Shown here: piece after piece, positions 1 through 64,000 of the stretch
Layout: the number at the start of each line of letters is the position of its first letter
Position numbering within the stretch: the first letter of the stretch is position 1
From: Prototheca cutis
Lineage: Eukaryota > Chlorophyta > Trebouxiophyceae > Chlorellales > Chlorellaceae
Length of the DNA stretch: 64,000 nucleotides
Direction: 5' to 3'
NCBI GenBank assembly: GCA_002897115.2
Contig: BCIH01000002.1
Location: 1,741,178 to 1,805,177, forward strand
Translations under genes and position numbers: made by a program
The notes under the pieces: generated by a model
What the model saw: only the letters and a program-made list of their open reading frames with translations
The model's database searches: none
What the model was told of the DNA's origin: nothing

Positions 1-168
1 CAAAGTCTCCAATGACGAGAAAGGCCGTGCGCCCACTGACGTTGCCGGTGACCTTGCCCCCATGCCGGCGAATGAAATCTTCGGCTTCTTCCCGGCGCAG
101 CGAATCCAGCACGCCACTAATTACAAATGTCTTGCCAGTCAGACAGTCAGGGTGGCCCCTCGGAGTGG

Positions 169-256
<88 letters not shown>

Positions 257-1431
257 TGTGTGACCCGTGCCTGACAATCTCCGCTGTCACCACGACAACT
301 GGCTTGCCTTTTGGCCCGCGTGGGGAGGCTCGTCGGGGGCACGCTGAACGTACGCCGCCTCTGACATGAAGCTGAATTCCAGCGACTCCGAGGGTGGAAG
401 CAGCGCTGCAGCAGCGTCCACGGCCTGAATCGCCTTGAGAGCAGTGTCGTTCAACCCCGCCAGAGGACCCGTGACCGCAGGCGCCACCGTCTTTGTCTTG
501 GACACCTGTGGAGTGGAAGGGAATAAGGTATCGTGGCTCCAGAGAGAAGATGACGCCCTGCACCCCGCTGGGGCAGACGGGATTCATACTAGGCGGCCGG
601 TCATACCAAGCAGCTGGTCAACTGGCCCCGCAGACAGGCGCACCTAGAACCCTCGTCTCACTCATACAAGGAGGGAAGATCCTTACCGGTGGAGAGGCGG
701 CGACAGTCTGTATGGTGGCAGCACCCACGGCTGCAGCGACCTTTCCCTGCGTAGTTTTTCTGGCCTTGGCCGCGGGTTCTCCAGCAAGCTCAGCGTCGCT
801 CTCGCTGCTCACCAAGCTTACTGCTGGCTGTGCATCAAATGACTTGTCCTCCTCGAAATCAGAGTCGGAGTCGATGCGCTTTGCACGTTTCTTGGAAGCG
901 CCAGGTGTGCCCTGCGGTCAAAGCACACGCCGCACAGGGTTTTAGAGGGCACTGGTTTCATGCATGCATGCAGAACGAATAAATGCGGCTCACCCACACG
1001 CAATAACAATGTACTCCATTTCATAATAATGTGATTCACTGCCGCATTTACCAACCCCCCTTGTCTTTCATCCAATCCCAACTGGGACCTTTGCTGGAGA
1101 GGGCTTGCCCTTTTTGGCATGTTTTGGATCGGGTGCCGGGGAGGTGGGCTCTGCAGGTTTTGCTGCTGGCGTCTCCGAACTCGGCCTCTTGCCATCTGCG
1201 CAGATGACATGGTGATCAATGTAGCCCAGGATCATCGATGCATGAGGGTAAAGAGTCATCAAACCCCACAGCACAGGCGGCGTCACAAGCATGCACTCCC
1301 CATCTCAGACTTCCCAATGGACCTCCCGACCTCATGAACGTCCTGCACCAGCAATCCAATTTTCCACACCCACCTTCAGTCTTGGTGGGGCCCCTGCGCC
1401 CCCCGAGCAGGAAAGCCCGGATGTCCTGCAT
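1..1431 (-). CDS. RFC1: Replication factor C subunit 1 (N-terminal part, runs off the window)
   Basis: Large subunit of the RFC clamp loader, which opens PCNA at primer-template junctions; nuclear. Five exons can be read on the minus strand: 1431-1374, 1195-1089, 911-687, 505 to about 310, and about 165 to 1, with phases agreeing for the first four. The start MQDIRAFLLGG resembles the RFC1 N-terminus, which carries the PCNA-binding region. A Lys/Pro-rich stretch and an acidic patch (DSDSDFEED, exon 3) follow, then the BRCT domain beginning LTGKTFVISGVLDSL and continuing EEAEDFIRRHGGKVTGNVS. The AAA+ ATPase and C-terminal domains lie outside the window. The intron before the BRCT exon is largely a CA repeat. 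I am confident of the family; the exon 4 donor is uncertain because two phase-compatible sites exist. Confidence 0.85.
171..254. repeat. (TG)42 microsatellite in RFC1 intron
   Basis: Uninterrupted TG dinucleotides, followed by a few imperfect units to 262. On the minus strand this is a CA tract running up to the acceptor of the BRCT exon of RFC1, so it replaces a normal polypyrimidine tract. Confidence 0.97.
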
Positions 1432-2138
1432 CTCTCCAAGGGCGACCCCGCCCTGCCGCCCAGAACCCTTTCTCGGGTGCGATCTGGCCGAGCGGGAACT
1501 CGAACGGCGATGAAGCTCAACTCAGCTTTGTAGGTGTGATGCATGCATCGCCTTTTGTGACTGTAGCGGATTCAGCGCGCTCTGCAGCCCGAGGGCGAAG
1601 CCCAGATCACACGCAGCGATCTGGATCAGGTTCCCCCGGAGCTTGGGGGCGTATGCCGTCCCTGCGCCACGCACTCTGGACCGCCTGCCGTCCCGAAGGA
1701 ACTAGAAAAACAACCAGGAAATGACCGGGAAACCTGTCAAGATGCATCTTGCTCCCATGCAGACACGCTGCCCCTTTCGATCACGGAGCCTGGGGAAGCA
1801 TTTGGCTGCATGTCGTGCGAAGCACGGAGGAATTTGAAAACCAAGTCCCTAGTGGTGATGACATCAACCTTGCACAGTTCTGAGCTGCTTCAGGTATACA
1901 AAGGAAGGCAACACGTCGCAAGGGACGCTTTCAATGGGCACAAGCCTGGGAGGAGGAAACCATTTGGCCTTGCCGCGCTTTTCACTTGAACAAATGGGTT
2001 TGATGCGCCACACAGGCTCGCCTCAATGAACAGGATTCTTTGAGATTCTTCAATGATTGGCATGCACGCAAGCATTGTATTCAGTCGCTCTTGTCAACGG
2101 AGATTCTTCGGCAATGGGGCAGAACCGCACACGTCGGC
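1432..2138. other. Intergenic, RFC1 promoter side / 3' flank of next gene
   Basis: No convincing coding exon on either strand. It holds the upstream region of RFC1 and the 3' flank of the small membrane protein gene at 2139-3109. Confidence 0.5.
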
Positions 2139-3109
2139 TCACGTGTCCTTCTTCGCAAAGGGCAGGCTGGTGGCAAGATGGGCAATCACGCCCACGCCGG
2201 CGCCCAGAGCGGCGCCACCAAAGATCAGCGGGGCCGAGGGGGCGTGGACAGTGGCTGCGGCCGCCGCGCCTCCCAGCACCGACCCGACCTGTGGGGTGGG
2301 CCATTGGATCGAGTCGTGCTCCGAGCAGGAAGCGTTTTGACAACGAGAGCAAGCATGAGCAGTATGAATCATTGTGCTACAAGACTGCCGGCCAGTGTGT
2401 GCGATCGGCATCGAACTCTTGGCACCATGCCAGGCATTGGCTGACCGTTCTCAAGGGTTTTGCATTGCCGTCACTCAACTCCGCCACAGAGCCCTGGATC
2501 CAGCGCCCCATCCCCGGGCACCTCCCTGATCAACCCAAAAGAGCACTAAACCCATCGTACGCGACAGAAAGCGTCGGTCCTGTTCTGGGATTTGTTGTGG
2601 TGCAGGCGGTACGCCCGGTCCTCCAGGCTCGTCTTGAGATCGGGGTAGGTGGACACCCGGGCCGCCCCCGCCACGGCTGCAGTAGGACAGAAACTGGGAG
2701 AGTTGAGCTCTTGTGGCTGAGCTGCGGGGCATCGTCAACCCCCCTCGGGCAAACAGAAATGAATGGCAAAGAAAAGATCTGAGAACGCTCCCCCAGAGGG
2801 CCCAGCTTTGGAAACTGGGCCATCATCGTCCTGTGCCCGGTCCCGACACCCCATTGCTCCGGCAGGCGTGCCTGTGATGCCGGTCGACCACAGCGCCCAC
2901 GTCGAGCCTGCCCCGAGGGCCTTTACCGCGAGCCCAGCGTAGGACCCTGTGGCGGTGTGCAGCTTGTACGCCTGCAGCGGCACGGCGATGAGAAGGGCCA
3001 GGAAGCCCCCCGTCTGGAACCCCTTCTCCACGACATGCCGACCCAGGACCGACCCATTGTAAAGGGTGCTGAACTGGGTGGGATCGAAATCCTCCTCAAC
3101 CTTTGACAT
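2139..3109 (-). CDS. Small conserved membrane protein (DUF1757-like?)
   Basis: Three exons (3109-2848, 2676-2561, 2288-2139) join in phase to give about 175 residues. The start MSKVEEDFDPTQFSTLYNGS is followed by a hydrophobic segment (GGFLALLIAVPLQAY). Next comes a charged stretch containing EDRAYRLHHNKSQNRTDAF. The C-terminal half is Gly/Ala-rich and hydrophobic (LIFGGAALGAGVGVIAHL) and ends in KKDT. The pattern of an 'RxxHNxxQxRxD' motif before a glycine-rich hydrophobic C-terminus recalls uncharacterised eukaryotic DUF1757 proteins; this is from memory and weak. An in-frame ATG 30 bases upstream (3139) is an alternative start. Function unknown; probably an organelle or ER membrane protein. 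Confidence 0.6.
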
Positions 3110-3793
3110 CGTAAACGCAGGTTGGTATGCGATGCGCACAGGGCAACTCTATTGTGAATAAATCTCAGGACGCGTAACCTGTTTTCTTCAAAAGTTGGGT
3201 CGGTACGACCACACAATGACGTGACGGGCACCACAGGGCTCTCGGAAAGGCGCTTACGGGCATCATCGAACTGCGGCTTCGAGCTCGGCTCCAGAGCCAT
3301 CTCGGTGGCATGAACAGCCGTGAACAACGAGATCTTGGCGATAACCATCCATGCCCGACGAACTTGGCGCAGAATCCCGCGTGTCGAGCTGGTCCTGCGT
3401 TCTCCAATCCAGGAGGGTCAGCCCCATTGGGACGGGCCCCGGGGCTGGTGGCAGAGCATCGCTGCACAGTCGGAGACGGTACCAGCAGGGCCGCTGAGAG
3501 GCAGTGATGCACCACACATCCATTCATTCAGCCATGTGCATCATGTGTCTGTTCCCTCAGTGTTCCAGGCAGGATCCCGTCAGATTCCCGTCATCGCCAA
3601 TCGTCACGGCGCCTTCACTGTCATGAATAGCTGCCCCATATTGTTTCGAACGGGACGCTTGTAACCAGGAGAGGCATGACCTTTCCCCCCATGTACTCCT
3701 ACGGCTTGGCGGCGGGTAGTGACTCCAGAACCGTCCAATCACCCCCGCCAGGGGCTCTGTCTTCAACTCGCCGCGACAGTGGACAGGTGCATC
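3110..3793. other. Intergenic, no supported gene
   Basis: A few open frames occur on the minus strand (for example around 3165-3340) but none shows family motifs or matching splice phases. It probably holds the promoter of the gene ending at 2139 and the 3' UTR of the CTD phosphatase gene. Confidence 0.45.
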
Positions 3794-6700
3794 TCAGCCG
3801 CAGAGCGCGAACCGGGATTCATCGGCCCTGCTCCACAGCACGCAGGAGCACTCGAGCCACGCCGGCGTAACAACATGAATGCCCCCCCGCCGCGCCTGCA
3901 GCACCTTGTCCGTGGCTGGGTTTGTTGCCACCAAATGCGTGGTGCCGGGCTCCAAGTCGCGCGAGCACATCGCGCCCGCAGCCAACCCCGCGGCCCACAG
4001 CGCATGCCGCGCCGCGTCGCCGCCGAGCGGCACGATGCCGCTGAAGCACAGCCGCACCCCCCGTAGCACCGCCGCACGTTGCGCTGCCAGCGCCACCCGT
4101 GCGTCCCAGGGCAGACGAGGGTGTGTGAGGGGGCCGGGGGACCCCGTGTTGGCTGCTGGCTCAGGCGACGTCGTGAGCAGTTCGGCGCCACCACCACCGC
4201 CACCACCGCCAGCACCACCGTCACCACCGCCAGCACCACCGCCATCACCTCCACCACTACCAATCCAGTCTGGTGGCAGGGGTTCACGCAGGGCTTGCAT
4301 GACCGCGGCGTGGATGCCGCGGAGGACACGGTTCGCAGACTCCAGCATCCCGCCCGCAGCCAGCTCGTCCCGGCCAGCATCAAGCAGCGCGGGGCCCCGC
4401 AGGCCCAGTCGAGCGCGACTGGGAGTAAAGTAGTGGTACTGCTCTACTGCCAGGAGCGCATCGGCATGGCCTCGCCAGACAGAGCTGTTGTCGTCTACAA
4501 TCACAGCCACGCAGTCCAGCCCCTGCAGGCCCTGCAGTGGCGGTGGTGATTTGTTGTGGGGGCAAGGCGAGCAGGAAGAGAAGCGACATCACGTACGGCT
4601 GAGGAATCGTCTTCAACCCTTTCTTTAAACAACAACTATATTCAAAATCTGCCCCGCATCTAGACCCTGCACACTTCAGCGGCCAGGGACTTGGGCTTGT
4701 CTCCGCCCTGCGCGACCACCCGACCGGCAAACAGGCTGCCATCGGGGTCCAACAGCTTCACGACAGCTTCCGCATACTCCTGGCGACCTGTGTATTGCAG
4801 TTGTGGGCGTGCTCCCCGAGTGTGAGGGGTGACAGACCTGGGATTCCCACGGAAACTGTGCACCGCTGCGGCCGATCCCGCTTCTTCAAAACAGCAAGCA
4901 AAAGATCATTGCAGTACGGCCTGCCCCAACACCACACACAGCCATACCGTTGGTGTGCACTGTCATCTGGTAGAGCTCTGCAGTTGACGCCAGGAACTCA
5001 TGCACACCGGGACGCAGCTTGGTCCACATCTGGAAAGCAAGAAGACCAGGGCTTGTAAATAAATTATGATCAAACAATACCAGCGTGCCAGGTGACGCGC
5101 ACAACCCAGGCGCGATGACATGACAATGCCCTGTGCGTCGCCATGCTCCTGCCACCTGAACTTGCGAACTCCACCCGCTGGGCAAGCTTACCCGAGAGAG
5201 CAAGCAGCTCTCATGTCCATTCAAGCATCCCCCCGCCTTCCAAAACAAAAAGCAGACCTTGAGGTCGTCAAGGCGGAACAGCTGTCGCTGCACGTGTGGC
5301 AGCGCTGACTCAGCGCTCGCGCGCTCGTCCAGGCGCGCCGCCAGGCCGGGGCCCTCCAGCTCCTCGTATGTACAGCTGTTCAGCAACGTGTGGTCAAGAT
5401 CCAGAACCAAACACAGCTTGCCCCCCCTGTGGCTGGTATGTGTGGGGGGTTGTTGAGTGGCGTACAGGTGTAGAAGCGGAGCAAACAAGAGCGACCGCCA
5501 GCCCTGGGGACACAGAAATAACAAACACCAGGCACACCGGAGAAGGTCTCTTGCAGCCGCCGGTTCCGTCATGGCGAGATTCTGTTCCAGCAATGCAGCG
5601 GGGTCCATCGCTGGCTTTGTTTCGCCTGCAGCACCGTGAACATCACTGCTTGCGGCAGCCTGCCCTGCAGCACATAAAGGCTTCTCGTTGGCGCTCGGGT
5701 CTAGCTGGCCCCGGCGGGTAGCCACCAAAGTGCCAGTGGCCCTGCCATCACCCGTCTTCGGCGGCACATCAGACAATGGGAGATGCAGTTGCTGTCGAGC
5801 GGGGTCGGCTGCTGTGTCTTCAATGACTTCCAAGGGCAGGTCGTCAAAATCCATTGGGGTCGCAGGTGGCACCGCATCCGGAGATGGAGAACTGTCATCA
5901 ACATCCGCAAAGCGTTCTGTTGGCCCTGCACCCCCACCCCCTGCTGCAGTCTGTGCATGAGCTTCGCCCGGCAGATGTTTGGGCTCCCCCTCGGTGTCCA
6001 CCGCATCGATGAGCGATGAGCGACGTCCGCGACCCCTGCTGCGCCGTTCGACTACCGCGCGGCCATTATTTAGGGGCCCCGGGTCACAGCCCGGTGGTCC
6101 CCGGCCAGGCTTTGAAGGCTTGTCCTGGCGGCCGGACCGGGAGTCAGGGCGCTGGGCCGAGGGCGGGGCAGTATATCGTGCACTAGACTCCGAGTAACCA
6201 GTCCCCCAGCCCGTCGGGCTGGGCGATGATCTGCGAATGGATTCGGCCCAGTGTTCCGGTGCAGGGACCTCGTCAGGTCCATTGCGCCTTTGGGGGCCAT
6301 ACGACTGCTCCCCTGCCCATGCCGGGTGGTCGGCACCTGGATGGGCGCTGGCGGCCGGGTCACACGGCGCCAGGGAAGGCTGAGCTGCTGCAGTCGCCAT
6401 CGTCGCTGGCCAGGCCTGGCTCATGCCGGTCCATGCTGGCGCCATCGCGAGCCGCGGCACTGCTGGCATAGTGGGCCATGTCACGCCCATGGATGCTGGG
6501 GCTGCAGAGACGACCGGGGCCGACATGGGTGGAGCACTTCCCAAGAAGGCTTGAACAGGGCTGTGCCTGCCAGACAGCATGCCGGCATTCATGGCTGCCC
6601 TGAGCGACGGCCCAGATGGTGCCATCGGCCCAGTCATAGAGGTTGCCATACCCGCCACACGATCCCATGACTGCTGCTGCTGTTGCTGCAGGCCATGCGC

Positions 6701-8032
6701 TTGCCCAAGCGCCGGCGACCCCGGTGGTGGCCCCGGTGGGGGCGGGGTCATGCCCCCTGGCTGAGGCTTCCCATACTCGGGCGGCTGGGGTGAGCCTCGA
6801 CCATGCCTGCCGCTACCGCTAAATGCTGGCCCTGCATCCGGTTGTTGAAACCGCGCTGCCCCGTTGCCTCCCCGGCTGCCTGCTGCTCGTGAACCGAATC
6901 CATTTCTCGGCTGCGGTCTCTGGTGTGGCGCCCGAGGCGGCAGAGGTGGCTGCAGGCCCGCCTGGTCTTCCAGCGGTTGTTGGAAGGCCGCAGGCTCTTG
7001 GAATCTCTGGGGCTGGAAGGGCGGCAGGGGCCGCGGGGCTGCAACCCCCCCTGGCACTCGATGCCCGGGTGCTGCATCCAGCTTGGTCAAGGCTGCCCGC
7101 TGCATCATGGGCCGTGGGGCGGCCGTGGCGGCTGCGTCCCTTGCCCAGCCATCCACCATGATGGCAAGCTGGGGCCGGAGGCAGTGCCGGGCAACGGGGA
7201 ACAGCAGCTGCAGGCACTCCCCGGCGCCCAGCGGCGGCGTGCGGCCTCGGCACACTTCTTGTAAGTACACTACACCTTGGTACAGCGCATCCTGCAATGG
7301 CTGGGCCGTGCCTGCCGCTGCCCCGCCGGGAGGGCCAGCCAGCTGTGGGCGTGCGTGCATGTGTGCAAGTCTTGGTGATGTGCGGTGAGGCCAGCAGAGA
7401 GAGCACTCTTCCGACTGCCCCCATCACCCGGGCTGACAGTGCAGCAGTGTTTCTGGCGGGGGGCTACCTATTCCTACAGTCCTCCCCCATGGCATCATCG
7501 TTCGCATTCCAATCAAGCACAGCGTACCTGGCGGCTGCCGAATGAGGCATGCAGCCGGCGCAGCGCGGTGGACAGAGCCGGCTGCACTCGCTCCTGTTGA
7601 CTGCACAGGAGCAGCGGCAGGGGTACATTGGGCGTCAGACCACGTCCTTGCCTATGCAGCAGCACACCGTGAGATTCAACCCTCTACAAACAGGTATCAC
7701 TGCACTCACGCCACGTCTGGGGCGCGAATAAACTCCTGGATGAGGGCGCAGGCGGCCACCAGGGGCTCGGGCTCGGCTGCACTGGGGTGCTGCGTGCGTG
7801 TCGCAGAGTGCGGGGCACACGACCGTTGTCTCTTTGGAGCACTAGACACGTTTGATTTACCAGAGAGGTGCCGGGGTACCTTGATCTCCCCCGCCTCCAC
7901 CCCCGGGGGACCAGCCCCTCGCCGACCGAATCCGTCCACCCGCTTGCTCGGGGAGCTGGCACAGCCTCTAGACGCACGCGCTGCGGGAGCTTCAACAAGT
8001 TCACCCTCCTCTACTTCATCGGCATTGGGCAT
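3794..8032 (-). CDS. CPL3: RNA polymerase II CTD phosphatase, CPL3/FCP1 type, with C-terminal BRCT
   Basis: Nuclear phosphatase of the FCP1/CPL family acting on the RNA polymerase II CTD. Exons: 8032-7710 (start MPNADEVEEGELVE, the EEGE motif seen in plant CPL3), 7600-7528 (phase-matched helix), 7342 to about 5540 (very long Pro/Gly/Gln-rich linker), a short exon near 5500, 5426-5258 with the catalytic DxDxT motif (LCLVLDLDHTLLNS), 5029-4948 (MWTKLRPGVHEFL), 4787-4666 (RQEYAEAVVKLLDPDGSLFA) and 4531-3794. The last begins with the FCP1 motif VIVDDNSSVW and HYFTPSR, then a Gly-rich spacer coded by a triplet repeat near 4190-4262. A BRCT domain follows (LCFSGIVPLGGD ... THLVATNPATDK ... VVTPAWLE). 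Domain order matches CPL3/CPL4 of plants. The N-terminal low-complexity region of roughly 600 residues is poorly conserved. Junctions around 5440-5560 are approximate. Confidence 0.85.
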
Positions 8033-8120
8033 GGCCGCGGCGGCAGCTTAATCGTGCAGCCTGGTGGTACATGCACGGCACAGCGAGCCTGCGCCTCGAA
8101 GAGCGCGATAGCTGGACTAT

Positions 8121-8862
8121 TCACACGAACCAGAGGCCAGAGGAACCCAATGCAATGGTGATGATACAGAGTAACATGCGCATTGATTGATCATTGCTGC
8201 AGTTTGCACGCGCAGGCTGTTCTGTAAGGGATATTAGTTGCGGGTGAAGCATGAATGTGGGTTGGGTTGAGGAGCCAGGCACGTGGGAAGGTTTCGGCCT
8301 CCAGCATGGGAAAGAATTGACCGGGCCCAGAATAAAGGAAGCAAGTTTAATCACAGGATTCCTCAAGCATATTGCATGAAATACAGTGCAATGCAGCTCC
8401 CCACCCCCAATATGCATGCCCGTCACCGACACCACACATTCAATGACACGGACTCGATCAGGGCATGGCGTGGAGAAGATGCATGCAGGCTTCCAACCGG
8501 GTGCCATTTTCTTCAGCCGATGCAGCCAGGCCGGAAATACATCTGTTGTGCAAGTCCACATAAGTGTAAAGGGAGCGAGATAAATCTTGCTCTGGTCACG
8601 CCAGCCGTGCTCATCCTCATCACGGCAGTGCATGATGGTCAGAGCCATGAGCTTCCACTGAACCTGGAGGGAGGGTGGAGACTCGTGCAGCTGATGAGGA
8701 TCAATGTTGGCATACCTGATCAATTCAGAAAATTTCGTTGCCCGCCTCTGCGTGCATACATTATTGTGGTCGGTGGCCGTGGTCTCACCTCTGGTGCCCG
8801 CACATCGCTTGCACTATACCGTCACGGCGTTTTTCGCCCGAGGCGCAGCCAGCCCACGCCAT
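8121..8862 (-). CDS. Unidentified protein, two exons
   Basis: Exon 1 (8862-8789) starts MAWAGCASGEKRRDG and ends at a good GTGAGA donor. The acceptor at 8716 continues the frame (phase 2) into exon 2 (8715-8121), giving 222 residues. Exon 2 begins YANIDPHQLHESPPSLQVQW and is rich in Trp, His and Cys. I recognise no domain, signal peptide or clear membrane segment. The matching phase and clean splice sites support a gene, but base composition in the 3' half is ordinary for this genome's non-coding DNA. The true stop might lie in a further exon. Confidence 0.4.
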
Positions 8863-9314
8863 CGAGCGCGTTGTCTTGAACTCTATACTAGCATATATTT
8901 CGACGCTGCGTCTTCAAGAATGTTCGGATGTTTCCCATCGGCTTGACACGATACTGCCAGCCTTCTTGTCCGGAGACAGCCCCAGTAGCCCCTCATGGTT
9001 TCAGAGGCAGCCCAGGCCAATCAAACAGCAAGCCGAATCGGTTCTACTGGGAGTATTGGTAATGGAGGATCTATCGGCCGCGCGGCTTGAAGACAAGCGC
9101 AAGAGATCGAGTTTTCAACAATTTTGAGGAAGGAGAAGGCCCTTCCCGACCCATCAACTCCGACGGTCACGTGCGTCGCCGTCTTTGAAACTGCGGGCGA
9201 TCAAATTGTGCAGCGTTGCCTGTGCACCACCCGAACACAGTCCGTCGCCCTCACATTGATAGGAGTGCATCTGTATCGACGTAGATCACCGGTCCTTTGC
9301 CCAAAATTTTCACC
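8863..9314. other. Divergent intergenic region
   Basis: Separates the minus gene starting at 8862 from the plus gene starting at 9315, so it should hold both promoters. Lower GC than its neighbours, with a TATA-like patch near 8885-8900. No other feature seen. Confidence 0.45.
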
Positions 9315-10186
9315 ATGGGCATCTGTCTATCATGCGCCAGTGAGTACGGCAATACGCGGCTGCGCCTGCCGACGGGGCGCAGCACGATCTGGGGGAGGAG
9401 ATTGCACCATTACAAATGATGGTCATGTGTAAGCCTTTTGCTGCTTGCAGGGTTGCGCAAGGCGGAGGCACCGGCGCCATCTCCCGCCCTTCCGGAGCAA
9501 GGTGCCGCGGACGCGACTGCGCCTCCGCCGGTGGTAGCCATGCTCAAGGACGCCCAAGCAGTGACCGACGCCCCGATTGCCATCCAAGCCGAGTCCACCG
9601 CGGTATGAGACTTGATTTTGTGCCTGATCAATTGATAGTACAGCGAAGGCACATCATTTGGTGGTGGGAAGGGGGGTGGTAACAAAGAGGCTTCCAATCC
9701 AGCGTCACAGCTCTGTCCGCTGTCGCCTGCGCTTGGTATTGATCTGCTAACGGAATCCGTTCACGCAGCGTACCCTTGTTTGTCACATCGCGACCGCAGG
9801 CAGCAGTCTCCGCCGCCGCCCCAGCAGACACTCCATCTGCCAGCGCCACTGTCGAGAAGAACGCCGCGGCTACTCCCACGCCAGCGGAGCCTGCAACCGC
9901 CGCCACCGAGCCAGTGGCAGCCGCCCCAGAGCCAGCGGAGGCCACTCCAGAGCCAGCAGCGCCCATCGCCCCCGCTGCGGCTGAGCCCGTCGCCACTGCG
10001 ACGGCAGTTGCCGAGCAGCTCGCTGCACCCGCTGCAGTGGAAGAGCCGGCGCAGCCCGCCGCAGACAGTGCTCCAGTGCTCGAGGCGGCCGCCAAGCCTG
10101 CGCCTGCCTCGCCCACCAAGCAGCCCTCGAAGAAGGGCCCGCAGCGGAAGAAGAGCGGCAAGAAGGGCAAGAAGGGCAAGCACTGA
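9315..10186 (+). CDS. Small Ala/Pro-rich protein with N-myristoylation-type start and Lys-rich tail
   Basis: Three exons (9315-9339, 9451-9602, 9800-10186) join in phase to give 187 residues. The start MGICLSCA has Gly2 for N-myristoylation and Cys4/Cys7 for palmitoylation, as in many membrane-tethered proteins. The middle is almost wholly Ala, Pro, Glu and Thr (repeated EPA/TPEPA units) and should be disordered. The tail is strongly basic (PQRKKSGKKGKKGKH), which would bind acidic lipid or nucleic acid. This layout recalls MARCKS-like electrostatic switch proteins, but that is analogy only. No catalytic domain. An alternative acceptor near 9768 would add about ten residues. Confidence 0.6.
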
Positions 10187-10534
10187 AACCCATGCTATGC
10201 ACGATTGGCTCCCGCCGAAAAAGGTCCAAACTCTGGTCTCTGTTTGTGTGTGTGAGACAGGCAATATTAACGTCACATGCCTCCCCTCCAGTGCCCCAGT
10301 GCACTCTGGTTTTAACATGCTGAGCGAAGCATCGCAGCCAGGGCTTCATGGCCCTGCAGAGATGGTCAGGGATTGACGGGAGATGCAAACGGGTCTGTGT
10401 GTGTGCTCGCGAGGGATTTATTAGCGTCATCGATTTCCAGGTTTTCGGTCCAGGGGGGATTTTACGGCCTTAGGACAGCAGTACTCGTCCCATAACTCCT
10501 CCCCAGCAGTGTCACCTCAACGATTATGGAGCAT
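10187..10534. other. Convergent intergenic region
   Basis: Lies between two converging genes; expected to be 3' UTRs. Contains a short GT-rich run near 10244-10255. Nothing else seen. Confidence 0.5.
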
Positions 10535-11279
10535 TCATATACCCTGTCGGCACGTCACACACGCATTGTTTGCCCAGCAGGTCCAAGGATATTGCCATCC
10601 ATCGACACTGACCTCTGCGACGGCCTTGTCACTGGGCAGCATGCCGTCTGCATCGGCGATGTTGGGCCTGGCGCCGGCAGCCAGGAGCAGCCGGCACACG
10701 CCCCAGTGGCCCATGAATGCGCCCCGATGCAGCGGCGTTGCCCGGCCCGCGGTTGTGGTCGCGTCAGGATTGGAGCCTTTATTGCATGGTGGTGAGAAAA
10801 GGACGGGCTTGGAGTGGTTGGGTTCACTTGTCTCCACTGGAGAGACCGGACATGGGGGTAGAGGCAGCTGTCTACGATGCGGCTTACTGCACACGTCTTA
10901 CACATCCACCTTGTTCTCACCGTAACGAAGCAGCAGCTCAACAACAGCCTCGTGCCCCTCCCTCGCCGCGTAATGCAGCGGCGTGTATCCAGAGGTGCCT
11001 GCATACAAGGCAGGTCGTCCTTCAGGGTTGTGCTGAGGCTGTTCCTCTGGCTGGCTGGTGCACCATGCTCGCCCAAACCTGCCATCTGACACACGCCTCA
11101 CCATGTGCGCCGTCGCCTGCCAAAACTTGCCTTGGATCTCCAGCGCGGTCCAGGATGCGCTGCAGGGCGGGGAGGTCCCCACGCTGCGCTGCAGCGCAGG
11201 CCGACTTGGAGAAGGCCACCTCGCCCAGGTGCTGGGCGGCGGGTGCCGGACCGCAGCAGGCACAGTCGTGCGCGTGCAT
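10535..11279 (-). CDS. Ankyrin repeat protein, ANKRD39-like
   Basis: Four exons on the minus strand (about 11279-11140, 11010-10915, 10768-10617, 10545-10535). The N-terminus MHAHDCACCGPAP and the phrase ACAAAQRGDLPALQRILDRA are followed by ankyrin repeats: SGYTPLHYAAREGHEAVVEL, then ATPLHRGAFMGHWGVCRLLL, then DADGMLPSDKAVAE. Order, spacing and the Cys-rich start agree with animal ANKRD39, a short protein of about 180 residues with unclear cellular role. The fourth repeat seen in animals is cut short here: after KAVAE the reading frame stops within a few codons, so either the protein is shorter or a last exon is missed. Confidence 0.7.
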
Positions 11280-11765
11280 GGCAGGATCCCTCAGTTCAGG
11301 GCCATCACCTATGTATGTATGTGGCTGTCCAATCCCAGGATCCCTCGCCTCGCGCCGGAAGAGAGTCGAAGTGTCGTGTTACGACAAAGTGATCTGTCAC
11401 GCCGCCTGGCAAACACCTGGAGTGCCGCCTTGCATGGCGATGCCAGCAAAGTTTAGAACAAAAGAATTAACCGATCATCACCCATTTGGCTGCACGGTTT
11501 ATTGTGTTGATGCTCGGGCAATGCTGCCCAAGAGATGTTTACGTGTCGAGCAAGGTGGATACTCCCGCACCCCCAATGGCGGACGACGGTCCCTGTGCCT
11601 AGAGGGCCGCCCAGCAGAGGGCATCAGGCACCCCAGCGAGCATGAGCGTCCAGGAGACCCAGGGATTCACCAGGTCTGAGCATCCCGCCTGGAAATACAA
11701 GAATACGATCGTTCAACTGGACAATGCATTGCGGAAGGGCAACAGCAACACCCTGGGGTCTGTCC
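11280..11765. other. Intergenic, same-strand genes
   Basis: Upstream region of the ankyrin gene and 3' UTR of the sirtuin gene, both on the minus strand. No supported coding exon. Confidence 0.5.
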
Positions 11766-13414
11766 TCAGGGCTGTCTGCCCAGGAACAGTCTCTGGAGCT
11801 CGGTCAACGCCTCGCCCGCCCTGGCCTCGACTTTAAGATCTGCAAGGCCGTCGGCACGATTGGGCCCCACGGACAGCAATGCCAGCGGTGCCCCCGCGGC
11901 CTTGGCTGCGCGAACGAGCCTGAAGGCCGACCAGACCTGGAGACTGGAACCCACGACCAGCACCGCCCCAGCCACCTCTGCGGCGCGCATGGCCTCCCCG
12001 GCCACCGCCGCTGGCACATTGTCTCCAAACATTACGACGTCGGGCTTGAGCACCCCGTTGCAGACGCCACAGCCGGGGACGAAAAACCCGCGCCCCGCGT
12101 CCTCCAACTCAACGTCGCCGTCCGGACGCCGGATGGGCACCTTGAGCCCGCCGTCCGTGTCCGTTTGGAAAGCCTGCTCCTGTTTATAAAGAGGGGTGGG
12201 GGGAGAGAATGAAGGGTTAGAGCTTTTACTTGGGTCCATCGCATGTTTCTCTGCAGATTTGAGCTGGCGTTGGTGTTCCATCTGTCTGCCGGCCTTTCTG
12301 GGCAGGGCCAGGTCTGCACCTGTGAGGACAACCCCATCAACGACCCGCCCAAACTATCATCCCACCCCCTCCCCCCCTCCCTCCTTTACCCACCGAGGAA
12401 TGCGTATCCACCAGTGCACGCTTCGCATCCCCATCCGCAGATTCCGTACGACATCTGTCCGGGTCGCCGCGGCCGCCGTTGGCCATGGCCCTTGCCGCTG
12501 TGTCTGCTTCGGGGTTGAGCTCTGCCAGTCGGCGCTGCAGCGATTCCCTCGATGATATCGCGCCGCAGCCCATGCACCGCACGTCGTGTGTGGAGCCGTG
12601 CAGCTCCAGGACATTGCCCGCCCCCGCTCGTTGGTGCAGGCGGTCCACGTTTTGCGTCAGCACCTGGCCCAGCCAGCCTTGTTGCTGGAGGGCCGCCAGC
12701 GCGTAATGCCCCGCATTGGGCTTCACACAGGCATAGCGGTACCACCCTGCAAAGCTGCGGGCCCAGTACCGCGCACGGGCGGCACTGCTGGCCATAAACT
12801 GCTGGTGCGTCATGGGCCGGAAGCCCGTCGAGTAAGCTCCGGCGGGGGAGCGGTAGTCCGGGATGCGGGACTCGGTGCTCACCCCCGCGCCCGTGATCAC
12901 CAGAGCGCCGGGGTTTGATGCGATGAAACGCTCCAAGGAAGCCAGGTCTGCCACGGACAGGGGCGCCGCAAGGGGGACAAAGTCGGGTGCATCAATTTCC
13001 ACTGGTAATGGGGAGAGAGGCGAGCCCTCGGTCGGTGGCAGCGAGGGAGACAGCACGCCATTCGCAAGCACTCGATCCTGGGGTTGGGTAAGGGTGGGGA
13101 CACAGTGTTCGATGGAAGACGGGGGGCTATTCCCTTTTCAAGGGGGTGACATGTGGATCCTCACGTCTGTCCCTTCCAACCCCCTTCCACCGGGCCAGCC
13201 AGCCAGTCCCAGGAATGACCGCGACAACGGGACCCACCTGGCGCCAGGCCGCTGCATAGTCCCTCGACCATCGACAAGAAGTGGGAGCCGGCGGTTTCCC
13301 TGAGAGAAAGGGTCTGCCAGCGTTGCGGACCAGCTGAGCCGGAGCATGGCCTGCAGCAGCCCACATGCAGGGTCGACCGCTTGCCGCCAGCAGCGCGCAT
13401 GACAGTCTCGACAT
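11766..13414 (-). CDS. SRT2: NAD-dependent sirtuin, class II (SIRT4/plant SRT2 type), mitochondrial
   Basis: NAD+-dependent protein deacylase. Three exons (13414-13238, 13077-12394, 12179-11766) keep phase 0 throughout and give 424 residues. The first 60 residues are rich in Arg, Ala and Ser without acidic residues until the end, a typical mitochondrial presequence. The Sir2 core shows GALVITGAGVSTESRIPDYR, TQNVDRLHQRAG and the catalytic His in LELHGSTHDVRC. The zinc cysteines are CMGC and CGVC, followed by LKPDVVMFGD and VVGSSLQVWSAFRL. RYWARSF is typical of SIRT4/SRT2. One oddity is STESRIPDYR, where most sirtuins have STESGIPDYR (Gly to Arg next to the NAD-binding loop). Class assignment is from remembered motifs. 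Confidence 0.88.
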
Positions 13415-13686
13415 GGTCGCTCAGACGCAACACTGTCATTACTGCTCCAGAACAAGCACCCTCATGCTGCTGCATGAGAAACTGCAAGAGATTGACTTCA
13501 CCCATGACGCCCTTCCCCCCTCCCGGCCCGGCATTTCGCGGATCCCGGATCACTTTCGAAATGCAGGCCCGGCAGCCAGTGAAGATGAATGATCGGCGGG
13601 CGGCCCAACGATTCAGCGATCTCGATTGCATTATGCAGCGAAACTGCGTGCATGCGGATCATCTGTGTTGAGGGCATGCGAGCGGG

Positions 13687-15808
13687 ATGAACCAGGGGGC
13701 CGAGCTCTCAGCCGCCGAGCGCCTGGCCGAGATCAAGCGCAGGGGGGGCCTGTCACCCTATAGGGAGCATGCGCTGAGCTCTCTCAGACTGAAGACCGTG
13801 ATCAAGGTGCAGGACCCCGGTTTGTTGGGCACATTTGGTTTTATGGAGGCGTCGGTCGTCGCTTGGTCCCGCGGCAGTGGTTGGGTGGCGCAGTTGGCCG
13901 ACAAGGCCCCTCCCCTGCTCCCAAAACTCACCATCATTCCCAGGAATCCCATGGGCGGGCCATCACCTGCCTTGAGGGCTACCACGCCCACCCCTGCGGC
14001 TACAATCTAGTAGCAAGCATAGCCTCTTCGCAGCTCACCGTGTATGACGGGGAGCACCTCGGTGACAGCGTCAGCATCACCGCGCAGTACGTCCACGAGA
14101 CCACGCCGCACGCCAGGGGCGGGGNGAGNGGGNGGGNGCATTTTCTCCCTGGAGTGCCGTGCGGATGGGATGCCACTTGGGGCAGGGGGTGTGGGTGGAA
14201 GGCGGGTTGGTAGGTGGGTGGGCTGGGAGGAAGGGAGGAAGTTGAGTGGCACTTGCTGAACATGGTTGAAAGACAACATCTGCAGCTGGTGCAATTGCAA
14301 CATCACCTTCTCACCCCGCAGGACCTGGCAGCGGTGGCATGGCTGCAGCCTGGGTGCCTGTCCCGGCAGCCTTCGCAGGACATCATGCTGGCGGTCGGGA
14401 GTGGGGAGGCGGACGTCTGCATCGTGTCCTTGGCTGAAGGCGCCGTCGTGCGACAACTCCAAGGCCCCGAAGGGTCGAGGGTTGTTGACCTGGCCACGAC
14501 GCCGGTCATGCCAAACCTCCTTGCAGCACTGCACAACTGTGGCAAACTGATTGTCTGGGACCTGCAGGGCGAGAGCCAAGTATATAAGTGGACCATCCCA
14601 GGGAGTTTGTCCCTGGTAGGTTTGGTTATCTGCTTCTTGCTTGCACATCGATTTGGGGTTTTTGGCATGACCTCCCAACAGCAGCAGCATTCCTGTATGC
14701 AATGGGAAATGGGTTATGGCTGGAGTCATCGTGGATGTCCCCAGTCAGTCACACGTGCATGTCCCACGCCGGGCCGTATCTGCAGGCCTGGACACCCACC
14801 GGCGATGGTCTGGCGGTTGGTGGGCAGCGTGGAAAAGTGTGGAGCATTTCTCTAAAAGGAAAAAATGAGCCCCAAGAACTGTCCATTCTGGCCCAGCTCT
14901 CATGGCCTGCAACGGCATCCATCGACTGCCTGGTGTGTGTGTGCGTGCGCGCGTGTGTCTGGGGGGCTCCTTGTGTCTGAAAAAAAAGTGGGAGAAAAGA
15001 ACAGTTAAGAAAGGAGGAATGCTCCCCCACACACGAATCAATGCCAAACGCTCAACAAACTACCATTTCCACAGGAAGCGCTGCCTGGGGACCGGATAGC
15101 CTTGAAGGCCAGCGATGGGCGGGTGGCCGTGCTGGGCTGGCCCAGCCTAGACTGCCTCGCGAGCTGGCGCATTCCGGGGTCTGTGGCGCCCCGGTCCTGC
15201 TTTGGCACCACGCCGGATGGCGCCTGTCTGGCCATGGTGCGTGCTTCGTGAGCAGTGATGTTGTGCTGGGATCATTTTGGGGGTGGGGGGAAAGGGGGAG
15301 GGTTGACAGGCAGCTTGTTGCTAGAGTTGTAGTACCTATTTCTCTGTGGTCGTGCTCAGATATGTTCCCATGCTGCGACGTATCAATACCCCCGCACATT
15401 CCCCCCTTTCAACAACAACAACAGGGGAACTGTGAGGGGCGGCTGTACGTGCACTGTACAGCTACAGGCAAACGGCTGGCAAATGTGGATCCTGTCAAAG
15501 CTGCAGAGTCGGTGGTCGCGGTGGCCCTGTCACACGACTGCCGGCATCTCTGGGCAGCTCTGGCGGGGGGGCTGCTCCTGCGGTACCAGTACCTTGGCCA
15601 AGACGCCACCGGCGACAAGGTGGGGGGGTTTTGGGGGGGCTTGAGAACTCGTGATGCATGCTCAAGTGCACAACCCTCCGGTGGAGCAAGCTATTCTGCA
15701 TGTGGACAAGGTCATGAACATTGAATGCCTGCTTGCATGTGCAACCCAACTCTGCAGGAGAATGCAAATGGGAGACACGTGCCGGCTGCAGAGTCATCGC
15801 AATATTGA
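13687..15808 (+). CDS. WD40-repeat protein (EED/LRWD1-like topology?)
   Basis: Starts MNQGAELSAAERLAEIKRRG at 13687. Later exons: from about 13945 (ESHGRAITCLEGYHAHPCGY), about 14323-14579 (DLAAVAWLQPG ... LIVWDLQ), about 14784-14931 (AWTPTGDGLAVGGQRGKVW), about 15075-15237 (IALKASDGRVAVLGWPSLDC), about 15425-15620 (GNCEGRLYVHCTATGKRLA) and a last exon 15758-15808. The repeated pattern of His/Gly-rich turns, strand-like hydrophobic segments and the LIVWDLQ ending marks beta-propeller blades. The partner or pathway is not evident; the spacing vaguely recalls EED or LRWD1, which I hold weakly. The donor near 14125 is obscured by N bases. Confidence 0.65.
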
Positions 15809-16659
15809 TCAGAACAGCAGCAGCTGGAGGCACATGCCTGGAGCGCCGGCATGCAGAGGCCATTCATGGGATTGATGCTTGCTGGCAGTACGCAGGTGAA
15901 TGCTCGATACACATGTAACAATGGAGTTGGAGTGAAGATTCATCGGATCTGATTCGGCAGGGTTCTGTCCTCTCTGGTGCTGATAGATTATGGGGAGGGG
16001 AGCGTGGAGCCGCCCTGCAGTCTCAATCCACGGGGGAGGGGCTGGTTAAACAACCCCTGGGGGCCCATCTGCGGCACCCCAGAAATCATGTAATGCTGCG
16101 CTTTGCGACTTTTGTTCAATTTGCGCATGTGGGGATTTGCAGTTTATCAACTGCATTGCGTTCCAAAGCGCTCAGACTTGAGGGATCGGGCACAGTCCGA
16201 GCCCTCCTCCGACCCTCTTCACACGAGTTTTGACGCCTTCCCAAAACTTGGGCTCCCGACACGAGCGCTGGCCGCATGCAGTACTTGAAAGAACATTAAT
16301 TCATTGTATTGCCGAAAGATTCGGCCTGAGCTGAGCGTTGGGAGAGTGTATTTGGGCAGGGGGCGTCCGGTTCCGGTTGCCGTGCCAGACGCCATTACTC
16401 AATCATAACGACCATGCAGGGCAAAAATAATGCAACCAGCTCAGCCAGCAAACCCCGGGGTGATGTGACGCTGTTGCTGGCTGAGCTGGTTGCATTATTT
16501 TTGCCCTGCATGGTAAAGGTGAGTGAGGACCCTGGACCTTCACCACGCAACGCATAGCAAAGACCACCCACCCGGCATTGAGACAAACACGAACAAATTC
16601 AAGGACGACAATACTGGAAGCTCGGAGCTCCAGTGCTCCTCTTGAGAGTTGACCCTGTG
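15809..16659. other. Intergenic with a hairpin repeat
   Basis: Holds the 3' flank of the WD40 gene, the inverted repeat at 16411-16514 and the presumed 5' exon/promoter of the MFS gene, whose first exon I could not place. Confidence 0.45.
16411..16514. repeat. Perfect 41-bp inverted repeat, MITE-like
   Basis: Arms 16411-16451 and 16474-16514 are exact reverse complements (41 of 41), with a 22-base loop containing a CCCCGGGG palindrome. The loop and right arm recur, diverged, at 39701-39766, so this is a dispersed family rather than a one-off hairpin. I see no terminal target-site duplication or coding sequence. Confidence 0.85.
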
Positions 16660-19092
16660 TCGGAGTTGGTTTGAAAATCTGTCTGCATTCATCCGGTCTG
16701 GGGACGCGTTCTCGGTCTACCTCTACCTTGCATCCAACAAAATTTCGACCGTCGGCTACATCCAAGGTCTCAATGGCTTCTGCCAGGTATGGGCTTTGCG
16801 GAAGGCAGGGTTTGGTGTATTCTGATGTATTAATCCATTGCCAGTACCAGCACTCGTCTCATTGTGCTTGTGACATGCTGGAATGAACCGGACACCCGTG
16901 TTTGCCATTTTGGGCTTGCACCTGCACATGAGGTTTGTTGCAGCAGCCCCAAACACTCCGTACACCCACATATCCCACTCCATTGCAGCCCCTGTTGGCG
17001 GTGCCATTTGGCATTCTATCTGACAGACGGCGGCGGGACGCCGTGCTGCGCTGTGGTGCAGCACTGGGGCTGGCGGCGGCCTTGACCCTGGGGCTGACTA
17101 TGTCCCTGGAACTCGGCATGGGCTGGCTGGCTCTCTGCGCCTGCCTGCTAGGCTCCAACCGTGGGTCTTATTCGGCCGCCTTGGAGTCGCTCTTCGCAGA
17201 CAGTGTCGAGGCGGGGAGCAGGCGAGCGCTGTGGGGTGGTGGAGGAAAGGGCTTGTGGTTGTTGTCAGAGACTGGGGACAGCAAAGCCTCTTGTGATTGA
17301 CACTGGTCTGAGAATCCCCAGCCCTCTCCCTCCTTATCCCCCACTTACACCCCTTAAAACCCCCTGTTGCCTCACACAGTTCGATGTATGCCAAGAAGCA
17401 TATCGTCACCGTGCTGGCCAGTGGCTGCGGCCCACTGATCTCCGTGGTGCTCTTCATGGTCCAGGACCACCAGTGAACCCAGGGCACCTGCTGGGTAGTC
17501 GTCCTGACAGGGCTGATGCTCATGGCCCTCCCCCTGAGTCTTATGCTCTTTTTCAGCAATAACAAAGCCCTGGGCATCGCATCAGATGCTATCAGGTCCG
17601 AAGTTTGCTTTTTTTTTTGGGGGGGGGGGGGGGGGGGCGCGGGGCCCTGCGCCATAGGTCAGCGTGCAGCTCAGCAGTTGATTGGCAGTTGAGATGTTGA
17701 CCTCGTTTGGGAATTGACTGCTCGGACGGTGTGGCGGCATTGCTGGTATATTTTTATAAGGAACTGCAGCCCATGCACACATTTATGCCCTCCTGAGAAT
17801 ATTCTCGCAGCTTGAGGACGCCTCTGCTGATGCCTGGAGGGGAGCCAACACCCTAGTCACCAATCGGTCAAGAGAAAGAAAGGGCCGTCACATTCTGCGC
17901 TGAGTCAGACACGGCATCAGCCATCGGGGACAGGAATGAGCTTGATCTGCCGGCAGCCACAAGACGACTGGCCATCGAATTTGAAGGGCGTACAGTGGTG
18001 CTGGAAGGCCCGGATGATCCCACGGCTCCGAGCGTGTGGGAGCCAGATGATGGTAACCCTGACAGCGAGGGCCAGCCTCGGGCCCTTGGTCATGCTGGGG
18101 AGGAAAGCGCTATGGAAAACGGCGCTGCGTTGACGACCCAGAGCACGCAGCCATTACTGGCAGCCAGTGCACCAGCAACGGTACCTCCCGTTACAGAACC
18201 CAAGCGACCGCCCTCGCGGCTACAACAACTGTCGCGGTCACCCTCGCTGCATATTGGCATGTTGATTGCTGTGGGCGATCTGCTCAGCGCTGTGGCGTCT
18301 GGCATGACCGTCAAGTTTTTTGCGTTGTTCTTCCTCCAGGAGGTGCGCCTGCGCCCCGTAGCAGTGGCGGGGGTGGCGGCTGCGGCGCCGGTGGGCGTGG
18401 CTGTGGCCTGTGCAGCCACGCAACTCGTGGCGGCACGCCGGGACCGCGTGGAGGTTGCCCTGGCCACCCGTGCGTTAGACATAATATTACTCGTCTGCCT
18501 GGTTGCTCTGCCCCTGCAGTGGGCGGGGCTCGTGCTGGCCGCACACCTGTCCCGCATGGCGCTGGCAAACTGTTCGCGGCCGCTGATGCGAAGCACGCTG
18601 ATGGAGGTGGTGCCCAAAGGGTTGCGAGGACGGGTGAATGCGTTAGAAAGCGCGTCCCAGTTCTCGTGGAGCGGATCGGCTGCTCTCGGAGGGTGCGTTG
18701 ATTGGGAGTTGGAAGGGCAGGTGGAAGGGGGATCGGGGCGCGCATGTGGCATGCACCGTTGGGTGGGCAGCAACAGACTTCCATTCTGCATGCCCGTTGC
18801 CGGCATGGGACCTGTGAATCACCATTACACACGCACCATCCCCGTTTCAAGACCAGAATCATCACATGGGGCCTGCATGCCCATAAAACACACCCACACA
18901 CACAGGCTGCTGATTGACAGGTTTGAATTCCAAGGCACCTTTTTGTTGACGGCTGGGCTGAAGCTTCTGGGCTACATCCCCGTGATCTCGCTGCTCTTTG
19001 TCACCCGCAAGCACGGCCTGACTGGCAGGAGCGTCCACCATTGGCGTGCCAGGAGGGAAGTTGCTGCTGGCGGTTGCGTGGCAAATCCGTGA
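16660..19092 (+). CDS. Major facilitator superfamily transporter, with an in-frame TGA
   Basis: Twelve-helix MFS membrane transporter; substrate unknown. Exons: about 16660-16786 (WFENLSAFIRSGDAFSVYLY), 16989 to about 17240 (with the MFS loop signature GILSDRRRRD), about 17386-17595 (MYAKKHIVTVLASGCGPLIS), about 17860-18690 (acidic cytoplasmic loop, then helices 7-11 from SLHIGMLIAVGDLLSAVASG) and about 18921-19092 (last helix). The first exon with the start codon was not found. In the third exon TGA at 17474-17476 interrupts the frame between VQDHQ and TQGTCW; I recall a Trp at this point in relatives. It may be a TGG to TGA change, a sequencing error or a decaying gene. The intron after 17595 carries T10G19. 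Confidence 0.6.
17609..17637. repeat. T10G19 homopolymer block in intron
   Basis: Ten T followed by nineteen G inside an intron of the MFS gene. The same T-then-G arrangement recurs at 54510-54540. Confidence 0.95.
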
Positions 19093-19339
19093 TCGGAGCG
19101 CCACTGAAAATCTTGGCATGCGCGATGCGATATTTCCCCTTTGGTGTGTCCCGTACTTGATGCTCTTTTCCCCCCATGATACGACATGCAGGATGATTGC
19201 ACGCTTGCTTCTTGCTTACATCAAGCAATGGCGCCTGCATCGCGGTGGCTCCTGGGGACAACACTGACAAGGAAGCTCACCTGCCAGAAAACACCTGCTG
19301 GAATGAAAAACCATTCGAAAGAACAATGCCACTATGTGG
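19093..19339. other. Convergent 3' region
   Basis: Short spacer between the MFS transporter and ARMC8, which converge. Expected 3' UTRs; nothing else seen. Confidence 0.5.
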
Positions 19340-22300
19340 TCAGTCGGTCATAGCTTCGTCCTCGTCCCCTTGCTCCTCCCCGTGCGGAACGTCGTCGTCA
19401 TCGTCATCATCATCGCCAGGGACGGCGTCATCGCGGGCGCCCAGGGAGAACAGCCCTGCGGCGAGGGCCTGCTCCAGGTGGAAAGGCACGGCGGGGGCGG
19501 GGGCGAGCGGGTGGTCCCAGGTGACGGGTGCCTCTGGTGCGGCCCGCCGGCCGAGCAACGGGCCCAGCTCCAGCTTTTCCAGGGCCTGCGCCGCTCGTTC
19601 AAGCACGGCCTGGCCCGTTTGAGGCGGCAGCCCACGCAGCGCGCGCTCGACGCCCGCGGCGCGAATCCGGGCCCCCCGGGCATCCGCGCCGCCGTCGCCC
19701 TCGCGTGCCCACGCAAGATTGATCAGCGCCCAGATGGCCGCTTCACGGACTTGGTCTTCAAACTCGTCAGCCGCGGTGCGGGGGCCCCGCGGCGGCCGCC
19801 ACTCTAGCTCCTCCACGCTCGTCCGCATGGGGGCCATCGGCCAAAAGGGGAAGAAAGACGTGCCCTGCCGACCAGGCGCACCAGACGAAACCGACTCTGT
19901 TGTTGTCGTGGCTGTACTACCGGTTTGCAGCTGCGCCGGCCCCGTTGATGGCGCAGTACCCCCTGCAGCGGTACCATCGGACCCCGCCCTCAAGCCACCG
20001 CTGGGGTTTGGCGGCGTGGCGCCACGCTGGGCATGCTGGGGTCGCGGCAAGAGCACGTCCACGAGCACCACGGCCCAGCCGTGGGCCAGCAGCAGGTCCT
20101 TGGCCGCCGGCGGGCCCGACGCAATGTTCACCACACCATACAGCGCATGAACACGACTCTGTCATTTATTTTGGGGGAAAGGAAGAAAAGGCGGGTTTGC
20201 TTTGCCTGTTTGCTCGTCAATCACTCAGTCTTTCTTGCCTGTGCACATACATGCACCCAGGGATTCTCTCAAAAAAACCCAAAACGTCCAGAAGAACACC
20301 AAACCGACTTTGGGGGTGAGGCCGTCGATCCCCAGTGCCCCTGCCCGGAGCACCCGGAGGAGCTCGCCCCCGCTCCACTCTTGAATCACCCCGTCCAGGT
20401 CAGCCCCCGTTCCATAAAGAAGGTTGCGGACCAGCAGCCAGGCCTTCTCCGCGACTGCCGGGTACCGTGCATCCCGCAGAGCCGCGTGCACAGCTGTCCA
20501 CGGCAGCACGTCCCGGATCCGGGCTTTGAGGTCGGGCTCGCCCCGGAAGGCCAGACTGCTCAGACCCCAGTAGCCCAGGTGCCGCGCCCTGGCGTTTGAC
20601 TCGCAGATGGCTGCGTCCCCTGGGACGCTGCCAGAGTCGCCGCCATTCCCCACCCCGCCGTTCTCGCCGTCGCCGTCGTCAACAAAGCAGCGCTTGGGAT
20701 CAAGCACACCCGGCCGAAGCATTTTTTTCACCAGCGCTTCTTCCTCCTCGTTGTTTTTAGTGTTGTCATTGTCGACGGCAGCAGCAGCAGCGCCACCGCC
20801 AATTGCAGATGGCACTGCGGTGCCCTCGCCTTCCTCCATCGCCTCTGCACCAGCCGCCGACGACTGCGGGGGTCCAGTAAGCACTGCACGCACGGACCAA
20901 TCGCCGGCAGCACGGTCGTCGACCAGCGCGGAGCCACAGTCTGGCCCTCCGGCCACGGCAGTTTCGCCCATGAGCACCAGGTCAGCAAAATAGGCAACGG
21001 CGCCGCGGCGTAGCAGCTCGTCCCGCGCCGGGCAGGCCTCGACCGCCAGGTTGGCCAGCGCGCCGACGGCCCGGGACAATGCCACCGTCATCTCGGTTTG
21101 ACCTCGGCACGCCAGGCGCAGCAGCGCGGCAGCCAGGTCGGCCGAACCCAGCGGGCCGCGCACGAGATGCACGCTGCGTGTCAGAGCGCGCGCCAGCCCC
21201 GCTGCCGCGCCCGCAGTGGCGGCGCCGGCCGTGGTTGCATCCAGCCGTGCCACGAGCTCGGACAAGAAACCGGGAACACCCGCCACGGCGCGGCGCTGCG
21301 TCTCCCCCCGCGCGCAAAGGACACGCAGCGCCTCGAGCGCACATGCTGTCGCCGCACGGGGCCCGCACGGCGCCGCGATCCCGGCACACAGAGTCTCCAC
21401 GGCGCCGGCGTCCAGCACCAGGTCAGCGGGGCCCCTGAAGACGCCCAGCGCACGAAGCAGCACCGCCTGCGCGCACGTCTCCGATGTGCATGACGATGTA
21501 CTGTCTGAATCCGAAGGGCCGGGCTCGGGCGTGCTGCTGCCGCCTCTTCCCGCTGCTGCCTCACTGGATGTCCCAGCACCGCCACCGCACATGGGCACCA
21601 GCGAGGGCAGCATCGCCCGCAGAATTGCCTGCACATTGCAGCCAAATCGCGGCGCAGTCAATGCACGACGGCCATGGCAATGCATTGTGGGGAGAGATGA
21701 TCTTTCCCTCAATGACATCAGTCCAACCCTGGCACCACCAGCAACGCCACAACGCCCCCCCACCCTAACCGCACCTGTGCTGCCTGTTCGTTCGCGATGA
21801 CACCGGTGCCCATGAGTTGCGAGGCGACGGCTTGCAGGACAGCCGCGGCCAGAAGCCGCTGCGGCGGCGGTGCCGCACTCCCGCGAGTAAGTGCCTGGAG
21901 TTCGGTCAACGTGGCCGCGTCGGTCGCCACAGCCGCCGCGGCGGCCGGGAAACGGGCGGCCAGGCACGCCAGCGCTCGCAGTGCAGCGGGCCGTGCGGCG
22001 GCCGCGCCTCTGCGACGGAGTAACGCAGCCAGGGCCGGCGTCACGCCGTGGGAGACGGCCTCGGCCTGCACGGTCGCCCCGCCGTCCGTCAGGACTGCAG
22101 CGGCGGCTGCCGCGGCAGGCCCGCCGGAGATCAGCATCCCACACAACGGGGCAGCCGCGTCCGCGGGCAACGGCGGCGGTAGTGACGCAGTCCTTGCAGT
22201 GTACAGGACATGCAGTGCACCCGCGGCGCCTGCGGCGACGCCGGGTTCGGAAGAGCGCAGCGCGGCCTGCAGCGCCGGGGGGGCGGGTGTGGCGCACAGC

Positions 22301-22554
22301 GCAGCGGCGCCGATGGGAAGGCGGGCCAGACTGGCCAGTGCAGCCATGGCCTGGACCCAGAGCTGGGGCGGGGACTCGGGGACAAGGGTGCGGGCCAGAG
22401 CTTCCACGGCCCCAGCGCCGACCAGGGAGGCCTTGGCCCGGCTATTCCCGATGGCCGCGTTCTTCAGGCGATGCACGGCGCTGAGCCGGATCGAGGGATC
22501 CTCACAGTAAATTTCATGCACCATGGCCTGCTCGGGGGAATCCACGCCAGCCAT
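19340..22554 (-). CDS. ARMC8: Armadillo-repeat protein ARMC8/GID5, CTLH E3 ligase subunit
   Basis: Subunit of the CTLH/GID ubiquitin ligase that links substrate receptors to the scaffold; cytosol and nucleus. Exons 22554-21775, 21628-20309 and 20158-19340 are all phase 0, giving 972 residues against about 670 in human ARMC8. The N-terminus matches the family (DPSIRLSAVHRLKNAAIGNS, with AKASLVGAGAVEAL next). Ala/Leu-rich armadillo helices fill most of the protein. The last exon has HALYGVVNIASGPPAAKDLL, like the ARMC8 motif before its final repeats, and AAIWALINLAW. Extra length comes from low-complexity inserts (Glu/Asp/Asn-rich around 20650-20800, Ser/Thr-rich near 19870-19960). It ends in a run of eight Asp (GAC/GAT repeat) and a Glu/Asp tail. 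A start 90 bases upstream is open but less like the family. Confidence 0.82.
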
Positions 22555-22947
22555 GTTGGGCCCCACGGGCCTGCAGGGGACGCAGGAAGACCTCGGTGTC
22601 GGGACCTGAGGGATGGGAATCCGGGGGACAACCAGCCCTGTCACGCGTCAACACGCTCCAGGAGGCATGTCACACATTCTTGATCGAGTTATTTCCGTCT
22701 TGCAATGAAACTGTATTCCACTGGACAGGGAAATGCGCGGTTTCATTGTTAAGGGGGCCGGGGACCTTCCGGCAGACACGGCCTCACGAGGGATCGGAAT
22801 GACAGTTCCAATGCTTTTGCCGCAGCCATGCAACACGCGACACGAACATCTTGCGCTCGCCCACAAGGTATGACCACAATACAGAAATTAGGGAATGAAT
22901 TTGATATGCAAATGATGTCATCGTGAGCCTGTCGAGTGATTGGAGCC
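22555..22947. other. Divergent promoter region, ARMC8 / LAS1
   Basis: 393 bases separate two divergent start codons. It should contain both promoters and 5' UTRs. No TATA box I would defend. Confidence 0.5.
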
Positions 22948-25151
22948 ATGTCGCTGGGCAGGCTGGTGCCGTGGGCTGGCTGGGAGGAGTGGAAGCAGGT
23001 TGGGCAGCAGCTCTTCTCCTCTGGCCCCGAGGCCCGTGCGGCCGGCGTGGCACGGGTAACGCGCTGTTTGGCTTGGCATGATGGTGTTACAGGAGAGCAA
23101 TGACCCAACCATGCATTGTTGCGTCCAGTGTTGTGTGTGTCTGAAGGGGGGTGGCGCTGGTCGTGGGCCCGGTTGACACTGCATTCGACCTGGCTCGCCA
23201 TGACCTTCCAGGTGGACACCTGGCGGGCGCGGGGCCGCGTGCCTCTGGCAGTGGAATGCACCGCGGCACTCGTGGAAGCTCAGCTCGCGTATGACAGGGG
23301 GTTGGGGACCTGGAGTCAGGGGGTATGCCCGAGAATTTGCCCGGGGTGTGGGGCGGGCCAGGACCAGGCGTAGTGAATTTCGAAGGGCTCCTTGTACGAC
23401 TCTCCCCAGGCACATTACAAACTTCAAGCCAGTCATGCATGGAACTGCATTGGCGATTTCCCCTCAGCGCCCCCACCACGACCACCATCTCCAGGGATGG
23501 CCAGCACAGCTGCAGCAGCGTGCAGCTGCGGTCCCAGTACTGCATGGCGATCGTCCGACTCGTCAACGGCATCGCAGACTCGGCACAACGCGGCCGTGTC
23601 GCTGCTTCGGTGGCTGTCCTAGCTGCAGCGGCGGGCCTGCCGCGGGGGCTGGTGGACCTCCGCCACGAAGCCACGCATAACGACCTGCCGTCCCTGGCAG
23701 CCGCGCGGGCCGGGGCATGCCAAGCGCTGGGCTGGCTGCGCCATGGCTACTGGCGCCGGCAGGAGGACTATTTGATGGCTTCCAGGTCTCAAGAGGGTGC
23801 ATCAGTGACGGCTTTTCTAACCTCGCACGTCCGCGCGCTCCGGGCTGGTGGCATGATCGCTGCGGATGCTGATGACGGCGTTGGAACGGTCGATGGCAGC
23901 AGAGCGGCTGCCGCTGCCGAGCGGGCAAGCACTGGCAGTATTTCGACCCAGCAGGCCCGGCGGCCGGCGCCCGACGCTTCGGCCGCTGGGCTTCCAGCAT
24001 CATCCAGCACAAATGACCCGAGCAGCGCGCTGCCTTACAATGCCATTGAGGGAAAGAAAGAGCGAAAGGCGATGGTATCGGAGCTGCGGACCCAGTTCCC
24101 GGCGTTTCGCGCAGCGGAGCTGGCGGCCGCGGTCTGGCGCGCTGGAGGGGTGGAAGTTGGACGCAACGATGACGGTGGTTCCGGGGACGCCAGCGCCACA
24201 TACGGCGAGGCCACCCCAGCACCACTGAACACGGTGCGGGCGGTTCGGGTAGCATTAGAGCAGCTGGAGCGCGAGTGGCCGGCGCTTCGGGCGCTGCTCT
24301 GGCGCGAACTGTTCAATGCACTGCTGGCGGGACAGACAGCGGAGGATGGCGCCCCGAGCACTATAGTTTTGTGGCGCTGTGTCCTGGCCGAAAAAGAAGC
24401 GGACATTGCGCGGCTGTCGCCAATGCAGGCGGACGCGCTGCTCCAGCTCGGTCTGCCCCCCTGCTGTGCGCGGTGGGTGCTGGGGAGCGACCCGGCGCGC
24501 GACCCCGGCATGGCCACGCTGCGCGCGCTGTGTGCCCAGCTGGTGCCGCTGCTGCGGCAGCAGCGGCCCGCGCGACACGCCTGGGCTCAGGGCACGCTTG
24601 CTCTTTGCGGCGGTGGCGGCAAGGACAAGCGAGTGGTGGGAAAACCCGTAGCCACAGAGGTTCATTCCTTGGATGCGGCGCTGGCCGCAGCAGACGCACT
24701 GTTGGGGGTTCGGCAGGATGCGACTCCGGCATTGGAAGAGGCGGCGGCTGCTGATGTGGAGGATGCAACGGACAGTGTTGGGCCGAAGCCTGGAACCAAC
24801 AGTGTTGATGCGAAGCCCGCAATCAACAGCGTCGACCAACCAACGGCAGCGTCGCACGGGTACGAGCGTATGCGGGGTGGATGGTGGGGTCGGAGACTGG
24901 GGTGTCCGTACCTGGCAGCGCAACGCGAATGTGGGCTGCTGCAGTGCCCTTGTGTGCGCTGGAGTAGCCAAGCTGCCAGTTTCAACCCCACCCGCTTCAA
25001 TTTATGGAACCTGCCTCCCCCACGCAGGAGGAAACGGGCCCGGTGGATGCAGGAGGGCAGCTGGCAGCCATGCGCGCTGGGAATGCTGGGGTCCACCCTG
25101 GATCCCAACGGCCGCCTGCCATGTTTGGAGCCACCCCCCACGACCTTGTGA
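22948..25151 (+). CDS. LAS1: LAS1, ITS2 pre-rRNA endonuclease
   Basis: HEPN-family endoribonuclease that cuts ITS2 in pre-rRNA for 60S ribosome assembly, working with the Grc3/NOL9 kinase; nucleolar. Exons 22948-23055, 23212-23322 and 23526-25151 keep phase 0 and give 614 residues. Exon 1 reads MSLGRLVPWAGWEEWKQV, the Las1 start. Exon 2 has VDTWRARGRVPLAVECTAAL. Exon 3 holds YCMAIVRLVNGIADSA and the catalytic HEPN motif in LVDLRHEATHNDLPSL (R-x4-H), then GWLRHGYW. The C-terminus carries WQPCALGMLGSTLDPNGRLP, also a Las1 feature. Between these ends the protein is low in conservation, with a short repeated segment (NSVGPKP/NSVDAKP-like) near 24770-24840. A small unrecognised intron near 24860-25000 is possible. 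Confidence 0.88.
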
Positions 25152-25794
25152 TCCGAAATCTCGTCCTTCCTTGGGCGCACGACTCAAGACCCAACCTTCG
25201 GGGCTCAGGCCCCAGATCCTACCGGGCCCCCCTTTCACGAGGAGACATAAAACTGCTTACAAAGCACAGAAAGAAAGCCGAGACGGAAGGAAAGGACGAA
25301 CGCCATCTGGGCCAAAATGTCAGCATGCACCGACATCGGGGAAATGTTGCAACATCAGGTCCAGGGCACGACGACTCAATAAGCAGGGGTTTGTACTCGA
25401 GGGACAATCAAAGGTCCGGGGCCGCGACGCTCACGCGCGCGTCCCCTTTCTGGAGGGAGAGGCAGTTGTACAACTCAAGACGTGTGGCGAGGTGCGTCCG
25501 CGGCAATTGCGCGCAGTCCTCTTCCGGGGCAGGGCTGCCGAAAAACGGAGAATCCACGGCCTGGAACCTGGGAACCACGGGCCTCGTCGGAGGAGGGTCG
25601 TTTTTGGAGGGGTGGACCGACCAAGGGGGGAGGGCTTATTCTTCAAGCGGCCGTCATTAGGGAGTTGTCGCGGGAATCAGGCAGCTGTCGAGCAGGTGCT
25701 GAGCACCAGCCGTCAAAGTCACCCGCAGCTCCTCCCCACCGCCACAGGTCGTACAATGGGCGACGGCGACGGCTCCAACATCAAGATCCCCCCC
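25152..25794. other. Convergent intergenic region
   Basis: Between LAS1 (plus) and the bZIP gene (minus). Expected 3' UTRs. Open frames run through on the plus strand but show no motifs. Confidence 0.45.
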
Positions 25795-26645
25795 TCAGGC
25801 GACGACCATGTGGTGGGAGCTCTCGCTGCCGACGGCACTGTCAGGCATGGAGTGCGACTGCACGGAAAGGGAAGCCTTGCTGGAAGATCGGGCCTCCGAC
25901 CCCGAGCCGCCGGCCTCCAGGCGTGCCCGCAGAGCCAGGATTTCGGCGCGCAGCACCTCGTTCTCATGCTCGAGCGTGCAGATGTAGTCCTTCCGCCGCG
26001 CGCGGGAACGGTGCGCAGACTCACGCCGGCGCTTCTTGGTGCGCTCGACCTGGGCGGCCACCTCCTCGGGCGACTTGTTGCGCCGGCCATGGGGCACGAC
26101 GGCCTTGGCGGGGCGCAGGACCATGTCCTTGGACGCTGCGACCTGCTCGGCGGCCACAACCGGCTGCAGCGTCACGGGCTGCTGGAACAGGTCCAGCACC
26201 GGGGTCTGCACGGGGACGTGCAGGGCAGGGGCGAACATGGGGCCCAGCCCAGCTGCGGGCTGGGGAGCGGGCTCCTTGGGGGTCTCCACCGGCTCCTCCG
26301 CCAGGTCCTGGAACATCGCCAACAGGTCGGCATCTGCATGCAAGGGCGGGGACAAGGTCAGCGATGGGGATCGCGCGCGGTGTTGCCTACTCGCGATGGC
26401 TGGAGAACATGCATAACCCGGCGGGCTGAAAACCTCGTCACCAGTAGCGGACCTGCGCCCTGGAGGTTCAGGCCCTCAAAGGGGTCCGAGAAAGGCGTGC
26501 TGGTTTCGAAAGACTCCTGCTTCACCCCGAGGAAGCCGGAGCCGTTGAAGTCAGCGAGCAGGTCTCCCAGCGCTCCGGGTCCTTGGGCCACGGGGGCGGG
26601 GTCGACCCCGTCCCGGGCGGGCGCACGTAGTATGACGCGGCACAT
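25795..26645 (-). CDS. bZIP transcription factor
   Basis: Nuclear DNA-binding dimer. The last exon (to 25795) contains the basic region KKRRRESAHRSRARRKDYIC followed by a leucine zipper with heptads at LEHENEVL, RAEILAL and RARL. The preceding exon (about 26645 to 26450) encodes VKQESFETSTPFSDPFEGLN, an acidic/aromatic stretch that could be an activation domain. A further phase-compatible exon may lie at 26939-26818 (PWPSNEQYLDVWNAGREELE), so the true start may be upstream of 26645. The invariant Asn of the N-x7-R signature is Arg here (RRESAHRSR), an unusual change in the residue that contacts the DNA core. The zipper is short, about four heptads. Confidence 0.75.
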
Positions 26646-27049
26646 GATGTCACAATGGATGCGAATCAAGCTGTTGCAGGCGCCCGGGCCGAGCATGAGT
26701 ACAGGGTGGGTGTGGCAGTGCTTACGTACCCCCCCAACCCGTTTACTACGATCCAGCTCCTCGATTGACCCCGGGCTATGAACACGAACCTTCCAAGGAC
26801 CGCACCCCCTCACTCACCCCCGCAGCTATGCTGATGGCTCCAGCCCTCTGAATCGCCTCCAATTCCTCTCGCCCCGCATTCCACACATCCAGGTATTGCT
26901 CATTCGATGGCCAAGGCTCCGCCCCGGGCAGATCAGCACCTGGCAAAGGAACTGTTGCGCTGCTTGCCAGTACAGAGATGACACAGGCTGGAGCACAGGG
27001 AGGGGTTGCGCCAAGAGTATGAACTCGGGCTCTGTTGGGTGCTAAAACA

Positions 27050-27440
27050 TGCCCCCTTGGGATCTCCTTGTGAGCACTCGTTGCTTGGAAGAGGAGGGGT
27101 CCCAGGACTGGGTTTGTGGGCCTGGGGCCGTTGTTCAGAATAAACTCACATATATCTCCCAATACCACAAGAACCCAAACCCAGAAATAGAATGTACTCT
27201 TCAAATCCTTGTCAGTTGTGCCAAGCATTATTCTTGTCAGTGTCGTAGCCTCGTCGAGGGGCGACCATCGAAAGCGCTGCGTGACAGCCCTTTCAGAGGG
27301 CGGAGCCGCGCTTTCCTCCTGCTGGTTTGGGGCACCCCGGGACCCCGCTCGCCTGAAACCGTGACCAGCAATCCCGCAAACGCAGCATACGCAGTGAGAA
27401 AAGATCGACAGTGAGGTCGGAGACGAAGCATATCGCCACC
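27050..27440. other. Divergent intergenic region, bZIP / COX5C
   Basis: Between the upstream part of the bZIP gene and COX5C. Probably both promoters. Nothing specific recognised. Confidence 0.4.
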
Positions 27441-27915
27441 ATGTCGAGCAACCAGGTTATCAAGGCCGCTGCGATGTTCGCGTCGGGGGGCCAGGCCTCC
27501 AAGGTCTCCGTCGTCAAGGAGATTGCGGTTGCGGCGGTCCTGGGTCTTGGCTTCGGTTTCTACTGGCAGGTGCGTCGAGGTCGTGGGCCGTGCAGCGCCC
27601 GGCACGTTTGGACGTTGAAGGCCCCGGTTTCTCCTGGCCCGTGCAGCAGGACAACTGGACCCTCCCGCCCCTCCGTGCAGACCTACCACTGGAACGAGAA
27701 CAAGAAGTGGGACGACTTGTAAGTGAATGGCGGTTGGTGGGCATGGGTGTTCGGAATGCCATGTGATGGGGCAGGGCCCGTGCACTGTGTCTGACCGCAT
27801 GCCTCCCAGCCAGGTCCCTGCATCTGTACCCCTGCCGTCGTGATCACCCGCGCCCTCCCATACGTTCTGCAGCTACGCTGCTCGTGAGGCCGCGAAGAAG
27901 GCTGCCAGCGCCTGA
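27441..27915 (+). CDS. COX5C: Cytochrome c oxidase subunit 5C (mitochondrial)
   Basis: Small nuclear-encoded subunit of respiratory complex IV in the inner mitochondrial membrane. Three exons (27441-27569, 27681-27718, 27873-27915) join in phase to give 69 residues. The sequence has the plant COX5C layout: a short basic start, SVVKEI, a single membrane helix (AVAAVLGLGFGFYWQ), then YHWNENKKWDDFY and a charged tail ending KKAASA. Plant COX5C has about 63 residues. No cleavable presequence, as in other members of the family. Donor sites are strong. Confidence 0.88.
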
Positions 27916-28641
27916 AGGCCTGTTGGAGCTCGCTAGGTTGAAGAAATGTATAGCACCCCCCCCTTGAAGCACTGTTCCCTGGCCCTCCTGTAACCAGGTC
28001 CGCCTAGGAACTGGTTTGGGCAAAGCACATTCCTGGAACGGGTTCGGTTTGAGCCCCGCGACGCCGTTGGGACTGGGTGGCATCTGCGGATTTAGGGGAC
28101 CAGCTTCACGGATGGTGCGTGTGCACATGGTGGGGGACTGGAATCTTCGGGTGCCAGCTGTGCGGTTGCCCTGGCGAGGACTGCGAACAAGATGCATGGC
28201 GGCGATGTTCTTCTCCTGGTCAGCTGAGGCGTGCGCAGACGTGATGCTGTCGAAAGGGAAGATGGCCCCGCATGTACCGTTGCCTGGGTGCAGATGCCCT
28301 TTCGAATTGAAGGGTGACAGAGAGGTATTGCACCCACTGGGAACAGCGTCCTGGCAGCACAGACCCCTGAAAGAGTACAGGTCAGTGCAATGGCACTATC
28401 TTGGTCCAGGGGTGTTGCCTCTGGGACATGCCATTTGCGTGCGACCGACCGTCTACGGCCGAGCACTCCCCATCTGACCGCTGCCCAGGGGGAGGGGCCG
28501 ATGCTGATCACATGATCGTTCGCCGAGTTCTGGCGCACATGCCGCTGTGACGCGGGGTGCCCAGCTATGTGGAGCCAGCTTGGTCCCCTGCCTGCCCAGA
28601 ACTGTACGTATTTGTTTGCGGGTGCACAGAACCAAGGCAGC
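27916..28641. other. Intergenic, promoter region of FPS
   Basis: COX5C 3' UTR and upstream region of farnesyl diphosphate synthase. One open frame near 28016-28477 has no recognisable motif and I do not call it. Confidence 0.45.
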
Positions 28642-30311
28642 ATGGCGACGGCCGAGGCTGAGGCCCCCGTGGCCGCCACCCGGCAGAAGACCGAGGCCCA
28701 CCAGACCAAACAGGTCCGTGCCTCCGCGCCTGCACGCGCAATGCAGCGCGGTGATCGATCGCTCCATGGCGGCATGTGTATTGTGCATGAAAGTAACCCC
28801 TCCCCTTGCTGCGCATGGGCCCGTCGCAGGAGTTTCTCAAGGTGTTTGAGCAGCTGCGGGACGAACTGGTCGACGATGCCCTGTTGCAGGGCCAGCCAGA
28901 TTCCTCCAGGGACTGGCTGCGCAAGGTGAGAGGGGTTTATATTGTTTGTTGTCATGGGCGTCTCGACCAGCCATGATCTCGTGTCACTGGCATGTCTCTG
29001 GCCCGACTCGTGGTGGTGGCGGTGGCCTGTGGGTGGTGGGTGGTTTATGCAAGGGCCAGTGCCGGTGCCAGCGGTGTGGGGAGTGATCTCAGCAGTGTGG
29101 GGGGAGTTTGAGGAGTCTCTTAGCGATAACACCAGAGCTCCGGCGACAGGCCCTGCCTCGCATGGGCCCCGGCAACTGGCCACCGTCCACACACCCACAT
29201 CCCGCAATCCCTCCGCTCGCTGTCCAGATGCTTGACTACAATGTGCCGCACGGCAAGCTGAACCGTGGCATGGCTGTGCTGGACGTGCTGGCTTCGGCAA
29301 AGGGTGGCGAGCTGACTGCCGAGGAGCGGGACCAGGCCAACATGCTGGGCTGGTGCATCGAGCTGGTGCGTGTGCGAGTCGGTCGGGTTGCTCAAAGTCC
29401 ACTGCCCCACTGCCAAGAACTATGCATCGACAGCATTCTGTTGCCTTTTCTAGCCTCTTAACGTTCAAACCTCCCCGACCTGCTCTAACCTTGCCCCCTC
29501 CCTACTCTCCTCCTGCTCTCCTCCCACCCAGCTGCAAGCATACTTCCTGGTGGCCGATGACATCATGGACTCGAGCGTGACGCGGCGTGGCCAGCCGTGC
29601 TGGTACAAGCAGCCGCACGTGGGCCTCGTGGCCATCAACGACGGCATCCTGCTGGAGAGCTGCATCTACCGCGTCCTGCAGCGCCACTTCCGTACGCACC
29701 CTGCCTACGTCGCGCTGCTGGAGCTCTTCCACGACACCACCCACCGCACCGCGCACGGCCAGCTGCTGGACACTACGACGGCTGCGCCGGCGGGGGGGGT
29801 CGATTTGGGCCGCTTCACCGAGCCGCTGTACAACCGCATCGTGACGTACAAGACAGCGTTCTACACTTTCTACCTGCCCGTGGCCTGCGGCCTGGCCCTG
29901 GCTGGGATCACGGAGCCCGCGGCCCTTGCCCTCGCAGAGCGGCTGTGCCTGGACATGGGCCGCTACTTCCAAATCCAGGACGACGTGCTGGATGCCTTTG
30001 GGGACCCCGAAGTCATCGGCAAGATTGGCACCGACATCCAGGACGCAAAGTGTTCGTGGCTGGTCGTCCGTGCCCTGCAGGTCGCGTCGGCTGAGCAAAA
30101 GGTGGCGCTGGAGGCCGACTACGGCAAGGATGAGCCTGAGGCCATCACGCGGGTCAAGGCCCTGTACAAGGACCTGGGCCTCCCGGAAGCGTTTGACAAG
30201 TATGAGCAGGAGAGCTACGACACCATGTGCCGCGAGATCGAGGAGCAGACCCTGCTCCCTCCGGCCGTCTTTACCTCTCTCCTGGCCAAGATCTACAAGC
30301 GCAGCAAGTAA
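28642..30311 (+). CDS. FPS: Farnesyl diphosphate synthase
   Basis: Condenses dimethylallyl diphosphate with two isopentenyl diphosphates to make farnesyl diphosphate for sterols and prenylation; usually cytosolic. Four exons (28642-28713, 28830-28925, 29228-29365, 29532-30311), all phase 0, give 361 residues, normal for the family. The first Asp-rich motif is FLVADDIMDSSVTRRGQPCW, with aromatic residues before it that fix the C15 chain length. The second is GRYFQIQDDVLDAFGD. Others are GTDIQDAKCSWLVVRAL and the C-terminal IYKRSK. The N-terminus (MATAEAEAPVAATRQ) is slightly longer than in plants but is not a clear transit peptide. Confidence 0.95.
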
Positions 30312-30823
30312 GGGTGCCGCCACTGGGCTCTTAATTGCTCATGGCTAGTAGGGAAGCGAGTTTCTGCGATGGTGGCGGCAGACGTCGCCGAGCATGTGTA
30401 AGACGCAGGAGTTCAACAACGTAATAACATGCATACAACAGGGGAATGTGGACAGACAAAGTGGTCCCATGTCAGGATAACAAGCATGTGCGCTGTGTAG
30501 GATGTCCGAGGGCTGATGGAGGCCGGGTGGGACAGCAGCCCCTGGCGGCCCCCCTCGCCGCGCGAGGCGGAAGTGAATCAGCGTTCATGCCAGGGGTGTG
30601 CTACCCCACCAATGCTACACCAGGGCATACAAGGACGACCCGGCCGCCGATAATCCCAAAACCCCTGTCTGCATTTGAACTGTACAGAACACCGCACGCA
30701 GCGAACAAGAGCCAGTGCGAGTGAGAAGGTCGGACTCTCGGAAAGGCGTTGCCATGCCCCCCGTCACGGTCGCCAACCCGGGCAGAACCGCCGGTGCGCT
30801 GGAGATCGGGGTGCCTTGATGCA
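30312..30823. other. Intergenic, promoter region of AGPase
   Basis: FPS 3' UTR and upstream region of the ADP-glucose pyrophosphorylase gene. No separate feature recognised. Confidence 0.45.
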
Positions 30824-32787
30824 ATGCCCATGTCCAAATTCGATCGCAGCATATGCTATGTGGGCGCCACCCCAACGGTCGGTCGCGGGTCCCCGCCACC
30901 CCCTTTTGCTGCAGCGGTGGCCAACAGCACTGCGAGCATCGCACCTCGGCCCCTGGTGACTGGCAGGCCCTCGTGTGCCCGCCCACGCCTGAATCGGAAG
31001 GTACGCCCACCAGTCCGTTAAGGTCGATGGGCGGGGTGCCGCGCAACCGGGGTGTCGAGGCACTGAGGCCCCTGGGGCTGCTGGGTGCTGAGACTGTCCT
31101 GCACTGCAGCAGGGGTGGCTCATTCTCCCTGGAAGCCCTACCACGCATGCAATTGAATCCTCAGGTTGTCAGACGACACGGCATGAGGCTACAACACCAA
31201 CCCCCCCCCCCTTGCAGGCACTCCAACCCAGGGCCACTGCACAGCTGGACCGGGATGTGGCTAGTATCCTCAACTTGACGAATGGCGCCCCCGAGGCCCG
31301 TCCTTCTGATGTCTCCAGGGTGAGTGTTTGGGTCGGATTTCGCTCGTTCATGGAGGGTGTGTGTGTGTGTGCATGCGTCTGGTGTGGTGGGGCTGGTGAC
31401 TGGGCGTATGCAGCTCCGTTGCTGACATCCACGCACAGAAACGCTCAGACGCACCCACAAAAATAACTCACAGACGGTGCTGGGGATCATTCTCGGGGGC
31501 GGTGCTGGTTCGCGGCTGTACCCCCTGACGAAGCAGCGGGCGAAGCCTGCGGTGCCGCTGGGAGCCAACTACCGGTTGATCGACATTCCCGTGTCCAACT
31601 GCATCAACTCTGGTGTGAACAAGATTTACTGCCTGACGCAGTTCAACTCTGCGAGTCTGAACCGTCACCTGAGCCAGGCGTACAACAGCAACATCGGGGG
31701 CTACTCTTCCCGCGGCTTCGTGGAGGTGCTGGCGGCCAGCCAGACCACGACGCAGAAGAACTGGTTCCAGGGCACGGCTGACGCGGTGCGGCAGTACCTG
31801 TGGTTGTTTGAGGAGGCGACGCGTGGCGGGGTGGAGGATTACCTCATCCTGTCGGGCGACCACCTGTACCGCATGGACTACTCGGAATTTGTTGCCGCGC
31901 ACCGCCGGGCAGGGGCCGACATCACGGTCGCGGCGCTGCCGTGTACGGAGAAGGAGGCCAGCGCATTTGGGCTGATGAAGATCGACGACGGCGGTCGCAT
32001 CCTGGAGTTCGCTGAGAAGCCAAAGGGCGACGCGCTGGCGGCGATGAAGGTCGACACCACGGTCCTGGGTCTCGAGGCGAGCGCGGCGAAGAAGAAGCCC
32101 TACATCGCGTCCATGGGCATTTACCTGTGCAAGGCTGCGGTCATGCACCAGCTGCTGACGGAGAGTTTCGTCAAGGAGAACGACTTTGGCAGCGACATCA
32201 TCCCGGGGGCCAAGGACCTGGGCATGCACGTGCAGGCGCACCTGTTCAAGGGCTACTGGGAGGACATCGGGACCATCCGTGCGTTCTACGAGGCCAACTT
32301 GGGTCTAACCGACAGCCCGAACCCGAACTTTTCGTTTTACGACAAGGACGCGCCGATCTACACCATGTCGCGCTTCCTGCCCCCCTGCAAGGTGCTTTCG
32401 GCCGAGGTGGAGGCGTCCATCCTGGGCGACGGCTGCACGGTCAGCCAGGGCTCACGCATCGTGCACAGCGTGATTGGCCTGCGCTCGCGCATCGGGCAGG
32501 ACTGCCTGGTGGAGGACACGCTGCTCATGGGCGCCGACTACTACGAGCAGGGCGCGGAGCTGGAGGAGTGCGAGCGCATCTCCAAGTGCGTGCCCATCGG
32601 TGTGGGGTCGGGGTCGCACATCAAGGGCGCCATCGTCGATAAGAACGCCCGCATCGGCCGGTTCTGCAAGATCATCAACGTCGACGGCGTCGAAGAGGCA
32701 AACGCCGAGTCCAAGGGGTATGTCATCCGCGACGGCGTCATCGTCATCATCAAGGACGCCACCATCGACGATGGCACCATCATTTAA
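30824..32787 (+). CDS. APS1: ADP-glucose pyrophosphorylase small (catalytic) subunit, plastid
   Basis: Makes ADP-glucose from glucose-1-phosphate and ATP, the committed step of starch synthesis in the plastid; works as a heterotetramer with the large subunit. Exons 30824-31000, 31218-31319 and 31474-32787 are in phase and give about 530 residues. Exon 1 is rich in Ser, Pro, Ala and Arg, a chloroplast transit peptide. The core starts [18 protein letters not shown], with [20 protein letters not shown], the catalytic Asp in [10 protein letters not shown], the glucose-1-phosphate Lys in FAEKPKGD and the left-handed beta-helix C-terminus (IVDKNARIG). Small-subunit traits include [19 protein letters not shown] and GADYYE. 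A second ATG at 30830 is an alternative start. Confidence 0.93.
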
Positions 32788-33727
32788 AGACTGGATTGTT
32801 CGGAGGTCCGGAGCGTCGTCGTCAAGGGTCACGCAACCCCGCCCGCTCCAGTGCGTTGCCTACAGCCCTTCCAGCCATCCAACCATACCCCTGGCCAACA
32901 AGACAATGCCGGGACACATCTTCAGTTTTGATGCCGACGGCTTTCATCATCCAACAGAGAAGACCCGCCGCTTGCCACCTTGCCCGAACCCCATTCCCTC
33001 AGGGGCCTTCCCAACTTGAGATCACAGCGAGATCGATACAGATAAAAGAAAACCCCGGCTCCCCGGCCAATTTAGGGGGTTGAGCCCTTTCTGTTGCCCA
33101 CCTGCAGTGCTGCCTCGAACTAGTAACAACCCCATCCCTCTGCCTTTGAGATTCCGCACGATCAAGCGTGTCGTGCCGCGGCGGGTCGACTGCCTGTTTG
33201 TCTGCCCGAGGGAAGCCTCAGCCACTCCCCTTTGACCGCACCCGACACTCGTCACGCTTGGCTGCACCCATGCTCTCACCGCTTTTTTGTTACGTGGGTC
33301 ATCTGCATGTGGGACACACGTTGGGGCCTGCTCCACTCCCCACTGCTCTGAACTGTGTGAATGTCGCAGTAATCCTTCCTCACATGCCGCAACACAAAAA
33401 CAAACGTCAAAGGGCCTCAGGGCGGCAAGCACGGATTGACCGGGGGTGTTGAGAGGGCCATGCGCTACCATGTGGGATTCTGCGGCACGGGCCACCGCCG
33501 CAGCAGGGGTTTGTTGCTGCCGTCAGAGATCATAGCACGGGGGGTGCATCCAAGCTTCGCTCCGTCGACGGCCCCTCATCGGGTTCAAAAGCGCTGACAC
33601 GCGCGCAACGGAGGGACAGACGATGGTCGAAGCCATGGCTGACGTCTGGCGCCGTTCCACTGAGCTACCCATGCGTCCGTCCACCCCTGCACACCGACCC
33701 TTTTGAGAACAGGCATCACCCGTCTGC
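32788..33727. other. Convergent intergenic region
   Basis: 940 bases between AGPase and the ATP synthase delta gene, which converge. Presumed long 3' UTRs. No tRNA-like or coding structure seen. Confidence 0.45.
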
Positions 33728-34480
33728 TCAGAGACCGAGGGCGGCGTTGAGGGCCGAGTAGACCTCGACACCTGCCTGGGCAGCGGCAATCTCGTAGTCG
33801 TCGGCCTTGCCCTGCAGCGAGGCGAGCTTGCCCGTGTACTCGGCGAGCCCCGCGCGCACCGCATCAGGGTCGATGTCGGACAGGGGCACGGCCTCGACGG
33901 CGCAGACGTCGGTGCTCGAGTCGGCATGGACAAAGGCAAAGCCGCCGCTGACAAAGTACTTGGTGACGTCCTTGTCCAGCTCGGTGTGCACAGAGACGAC
34001 GCCGGGCCGGAGCTGGGCGACGGTGGGCACGTGGCCGGGCATGACACCAAAGTCGCCGGTGGTGGCGGGGAGGAGGACCAGGTCCACAGACGCCGCCCGG
34101 CTGATCGACTCGTGGGGGACAAAGAAGTTGAGCTTGAGCTTGTCGGGCAGGCCCGCAGCCTCGCTCTTCTCTTCGGCGGGAAGGTAGTTGCTGGGGAACT
34201 CGGGGGTGGCCAGGGAACCCTGGAAGGGCGCAAACTTCTCCAGGAACTCCTGCGCGGAGGGGGGGGTCGGGGCCACGAGGTGCGCTGGGCCCGAGTTCGG
34301 CGCCAGGGAATCCAGAGATGGCAAACCCTGTCTGATTCAATGCCAACGCGCAATCCGATCCCAGAAACCAACCTTCTTGCTCTGCTCGGAGAGGCTCTCT
34401 TCGCTGAACACTGCCGGGCTGCTGGTAAACCTGCGGAGCCCCGCTCCGCGGCAGAGGCTGCGAGCCGCGTGCCTCAGCAT
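33728..34480 (-). CDS. ATP5D: ATP synthase subunit delta, mitochondrial (bacterial epsilon homologue)
   Basis: Central-stalk subunit of F1-ATPase in mitochondria, coupling rotor to catalytic head. Exon 1 (34480-34373) encodes an Arg-rich presequence (MLRHAARSLCRGAGLRRFTS). Exon 2 (34327-33728) carries the mature protein; total 235 residues. Conserved phrases of the N-terminal beta-sandwich are LKLNFFVPHESISRAASVD, GDFGVMPGHVPTVAQLRPGV and KYFVSGGFAFVHADS. A two-helix C-terminus follows. The segment between presequence and beta-sandwich (EFLEKFAPFQGSLATPEFPS) is typical of the plant and algal protein. Phases agree. Confidence 0.93.
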
Positions 34481-35273
34481 GTTTGCCAAGCCTGTGTTAT
34501 TCGCCGGAAACGAGGTGGGGAATGCGGTAGGCGAGAGGGACCGGTAATGACTCGCAACCCGTTAGTACTAACTGAGCTCGTGCCGCGCTTTCCTCTCCGG
34601 CGCATGGATGGGGCGAGCGTCATCCAGGCTCACCAGACCAGGATCACAAGGAACAACGGATTTTTGAAAAAAGGGCTGCCCAGTGATCAGCCCCCTCCAG
34701 CCCCTGAGGTCATCACCATGGTATCGGTTGTTGAATGTGGAAAACATATGGTCCCTTTTAAGACCACCAGAATGGGCGACGAGAAACATGCACGCGCTTG
34801 TTGCATGTCTGCACCAGGCTGCGCTAGCAGGGGCCAGAAAGGAGTGGGACACATGGGATTAGAACAATTGTAGTGGATTGGTGGTATGTTGTGAAGCAGT
34901 CTTGGGACTGATCACCACCACCTTTCGAGCGAGGATTGCGGTCATCACCATACCACCCTTCCGATGGGGTGTGGGTGCCTGCGTGGGAGCCGGGGAAGAG
35001 AGAGTGGTGATTATTCTTGTGACGGGCCACAGGCCGAGCTCTGGGGAGCCTCGATGTGCGAGCCTCGTGCAGAAGGGTTCAGTCAACACAGATAGGCTGT
35101 ACATTGGATAGCAGGGCTCATGTCAGAACGGCCCCTTGGCTGAGAGCACGGCCGGGATGGGTGGCCGGAGCAGGATGGTCTTCCGAAGACTCGGCACGGT
35201 GCGCGTGCGCAGGGCGGTCTGATTGGGCCCCATTTTCACAACCGCGTCTTCATGCGTTCGTTTACAGTCAATT
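34481..35273. other. Divergent intergenic region, ATP delta / HRD3
   Basis: 793 bases between divergent genes; presumably both promoters. I see no coding exon with motif support. Confidence 0.45.
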
Positions 35274-38200
35274 ATGATTCATCGAATCCATCTGCAGGCG
35301 CTGTTCCTGGCGCTGCTGGCGGGGCCTTGGGCCAGCTTGGCAGAGCCGGCCAGCGGGGCTGGCACTTCCGCCCAGGGCGATGCCCCGCTGTCTCTGGCGG
35401 AGAGGCAATACCAAAAGGCCATAGACATCAGGCAAGGGTGATCTTGATTGCGTTGGAGTTGGCCTGACTGGGTTCTTTTTCGTCTGGGCGGCAGTGGAGC
35501 TCGCAGGGCGGGGGATCGGCCGTGCGTCATGGGCCTTTGCCGCGTGCGTCACGTGAAGATGCCAGCACATCCCCCCTGGGGCCCCCCCACCCCCCCACAC
35601 ACACACACTCACCATGCAAATCTGCAGAGACTCGGAGAACCCCAGCCCCGAGGACTTGACCAAGGCGGTCAACCTCCTCATGGCCGCAGCTGGCATCGAC
35701 GCTATCGAGCTCGGCTGGGGAGTGCATGGTGTTAGTGGGGATAAAAACACAGCGAGTCACGGCAGTGGCTCTGGAGACGGAGGAAATGCAGAGGGCAAGG
35801 CCGACGACGGTACGGCGAGTCCCCGTGCAGCCGGGCCTGCCCCCTTTCTGACGGCCGATGACGTCATCATCACGCCGGCGGACGCCCCATCAGACTCCAA
35901 AGTGGACCCGGCAGTGCTGGAGGCGCTGCGGGAGCTGGTGCTGGTGTACTTGGAAGGCGACGGCGTCCCACTCAACCCGGCCATTGCCGAAGCGCTGCTG
36001 AGGCGCCTGGCGGCCGCTGGGTCCGCAGAGGCTACAGCCGACCTGGGCCTGCACGCGGCGCTGGGCATCAAGCTCGTGGGCCCCGGGACGCGGGGTGCGC
36101 TGTTTGCCCTGGGGTTACCGGAGCCCGCGGCGGCGCTGGCGCGGTACTACGCGGCGGCCCGCGGCGGCGACGCCGCGGCGCAAATGGCACTGGGTTTCCG
36201 GCACCTGCACGGCCTGGGCGTGCCACGCGATTGCCGTGCCGCGGCGCTGTACTATGGCCCCGCCGCGGCCACGGCCGCGGCGCTGGCGGCCGAGGGCCGG
36301 GGCGCGGGAGGTGCCGCGCCGCGGCGGCCTCTGCGCCTGGCCGCGGCGCCCGGCGCCGACCACCACCACCACGGGCCCACAGTTAGCCTAGAGCAGGAGG
36401 TCCTGCACTACCAGTGGTTTGCGGACTTTGGGCACGCCGATGCCGCGCGCGCGCTGGCCCTGGCGCTGGCCGAAGCCGGGGGCGGCGCGGGCGACGACGC
36501 CCGGGCAGCGGCCTACCTCCGCCAGGCCGCCGACGCCGGTGACCTGGACGCCGCGGCGCGCCTGGGCCATGCATACGCGGGCGGCGTTGGCGTGCCGGCC
36601 GACAACGCCACCGCGCTGTCCTGGTTCAACAAAGCCGCCGAAAAAGGTATTGTTTTCATTTTGGGGGAATGCGGCGTCGTCCCCGGCGAGGTTTTGCCTT
36701 GTCCCCTGCCTTTCGGTGACCATCTTCCCACATTCTCCGAGCAGCGCCGACCCCACCCCTCCCATCAACCATTGCTCAATGCCCAGGCCATCCCAGTGGC
36801 CTGCTGGGCCTGGGCATCATGCACCTGCAGGGCCGGGGCGTGCCGCAGTCGCACGAGCGGGCCAAGCGCGCGTTCAGCCAGGCGCTGGAGATTGGGTCCA
36901 TGGCCGGCGGGCACTGGGCGGGCCAGGCCGAGGCGCACTTTTACCTCGGTGGGTGTGGAGGGATGTCGGGGGTGTGTGTGGGGGGGGGGGGCTTTCCCTT
37001 TTCTCTTTTGTCTGGGGGGCCAGGGCTAGGCTTAGGGTTTGTTTTCCAAGGCATGCACGCACACATGCGGTCCTGCAAAACAGCAGTGGGGCAGAAAGCC
37101 AAAAGATTTTTGTTTGAGGGAGGTTCAAGTCCATCGTGTTAACCACTCCACCACAGCAGCGTGACGGGGAAATACGTCCCTGGGATTTTTGTTTTCAGGG
37201 AGCGCACTGTGTTTTTCTTTGCCACAACAGCAGAACGTGTCGCTGCCGGCAGGATTCGAACCTGCGCGGGTTTCCCCAATGGATGACTGAACTCGCATCG
37301 TCATGGCGCGAAAGGCATTAATCTCATCATTTCTAGCCCAGCCCGATCTCGAGGCTCTCATGTCAGCTTTGTCATCATTGCTCGGACACACAATGAATGG
37401 ATCAATGAATGAATGAAATCGCGTCCACCACCCATCAATCAACCCCATGTGCTGTTCAACCACCCGGCAACCCAACCCCCGTTCTCTTGCTCAGGCATGA
37501 TGTCGCTGCGGGGCTGGGCCGGCAGTGTGGAACTGGGCCGCGCAGCATCGCACCTGGAAGCTGCAGCGCGGCGTGGCCACCTTTTGGCAGGCTACAACCT
37601 TGCCATGCTTCACCTGGGTGGGCACACGGCCTCGGCCGCGGCGTGCGCCGAGGGCGTGGCCCTGCTCAAGGACGTCGCCGAGCGGGGCTGGCCGCTGCTT
37701 GAGGAGGCAGCAGAAGACTGGCGGGCGGGCGAGACGGCCTGGGCCCTGCTCAACTGGCTCAAGGCCGCGGAGATGGGGTACGAGCCCGCGCAGGGCAACG
37801 CCGCCTGGATGCTTGAAGCCGGCTACGGAGTTGAACTGTTTAATGAGCATGACGATGATGATGCCGGTAGAAGTGGTGTTCGTGGTCAAGATCAAGGAGA
37901 CGGCGACAACGCTGGTGAGGGGGAAAGCAGTGCTCCTGCTCCCACCACCATGGGCAATGACCGGCTCGCGGCGCTGGCGTTGGACTTGCATCGGCGTGCT
38001 GCGGCACAGGGCAGCGTGACGGCACTGCGCGCGGTGGGCGACGCGCAGTGGTATGGCCGGGGGACCGCGCGAGACGCCGCAGCGGCGGCGGCGACGTACG
38101 CGGCGGCAGCTGCGCGGCGCGATGGCCAGTCGGCCTTCAACCTCGGGCTGCTGTATGCCGCAGGCGTGGGCGTGCCGCGGGACCCCCACCTTGCGAGGCG

Positions 38201-39107
38201 GCACCTCGACGCTTCGCGCGGGTCGGCGCCCGGGGCCGGGATCGCAGCTGCAGTAGCATTGGCTATGCTGGACTTTGCTGAATGGTATGCAAAACGTGTC
38301 GAGCCAAGACTTCCGGTGGGGATTGCGGAAGGCTTGCTCGGATTCGCGACGGCGTGGACCCGGCCCGGGGTGGTGGGTACATTCCCACACGGTTCGGGGA
38401 AGCCATCACCAGCGGGCATCGGGTTGTCCCCGCTGGCGCGGCTGTTCTCGCCGTCAACAGATGCTGCGGTCGACGCCGCTGCCGAGCTCACGCTGACGGC
38501 AGTGCTCATGGCCGGGGCGGCGCTGATGCTGGCCTGGCGCGTGCGTGGCGTCATGCGCGAACAAGGCGTCGACGTGCGAGATGTGTTTTGGCCTCGTCTG
38601 CGGGATGCACCGCAGGCGGGGGGTGTCGAGCGCCGGGACGGCGGGAGAGATGCCAGACCGCCAGTGGGTGGCGGCGGTGGTGCTCCCCAACAACGCCGTC
38701 CCCTTGATGCGGACCCACGAGCAGCGGAAGCTGCCGGGGATGTGCTGCAAGGCCAGGCCGGAGGTGTGCCGCACGAGCCGGAGCCTGCATCGGCGATCCC
38801 CTCGGCAGTCACGGGGCCAAATGCTGGGCTGCAGCCCCCGGCAGTGGAAGCCACCACTTTGGCACAGGAACATCTGGTGGCCGCTCCGGAGCGACGCAGC
38901 CGCGTGCAAGATGTCGAGCCCGCGGCATCAGAGGCCGAGGCGGGAGGGGCGCCGTCGGAGCAGCAGAACACGCCGCCGACACAAGAGCCCACGCCACAGG
39001 AAAGGAGTCGAGCTGCAGCGGAGGAGCGGGAAGGCTGCACAACCGAAGGAAGTGCCGGCAATGCCACAGCACAAGCAGTCGCGCCAGAGACCGATGAGGC
39101 CCCGTGA
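35274..39107 (+). CDS. HRD3: HRD3/SEL1L-type Sel1-repeat protein of ER-associated degradation
   Basis: ER-membrane partner of the HRD1 ubiquitin ligase that recruits misfolded glycoproteins. Exon 1 (35274 to about 35436) encodes a signal peptide (MIHRIHLQALFLALLAGPWA). Others: about 35630-36646, 36787-36948 and 37495-39107. Sel1 repeats run through exons 2-4: AAQMALGFRHLHGLGVPRD, AAARLGHAYAGGVGVPADN, GLLGLGIMHLQGRGVPQSHE, GHLLAGYNLAMLHLGG, SAFNLGLLYAAGVGVPRDP. A C-terminal hydrophobic helix (LTAVLMAGAALMLAWRV) would anchor it, followed by a long acidic, low-complexity cytosolic tail of about 190 residues that is unusual for the family. Exon 1 can end at a GT donor or a GC donor, both in phase. 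The third intron carries an antisense tRNA gene. Confidence 0.85.
37124..37284 (-). tRNA. Circularly permuted tRNA-Ser(UGA), inside an intron of HRD3
   Basis: On the minus strand the 3' half comes first (37284-37241), then an 80-base intervening sequence (37240-37161), then the 5' half (37160-37124). Acceptor strands GCTGCTG (37160-37154) and CGGCAGC (37248-37242) pair over 7 bp with one G-U. The D stem is GTG/CAC (37151-37149, 37138-37136). The anticodon stem ATGGA (37134-37130) pairs with TCCAT (37283-37279), and the anticodon TGA is at 37127-37125. The variable arm has a GGG/CCC stem as in serine tRNAs, and the T arm is GCAGG-TTCGAAT-CCTGC. The B box (37262-37252) precedes the A box (37153-37143). 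A TTTT terminator lies at 37104-37101. Leader 37292-37288 pairs with 37127-37123, giving a bulge-helix-bulge-like junction. No CCA is encoded. In known permuted tRNAs the precursor is circularised at this junction, then cut by RNase P and RNase Z. Confidence 0.9.
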
Positions 39108-39988
39108 TCGACTGCATCGCTGGTGGAACGCATGCACAGATGATGGCAACTGGCATGCTTGGTCTTGCCTGATGCTGGCATTCCGCAGATGAGAATGATC
39201 CCCTTCACCATGGCTCATTTGCTTCACAACAGCCAGGCTAAAACACGTCAACACCCCTCCAAGTGCGCCTTCCCTGCACTGAAAACGGTGCAAAAGATTC
39301 GTGGTGTTGCCAATCAAGAGTGTGGTGTTTCTGAGCCAGCTGGGTCAAGGTCAATTGATGGGTGTGGTGCTGATCTGGTCGAGGAATAACGCTTGCTACC
39401 GTACTGTGCAGGGCAAAAATGATGAAATTTTCTCGAGAATCGTCCACTCCCACCTGCACAGCAAGGGCATATTTCTCAAACAAATTGCCTGTTTGACCGC
39501 ATTCCCTGGCCGCGCCGCTCAGAGAATTGGTTTAGTTCCTTCTTGGCAGCAGGACAGGTCGTGCAAGGAGGCTTTAGAGAGTCCTGGAAATTGACTCCCT
39601 GGCACGGCACTTGTTGCAACTCGGTGGCCCATCATTGAGGTGGTCCACCTTCCTATTGCCATGCAAAGAGTGTGAAAATTTTCGGCCATCAGTGATGCCC
39701 AGCAACCCCCGGGGTGATGTGACGCTGGTGCTGGCTGAGCTGGTGGCATTATTTTGGCCCTGCATGCTGCCAGGGAAGCTGGCCCCACGGAATTCACCAG
39801 CTTCCTCCCAGCGATGGCGAGCGCCGGGCCCGCATCTTCCAAAGGAAAGACTCATTGCCGCATGCTATTGTTGAATCAATGCATTCAAATATTTCATGTG
39901 GTGTATGGTAAAAATGACGCTCCCTTCCTGAAGAAACATGGCGAGGTAAACTGCGACATTCTCAGGCACCCCCGGGGAAGCGACAAGT
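39108..39988. other. Intergenic, with a diverged repeat copy
   Basis: 3' flank of HRD3 and upstream region of the GT31 gene. Holds a second copy of the hairpin family at 39701-39766. No coding exon supported. Confidence 0.5.
39701..39766. repeat. Second, partial copy of the hairpin repeat
   Basis: Matches the loop and right arm of the inverted repeat at 16411-16514, with a few substitutions. The left arm is absent next to it, but a short stretch similar to the left arm's outer end occurs at about 39407-39424. The copy may have been split by about 280 bases of other sequence. Confidence 0.7.
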
Positions 39989-41434
39989 ATGGGGTTCCCT
40001 GCCGGCAAACGGGGCGCCTCTAGCCATGGCGGCAAGGCGGTTGGATTTCCAGTTCTGGCTATGGCAAGTTTTGCAGCAACGCTCTTCCTCGTGCGACGGT
40101 ACGTTGTCCAGGCGAGCCAGATTGTCCGGAACACAGGCTGCCTGTGGTTCATCTGGTCTGCAGGCCAAGGTGCCGATGCAGTGCACCACACGGGCCAAGG
40201 TAGCGTGGTACTCCCCATCCTGCGCATGCAGACTGTACTTTGATTCCGTGGAGATCTCACACCTGGTGCGTCTGGTCCTTTTGTGGGGACTGCAGGAGTG
40301 CAGGCCCTGACCACGGTCGGCGGCCCTGGATGAGGGCCCCATGGCGATACCTACACTCGAATCCATCACTTCAACAGCAGGAATCCCAAAATTCACCCCA
40401 TGCCACCCCATGCCGCCTTTGCAGAGGCAGAGGGTGTCAGCACTGGAGCACGGGCTGGGGGTTCCCCATGCCGGCGAGCCCCGGGCTTCCGAGACCGAGC
40501 CTGCCCGGATCCTGCACTGGAGCGTGCGCCCCGATTTTGGTGATCCTCCAGAGCTGTCCGGGCCCGGCGTGGACCAGCTGATGCTGGCCGTGCCACCAAG
40601 AGCGGACCTGCGATCACAGCTCGACGGCATCGAGGCCGGCCAGCTGCAGGGCTGGGCTTGCCTGCGCCCAGCACATGCTGCAGCGGCGCCAGCAAATGTG
40701 AGGCAGATTTTAGCTGCAGTCCCCCCCCCCCTTTTTGGGGGGGGGCTCTGAAGGAGTGCATGTCCACATGCAATGGTAACTGTCATCTCTCCCCGATACA
40801 CCTCTGTTGCTTCCGTACAAGTGCTGCTGCTGTCTATTGTCTCTGCCCACCTCTGTCCACCAGCATCGCCCGAGCGCACCTCTGTTCAGATGGACTGAAC
40901 TCCACGCCTGCATGCAGGGCTCACAGGTGCCCTTCACACTTGCGTACATCGACGGCATCCAGGCTGTCCGAGGCGAGGCAAATGCCGAGGTCCCCTTGCA
41001 CGCAGCAGTGTTGCAGCTGTGCGGGGCTGACCCGCGTGCCAAGCGCATGGCCCTGGGTCTAAACCTGGAGCTCCCGGCCCTGCGGCCCGGCGTGCATGAG
41101 GTGCGTGTGTTTGTCTCGGCCGATGGCAGCAGCTGGCAGGAAGCTGCCGGCAGCCCGCTGGTCTTCCGGGAGAGCACCCAGGTCCCCGATGCCGCCAGCG
41201 CCTTGGAGCGCAAGGATGCCATCATCCTCACGCGCAACGCCCAGCTGGCAAAGGCCTGGGCCGACCGAGGCAGTTCAGCCGCGTGGAGTGAGGTGCAGCA
41301 GGGTGGCAGGGCACTCAACATGTCTGCCCAGGAACCGTCCGCATTTCTCGCCGTCCTCGCCATCAATTCGGTCCGTATCTTTTTTCATTGTGGTGGTATG
41401 GCGATGGATGAGGTGATGGATGACACAGGGAAGC

Positions 41435-41492
<58 letters not shown>

Positions 41493-43032
41493 TGGAAATC
41501 GCGAAACCCACTCACATAACAACGACGACGATAGGGTCTGAATTCGAGAGCACGACGGGACATTCTGCGCCGGACGTGGTTTCCGGCAGACGCAGCGGCT
41601 CGGACGGCGCTGGAGGCGCGGGGCATTGTGGTGCGGTTCATGGTGGGCAGTTCGGCGCAGGCCAACGACCCCATCGCCGCCCGCGTCCGCGAAGAGGCTG
41701 AGCAGCATGGAGACATCGTCGAGCTCACAGGGCTCATAGACACCTATGGCGGTGAGCAGACCTTTTTTGAGGGCGGGTAGGCGAAGGGGAGGGGATTAGA
41801 AGGGATGCGGGGTCAATGAGCGGGGTTTGCTTAGCGTGTTTCCTGTGACCACACCGTCCAACAGACACACAGATGCATGTTCATTTAGGATGCCCTGACT
41901 GGATGCAAGACAATTGAGATGCATCTACTTCCGGGTATAGCGAAGGATGACCGGCACGCCGCCACCCTTCCAACCCTCACTCCCCCCCACCAAGAAAAAA
42001 TTCCATGTGCAGATCTGTCGCTCAAGACGCAGATGATGTTTGCATACATGCTGGAGCACTGGACAGCTGATTTTTACTTCAAGGTGGATGATGACGTGGC
42101 GCTGAGCCTGGATGCGCTGCATGATTACCTCATCCCCCGGCGGGCCGAGGGCAACCTGTACCTGGTGCGGTGGTTGAGCAGGCAGGTTGGGTCGGGGGAG
42201 CACTATCGGCGCACCGATCCCTGTGCCGGGACGAGATTGATTGATTGGTTGATTGATTGATTGATTGATGATACAAAGCAGGCAACTGCCTGGATATCAC
42301 AATACCCAACAGGCCCTCCCATCCATCCCCTCCCACAATGTGACCATTCCGCAGGGATGCATGAAGTCTGGGCAGGTGCTTCGTGAGCCCAAGTACAAGT
42401 GGTTTGAGCCCGAGCACTGGAGATTTGGAGACCCACTGGGCTCCCAGGGCCTCAACTACCCCCGGCACGCAACAGGTGCGTGGGTCTGTCTGTTGAGCAT
42501 TTGGGCTGGGGAACTTACCTGTCTGGGTGTGCGTGGGCAACACTGAAGGGCGGCGCCGGTCCATCCACCCCCAAGCAGCTCAAGTTTGTGGCATCCTTGC
42601 ATGCCTGCCTCCCTGCTGCCCCAACTTTTTTCAAATAAACTCCAAATTCCTTTCCCTCCGCACCCATGAACCAGCATGTACCCCAATCCCAAGAACCCAA
42701 TCTCCCACCTTTTTGCAGGGCAATTTTATGGGCTGTCACGGCCTGTGGCATCGTATGTGGTTCGAAACGCGGCCATCCTGCACCGCTACGCGAACGAGGA
42801 CGTGTCGGTGGGTGCCTGGCTGCTGGGTCTGGACATCCAGCACGTTCACGAGCGGCTGATGTGCTGCGACAGCGCCGCCATGTGCCGGGATCAAACGGCG
42901 GCCGAGCGGCGGTGCCTGGCCTACTCGGAGCCCGCCTGCGCGGGTGTGTGCCAGGCGGAGCGCCGGCTGGAGCCCATCTTCCACGCCTGCATTGAGCAGC
43001 CGTACAAGGCTGCAGAACTCGCGAACTTTTGA
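39989..43032 (+). CDS. Glycosyltransferase family 31 (beta-1,3-galactosyltransferase type)
   Basis: Golgi type II membrane glycosyltransferase that transfers a hexose, probably galactose, to protein-linked glycans. The start at 39989 gives a short basic tail and a signal anchor (AVGFPVLAMASFAATLFLV). A luminal stem follows (RVSALEHGLGVPHAGEPRAS). The GT31 domain is spread over many exons: RARRDILRRTWFP, ARGIVVRFMVGSS, DIVELTGLIDTYG, LKTQMMFAYMLEH, the DxD-like metal site FYFKVDDDVAL, YPRHATG-QFYGLSRPVASYV and the catalytic NEDVSVGAWLLGLDIQHVHE. The C-terminus is Cys-rich, suggesting disulphides. Several introns hold simple repeats (TG at 41436-41491; GATT near 42235-42269). Exon limits are approximate. 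Confidence 0.82.
41436..41491. repeat. (GT)28 microsatellite in GT31 intron
   Basis: Uninterrupted GT repeat inside an intron of the GT31 glycosyltransferase gene. Confidence 0.95.
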
Positions 43033-43246
43033 TGGACACTCATGCTGTTGCAACCTGAAGGCTATTGTAGGGTTGTTGAAGAGGTGGTGGACGCTGCTGC
43101 TGATGAAGACCACCACCCGTAAAAGGGCTTGCCTGTCTGATGCACAGGGGACGAAAATATCCCCACCACAAGTTCCAGGACAATTGCATGCACTGTTGAA
43201 TTGGTCAGCAGAGCTCGCTGGTTATCAGGGCACTGGAATTCACTTG

Positions 43247-43519
43247 CTATTCCTCACCACTGTCGGCACTGGTCTCGTAAGCTTCCACCCAGTGGGGCCC
43301 TCGTGTTCTCGTGCACGAAAAGCCAGGCAGGTTTTCTGCAAGGTGTTTGGGCGGGTTCTCTGCCAAAAACACCTGGCCATCGTCGGAGAGAAGTGTCAAC
43401 GTAACCTGTTTGTCGGCTGCGGCAGCAGGTCGCGTCGAGACATACCCCCGCGCAGCAGCAGCCGACCGGCACGGAGGACGGCTCGAGACGCCATGGTCAG
43501 GTCGTGTAATGCCCTTCAA
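43247..43519 (-). CDS. Possible small protein with organelle-targeting start
   Basis: A 90-residue frame on the minus strand. The first half is Arg/Ala/Ser-rich without acidic residues (PPCRSAAAARGYVSTRPAAA), like a mitochondrial presequence. The second half reads DKQVTLTLLSDDGQVFLAEN and ends acidic. I do not recognise the family. A second frame starting MASRAVLRAG lies just inside and overlaps the same presequence region, so an unrecognised splice or a base error may be involved. Low confidence. Confidence 0.25.
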   Translation of the reverse strand: MKGITRPDHGVSSRPPCRSAAAARGYVSTRPAAAADKQVTLTLLSDDGQVFLAENPPKHLAENLPGFSCTRTRGPHWVEAYETSADSGEE

Positions 43520-43957
43520 TTCATGTCATTGTCATTAGAACATGCTTTCACGTCTTTGTTCGTCTTCCCCAAGATACCCCATCCGGGGCGCNAAGACCCA
43601 CGTCGGTGGTTCCCGGGTTGTTGGCCCGGCCACGAGCCCACCAGTGCCACCCTCGGCACTGCCAGACGACGAGATCGAGGACGGCAGGACAGCACCCCGA
43701 TACATTTCCAAACACACCCATCCACAGGAAATTAATCGGTATCTTTGGGCAAGTTTGGGTGTGTCAACACCTGCTGGGCGCGGCTCGCTAGGCGGGCCTC
43801 GGTCCCCCAGAGCCTCGCACCCTCCAGAGGGGGTTGCCAACTCTGCGACCGTGGTGCACACTTTTATCGGCGCCAATGCTCCTGTAATGGTGTGGGAACA
43901 ATAAATCCACAATCGGATACGCTCCAGGAGCATTGCACAAGGCTGCACGGAACTGCC
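43520..43957. other. Intergenic, upstream of kinase
   Basis: Upstream region of the kinase gene at 43958; has one N at 43592. An open plus frame crosses it without motifs and is not called. Confidence 0.4.
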
Positions 43958-46900
43958 ATGGGCGAGGACGACGCCCCGACCCTCCCGCCGGACTTTTTCG
44001 AGCGGTGCAGCTGGAACATCCAGACCGACTTCCATTCCCTAAAGGAAATCGGCAAGGGAAAGTGAGTACTGGGCAGCTGGCGAACTCTTGGTGTGCCATC
44101 CACCAGTTTCGTGCGCAAGGTTTTTCGCACCTGCCTCGGGCATCTGGGACTGTCGTGCAGCCGGCTTCTCCCCAGCGCACACGGCGGTCCCTGAAACCCA
44201 CATGCAGAGACACGGTCATCTACAGCGCGGTGTGCACACGGCTGGGCAACAGAATCGTTGCCATCAAGATTTATGACAAGCAACGCCTTGCCTCGACAAA
44301 GATCCGGGCAATCAAGCGGGAGATTGCCATGATGCTCTTCTTCATGCAACACAGGTGGGGGCTGGGGCCAGTGGGGGCCCTCCTCCCATCCAGGGGGACA
44401 CCTTGTGAACTTGATCGACCCGGCTTTTCAGCTCGGCAGGCGCGATACCCTGGATCCATCCCCCCACCGCACATATTCCCACAGAATTCCAAACATCGTG
44501 GAGCTGTATGGAGCTTTTGAAGACCCTTCTCACTACTACATCGTGATGGAGTATTGTGCAGGTGGGAGGGACATGGGGCCAATGGCGGGTGGTGGGCAGG
44601 AAAATATCCCTCAAACGACATAATGCCCTTTAGAGAATGAACAACAACTCGGGGAATATAAAAATACATTTAAGGAAATCTGTCAGTCCATTGACAGGTG
44701 GAGATTTGCTGGAGAAGCTGCTGAAGGAGAAACGCGCCATCAGCGAGCGCCGGGTTGCCATCACCGTTGCCATTCCCTGCCTTGTCACACTGCGGCAGCT
44801 GCATGCAGCCAACATCATCCACAGGCAAGGCCTGGATGTGGTTATCCGAGGAGATTGCTGCGTTTCAATGCCCAGTTCCACAGGGAAATAACGGGGGACC
44901 TGAGACGTTGTGCCTGCACTTTGAACTGGCATGCGCCTCTCCGCACGGATTGAACCACACGCCCACAAATCATACAGGGATATCAAGCTGGAGAACATCT
45001 TTCTGGACAGCGTTGGACGCGTGAAGATTGGAGACTTTGGGTGGGTACCCCCTTTGGTGAAGTTCCAAGGTGGTCCTGGAGCGTTGACACCAATCGCTGG
45101 ACGAAACTTGCGCAAAGGATTCCCCGCTTCTTTTTTACAGGTTGACAATGTGTACCAGGCAGGAGGCTGCCATTTCACCAGTGGGCACCGTGGAGTACAT
45201 GGCGCCAGAGGTGCGAATGAGGTTGGTGAGGGTGCTTTCTTGTTTCCCTTTGGGTGGCTTTTGTTCCCAGACATACCAGCCACAGCTGCCACGATGTTCT
45301 CCCTGGCACTCTCTATTGGGCGGCTTCAACTGTGCTCATTCCATCCCGCTGTGCGTTCCCAGGTGGTGGCCTTGCCCCCCGTGGAGGCAGTGGTCAGCGG
45401 GCAAATCCGAGCTGCTGACATCGCCCCCAACACCGAGAAGGTTGACATCTGGGCGCTCGGTGTGACGCTCTTTGAGCTGGTCACTGGTACGTCTGGAGCA
45501 TCAGGGCTGTTGTTACTGAAGACGACTTCTTGAGGTTGAAGCCCCCGCGAATGGGGGGGCTTTGTGGCTTTTGCTGCTGCAGGAGGTCACCAACACCCCC
45601 CTAACCCATCGTTTCTACCAAACCACCCAAATCTCCCCCAGGCCGCCTGCCATTTGAGGGACGGGACAAGGTGGAAATCAAGAGCAACATTACCGAGTAC
45701 AGGATGGCGGGGTTTGGATCCCATGTTTCAGCGCAGGTGGGTGGTGCCCAGGCAGACGAGCAGACAGATGTTCGAGAGTTGCGTGCACGGAGCTAGGGTT
45801 CTCAGGCAAAGAACGGAAGACTGGCACATCACGGCCTGCTCTCCTTGACACCCCAGCCACCTGGCCCCCATTTAAAACAAGCAGTGTCAGGACTTTATCC
45901 GGAGCATGCTGGCGTACGACCCTGCGGACAGGCTCAGCGCGGAGCAGCTGCTTCAGCACAGCTTCCTGGCGCTGTATCGTGCCAAGGCCAAGCAGAGCGC
46001 ACAGCACCTCTCAGCACCACCATCCTTTGCGCTCCAGGCGTATACCCCCGGTGCGTGCTGGTCTTCTTCGGGCTTCTGTTTTTGGATGGGGTGAAGAGCC
46101 ATTTGACACCTGGGAGTTATCGCTGATCCTGGGATACTGCTGCTCAATAGTCCACATTCTGTCGGCAGGTCACGAACGTGTGGAACCAGGCACCACGCTG
46201 CCGGCAGCAGAGACGGCTTCTCCAGCTATCGCTGGCACTACCGAGACGCTGCTGCGGGTGTGTGTGTGTGTGTGTGTGCGCGTGTGCATGTGCGTGTGTG
46301 TGTGTGTGTGAACATGTGTGGGGAGGGAGGAAGGGAGGGAGGGAGGGAATCTGTTCTCAATGTTCAAATCAGAAGGCCACGTGTGTGAAGCATCAACCCA
46401 AAACACACTGTAAGAATGCCCTCCTCAGCACCCTCTTCACCCGTTCATACAGGACATGACGTGTGATGCTCAGTCAACAACGGGCACCCCGAGCGGCGGA
46501 TTTGGTTTGGCCCGTATCCGGCCGTGGCGCCGGCGCACCATCAGCAGCGCAAGCAGCAAGGTTGGTTCCAAGGGGGGAAGAAAGTCTTTGGGTCATTTGG
46601 GGATGTGACCAGCAAGTGACTGCACCCTCACGGGGACTGGGCATGCGGGAGGGGGAGCGCCTCTTTCAGTAGATGATCTTACAGATATGAATCTATCCTC
46701 TTGCTCTGCTCTGAACGCACAGGGAAGCAGCACACAGCCCATGATGCCGAGCGCAGCTACGAGCAGCGGCTCCCTGCTGCAGCCGCCATCCTCTGCCTCC
46801 CTCAGCCAGCACATCCACCAGCAGCAGCAGCAGCATCGGGTGCCCAAATCCATCTCGTGGACGGGGGCAAGGCTGGGCCCCGGTGCATCATCTGCGCCGG

Positions 46901-47223
46901 GGTCGCAGGCAGAGTCCAAGCAAAGCATGGTTTCGGTACGTTTCGTGGAAAAGGGTGCCAGATTGCTATGTTGTGCACGACTGGCTGACTGACTGATGTC
47001 TGTTTATCCCTCGTTGGCACTGCTGCCTCTTCCTACAATGCTCCCCCTCCCACCACATGATCCCATGCTCCCCAAAATAAAATGAAACCTATCACAGGAG
47101 GTTCGTCAGGCGGTGAAGCGCATGTTCAGCCGCAAGAGCACGCTGGGTGTGGCGGGCCGAGGCATGGACCTGTCTGCCAGCCCGACGGTCCTCCTCGCCA
47201 CCGCGCCGCCAGTCAGCCCCTGA
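43958..47223 (+). CDS. Serine/threonine protein kinase
   Basis: Starts MGEDDAPTLPPDFFERCSWN at 43958. Kinase motifs fall on successive exons: glycine loop EIGKGKDTVIYSAV across the first intron (donor after 44061, acceptor before 44208), VAIKIYDKQRLAS with the catalytic Lys, NIVELYGAFEDPSHYYIVME, HRDIKLEN split between 44824 and 44978, KIGDFG, GTVEYMAPEV, DIWALGVTLFELVTG, RLPFEGRDKVEI and MLAYDPADRLSAEQLLQHSF. The order fits the CAMK/Aurora-like group. The C-terminal part is Ser/Gln-rich (HIHQQQQQHRVPKSISW) and ends VRQAVKRMFSRKSTLGVAG before a stop at 47221. The intron splitting HRD has a GC donor. Target unknown; the regulatory tail is not a known module. Confidence 0.82.
46258..46310. repeat. 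Imperfect TG repeat with following AGGG repeat in kinase intron
   Basis: TG dinucleotides interrupted by CG and CA units, followed by an AGGG/AGGA run at about 46321-46349, all within an intron of the kinase gene. Confidence 0.9.
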
Positions 47224-47722
47224 AGCGTCATGTCCCTCGTCGCTGTGCAGGAGAGAGCGCTCGCTGTTTGTTTATTTTCATGCACATTATTCGCGACTGG
47301 AACATGAAGCCACCGCGCGACTGCACCCCGCGGGCTTTCCTTCACGCTGTCGCCCCTGCCTGTGGCGCACCACAAAAGCAAAACCCCAAGAAAGGTCAGG
47401 CAGGAAGGACATCTGCCTGGACGCATGCCTGCCAATCCCAGGCTGCCTGTGGAAGCATGCAAACCCCCAACTGTTAAAGAACTTTCTGGATTCAGGAATG
47501 TGTCGACCGGCCCTAAGACAGCACAGGGAGGGAACTTGGTTGGTCCCGAAGGGTTTTTTTTCACTTTTTCCTCGATGACGAAGAAAACAGTGCACCAGCA
47601 CTGGTATCATGGGATGCAAACTCGCTTTCAAAGGCTCAAACACCCATAGTCAAAACTCTTGGGGCACAAGCTGCGGCGCCAGGAAACAACATACGTCCGA
47701 ACTTTCCCGTCCTCAACCATAT
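47224..47722. other. Convergent intergenic region
   Basis: Between the kinase gene and the minus-strand gene ending at 47723. Presumed 3' UTRs; nothing else recognised. Confidence 0.45.
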
Positions 47723-48222
47723 TCATCGGTGCTCCTGACTGGCAGGGCACCACCCTGCAATGCCCCGGTACTCCAGCTCCAGCTGGGCCGCCTGCATCTT
47801 GACGGCCTGGTCCTCGGGCAGCAGCGTCTTGATGCCTCGCTGCAGCTCCACGAGAAACTGGAGCCACACTTCCAGCTCGGCGGCAGTTATCCCACCACGC
47901 AGCGCAGGCCGCCACAGCACCACATCGCAAGTGGCCAGCAGCAGTTCCAGCGTTGCCATGCCCCCAGGCAAGGCAGTTCCAGCGGTGGGGGATTGTTCCG
48001 ATGGCCGTCGTGCCTCGTCGCCGTAATCACCTTCTGGCGGTTCACGTGCTGCAATGGCCATCTGGACCAGTCGCCTGGCCTCGGAAATCCTGTGGGGTGG
48101 GGATTGGCTGATGCGTCTACTATTATGCTCTTGTGCACAGGAGCGATGGCTGTTCTCAGAAACACACACTCCATGCAGCGATGTCGCCCAAGCCGCATCA
48201 AAGGCAGGGTTGAAGTGAACCC

Positions 48223-48280
<58 letters not shown>

Positions 48281-50128
48281 NNNNNNNNNNNNNNNNNNNN
48301 NNNNNNNNNNNNNNNNNNNNNNNNNNCCCCCCCCCCCCCCCCCCCCCCCCCCCGACCATGGCTGCTGGAGCACAGCGCTGGCAGGCCGGCGATATTCTTC
48401 GGCAGTCGCTGGCCACTGCTGCTGCTTCCGCTGTTGCCCCGTCGGTACAAGGGCCTGCAAGACCCCTGCTCCGAGGGCCGCCGTTAACACCGTTCCGGCA
48501 GGGCAGTCTGGGAGCCTGGCCAACAGGCCCAGCACTGCCCAGAAATCTGGAGCCATGGGCAGCAGCATCTTTGCTATTGGCCCAATCATGCAGTGAACAG
48601 GCTCGGAATTGCTGCTGCCCTGTCCTTCACGGTCAACGGCGGCCTCAGGGGAGCCCCCCAAGACACGCAGCGCCGCAGAGAGTGCATCCCCCAGCTCTGG
48701 ATCCAGGGTCGGGCCCGCCGGGTCCCAGTGCAAGAGGCAGCATGCCCGAACCCATGCCTGCAGCGCTGGCGGTGTGTGGGCCGGATCTCGCACACCGTTG
48801 CTGCTTCCCTTCTCCAGCACGGAGATGGAGCATCGGAGGAGGAGCTTGACACCGTACAGCTGTCCCTCATCGACCACCGCCGGGGTCGTGGCGGCACTAG
48901 ACGCACGGCCGTCAGCGCTACAGTCTTCGGCGTTTGAACCGCCAGCACCATCGGTGTCTGGCCGGAAGCCGAGTCGGGCCAGTGCACTCCCAAGGTCTTC
49001 GAGGCTCAAGCTATCCAGCCAGGGACCTAGGCATGTGGATGGCATCGCGGGGGAGTCGTTCTTCTGTCCAGATGTAGTCATAGCACAATGGATTCCCACG
49101 CCTGCTTGCATCCCCGAGCCAAATTCAAAACAGCAAAACATCCCACCAATCGTTACGGCACCAACAATGGCAGCCACTGGCGGCGACACCCACCTCGAAG
49201 GATGGCGCGAGCAGCGGCCGCCTGGACCGAGGCAGTCGGACCACAGACCACGGAATCAAGCAGGGTGGCGGCCCCGCTGTTTGCGTCTGGTGCTGCACCT
49301 GGCTCTTCACGTGCAGTCGGCCCTGGCGACCTGCACAGGTGAGGTCGTGCTGGGTGGGCGGGCATGCAACCAATGTGGTGTGATCTTATCCGCTTTGCAC
49401 CATTGATTCTGTTATCTAGCAGCGACCAGCACCACTGCTACTCGAAGTATCTCACAACCCCGGACAGCAAAACCAGGTCCCACCGCACCAACACGGCTCC
49501 ATCCTCGTCTTTGCCTCCCCAAAATGAATAAACAAAAAGGAATGAATGAAGACGGGCTTGCCTGGCAGTCGGGTCATCTGGCCCCACCAAGAGGGCCAGG
49601 CCCATGACCTCTGCCTGGGACCTGTCGTTGCCAGGAATCTCCAGGCCCAGGGAAGCCGCGGCCTGCCTCAGGGCCTGGCTCCAGGGCTTTGGCACAGCTG
49701 GTTGGCGTCGAGCGCTGGAGCAGCTCAAAGGATAAAGGACTTGCCGAGTGCGGCCCTCTGGCCCCGCCAACTCTGACCTGCCCGCACCCGCGAGCATGGC
49801 CCCTTGCCTCAGCAGTGTCTCATCCACTAGTGACTGGTCTTGTGCAACCCCTCCAGACGTGGCCGTTGCTGCCGCAGCGTCGGCCTGCTCTTGCCGGGCG
49901 CGCCAGGTGTCGTGCAGCTTCACCGCCTCCAGCACCCGGTCTGCCACGGCCAGGCGCTCAGTCACCCTCGCCAGGAAGGGATTTCCATCCCTGTGCAGGG
50001 GGAGAACAGGTGATTACGTCATGTGTGATCCCCGGGGCGTTCCACGCGGGACAGGCGGCAGGGCACCACAACCGATCTGGGCCCTCTTACCCGACACCAT
50101 GCGCGGCGCGCATGGCCACGGTGCTCAT
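47723..50128 (-). CDS. Unidentified helical protein, five exons
   Basis: Exons 50128-50091, 49990-49562, 49330-49194, 49026 to about 48356 and 48089-47723 join in consistent phase, giving roughly 540-560 residues. The start MSTVAMRAAHGVGDGNPFLA runs into ERLAVADRVLEAVKLHDTWR, an amphipathic helix; later parts are Leu/Ala-rich helices (WLDSLSLEDLGSALARLGF, VWLQFLVELQRGIKTLLPED). No membrane segment, signal peptide or known motif. The second intron has a GC donor (AG-GCAAGC) needed to keep phase. The fourth intron contains a poly-G/C tract and an assembly gap. The fold suggests an alpha-helical repeat protein, but I do not assign a family. Confidence 0.55.
48225..48353. other. Poly-C tract with 46-N assembly gap
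   Basis: C run 48225-48280, N 48281-48326, C run 48327-48353. It lies in an intron of the minus-strand gene, where it reads as poly-G. True length unknown. Confidence 0.95.
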
Positions 50129-50785
50129 GGTGATCGCGGAGTCAAAACTATGTTTGTCATGTAACTACCATGTTCTTTACAGTGTTCATCCGTGCTTTTT
50201 GCGTGCACTTGCGACAGCGGAGGGCCGAGTCCGCCAGCCACAGGGCCGTACGTGTCCCGAGCACGGCGCGGAGGCACAAGGTCACAGCAGACAGATTTTC
50301 TGGATAGCAAATATCACAGTTCTACAAGATCGGATCTAGTAACATTTCACCGCGAGAGGCAGTAGTGATTGGCCCCTCGGCTTTTGTGGATTTTTTCTAT
50401 CGGTTTTGGTGCACCACGGAATGAAGGGGTTCCGGGTGGGTGTTCACCCCCCCGCGGGTCGATGCCATCATGAGGCGACGCGTTGGCCGGTGAGATACTC
50501 GAGGCAAAAGGACAATCCCCATCACACGCAACCCTACCGGCTCCAAAAATGTCCTGAAGGAGCACGTCGCCTGTACGTTGCAGTGCACGCAGCCGGGATG
50601 TGGCAATACCCCACTCCCCCCGCAATGATTTGAAATTCCACGCCCTTGACCAAACGATTTTTAAAATGGGGTTGAGCCTATCCCCGCTCATCCAGATCCT
50701 CAGGCTGACATAACTGCCACAGGGCCAGGAAGGGAGTGCATTGTCGTGTTTTGGGTACCATTTCGCTGTCTGGGAATTTTCAGCC
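50129..50785. other. Divergent intergenic region
   Basis: Upstream of the minus gene at 50128 and of the plus gene whose main exon begins at 50942. An open minus frame (50347-50787) shows no motif and is not called. Confidence 0.4.
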
Positions 50786-50941
50786 ATGCAGCGGGGGAGT
50801 ATCGGCGGCCCACAGCGCCGCCCGCACCGTCCAGTGGACGAGGAGCCGGCGCCGAAACGCGAGCGGAGGTGAGAAGCAAGCGGGACCCATTGTCAGGCAA
50901 TGCATAAGCACGTAATTACCCATCCATGTATGGGCTTGCAG

Positions 50942-51589
50942 GGCGGCGAGGGTCTCGATTCCCCGGCACCCGCTTTTGTGCGCAGGTCAACCTCTGGTTA
51001 CGGGCTCCGATCCCTGGCGGTCGATGGGCCCGAGCCCACCATGCTGGCGAGTGCGCCGGCCCCATCCTTTCAGAGCCCTGTTAGGAACACTTTAAAACCG
51101 TCCCAGATCCCGGCAAGCCCATTTGCAAGCGCAGCTGTGTCGAGCCAGGAGGATCCGGCCTTTCTGAGCCCTCCCCCCTCCAAGCCGTCTGGTCGCCATG
51201 CCCATCCAGCGGCACTGCGCACCCCACCCGCGGTGCTGCCCNCCCCCCCCCTGCGCGCCTCCCTGACCTGCACCCTGGGCCACACCCCTTCATTTAGCAG
51301 CTGGATTGCGGACGCCACCTGCGAGGCTTCTGCCTCTGCACCGCCACGTCTGGCTGACGTCATCGCTTGCCTTCCCGGCCGGGCTCGGGCGCCGCTGCGG
51401 GCCCTCACCCCGCCCACCCCCCTGGAACGACTGCTGGCGGACCCGGCCCTGAACGACGCCGACTATGCCCAGCAGGTAGCTGCCTGGGATGCAGCTGAGG
51501 TGGCAGCGGCGGCGGCCGGGGACGAAAACGCGCAGCCCTTAAAGCGCCGCCTCCGCTCATCCACCCGCCCCATCCGGCTCCAATTCTGA
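50942..51589 (+). CDS. Pro/Ser/Ala-rich protein, 5' end unresolved
   Basis: A single long exon after an acceptor at 50940-50941. It encodes GGEGLDSPAPAFVRRSTSGY, then a Pro/Ser-rich disordered region with many SP/TP sites (possible CDK or MAPK targets), then SLTCTLGHTPSFSSWIADAT and ERLLADPALNDADYAQQVAA. It ends basic (LKRRLRSSTRPIRLQF). An upstream exon starting MQRGSIGGPQRRPH at 50786 has a good donor (after 50868), but its phase does not fit this acceptor, so the true start is uncertain. One N at 51242 falls in a codon. Family not recognised; the basic tail and SP sites suggest a nuclear regulated protein, as inference only. Confidence 0.5.
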   Translation, partial: GGEGLDSPAPAFVRRSTSGYGLRSLAVDGPEPTMLASAPAPSFQSPVRNTLKPSQIPASPFASAAVSSQEDPAFLSPPPSKPSGRHAHPAALRTPPAVLPXPPLRASLTCTLGHTPSFSSWIADATCEASASAPPRLADVIACLPGRARAPLRALTPPTPLERLLADPALNDADYAQQVAAWDAAEVAAAAAGDENAQPLKRRLRSSTRPIRLQF

Positions 51590-52000
51590 AGTGACGGTAG
51601 GGGGGGCCTACTGGCAACACAAATTCATTCGCTTGCCCGGATGCTAGCATTTGGGAACTATTAACATCTTCTCCAATCCCTTTCGTTGTATGACCCCACC
51701 CTGCTGTGTGTGCTGCCGCCCGCTTGTGCTCCTGTTTCCGCTGCCCTTCCTTGCATAGGTGTTTCCTGGCCCCACTCACAATGTGCTGCTCTTTCCTCTG
51801 GTGTGCCCCAGCTCCACCACCACCTTGTTTGATACGTACAGCACTTGCCCCGTGGGATTCCCGCGCCAGGCGCCTTGTCATCTGTGCTTTCAATACATTA
51901 AACACAGACTGGACCGTTCAGAGCAGAATAGCTCGTCTCTATGTCCCTGGGGTCACATTGTGCAGGGTAGTAGGTTCCATCAATCACAGTGTCAGTCCAC
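51590..52000. other. Convergent intergenic region
   Basis: Between two converging genes; presumed 3' UTRs. No feature recognised. Confidence 0.45.
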
Positions 52001-53569
52001 TCACCGCCGCCGGCGGACGGCAGCCCGGAGGATCAGCGCCAAGGCCACGGTGCTTCCAGCCACCAGGCCAAATTTGACCAAACGCCGCCGGAGGGGCCGT
52101 TTCTCCGGAACCTCCATGAGCGCCTGGATGTCAATGGGCTCCTCCCATCTTTCACTGCAAGTGCCCACAATTATGTGTGGATGTTTGGTTTTNTGGGGGG
52201 GGGNGNGGGGNGGGGGGGAGACAGGGATGGTCAGTCACACACAGCACATGCCATCTGTGCCCGACTGCCATGGGACCCCTAGCCACGCGTATACGTGGAC
52301 AATTCTCGCAGCAGCAAACCAGGAGCAACTCACCGGATGCCCTGGAGGTGCCCGGCCCCCACGATCGCGACGACCCGCGTGGCCGAAGGCGCCAGCCGCC
52401 GCAGCATGTAGATCATGTACTGGTCCCTTTCGACAAGCAGCGGCTTGACCATGCCCGGGAAGGCCTTGCCAAACTCCAGAATGGCTTCGGTCAATGCATC
52501 GGTCTCCTATGTGTGGGTGTGTGGGTGGGTGTGGGTGGGTGGGAGTTATCTCATTGGTCATATGCTCCAGTGACGCAAGGGCCCCCCCCATAAAAACAGA
52601 ACAAAAAACAGAAGGCATTGTGCCAATCCAAAAGCAGCCTCCTCAGCCAGCCGGTCAACCACCTTCATGGACTCGATCTCTTTCTTCATGTCTTCGGCGT
52701 CCATGCTGCTGAACCCCGCCCAGCTGAGGTGCGCCACCAACCGCGTCTTCTCCCACATGGACAAACCCGCCCAGACTCGGGCCAATGTCACCGACAGCGG
52801 CCGGTCGCCCAGCACCACCTATGATTGCATGTGGACACGTTTGCAGGGCATTATATTGCTGGAAGGCCAGTCGTCATGCCTCCCTACATGCACCCAACCT
52901 CACTGAGATGTGTTCCAGACTACCCCGAGCCCATCCATCAACGTGACCACAGCTGAACAGGGACCGGCTCTCTTTCTCCCAGTCTCCTCAATAGTCCTGG
53001 GCCCCCAGGAATATCCACGCAGACGCACCTGTGCGCCGATACCGCCCGCGGCTCGAAGTGCAGCCCGAAATTCCTCGCCCGGCATGATCTCAAGGCTGGC
53101 GGCCACCTTGGACAACAGCCACGCGTAAATGGCCTGGAAGGGCGTGGCTTTGCCCGACCGAATATCCGCCAGTGCCGCGGCAAAGTCTGGCTCCTGTTGG
53201 ATTGTGCGAGAAGGGGGGGACCTGAACTGGCGCCAGCTGGCAGGCTCTCGGCAGTCCCCACGAACCCATCCGGATTACAACTGCCACATCCCGCTTCTCG
53301 TGGCCACCTACCCTGACTTGCTGCTCGGCCAGTAGGGCCCGTCGCTCCGCGCACAGCTCAAGAAGTACCACCTGGGGCCGGACCCGGGCGATGAGGGCCT
53401 CCGCATCCAGGCAGGACTGCTTGCTGACATGGGCTGTGCCCAGCACAAAAAAGGTGGTGGCCTGGCCCGTGGCGTTCTCTGGGGAGCGGTACTCCAACTG
53501 GGCCAGAGGCTGCGGCAACGGGGCCTCGGCAACCATGTCTGAGTCTGATGGGGATGCGCCGTCCGCCAT
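52001..53569 (-). CDS. TraB-domain protein, tail-anchored
   Basis: Five exons (53569-53312, 53193-53029, 52818-52663, 52506-52334, 52154-52001) join exactly in phase to give 301 residues. The TraB/PrgY domain starts with FFVLGTAHVSKQSCLDAEAL and RPQVVLLELCAERRALL. It continues with GEEFRAALRAAGGIGAQ, VVLGDRPLSVTLARVWAGLS and ERDQYMIYMLRRL, and ends with the second conserved motif VVAIVGAGHLQGI. The C-terminus has a single hydrophobic helix (FGLVAGSTVALALILRAAV) followed by RRRR, a tail anchor of the kind found on mitochondrial or other outer membranes. Animal TRABD and plant relatives have this layout. A chemical activity (metalloprotease-like GxxH) is proposed for the family but unproven. 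Confidence 0.85.
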
Positions 53570-53956
53570 GAGGGTGAGATGTTCCAAGGAACACGAGCCG
53601 GAGAGACAGCTGTGAGCGCCGAGTGACTGTGCCAACGCGTGATCTGAGGGCCTTGCCAATTCCAACGCGCAACAAATTAAAACCAGAGTAATTTCAATGT
53701 ACAGAATATGGAAAATGTGACATGCAACCCCCTGCAGGCGGTAGCTGAGCTGCCCTGGAGACGCGTTCGGGTCTAGGAGCTGCAGGAAAGCGATCCAGGG
53801 AGTGGGTGTTTCCGTACGTCGGTGAGGCTGCTCCCGGCCATCGCGCAGGGGTCCCTGCATGCATGTCGCACGCTCATGCACGCGATCATGCAGCCCAATG
53901 AATACCAAGGAGCTTTGATGCTCTGCTTTGAGGCCATGATGCCTTGAGCACGCGCC
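53570..53956. other. Divergent promoter region, TraB / TFIIIC
   Basis: 387 bases between divergent start codons. Presumably both promoters; no motif I would defend. Confidence 0.45.
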
Positions 53957-54509
53957 ATGGACGACGACTCGGACGAGTATGTCCCCATCCTGGGGGAGGA
54001 GGACTCGGAGGATGACGACATGGGAGCCTTGGGCCTGGCATCGGGCTCGGACAATGAATCTGTGCCCGAGGATGAAGAGCAGTACCTCAGAGGACTGAGC
54101 ACGGGTGTGTGGGAGGGTGCAGTGTGTAAGGGAGTTTGTTTCGTCTTCTTGGCCAGGACCAGCAGCCATGCTCTGCAGTGAGGGAGCACAGGAGCCTTGT
54201 CCACTCCCATTGTTGTCTGTCTGCCGCCATATTGTATGCATGCACATCACTTGTCCCTTGCCAACACTCCATGCAGGGGAGGAGGAGGAAGATGACGAGG
54301 ATGGCGACGGCGGCGGTGAGGGTCGCTCGCTCTTCCGGGACGGTGCCTCACCTGAGGCTCTGCTGAACAGCATGGCACAGTCGGAGGAGGGGTTTGCCAT
54401 GCTAACACGGGCGGGCCACAGAGCAGGACCCAGGACCAGGGCCATGGAGGAGCAGCAGCATCAACACATGGTGAAATTGGGTCTTTGGATGTTAAATACA
54501 TTGAAGGTC

Positions 54510-54540
<31 letters not shown>

Positions 54541-55846
54541 CACAGGTGGGCCTATCACGTGCACAATCTGCTCTCTGTCAGCGTGCATGGATGTGATTTT
54601 GGCCAACGTTGCTTGCTATGGCTGGTGCCTTCGCTCCATACCCACCTGACAAAAAGTGTTGCCGTCCATTCTAAAGGGACAGGCAGCTGACATGGAGTTT
54701 GAGCCGGCCGAGGAGGCGGCTCCTTCTGGAAAGTCGGCGCACTTTGGTCCTAGCGTTGATGATATCTGGTGAGGCACACTCGGCGTTTATCGTTCAGGAG
54801 GCATCGCTGGGTGTGATGGATGGGCTGCGAGTGTGTGCTGGTGTTTCATCAGCAACCTGGTTGAGAAGGAGCAGGAGAGCAGCGACGTCGCACGCCACCT
54901 GCAAAACCCTGGGAATGCAGGAATGCCGAGGGTTCGGAACTGACTGGGGCAAGCGGCTCGCAAGCACGTGGTGTTCGGAAGGGCAAGGGCCGTGGCAGGT
55001 GAGCAGGAGGCCTTTGGGATGGATGGGAATGCTCCCAAAACTCTGTTCACTGCCATTTCATGGGTGACTGACTCTAGCGTCCATTGCCCCCTTGCTATGC
55101 CCAACACCCATCCTCCGCAGGGTGAGGCAGCGGAAGAAGCAGGTGTCGGAGGAGGTGGCCGCCCTGATCAGCCAGGCAAACCTCAATTTTATGAGGAACG
55201 AGTAAGCTAGGTGCCCTGGGAGTGATAATGATTGCCATCGCCTGCTGGTGCACCGGAAAGTTTGCCTGCACCGGCCCTCTTTCTGACCCTGTGCTACCCT
55301 CTGCACTCTTTCCCTGCCTTCCAACTGGCCCTCCAAACAACTTGATGCCCAACATACAACCCACATCCCATTTTAGGAACATTGTGGAAGCAATCGGCAT
55401 GATGATGGAGGTGGTGCGGCAGGAACCGAATCTGCCAGATCCCTACCACCTCTTGGGCATGCTGCATGAGGCAGTCGGCAACCAGAAGAAAGCACTGGAC
55501 TTTTTCATGATTGCCGCACACATCACGGCACAGGTTTTGACGTGTTGATTGTGTGCTGTGCCTGTTTAAAGGTGGTGGGGGAGCCAGGTGTTGACAACGG
55601 GGGTCAACTTTACCCCCCCATCCCAACACACACACACACTCATATGCAGGACGTCGACCTCTGGCGGCGACTGGCCCAGAGTTCGGCAAAGCTGGGGCTG
55701 CTGAAGCAGGCGGCCTACTGCTACACAAACGTCAGTACTGGGGTGGGGATTTTCGGCGCTAACTGGGGATTTGCATGAGGCGCTGGACACGAGTGCACTC
55801 TTGCAGGACCGACGGCGGCAGTGTTAATTGCTGCTGCAGCATCACC

Positions 55847-55888
<42 letters not shown>

Positions 55889-58800
55889 CACACACACATG
55901 CAGGTCTTGAGACGGAACAAGGGTGACGTGCAGTCCCGATTTGAGCGTGCCGTGGTATTTGCTGACCTGGGTCAAACACGCCGCGTACGATGATGGCGGT
56001 GGTGGTACAGAGTGACCTTGAGAATTGGAGTCTTAATGCTGGGTTGGACAGGATGAAGCATTGCAAGAGCACTGGACAGCATGACCCGTTGAAAACTGCC
56101 TGGCAGGAAACACCCCTCCCTTGTTTGTTTCTTTCTTTCTTTCCAACTTTAGCCCATCTCCACGCCCTCACACCAGGCCATCGAGGGGTTGTACGAGGTT
56201 TCGGCAGCAATTCCAGGGCACCCTGAGGTACCCAAGAATCTGGCCCGACTGCACTTTAAGGCTGGAAAGCACGACCTCGCTGTAAAGGTACGGCTGAACA
56301 GTGGTTGGGTGGCTCGTTCTTGTTGGAGCCTGTGCAGAGGATGGCCAGCCGTGGCTGCTTCTGCTGACACTGTAGCCCTGCTCAATGGCTGCTCGGCCCA
56401 CTGCCTTTTGCCCACTCCTCACTGGCGTAAGCAATCAACACCGCAGGAGCTGAGGGAGTTTGTAGCGATGCACCCCGGCAGCGTGGACGCCACCCACGTC
56501 AACATTCTGGCAGAGCTCCACGCCGAAGCCCGGCAGTGGGATGACATGATCCGATTGCTGGATTCAGTCCAAGCCGAGCTGTTCCGGGGCGCAGCCCTGC
56601 CTGCAGACCTCCAGGTCTGATTTGACTGCATGCATGGTTACTGGCATGCACCAGCATTCCCTAATAAAAAGAAAACCCACCTCCAAGCACGATCATAAAA
56701 CCGACACATCCGCCAGGTCAAGCGGGGGACTGCATTCCTCGAGCTGGGCCAAACGGCGGCGGCGCTGTCGGCCCTGGACGCGCTGCTGTCGGAGCCTGCC
56801 GAGGTTTTCGCTGATTTGTACTTGGAAGCCGGCGAGCGGCTGCTGGCGGCAGGCCTAGCCGACGCCGCGTCGCGGTTTCTTTTACCCCTTACCGCCGCAG
56901 GCGATGACAGTGTCGCGCCGCCCGTGGTGGCTGGTTTGCTGGCGGAATGCTATCGGGCCCAGAACGACATCGAAGCGGCAGCACAGTGGGCTGTGACCGC
57001 TGCAGAGGGCACACCCCCAAACGACCCCGGATTTGCGGAAACCGTGCTGCGTGCGGCCCGCACGCTGCGCACACTGGGCCGCGCCGACGAAGCCCAGAAT
57101 GTGCTTGACCGTGCAGAGCAGGAATGTGCTGCTCTGGTGGATGCCTCGGGGCAGGAGCTCGACCCCGCCACTGCCGAAGCGCTGCTGAAGACCAGGGCGA
57201 AATTGTTGGCCGCCGCAGGGCTCACGGTCAGCTTCACTTTTTGGCCTGTTTGATGGCGGGGGATTTTTTTTTGTCATTGTGAGTGGGAAAAGGGGGCCCT
57301 TTCTGTGTTGCATGCCTGTTGTTGCTATGCTCAGTTTGCAAGGAGATTCCATGCATTTTATTGTGTGCCATTGGGAGAAGCAAGGACAAACAAGCAAGCA
57401 CCGCAGGAGCGGTATTTGGATGCGGTCCTGCCGAGCCTTGGAACGACACTCAGGGCACTGGAGGCCGAAGCGCACCGCAGCGCTCCCGACCGCGCCCTGC
57501 ACCGCCGGCTGCTCTGGCTAGGAAAGCGCGGCGGGCCGCCGGCCGCTCGTGGGCGAGCTGATGACACAGCCGCCGCCGGGGACATGTTCCTGGGCCCCGG
57601 GGGCTTGCCGGACCGGCGCAAGGAGCATGTCAAGCAACTCGATGCCCGAGCACAACGCCTTTTGGAAGACGCCCTCGCCGACGCAGAAAGTGAGGGAGAA
57701 GAAGACGAGACCGGAGGTGAATTAGGTGGTGGTTCTTTGGTCATTGCGTGGGCAGATGGGTGGGTGGGTGGGTGGTTGTTCCTGTTGGGCTTGGTGAACG
57801 GAAACCACCACTGCCAGGCCCCGGTGCTCGGACATGCGCGCCCGAACAGCTGACACGACCACCACCACCCGCCAAGCCCATACACTATAAAACAGCCTTC
57901 GTTCCCCTCTTGAACCCCCCAAACAATAAAGGCCGGGGACCAAGGCCTCAGGTGCTGTGGAGTCTGTTGCGGGATGACGACGCCTACCGCCTCCTGATCC
58001 GGGCGGGGCTAGCGCTGTTAGCCGAGCACAGACTGGCCGAAGCCCGGGACCTAGCCGCCGCGAGCCTCGAGGTCTGCGGCCGGCGATGGGGCGCACGGTG
58101 GAAACGAGACGGCGCCAGGCTCCTGGCAGCACGCGCTGACCTTGCGGCTGGAGACCCCACCGCCGCGCTGGGCGCGCTGAGGTTTGCATGCGCGCGCTGG
58201 CCCCTGGCTGCTCAGCCCTGGAACACGTTTGCCCTGTGAGTGTGACGTCGTCATGGTCGTTGTCGGAGCGTGTCGTGGTGTGGGAGTTGAAAATAGTGTG
58301 CTTCCCAAAACCGACAGTCTTGGAATCGACCAAGGCCGATCATTTTCCATGACAGTCCAAACACAGCACCCTGCACCCCCCCCATCCCATACACACAGTT
58401 GTATGGCCGCGGGACCTGGGCCCCGCGCTCGCGGTGCGCTGCGTGTACTGCTGCCACAGCGTGCACGGCACCCGGCTTCGGCGGCGCTCGCCCTGCTGAC
58501 CGGCCACGCGCACGCGGGCATGGGCGCGTGGCGAGAGGCGCTGTCCGATTACCTCCACGCACTACGCGCGGCGCCGGCAGAGCCGCTGGTCCCGCTGTGC
58601 ATCGCCGCGGCCCTCGCGTGTCAGGCATGCGCCAAAGCGGGAAAGCCACGCAGGGCGGCCCTGGCGGCACAGGCGATCGCCTTTGCCCAAGACTATGCAT
58701 GTCTACGCGACGACCGTGAGGTGTGAATGTTTTTTTAAGAGGGGTTGGCGGGTTCGGGGCGTGACGCCTGCAGGCTCTGCTGGAAGCGGGACCGGGGCCC

Positions 58801-59094
58801 TGCCCAATGCCCATGACCGGATCCCTGCCTGGAAGGCCCTTCCACCCTCAACCTCCTCCCGCACAAACACGTATAAAACCAATGCACCCCCAGGAGAGCC
58901 TGTACAACATGGGGCGACTGGCGCAGCAGCTGGGCATGCCGCACCTGGCCGTGCTGAGTTACCGCGCCGTGCTGGAGGGCCCCGGGTCAAAGCACCTGGC
59001 CTTTGAGGCGGCGCACAACTTGGCGCTGGTCTACCGGGCCTCGGGCTCGCCGGGCTTGGCACGAGAAGTCGTGCGCCAGCACCTCACGTTCTAA
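53957..59094 (+). CDS. GTF3C3: TFIIIC subunit, GTF3C3/tau131 type (TPR protein)
   Basis: TPR scaffold of transcription factor TFIIIC, which binds A and B boxes of tRNA genes and recruits TFIIIB; nuclear. Begins MDDDSDEYVPILGEEDSEDD, a very acidic N-terminus typical of the family. Many short exons follow, carrying TPR helices: RQRKKQVSEEVAALISQANL, IVEAIGMMMEVVRQEPNLPD, PYHLLGMLHEAVGNQKKALD, DLWRRLAQSSAKLGLLKQAA, FLELGQTAAALSALDALLSE. The C-terminus matches GTF3C3 closely: LALLTGHAHAGMGAWREALS, PLCIAAALACQACAKAGKPR, then ESLYNMGRLAQQLGMPHLAV and the last helix to VRQHLTF. Stop at 59092. A long Asp/Glu insert sits near 57660-57720. Introns include T-then-G and poly-C tracts. Exon limits not all fixed. 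Confidence 0.88.
54510..54540. repeat. T10G21 homopolymer block in intron
   Basis: T run immediately followed by G run inside a TFIIIC intron, the same arrangement as at 17609-17637. Confidence 0.95.
55848..55886. repeat. Poly-C tract (39) in TFIIIC intron
   Basis: Uninterrupted C run a few bases before a CACACACATGCAG acceptor; probably serves as the polypyrimidine tract. Length in assemblies is unreliable. Confidence 0.95.
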
Positions 59095-59438
59095 AACCTG
59101 GTTTTATTGGTACTGCCCGGGCTTGATGTCGTGCGCCAATCATGCCACACTGCGGTGTAGCACATGGCATCGTTGGTGACAGCACGCGGCACTCGAGCTT
59201 GAGGAGACTGGGTGATACGCAACTGGTTGCATTTATTGCTTTGAACTTGATGATTGCCATGGACCCCCGAACTAGGCGAACCTGTGAGGCAGAAAGGACG
59301 ACCAGCCAGAAGGGGGACAAAGCTCCGTCCATGTACCTTGTGGCCCCCAACAAAGGGCTACCGCCCGTACCTCCCGAGCGGAGACTTTGGTCTAGGTGCT
59401 TGCTCTGGGCCTAAAAAGACAACAGGGGTAAAAATAAT
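59095..59438. other. 3' flank of TFIIIC gene
   Basis: Between the TFIIIC stop and the tRNA-Asp terminator. No coding feature recognised. Confidence 0.5.
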
Positions 59439-59540
59439 CGCCGATGCCGGGAATCGAACCCGGATCACGTGCGTCCCGTAGGACTGAGCACCACAGTACC
59501 AGTTGACAGGCACGTATACTGACCGTTATACTACATCGAC
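59439..59540 (-). tRNA. tRNA-Asp(GUC) with a 30-base intron
   Basis: Acceptor strands GTCGATG (59540-59534) and CATCGGC (59446-59440) pair with one G-U. The D arm contains AACGGTCAGTAT. Anticodon stem CGTGC/GCACG surrounds loop C-T-GTC-A, and the frame is broken one base 3' of the anticodon (after position 37) by an intron of about 30 bases. T arm CCGGG-TTCGATT-CCCGG. A T-rich terminator follows. Most eukaryotic tRNA-Asp genes lack introns. Confidence 0.88.
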
Positions 59541-59637
59541 CTTGTGTTGTTGGGCGCCAACGGAATCAGCTCTTTAGTACCGTGCATTATTGCCAGCAGA
59601 AAATGCAGGGAAAAGGGAAAAAGTCAAAAACTTGAGA

Positions 59638-59755
59638 GGGGGTAACCGAGAATCGAACTCGGGACCACTCGCAATTTGCGAAGTTTCATTCCGTGTGACC
59701 GGAATCGAATGGCACTTCTCCCTAAGCGAGTATTATACCACTAAACCATTACCCC
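59638..59755 (-). tRNA. tRNA-Pro(AGG) with a long (about 45-base) intron
   Basis: Acceptor strands GGGGTAA (59755-59749) and TTACCCC (59645-59639) pair perfectly. The D loop has TTTAGTGGTATAAT. Anticodon stem CTCGC/GCGAG with loop TT-AGG-G, then an intron of about 45 bases after position 37. T arm CCGAG-TTCGATT-CTCGG. A T-run follows downstream. Lies 98 bases from the tRNA-Asp gene on the same strand. Confidence 0.85.
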
Positions 59756-60528
59756 TGAAGGGATGTTGTCCAGACGTATTAATTTTCGTCTTATATTCCA
59801 CCGACGAGGTGTAGGCTTCGAAGATTTTCACCAATCCAACCGACTGCGGGGTATAACTCTCGGATAATTACACTGCAAGACAAACTACAACAATGTTTTG
59901 TTCAACAGCAGGAATTGGGATGCCAGGGCTCACGACTCTGTGAAGGAATACTGCCAGATCTCCCCAAGTGTCCCTCCCCTTGCAAGTCGTAAGGATCCTG
60001 GCGTCTGACAAAATCTCTCGTTGTGATTCATGTCATGGATGGATGAGTTTGTTACATATCCTGTGCTCAGAACCAAGCTCTGGGAGCAGGCATCCAACTA
60101 GTAGGCTGCTCTTGGAAAACCGGCTAAAAACTGGGAAAATGCATGGAGACATGCCATGTGCGGCTCGGCTCCAATCAAAAAAAGCTAAAAAGGCAGCGCA
60201 ATCGATCGATTATCAAGCCGACTCAGATGTGCTTTTTAGGAAAATTCCAGGGGGGTGGAATGGTTGAGTTCGTTGCGCTTTTTTTCGTTTTAACGGTCCC
60301 GGCCTGCCCTCGGAAAGGGTTGGGCTGCAGGCCAGGCAGTAGGGTACAAAGAAAGGCAGCAGTCCATAAAGAGGCCGGTTGGGTTAGTTGGGTTTCCATA
60401 ACAGGATGGATGCAAAATGTCATTTTGGAGCCCGAGCGTGCAGCTGGCGATATGAAGATACCCATTGCTGGAAAATTTCAGAAGGATGCAAAAAAGGCGG
60501 ACTGGCATCACTCTTACCAGACCGTCAC
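59756..60528. repeat. Downstream half of tandem duplication unit (copy A)
   Basis: 3' flank of the complete hexose transporter gene. It is largely repeated at about 62921-63666, with small indels, in the same order and orientation. No independent gene; open frames here are shared by both copies and look like shadows. Confidence 0.8.
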
Positions 60529-62332
60529 TCAAGCGACGAGGGCTTTCTTGAGATCAGAGTCGCCATCGGCGACGGCGCGCTGGGCGGCGGCGGCGTTACG
60601 CGAGGCGGTGCGTGTGGCGTCGCGCTCGATAATCTCCAGAGCGCTGGGGCCCATGAGCTTGGACCAGGCGCCGTGGCGGGCAAACAGGATGGGCACCCGC
60701 TCCACGGGGATGCCCTTGGTCTCGGGAATCAGCCAGTAGACAAACGCCGTCATCACGACGATCCAGCCCGCGAAGAAGAGGAACACGCCCCACTTCATGG
60801 CGCACAGCATGGACAGGAAGGACTGGCCGATGACAAAGGAGAACAGGAAGTTGGAAGCCACGGCGATCGACATGCCGGCGGCACGCGTCTCCAGGGTGTG
60901 GATCTCAGAGGGCACCAGCCAGCCCAGGGGGCCCCAGGACCAGGCAAAGGAGGAGATGTAGACGCAGATGACCACCAGCACGCCGATGGCAGTGCCGGAG
61001 GGCAGCTTGCCGTCGCCATACTTGCCAAACTGAGTGGCAAGCACGACACCGACCACCACCTGGGAGATGAACATCTGACCGCCGGCCTCCAGCAGGAAGA
61101 AGCGGCGGCCAAACTTGTCCACGAGCAGCACCGCCACCATAGTGGAAGCGCAGTTGACGACGTTGATGATGATGGTGTTCAGCAGGGAGGTCCTGCGGCT
61201 GGAGCCCAGGGAGTTGAACAGCACCGGCACGTAGAACATGATGGCGTTGATACCGGTGAACTGATTGAAGACCATGATGAGGATGTCAATGATCAGCTGG
61301 GGGCTGTTGGCGCGGGTGAACATGAAGGAGTAGGACTGGCGCAGGGTGACACGGCTGGCCTCCTCGGTGGCCTCGATCAGGTCCTCCATCTCGGCCTCCA
61401 CGTCTTCGCAGCCGCGCAGGCGCTGCAGGTTGGCGCGGCCCTGCTCCACCTTCCCGCGCTCGATCAGGGAGTTGGGGGACTCGGGCAGCACGATGGAGCC
61501 GACGAAGAGCACAACGGCGATGGCGCCGGCGGCGCCCAGGCTGATACGCCAGCCGTTCTCGAGCTCCTGGGTGCCGTAGTTGATCAGACCAGCCACCAGG
61601 ATGCCAAAGGTGATGGCAAACTGGAACAGGATGTTCAAACCGCCACGATACTGGGCGGGTGCCACTTCGGACAGGTACATGGGCACGGCGGTGTTGGCAA
61701 AGCCCACGCCAAAGCCCAGGATCGTGCGGCCGACGAAGAGCATGCCCAGGGAGACGGCGCCTGCCTGCAGGCCGGCACCGACCATGAACATGACGGAGGC
61801 AGCCAGCATGGTGGGCAGCCGACCAAACTTGCGGCAGGTGGTGGCGGAGAAGAGGGAGGAGAACATGCCCGCCAGGAACATGGTGGAGGTGAAGGTCTGC
61901 AGAACCTGGTTGTCGTACTTGCAGTAGGGGTTGTTGTCAGTGACACCCGCCTCAGTGCGGGCGTAAACATCAGGGAAGAACTTCTGCTGGAAGGATGCCA
62001 TCGCCGTCACGCCACCAGTGACACCCTACAAGAAGGGGTTTGTGGGGGGGGGCAAGGGGGTGAGTCGGTGCCAGACCATTTTTGAGGGGGGGGATCGAGT
62101 CGTCACGTGCAACCTTGAGATGTGAAGGTCGATCCGAAATCAGGAAGAGCAGTTTGTCGAAACACGAACATCCCCCAGCCAGTTATTCTGGACGCCCACT
62201 CACATTGTCGTAGCCAAAGAGAAGGCCTCCGCACGCAGCCAGGATGGCCACGCCGAGAACGTAGCCGGTCAGTCGAGCATTGTATTGCGCAGCGTTGGCA
62301 CCGATGGGGCCAGAAAGACCACCCCCAGCCAT
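60529..62332 (-). CDS. HUP1: Hexose/H+ symporter, HUP type
   Basis: Plasma-membrane sugar-proton symporter of the MFS sugar transporter family, allowing glucose uptake in the dark in Chlorella. Exon 1 (62332-62204) gives MAGGGLSGPIGANAAQYNAR and the start of helix 1 (GGLLFGYDN, the sugar-transporter signature). Exon 2 (62025-60529) continues GVTGGVTAMASFQQKFFPDV. Total 541 residues, against 534 in Chlorella HUP1. Signatures: FGRLPTMLAASVMF, the loop GRTILGFGVGFANTAVPMYL, VAPAQYRGGLN, PESPNSLIERGK, NQFTGINAIMFYVPVLFNSL, DKFGRRFFLLEAGGQM and WGPLGWLVPSEI with [11 protein letters not shown]. Twelve hydrophobic helices are seen. A near-identical copy lies immediately upstream. Confidence 0.96.
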
Positions 62333-62901
62333 TGGATGATGGGATCAGCCACAAAATTAATTTAATATAAAACCAAATTGACTGTCCTTTGAGTCTGTGA
62401 AAATTTAACGTGCCGATGAGGATGCTGGCGCTATATATCTTGGTAGGGAGCGGCGATGTAGACGATGAGCTCACCCGAGTATCCTCGTCGGATTTGCGTC
62501 GGATAGTGGTGAAACAGCGGGCGTTGCCGCGCACGTGGGTATCTGTGTTTGTGTGTCAACTAGGGTTTGCCTTTTCAACGATAAAGCTCATATCCGGACC
62601 ACCGATGCAGTTCCATATGCGATTGTTGTTTGTGTTTCTATCGATCGAGTTCATCTCACGACGTTGGGACCCGCCGATGGCGCCCGACGTCTGGTGCAAG
62701 TAGGGGTGGCGATCCGGAGCCGACGGGCCCTGGGCCGTTGTGCCTGGAACCTCGGCCCCACGGAAACCGAGCCCAGTGCAAGATCGCGATCGAGGGAATG
62801 CCCCGCAATGCCCCAGTGAATCGCAATCCACAACATGGGTTTCAGATCGGTCTACATCACTGCCAGTGATACGGTAGGAGTAGATCTGGCCCGCGAATCT
62901 G
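62333..62901. other. Upstream region of HUP1
   Basis: 569 bases 5' of the complete transporter, up to the tRNA-Pro relic. AT-richer than the coding part. Holds the promoter; no exact motif claimed. Confidence 0.5.
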
Positions 62902-62920
62902 TACCACTAAACCATTACCC
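62902..62920 (-). pseudogene. Truncated tRNA-Pro relic (5' end only)
   Basis: Nineteen bases match the first part of the tRNA-Pro gene at 59638-59755 (acceptor 5' strand and D loop). The remaining tRNA is missing, replaced by unrelated sequence. It marks the edge of the duplicated unit. Confidence 0.75.
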
Positions 62921-63666
62921 AAGAAGGGATGTTGTCCAGACGTATTATTTTTCATCTTATATTCCACCGACGAGGTACAGGCTGAAGATTTCACGAATCT
63001 AACCGATTGCGGGGTATTTCTCTCGGATACTACACTGCAACAATGTTTTGTTCAACAGCACGTGTTGGTGTGCCAGTGCTCCCGACTCTGTGAAGGAATA
63101 TTACCAGATCTCAAAGTGCTTCTCCACTTACAAGTCGTAAGGATCCTGGCGCTTCACATAATCTCTCGTCGTGATGGATGGATGAGTTCGTTACATATCC
63201 AGTGCTCAGAACCAAGCTCTGGGAGCAGGCATCCGACTAATAGGTTGCTCTTGGAGAGTTGGCTAAAAACTGGGAAAATGCATGGAGACATGCCATGTGC
63301 GGCTCGGCTCCAATCAAAAAAAGCTAAAAAGGCAGCGCAATCGATCGATTATCAAGCCGACTCAGATGTGCTTTTTAGGAAAATTCCAGGGGGGTGGAAT
63401 GGTTGAGTTCGTTGCGCTTTTTTTTCTGTTTAACGGTCCTGGCCTGCCCTCAGAAAGGGTTGGGGTGCAGACGGGCAGCGGGCACAAAGAAAGGCAGCAG
63501 TCCATAAAGAGGCCGGTTGGGTTAGTTGGGTTTCCATAACAGGATGGATGCAAAATGTCGTTTTGGAGCCCAAACGTGCAGAGGGCGATATGAAGATACC
63601 CATTGCTGGAAAATTTCAGAAGGACGCAAAAAAGGTGAACTGGCATCACTCTTACCAGACCGGCAC
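62921..63666. repeat. Downstream half of tandem duplication unit (copy B)
   Basis: Matches 59756-60528 with scattered substitutions and short indels. It is the 3' flank of the second transporter copy. Confidence 0.8.
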
Positions 63667-64000
63667 TCAAGCGACGACGGCTTTCTTGAGATCAGAGTCG
63701 CCGTCGGCGACGGCGCGCTGGGCGGCGGCGGCGTTACGCGAGGCGGTGCGTGTGGCGTCGCGCTCGATAATCTCCAGAGCGCTGGGGCCCATGACCTTGG
63801 ACCAGAGACCGTGGCGGGCAAAGAGAATGGGCACGCGCTCGACGGGGATGCCCTTGGTCTCGGGAATCAGCCAGTAAGCAAAGGCCGTCATGACGATGAT
63901 CCATGCCGCGAAGAAGAGGAACACGCCCCACTTCATGGCGCACAGCATGGACAGGAAGGACTGGCCGATGACAAAGGAGAACAGGAAGTTGGCGGCCACG
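63667..64000 (-). CDS. Second HUP-type hexose symporter copy (C-terminal part, runs off the window)
   Basis: Encodes the last 110 residues of a transporter nearly identical to the copy at 60529-62332. Differences are few (for example VMTAFAYWL versus [17 protein letters not shown] versus GAWSKLMG, AVVA versus ALVA at the end). The final helix and [11 protein letters not shown] are intact. The rest lies beyond the window. Tandem HUP genes are known in Chlorella, where copies differ in sugar preference. Confidence 0.95.

Follow-up and report, generated by a model that had tools for sequence, protein, structure and literature searches.

How can a serine tRNA be encoded by DNA in which the 3' half of the molecule lies upstream of the 5' half? 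This question is raised by a short locus in a stretch of 64,000 nt from the trebouxiophyte alga Prototheca cutis (contig BCIH01000002.1, positions 1,741,178 to 1,805,177; hereafter the window, whose numbering is used throughout unless a locus is named). A first-pass annotation, made from the letters alone, had read the locus as a circularly permuted tRNA-Ser(UGA) gene. Our analysis suggests that it is very probably a functional nuclear gene, circularly permuted at 37/38 (type II), and one of a large set in P. cutis, judging from the order of its halves, the cloverleaf that they form after rotation, covariation in the stems that join them, the placement of a T-run and the surrounding intron. 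The features of the locus are as follows.

37241..37284, minus strand: 3' half of tRNA-Ser(UGA) (positions 38-73), comprising the 3' strand of the anticodon stem, the variable arm, the T arm, the 3' strand of the acceptor stem and the discriminator G
37252-37262, minus strand: box B, in the T arm of the 3' half
37161..37240, minus strand: intervening sequence, 80 nt, with no T4 run
37194..37233, minus strand: possible degenerate duplicate of the 5' half within the intervening sequence, from a local alignment
37124..37160, minus strand: 5' half of tRNA-Ser(UGA) (positions 1-37), comprising the 5' strand of the acceptor stem, the D arm, the 5' strand of the anticodon stem and the loop to A37
37143-37153, minus strand: box A, in the D arm of the 5' half, placed by counting
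37125-37127, minus strand: anticodon TGA, in the 5' half
37288..37292, minus strand: leader GTTCA, candidate BHB-like helix beside the anticodon stem, from the fold
37123..37127, minus strand: TGAAC, partner of the leader helix, positions 34-37 plus the first trailer base
37101..37104, minus strand: candidate terminator for Pol III, the first T4 run past the 5' half (offset 19)
36787..36948, plus strand: SEL1L/HRD3 exon upstream of the tRNA-bearing intron (open spliced frame; protein match)
36949..37494, plus strand: GT-AG intron of the SEL1L/HRD3 homologue, 546 nt, carrying the tRNA gene antisense (open spliced frame; protein match)
37495..39107, plus strand: SEL1L/HRD3 coding stretch downstream of the tRNA-bearing intron, frame open to the stop (frame; protein match)

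The two halves lie on the same strand, swapped and 80 nt apart, with coordinates exactly as first described, and each is present as a single copy in the window. They meet at 37/38, the canonical site of introns in eukaryotic tRNAs, and permutation of this kind is termed type II in the 2014 review by Soma (PMC3978253). The encoded molecule is a class II tRNA; as annotated, its anticodon is TGA, its acceptor stem pairs at 7 of 7 positions with one G-U, and its anticodon stem at 5 of 5. The D stem pairs at 3/3 positions, the T stem at 5/5, the variable arm has 3 bp and the discriminator is G. Boxes B and A likewise stand in reversed order with a T-run behind them. The claim that the helices form only if the halves are swapped holds for the acceptor and anticodon stems, but not for the D, T and variable arms, each of which lies within one half and forms in either order. 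When the 81-mer was rotated, ARAGORN called it as tRNA-Ser(tga), and the native order gave no call, which speaks for a permuted gene.

Standard searches of the window returned no tRNA at all with ARAGORN without introns, and only conventional Asp and Pro genes at 59439-59755 with Rfam and with ARAGORN allowing introns of up to 300 nt. The reading of the Ser gene as a conventional intron-bearing tRNA was rejected, as ARAGORN with introns called only these Asp and Pro genes. The latter are a tRNA-Asp(GTC) at 59439-59540 (minus strand; intron of 30 nt at the anticodon loop) and a tRNA-Pro(AGG) at 59638-59755 (minus strand; intron of 46 nt, also at the anticodon loop).

The annotated host gene was confirmed as well. 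Joining 36787-36948 to 37495 at the GT-AG borders retains a single open frame. The spliced protein (489-residue query) matched chains of 'Protein sel-1 homolog 1' over residues 1-317, spanning the splice junction, with an E value of 1e-54, and Hrd3 chains with an E value of about 2e-9. The open spliced frame and these matches therefore place the tRNA-Ser(UGA) gene antisense in the 546-nt intron of a SEL1L/HRD3 homologue. Elsewhere in the window, an ADP-glucose pyrophosphorylase exon (31426-32787) is 92% identical to the Auxenochlorella protein and 81% to that of Helicosporidium.

The first-pass annotation had held that the gene is essential if it is the only tRNA-Ser(UGA) gene. The genome searched comprised 19,886,974 bases in 23 contigs; the published assembly has 20,029,045 bases in 46 scaffolds (PMC11302234), of which about 0.7% lies outside the searched sequence. 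A BLAST-type genome search with the mature 81-mer returned only the two halves at the window site. A pattern for the 5' half of serine tRNAs, with 3 mismatches allowed, matched 7 genome places compared with 11 for the reversed control; three are serine tRNAs and four look like chance matches. All three serine tRNAs found are permuted, namely Ser(TGA) in the window, Ser(GCT) in locus L055 and Ser(CGA) in locus L056; between their halves lie 80, 11 and 9 nt, respectively. Thus, neither the mature-sequence search nor the 3-mismatch Ser pattern found a normal tRNA-Ser(UGA) gene. A genome search for the conventional tRNA family was also run, in which 63 of 246 candidates were scored. No gene for Ser(AGA) was found with the 3-mismatch Ser 5'-half pattern; a Ser(AGA) 5'-half pattern matched 16 places compared with 58 for the reversed control, and no tRNA was evident among them, judged on the 25 matched letters alone. 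A tRNA-Ser(AGA) with inosine at position 34 could also read UCA. Essentiality was overstated in view of this potential decoding by an inosine-34 Ser(AGA), although that gene was likewise not found.

Chance resemblance was assessed with a scanner that requires the cloverleaf stems and invariant bases and considers junction 37/38 alone. It found one site in the window, the tRNA-Ser(UGA), and none in 100 dinucleotide shuffles of the window. No match was obtained in 3.58 million shuffled strand-bases (window plus loci examined), nor in 1.086 billion random strand-bases with the trinucleotide content of the window. When the three permuted Ser genes were aligned after rotation, 68 of 69 pair cells held standard pairs and both sides changed in 16 of 23 pairs. 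The pairs that join the halves (acceptor and anticodon stems) changed on both sides in 10 of 12 cases. This level of covariation was reached by none of 500 shuffles, and sliding the partners by 1-3 columns gave a maximum of 4/23. In this small sample (n = 3), the changes fall in the permutation-dependent stems, and the covariation appears to support the permuted structure.

Does the Ser gene stand alone? The box B motif GGTTCRANYCC occurs at 185 places in the genome (97 + 88), and the surrounding DNA was inspected at all of them: 30 places, 135 stretches and 2 more, with the remainder lying within loci from the tRNA or Ser-pattern searches, neighbouring stretches or the window. The two extra stretches contained no tRNA. 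Five further stretches were added via D-arm patterns. A relaxed version of the scanner, still limited to 37/38 junctions, detected 37 distinct permuted genes, including the window gene; three further loci (L048, L049 and L050) coincide with the window locus and were excluded before the count. After rotation, ARAGORN gave the matching isotype and anticodon for each of the 37 genes:

Permuted Ala, Arg and Asn genes: Ala(AGC) x3, Ala(TGC), Ala(CGC) x2; Arg(TCT), Arg(CCG), Arg(TCG); Asn(GTT) x2
Permuted Cys, Gln, Glu and Gly genes: Cys(GCA); Gln(CTG), Gln(TTG); Glu(CTC) x4; Gly(GCC) x4, Gly(CCC), Gly(TCC)
Permuted His, Ile, Leu and Pro genes: His(GTG); Ile(AAT) x2, Ile(TAT); Leu(AAG), Leu(TAA); Pro(TGG)
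Permuted Ser, Thr and Val genes: Ser(GCT), Ser(CGA), Ser(TGA); Thr(AGT) x2; Val(TAC)

The conventional genes found numbered 18, 17 from the tRNA family search plus Leu(TAG):

Conventional Lys, Arg, Phe and Met genes: Lys CTT x2; Arg ACG x2, Arg CCT; Phe; initiator-like Met
Conventional Leu, Asp and Pro genes: Leu CAG x3, Leu CAA; Asp x3; Pro AGG x2, Pro CGG
Conventional Leu(TAG), intron-bearing: locus L098

Permutation is the majority form among P. cutis tRNA genes in the searched sequence. Permuted genes make up 37 of the 55 found, and 31 of 45 in the less biased subset that carries box B GGTTCRANYCC (31 of 37 permuted and 14 of 18 conventional genes). Among the genes found, 25 anticodons occur only in permuted form, 10 plus Met only in conventional form, and none in both. 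Genes for Ser(AGA), Tyr, Trp, elongator Met, Lys(TTT), Val(AAC/CAC), Thr(TGT/CGT) and Glu(TTC) were found in neither class; a Trp pattern matched the genome at 0 places.

Several candidates were left out of these counts. A strict-scanner match in locus L008 (1543-1892) was rejected, as it consists of two conventional Leu(CAG) genes in tandem, and ARAGORN calls in loci L020, L045, L105 and L146 were judged doubtful and left uncounted. Locus L105 contains a tRNA-like sequence at 404-472 (plus strand) with no ARAGORN assignment. Locus L196 was kept out of the 37 because of its short T stem; at 90-173 (plus strand) it holds a permuted tRNA-like sequence with an acceptor stem of 7/7 (one G-U), an anticodon stem of 5/5 by eye and the apparent anticodon GGC, and it may be a pseudogene or an odd tRNA. 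In locus L096 (555-617, minus strand), the 3' part of a tRNA-Phe, from the anticodon on, adjoins a permuted Glu gene; no 5' half of this tRNA was seen in the 290 nt upstream.

The set was also searched with a covariance model, R1, derived from eight rotated conventional tRNAs of P. cutis with no permuted genes included. The model was run on 193 of the 197 sequence sources, with L009 and L048-L050 omitted as duplicates. Consistent with permuted genes, it recovered 33 of the 37 at more than 41 bits, with both ends exact in 32. Locus L071 scored 31.3 bits with one end off, and only partial matches were obtained for locus L114 (26.3 bits), the window gene (25.9 bits) and locus L008 (23.1 bits). 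In the window gene, R1 took a wrong stretch as the 5' half, which counts against a working gene; its place among the three worst fits is due to the long intervening sequence. The best other score, 35.9 at window positions 59504-59673, was rejected as an artefact of the adjoining conventional Pro and Asp genes that recurs in loci L012 and L014. The next scores elsewhere were 31.6 bits (locus L196) and 28.0 bits at a conventional gene.

Signals expected outside the halves were compared across the 37 permuted genes. A run of at least four T starts 0-19 nt past the 5' half in all 37, and TTTT occurs in 1 of 37 intervening sequences, in 3 of 37 leaders when the last 25 nt are considered and in 11 of 37 when the last 60 nt are considered. 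The window Ser gene follows this pattern, with the T4 run at 37101-37104 and none between the halves. Its intervening sequence of 80 nt is the longest of the 37 (the others span 9-46 nt), which counts against a working gene. The DNA upstream of the 3' half was also inspected for a TATA-like element within 50 bp: over the 37 genes, the A+T content at -50 to -41 is 0.59 compared with 0.49-0.53 elsewhere in the 60 nt.

The 5-bp pairing between leader and anticodon loop that had been proposed for the Ser gene does exist, between GTTCA (37288-37292) and TGAAC (37123-37127), but it is weak evidence alone, since equally good pairing arises with 14% of leaders after shuffling and with 18% of random leaders. 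Across the gene set, evidence for leader pairing was mixed, mostly positive. With one gene per anticodon, cognate leaders had a mean fold of -12.9 kcal/mol compared with -11.1 kcal/mol for exchanged leaders, and none of 500 exchanges was as good; with all genes, none of 200 exchanges was as good as cognate. The leader set folded better than shuffled leaders (KS p 0.0013; one gene per anticodon), but not significantly better than random 16-mers of the window (KS p 0.12), the window being richer in G+C. Exact complements of the anticodon were present in 7 of 25 leaders compared with 4.7 expected (p 0.18), which counts partly against pairing, while complements of positions 34-37 were present in 4 compared with 0.96 expected (p 0.014). 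The full precursor fold of the window gene was not convincing (z -1.76; 9 of 200 shuffles as good). Its unconstrained fold keeps 10 of the 17 enforced tRNA pairs, with the tRNA form 2.0 kcal/mol above the minimum, which also counts against.

Two places in the genome encode the endonuclease domain PF01974, an RtcB ligase gene is also present, and the pathway by which permuted tRNAs are processed is well documented for other algae (PMC3978253). With Cyanidioschyzon and prasinophytes as models, we infer that the Ser transcript is processed via a circle. RNA polymerase III would synthesise leader, 3' half, intervening sequence, 5' half and trailer as one transcript, in which the acceptor and anticodon stems would bring the two halves together. 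Next to the anticodon stem, the tRNA splicing endonuclease would then cleave at 37285/37284 on the leader side and at 37124/37123 on the trailer side, and a ligase would join A37 to A38 to give the circle. Finally, RNase P and tRNase Z would excise the 80-nt intervening piece, and CCA would be added.

Two routes to a permuted gene have been considered: a tandem duplication after which the outer halves are lost, and the reverse transcription of circular RNA (PMC3978253). In P. cutis, the permuted Pro(UGG) gene (locus L059, 395-475, minus strand) and the conventional Pro(CGG) gene (locus L016, 1501-1620, minus strand; intron of 48 nt) differ at a single mature nucleotide out of 72, which is the first base of the anticodon. 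This pair points to a very recent switch between gene forms. All four permuted Gly(GCC) genes share the same two halves, yet their intervening sequences differ considerably; conserved next to the junction are the ends of the leaders (CAGCTT or CAGTTT) and the beginning of the trailers (GCTG). The Gly(GCC) genes were seen in loci L109 (394-789), L111 and L115, with two of them about 315 nt apart.

The window gene itself may carry a trace of a second copy, and an extra 5' half has been described beside a permuted Cys gene in O. lucimarinus (PMC3978253). Within the first 47 nt of its intervening sequence, a 40-nt stretch (37233-37194) is colinear with positions 2-37 of the 5' half. The alignment scored 22, a value reached by 161 of 20000 dinucleotide shuffles. 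It was one of 18 tests, covering the nine genes with at least 20 nt of intervening sequence and both halves of each; the other 17 gave nothing. Models R1 and R2 both align 37194-37233 as a 5' half. Given the 161 of 20000 shuffles and the 18 tests, the case for a decayed second 5' half is no more than suggestive; if real, such a copy would account for this intervening sequence being the longest of the set.

This possible relic, together with the length of the intervening sequence, the non-significance of the leader pairing alone and the lack of a whole-gene fit with R1, fits a gene that was once permuted and has lost its processing, with UCA being read by another tRNA such as an inosine-34 Ser(AGA). 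However, all stems of the Ser gene are intact, a T-run follows the 5' half, and it is the sole Ser(UGA) gene found, with no Ser(AGA) gene found to replace it. We therefore regard a dead gene as improbable. Alternatively, the halves could be remnants of neighbouring conventional genes that each lack the other half, or could be joined in trans from two transcripts. Both search tools have been misled in this way, the strict scanner once by the tandem Leu(CAG) genes of locus L008 and R1 by the adjoining Pro and Asp genes of the window. Yet at the sensitivity of the BLAST-type search each Ser(UGA) half is single-copy in the genome, both halves share a strand and are separated by 80 nt that contain no T4 run, and their stems match each other, which leaves this explanation with very little probability. 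Misassembly of a normal tRNA-Ser gene, which had been named as a possible refutation and could be suspected in a short-read assembly (HiSeq 2500, 650 contigs in 46 scaffolds; PMC11302234), is very unlikely to the point of being negligible because 36 further genes are arranged alike, several as copies with different intervening sequences; moreover, there is no N between the halves, and permuted genes have been reported independently in Auxenochlorella (PMC12636532).

Beyond the working Ser(UGA) gene, we consider it likely that the permuted form is the normal form of nuclear tRNA genes in P. cutis, with about two-thirds of the genes permuted at 37/38, whole isoacceptor families found only in this form, and recent conversion indicated by the Pro pair (71 of 72 nt alike). 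If so, the tRNA splicing machinery and circular intermediates would underpin most decoding, most of the genes would escape routine tRNA annotation of these algae, and tRNA counts obtained in this group with standard programs may be inaccurate. A mostly permuted genome would also make the question of origin testable by comparing close relatives and paralogous pairs and by using a sister genus that can be transformed, and P. cutis would be an unusually favourable organism for studying how and why permuted genes arise.

Permuted tRNA genes had been something of a curiosity; a total of 34, spread over seven species, is given in the 2014 review, whose table lists Cyanidioschyzon as the richest genome (11 of 43 genes permuted; PMC3978253). 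Two permuted Ser genes have been described in a further nucleomorph (PMC4494063). The first-pass annotation knew of none in the lineage of P. cutis, which does not hold, as permuted tRNA genes have been reported in the sister genus Auxenochlorella. Strain UTEX 250-A is the closest relative for which we found such a report (Plant Cell 2025, PMC12636532); there, the tRNAscan-SE set was incomplete and permuted genes were then detected, and the main text states their existence and gives no number. For Prototheca itself, no report of permuted tRNA genes was found in the literature searched, to which most subscription papers did not belong. In P. wickerhamii, tRNAscan gave 64 tRNA genes, described as 'all tRNAs, except selenocysteine' (PMC7941945), which sits uneasily with the idea of a largely permuted set within the genus.

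The nearest counterparts of the Ser gene listed in the 2014 table are in prasinophytes, a different green class from the Trebouxiophyceae of P. cutis. There, permuted Ser(TGA) genes with the same junction occur in O. lucimarinus, O. tauri and Micromonas sp. RCC299, and the O. lucimarinus gene carries an additional intron at 27/28 (PMC3978253). These prasinophytes have 3-6 permuted genes per genome, whereas 37 were found in P. cutis, and their intervening sequences span 11-64 nt compared with 80 nt in the P. cutis Ser(UGA) gene, which is slightly beyond the range of 1-74 nt in the whole table (PMC3978253). Cyanidioschyzon merolae resembles P. cutis in the order of the halves and in the terminator past the 5' half, and the circular intermediate has been shown in that alga; its junctions lie at four positions, whereas the 37 genes of P. 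cutis come from a search of 37/38 only (PMC3978253). Genes of this kind are thus already known, and what is new in P. cutis seems to be their scale and the Pro(UGG)/Pro(CGG) pair.
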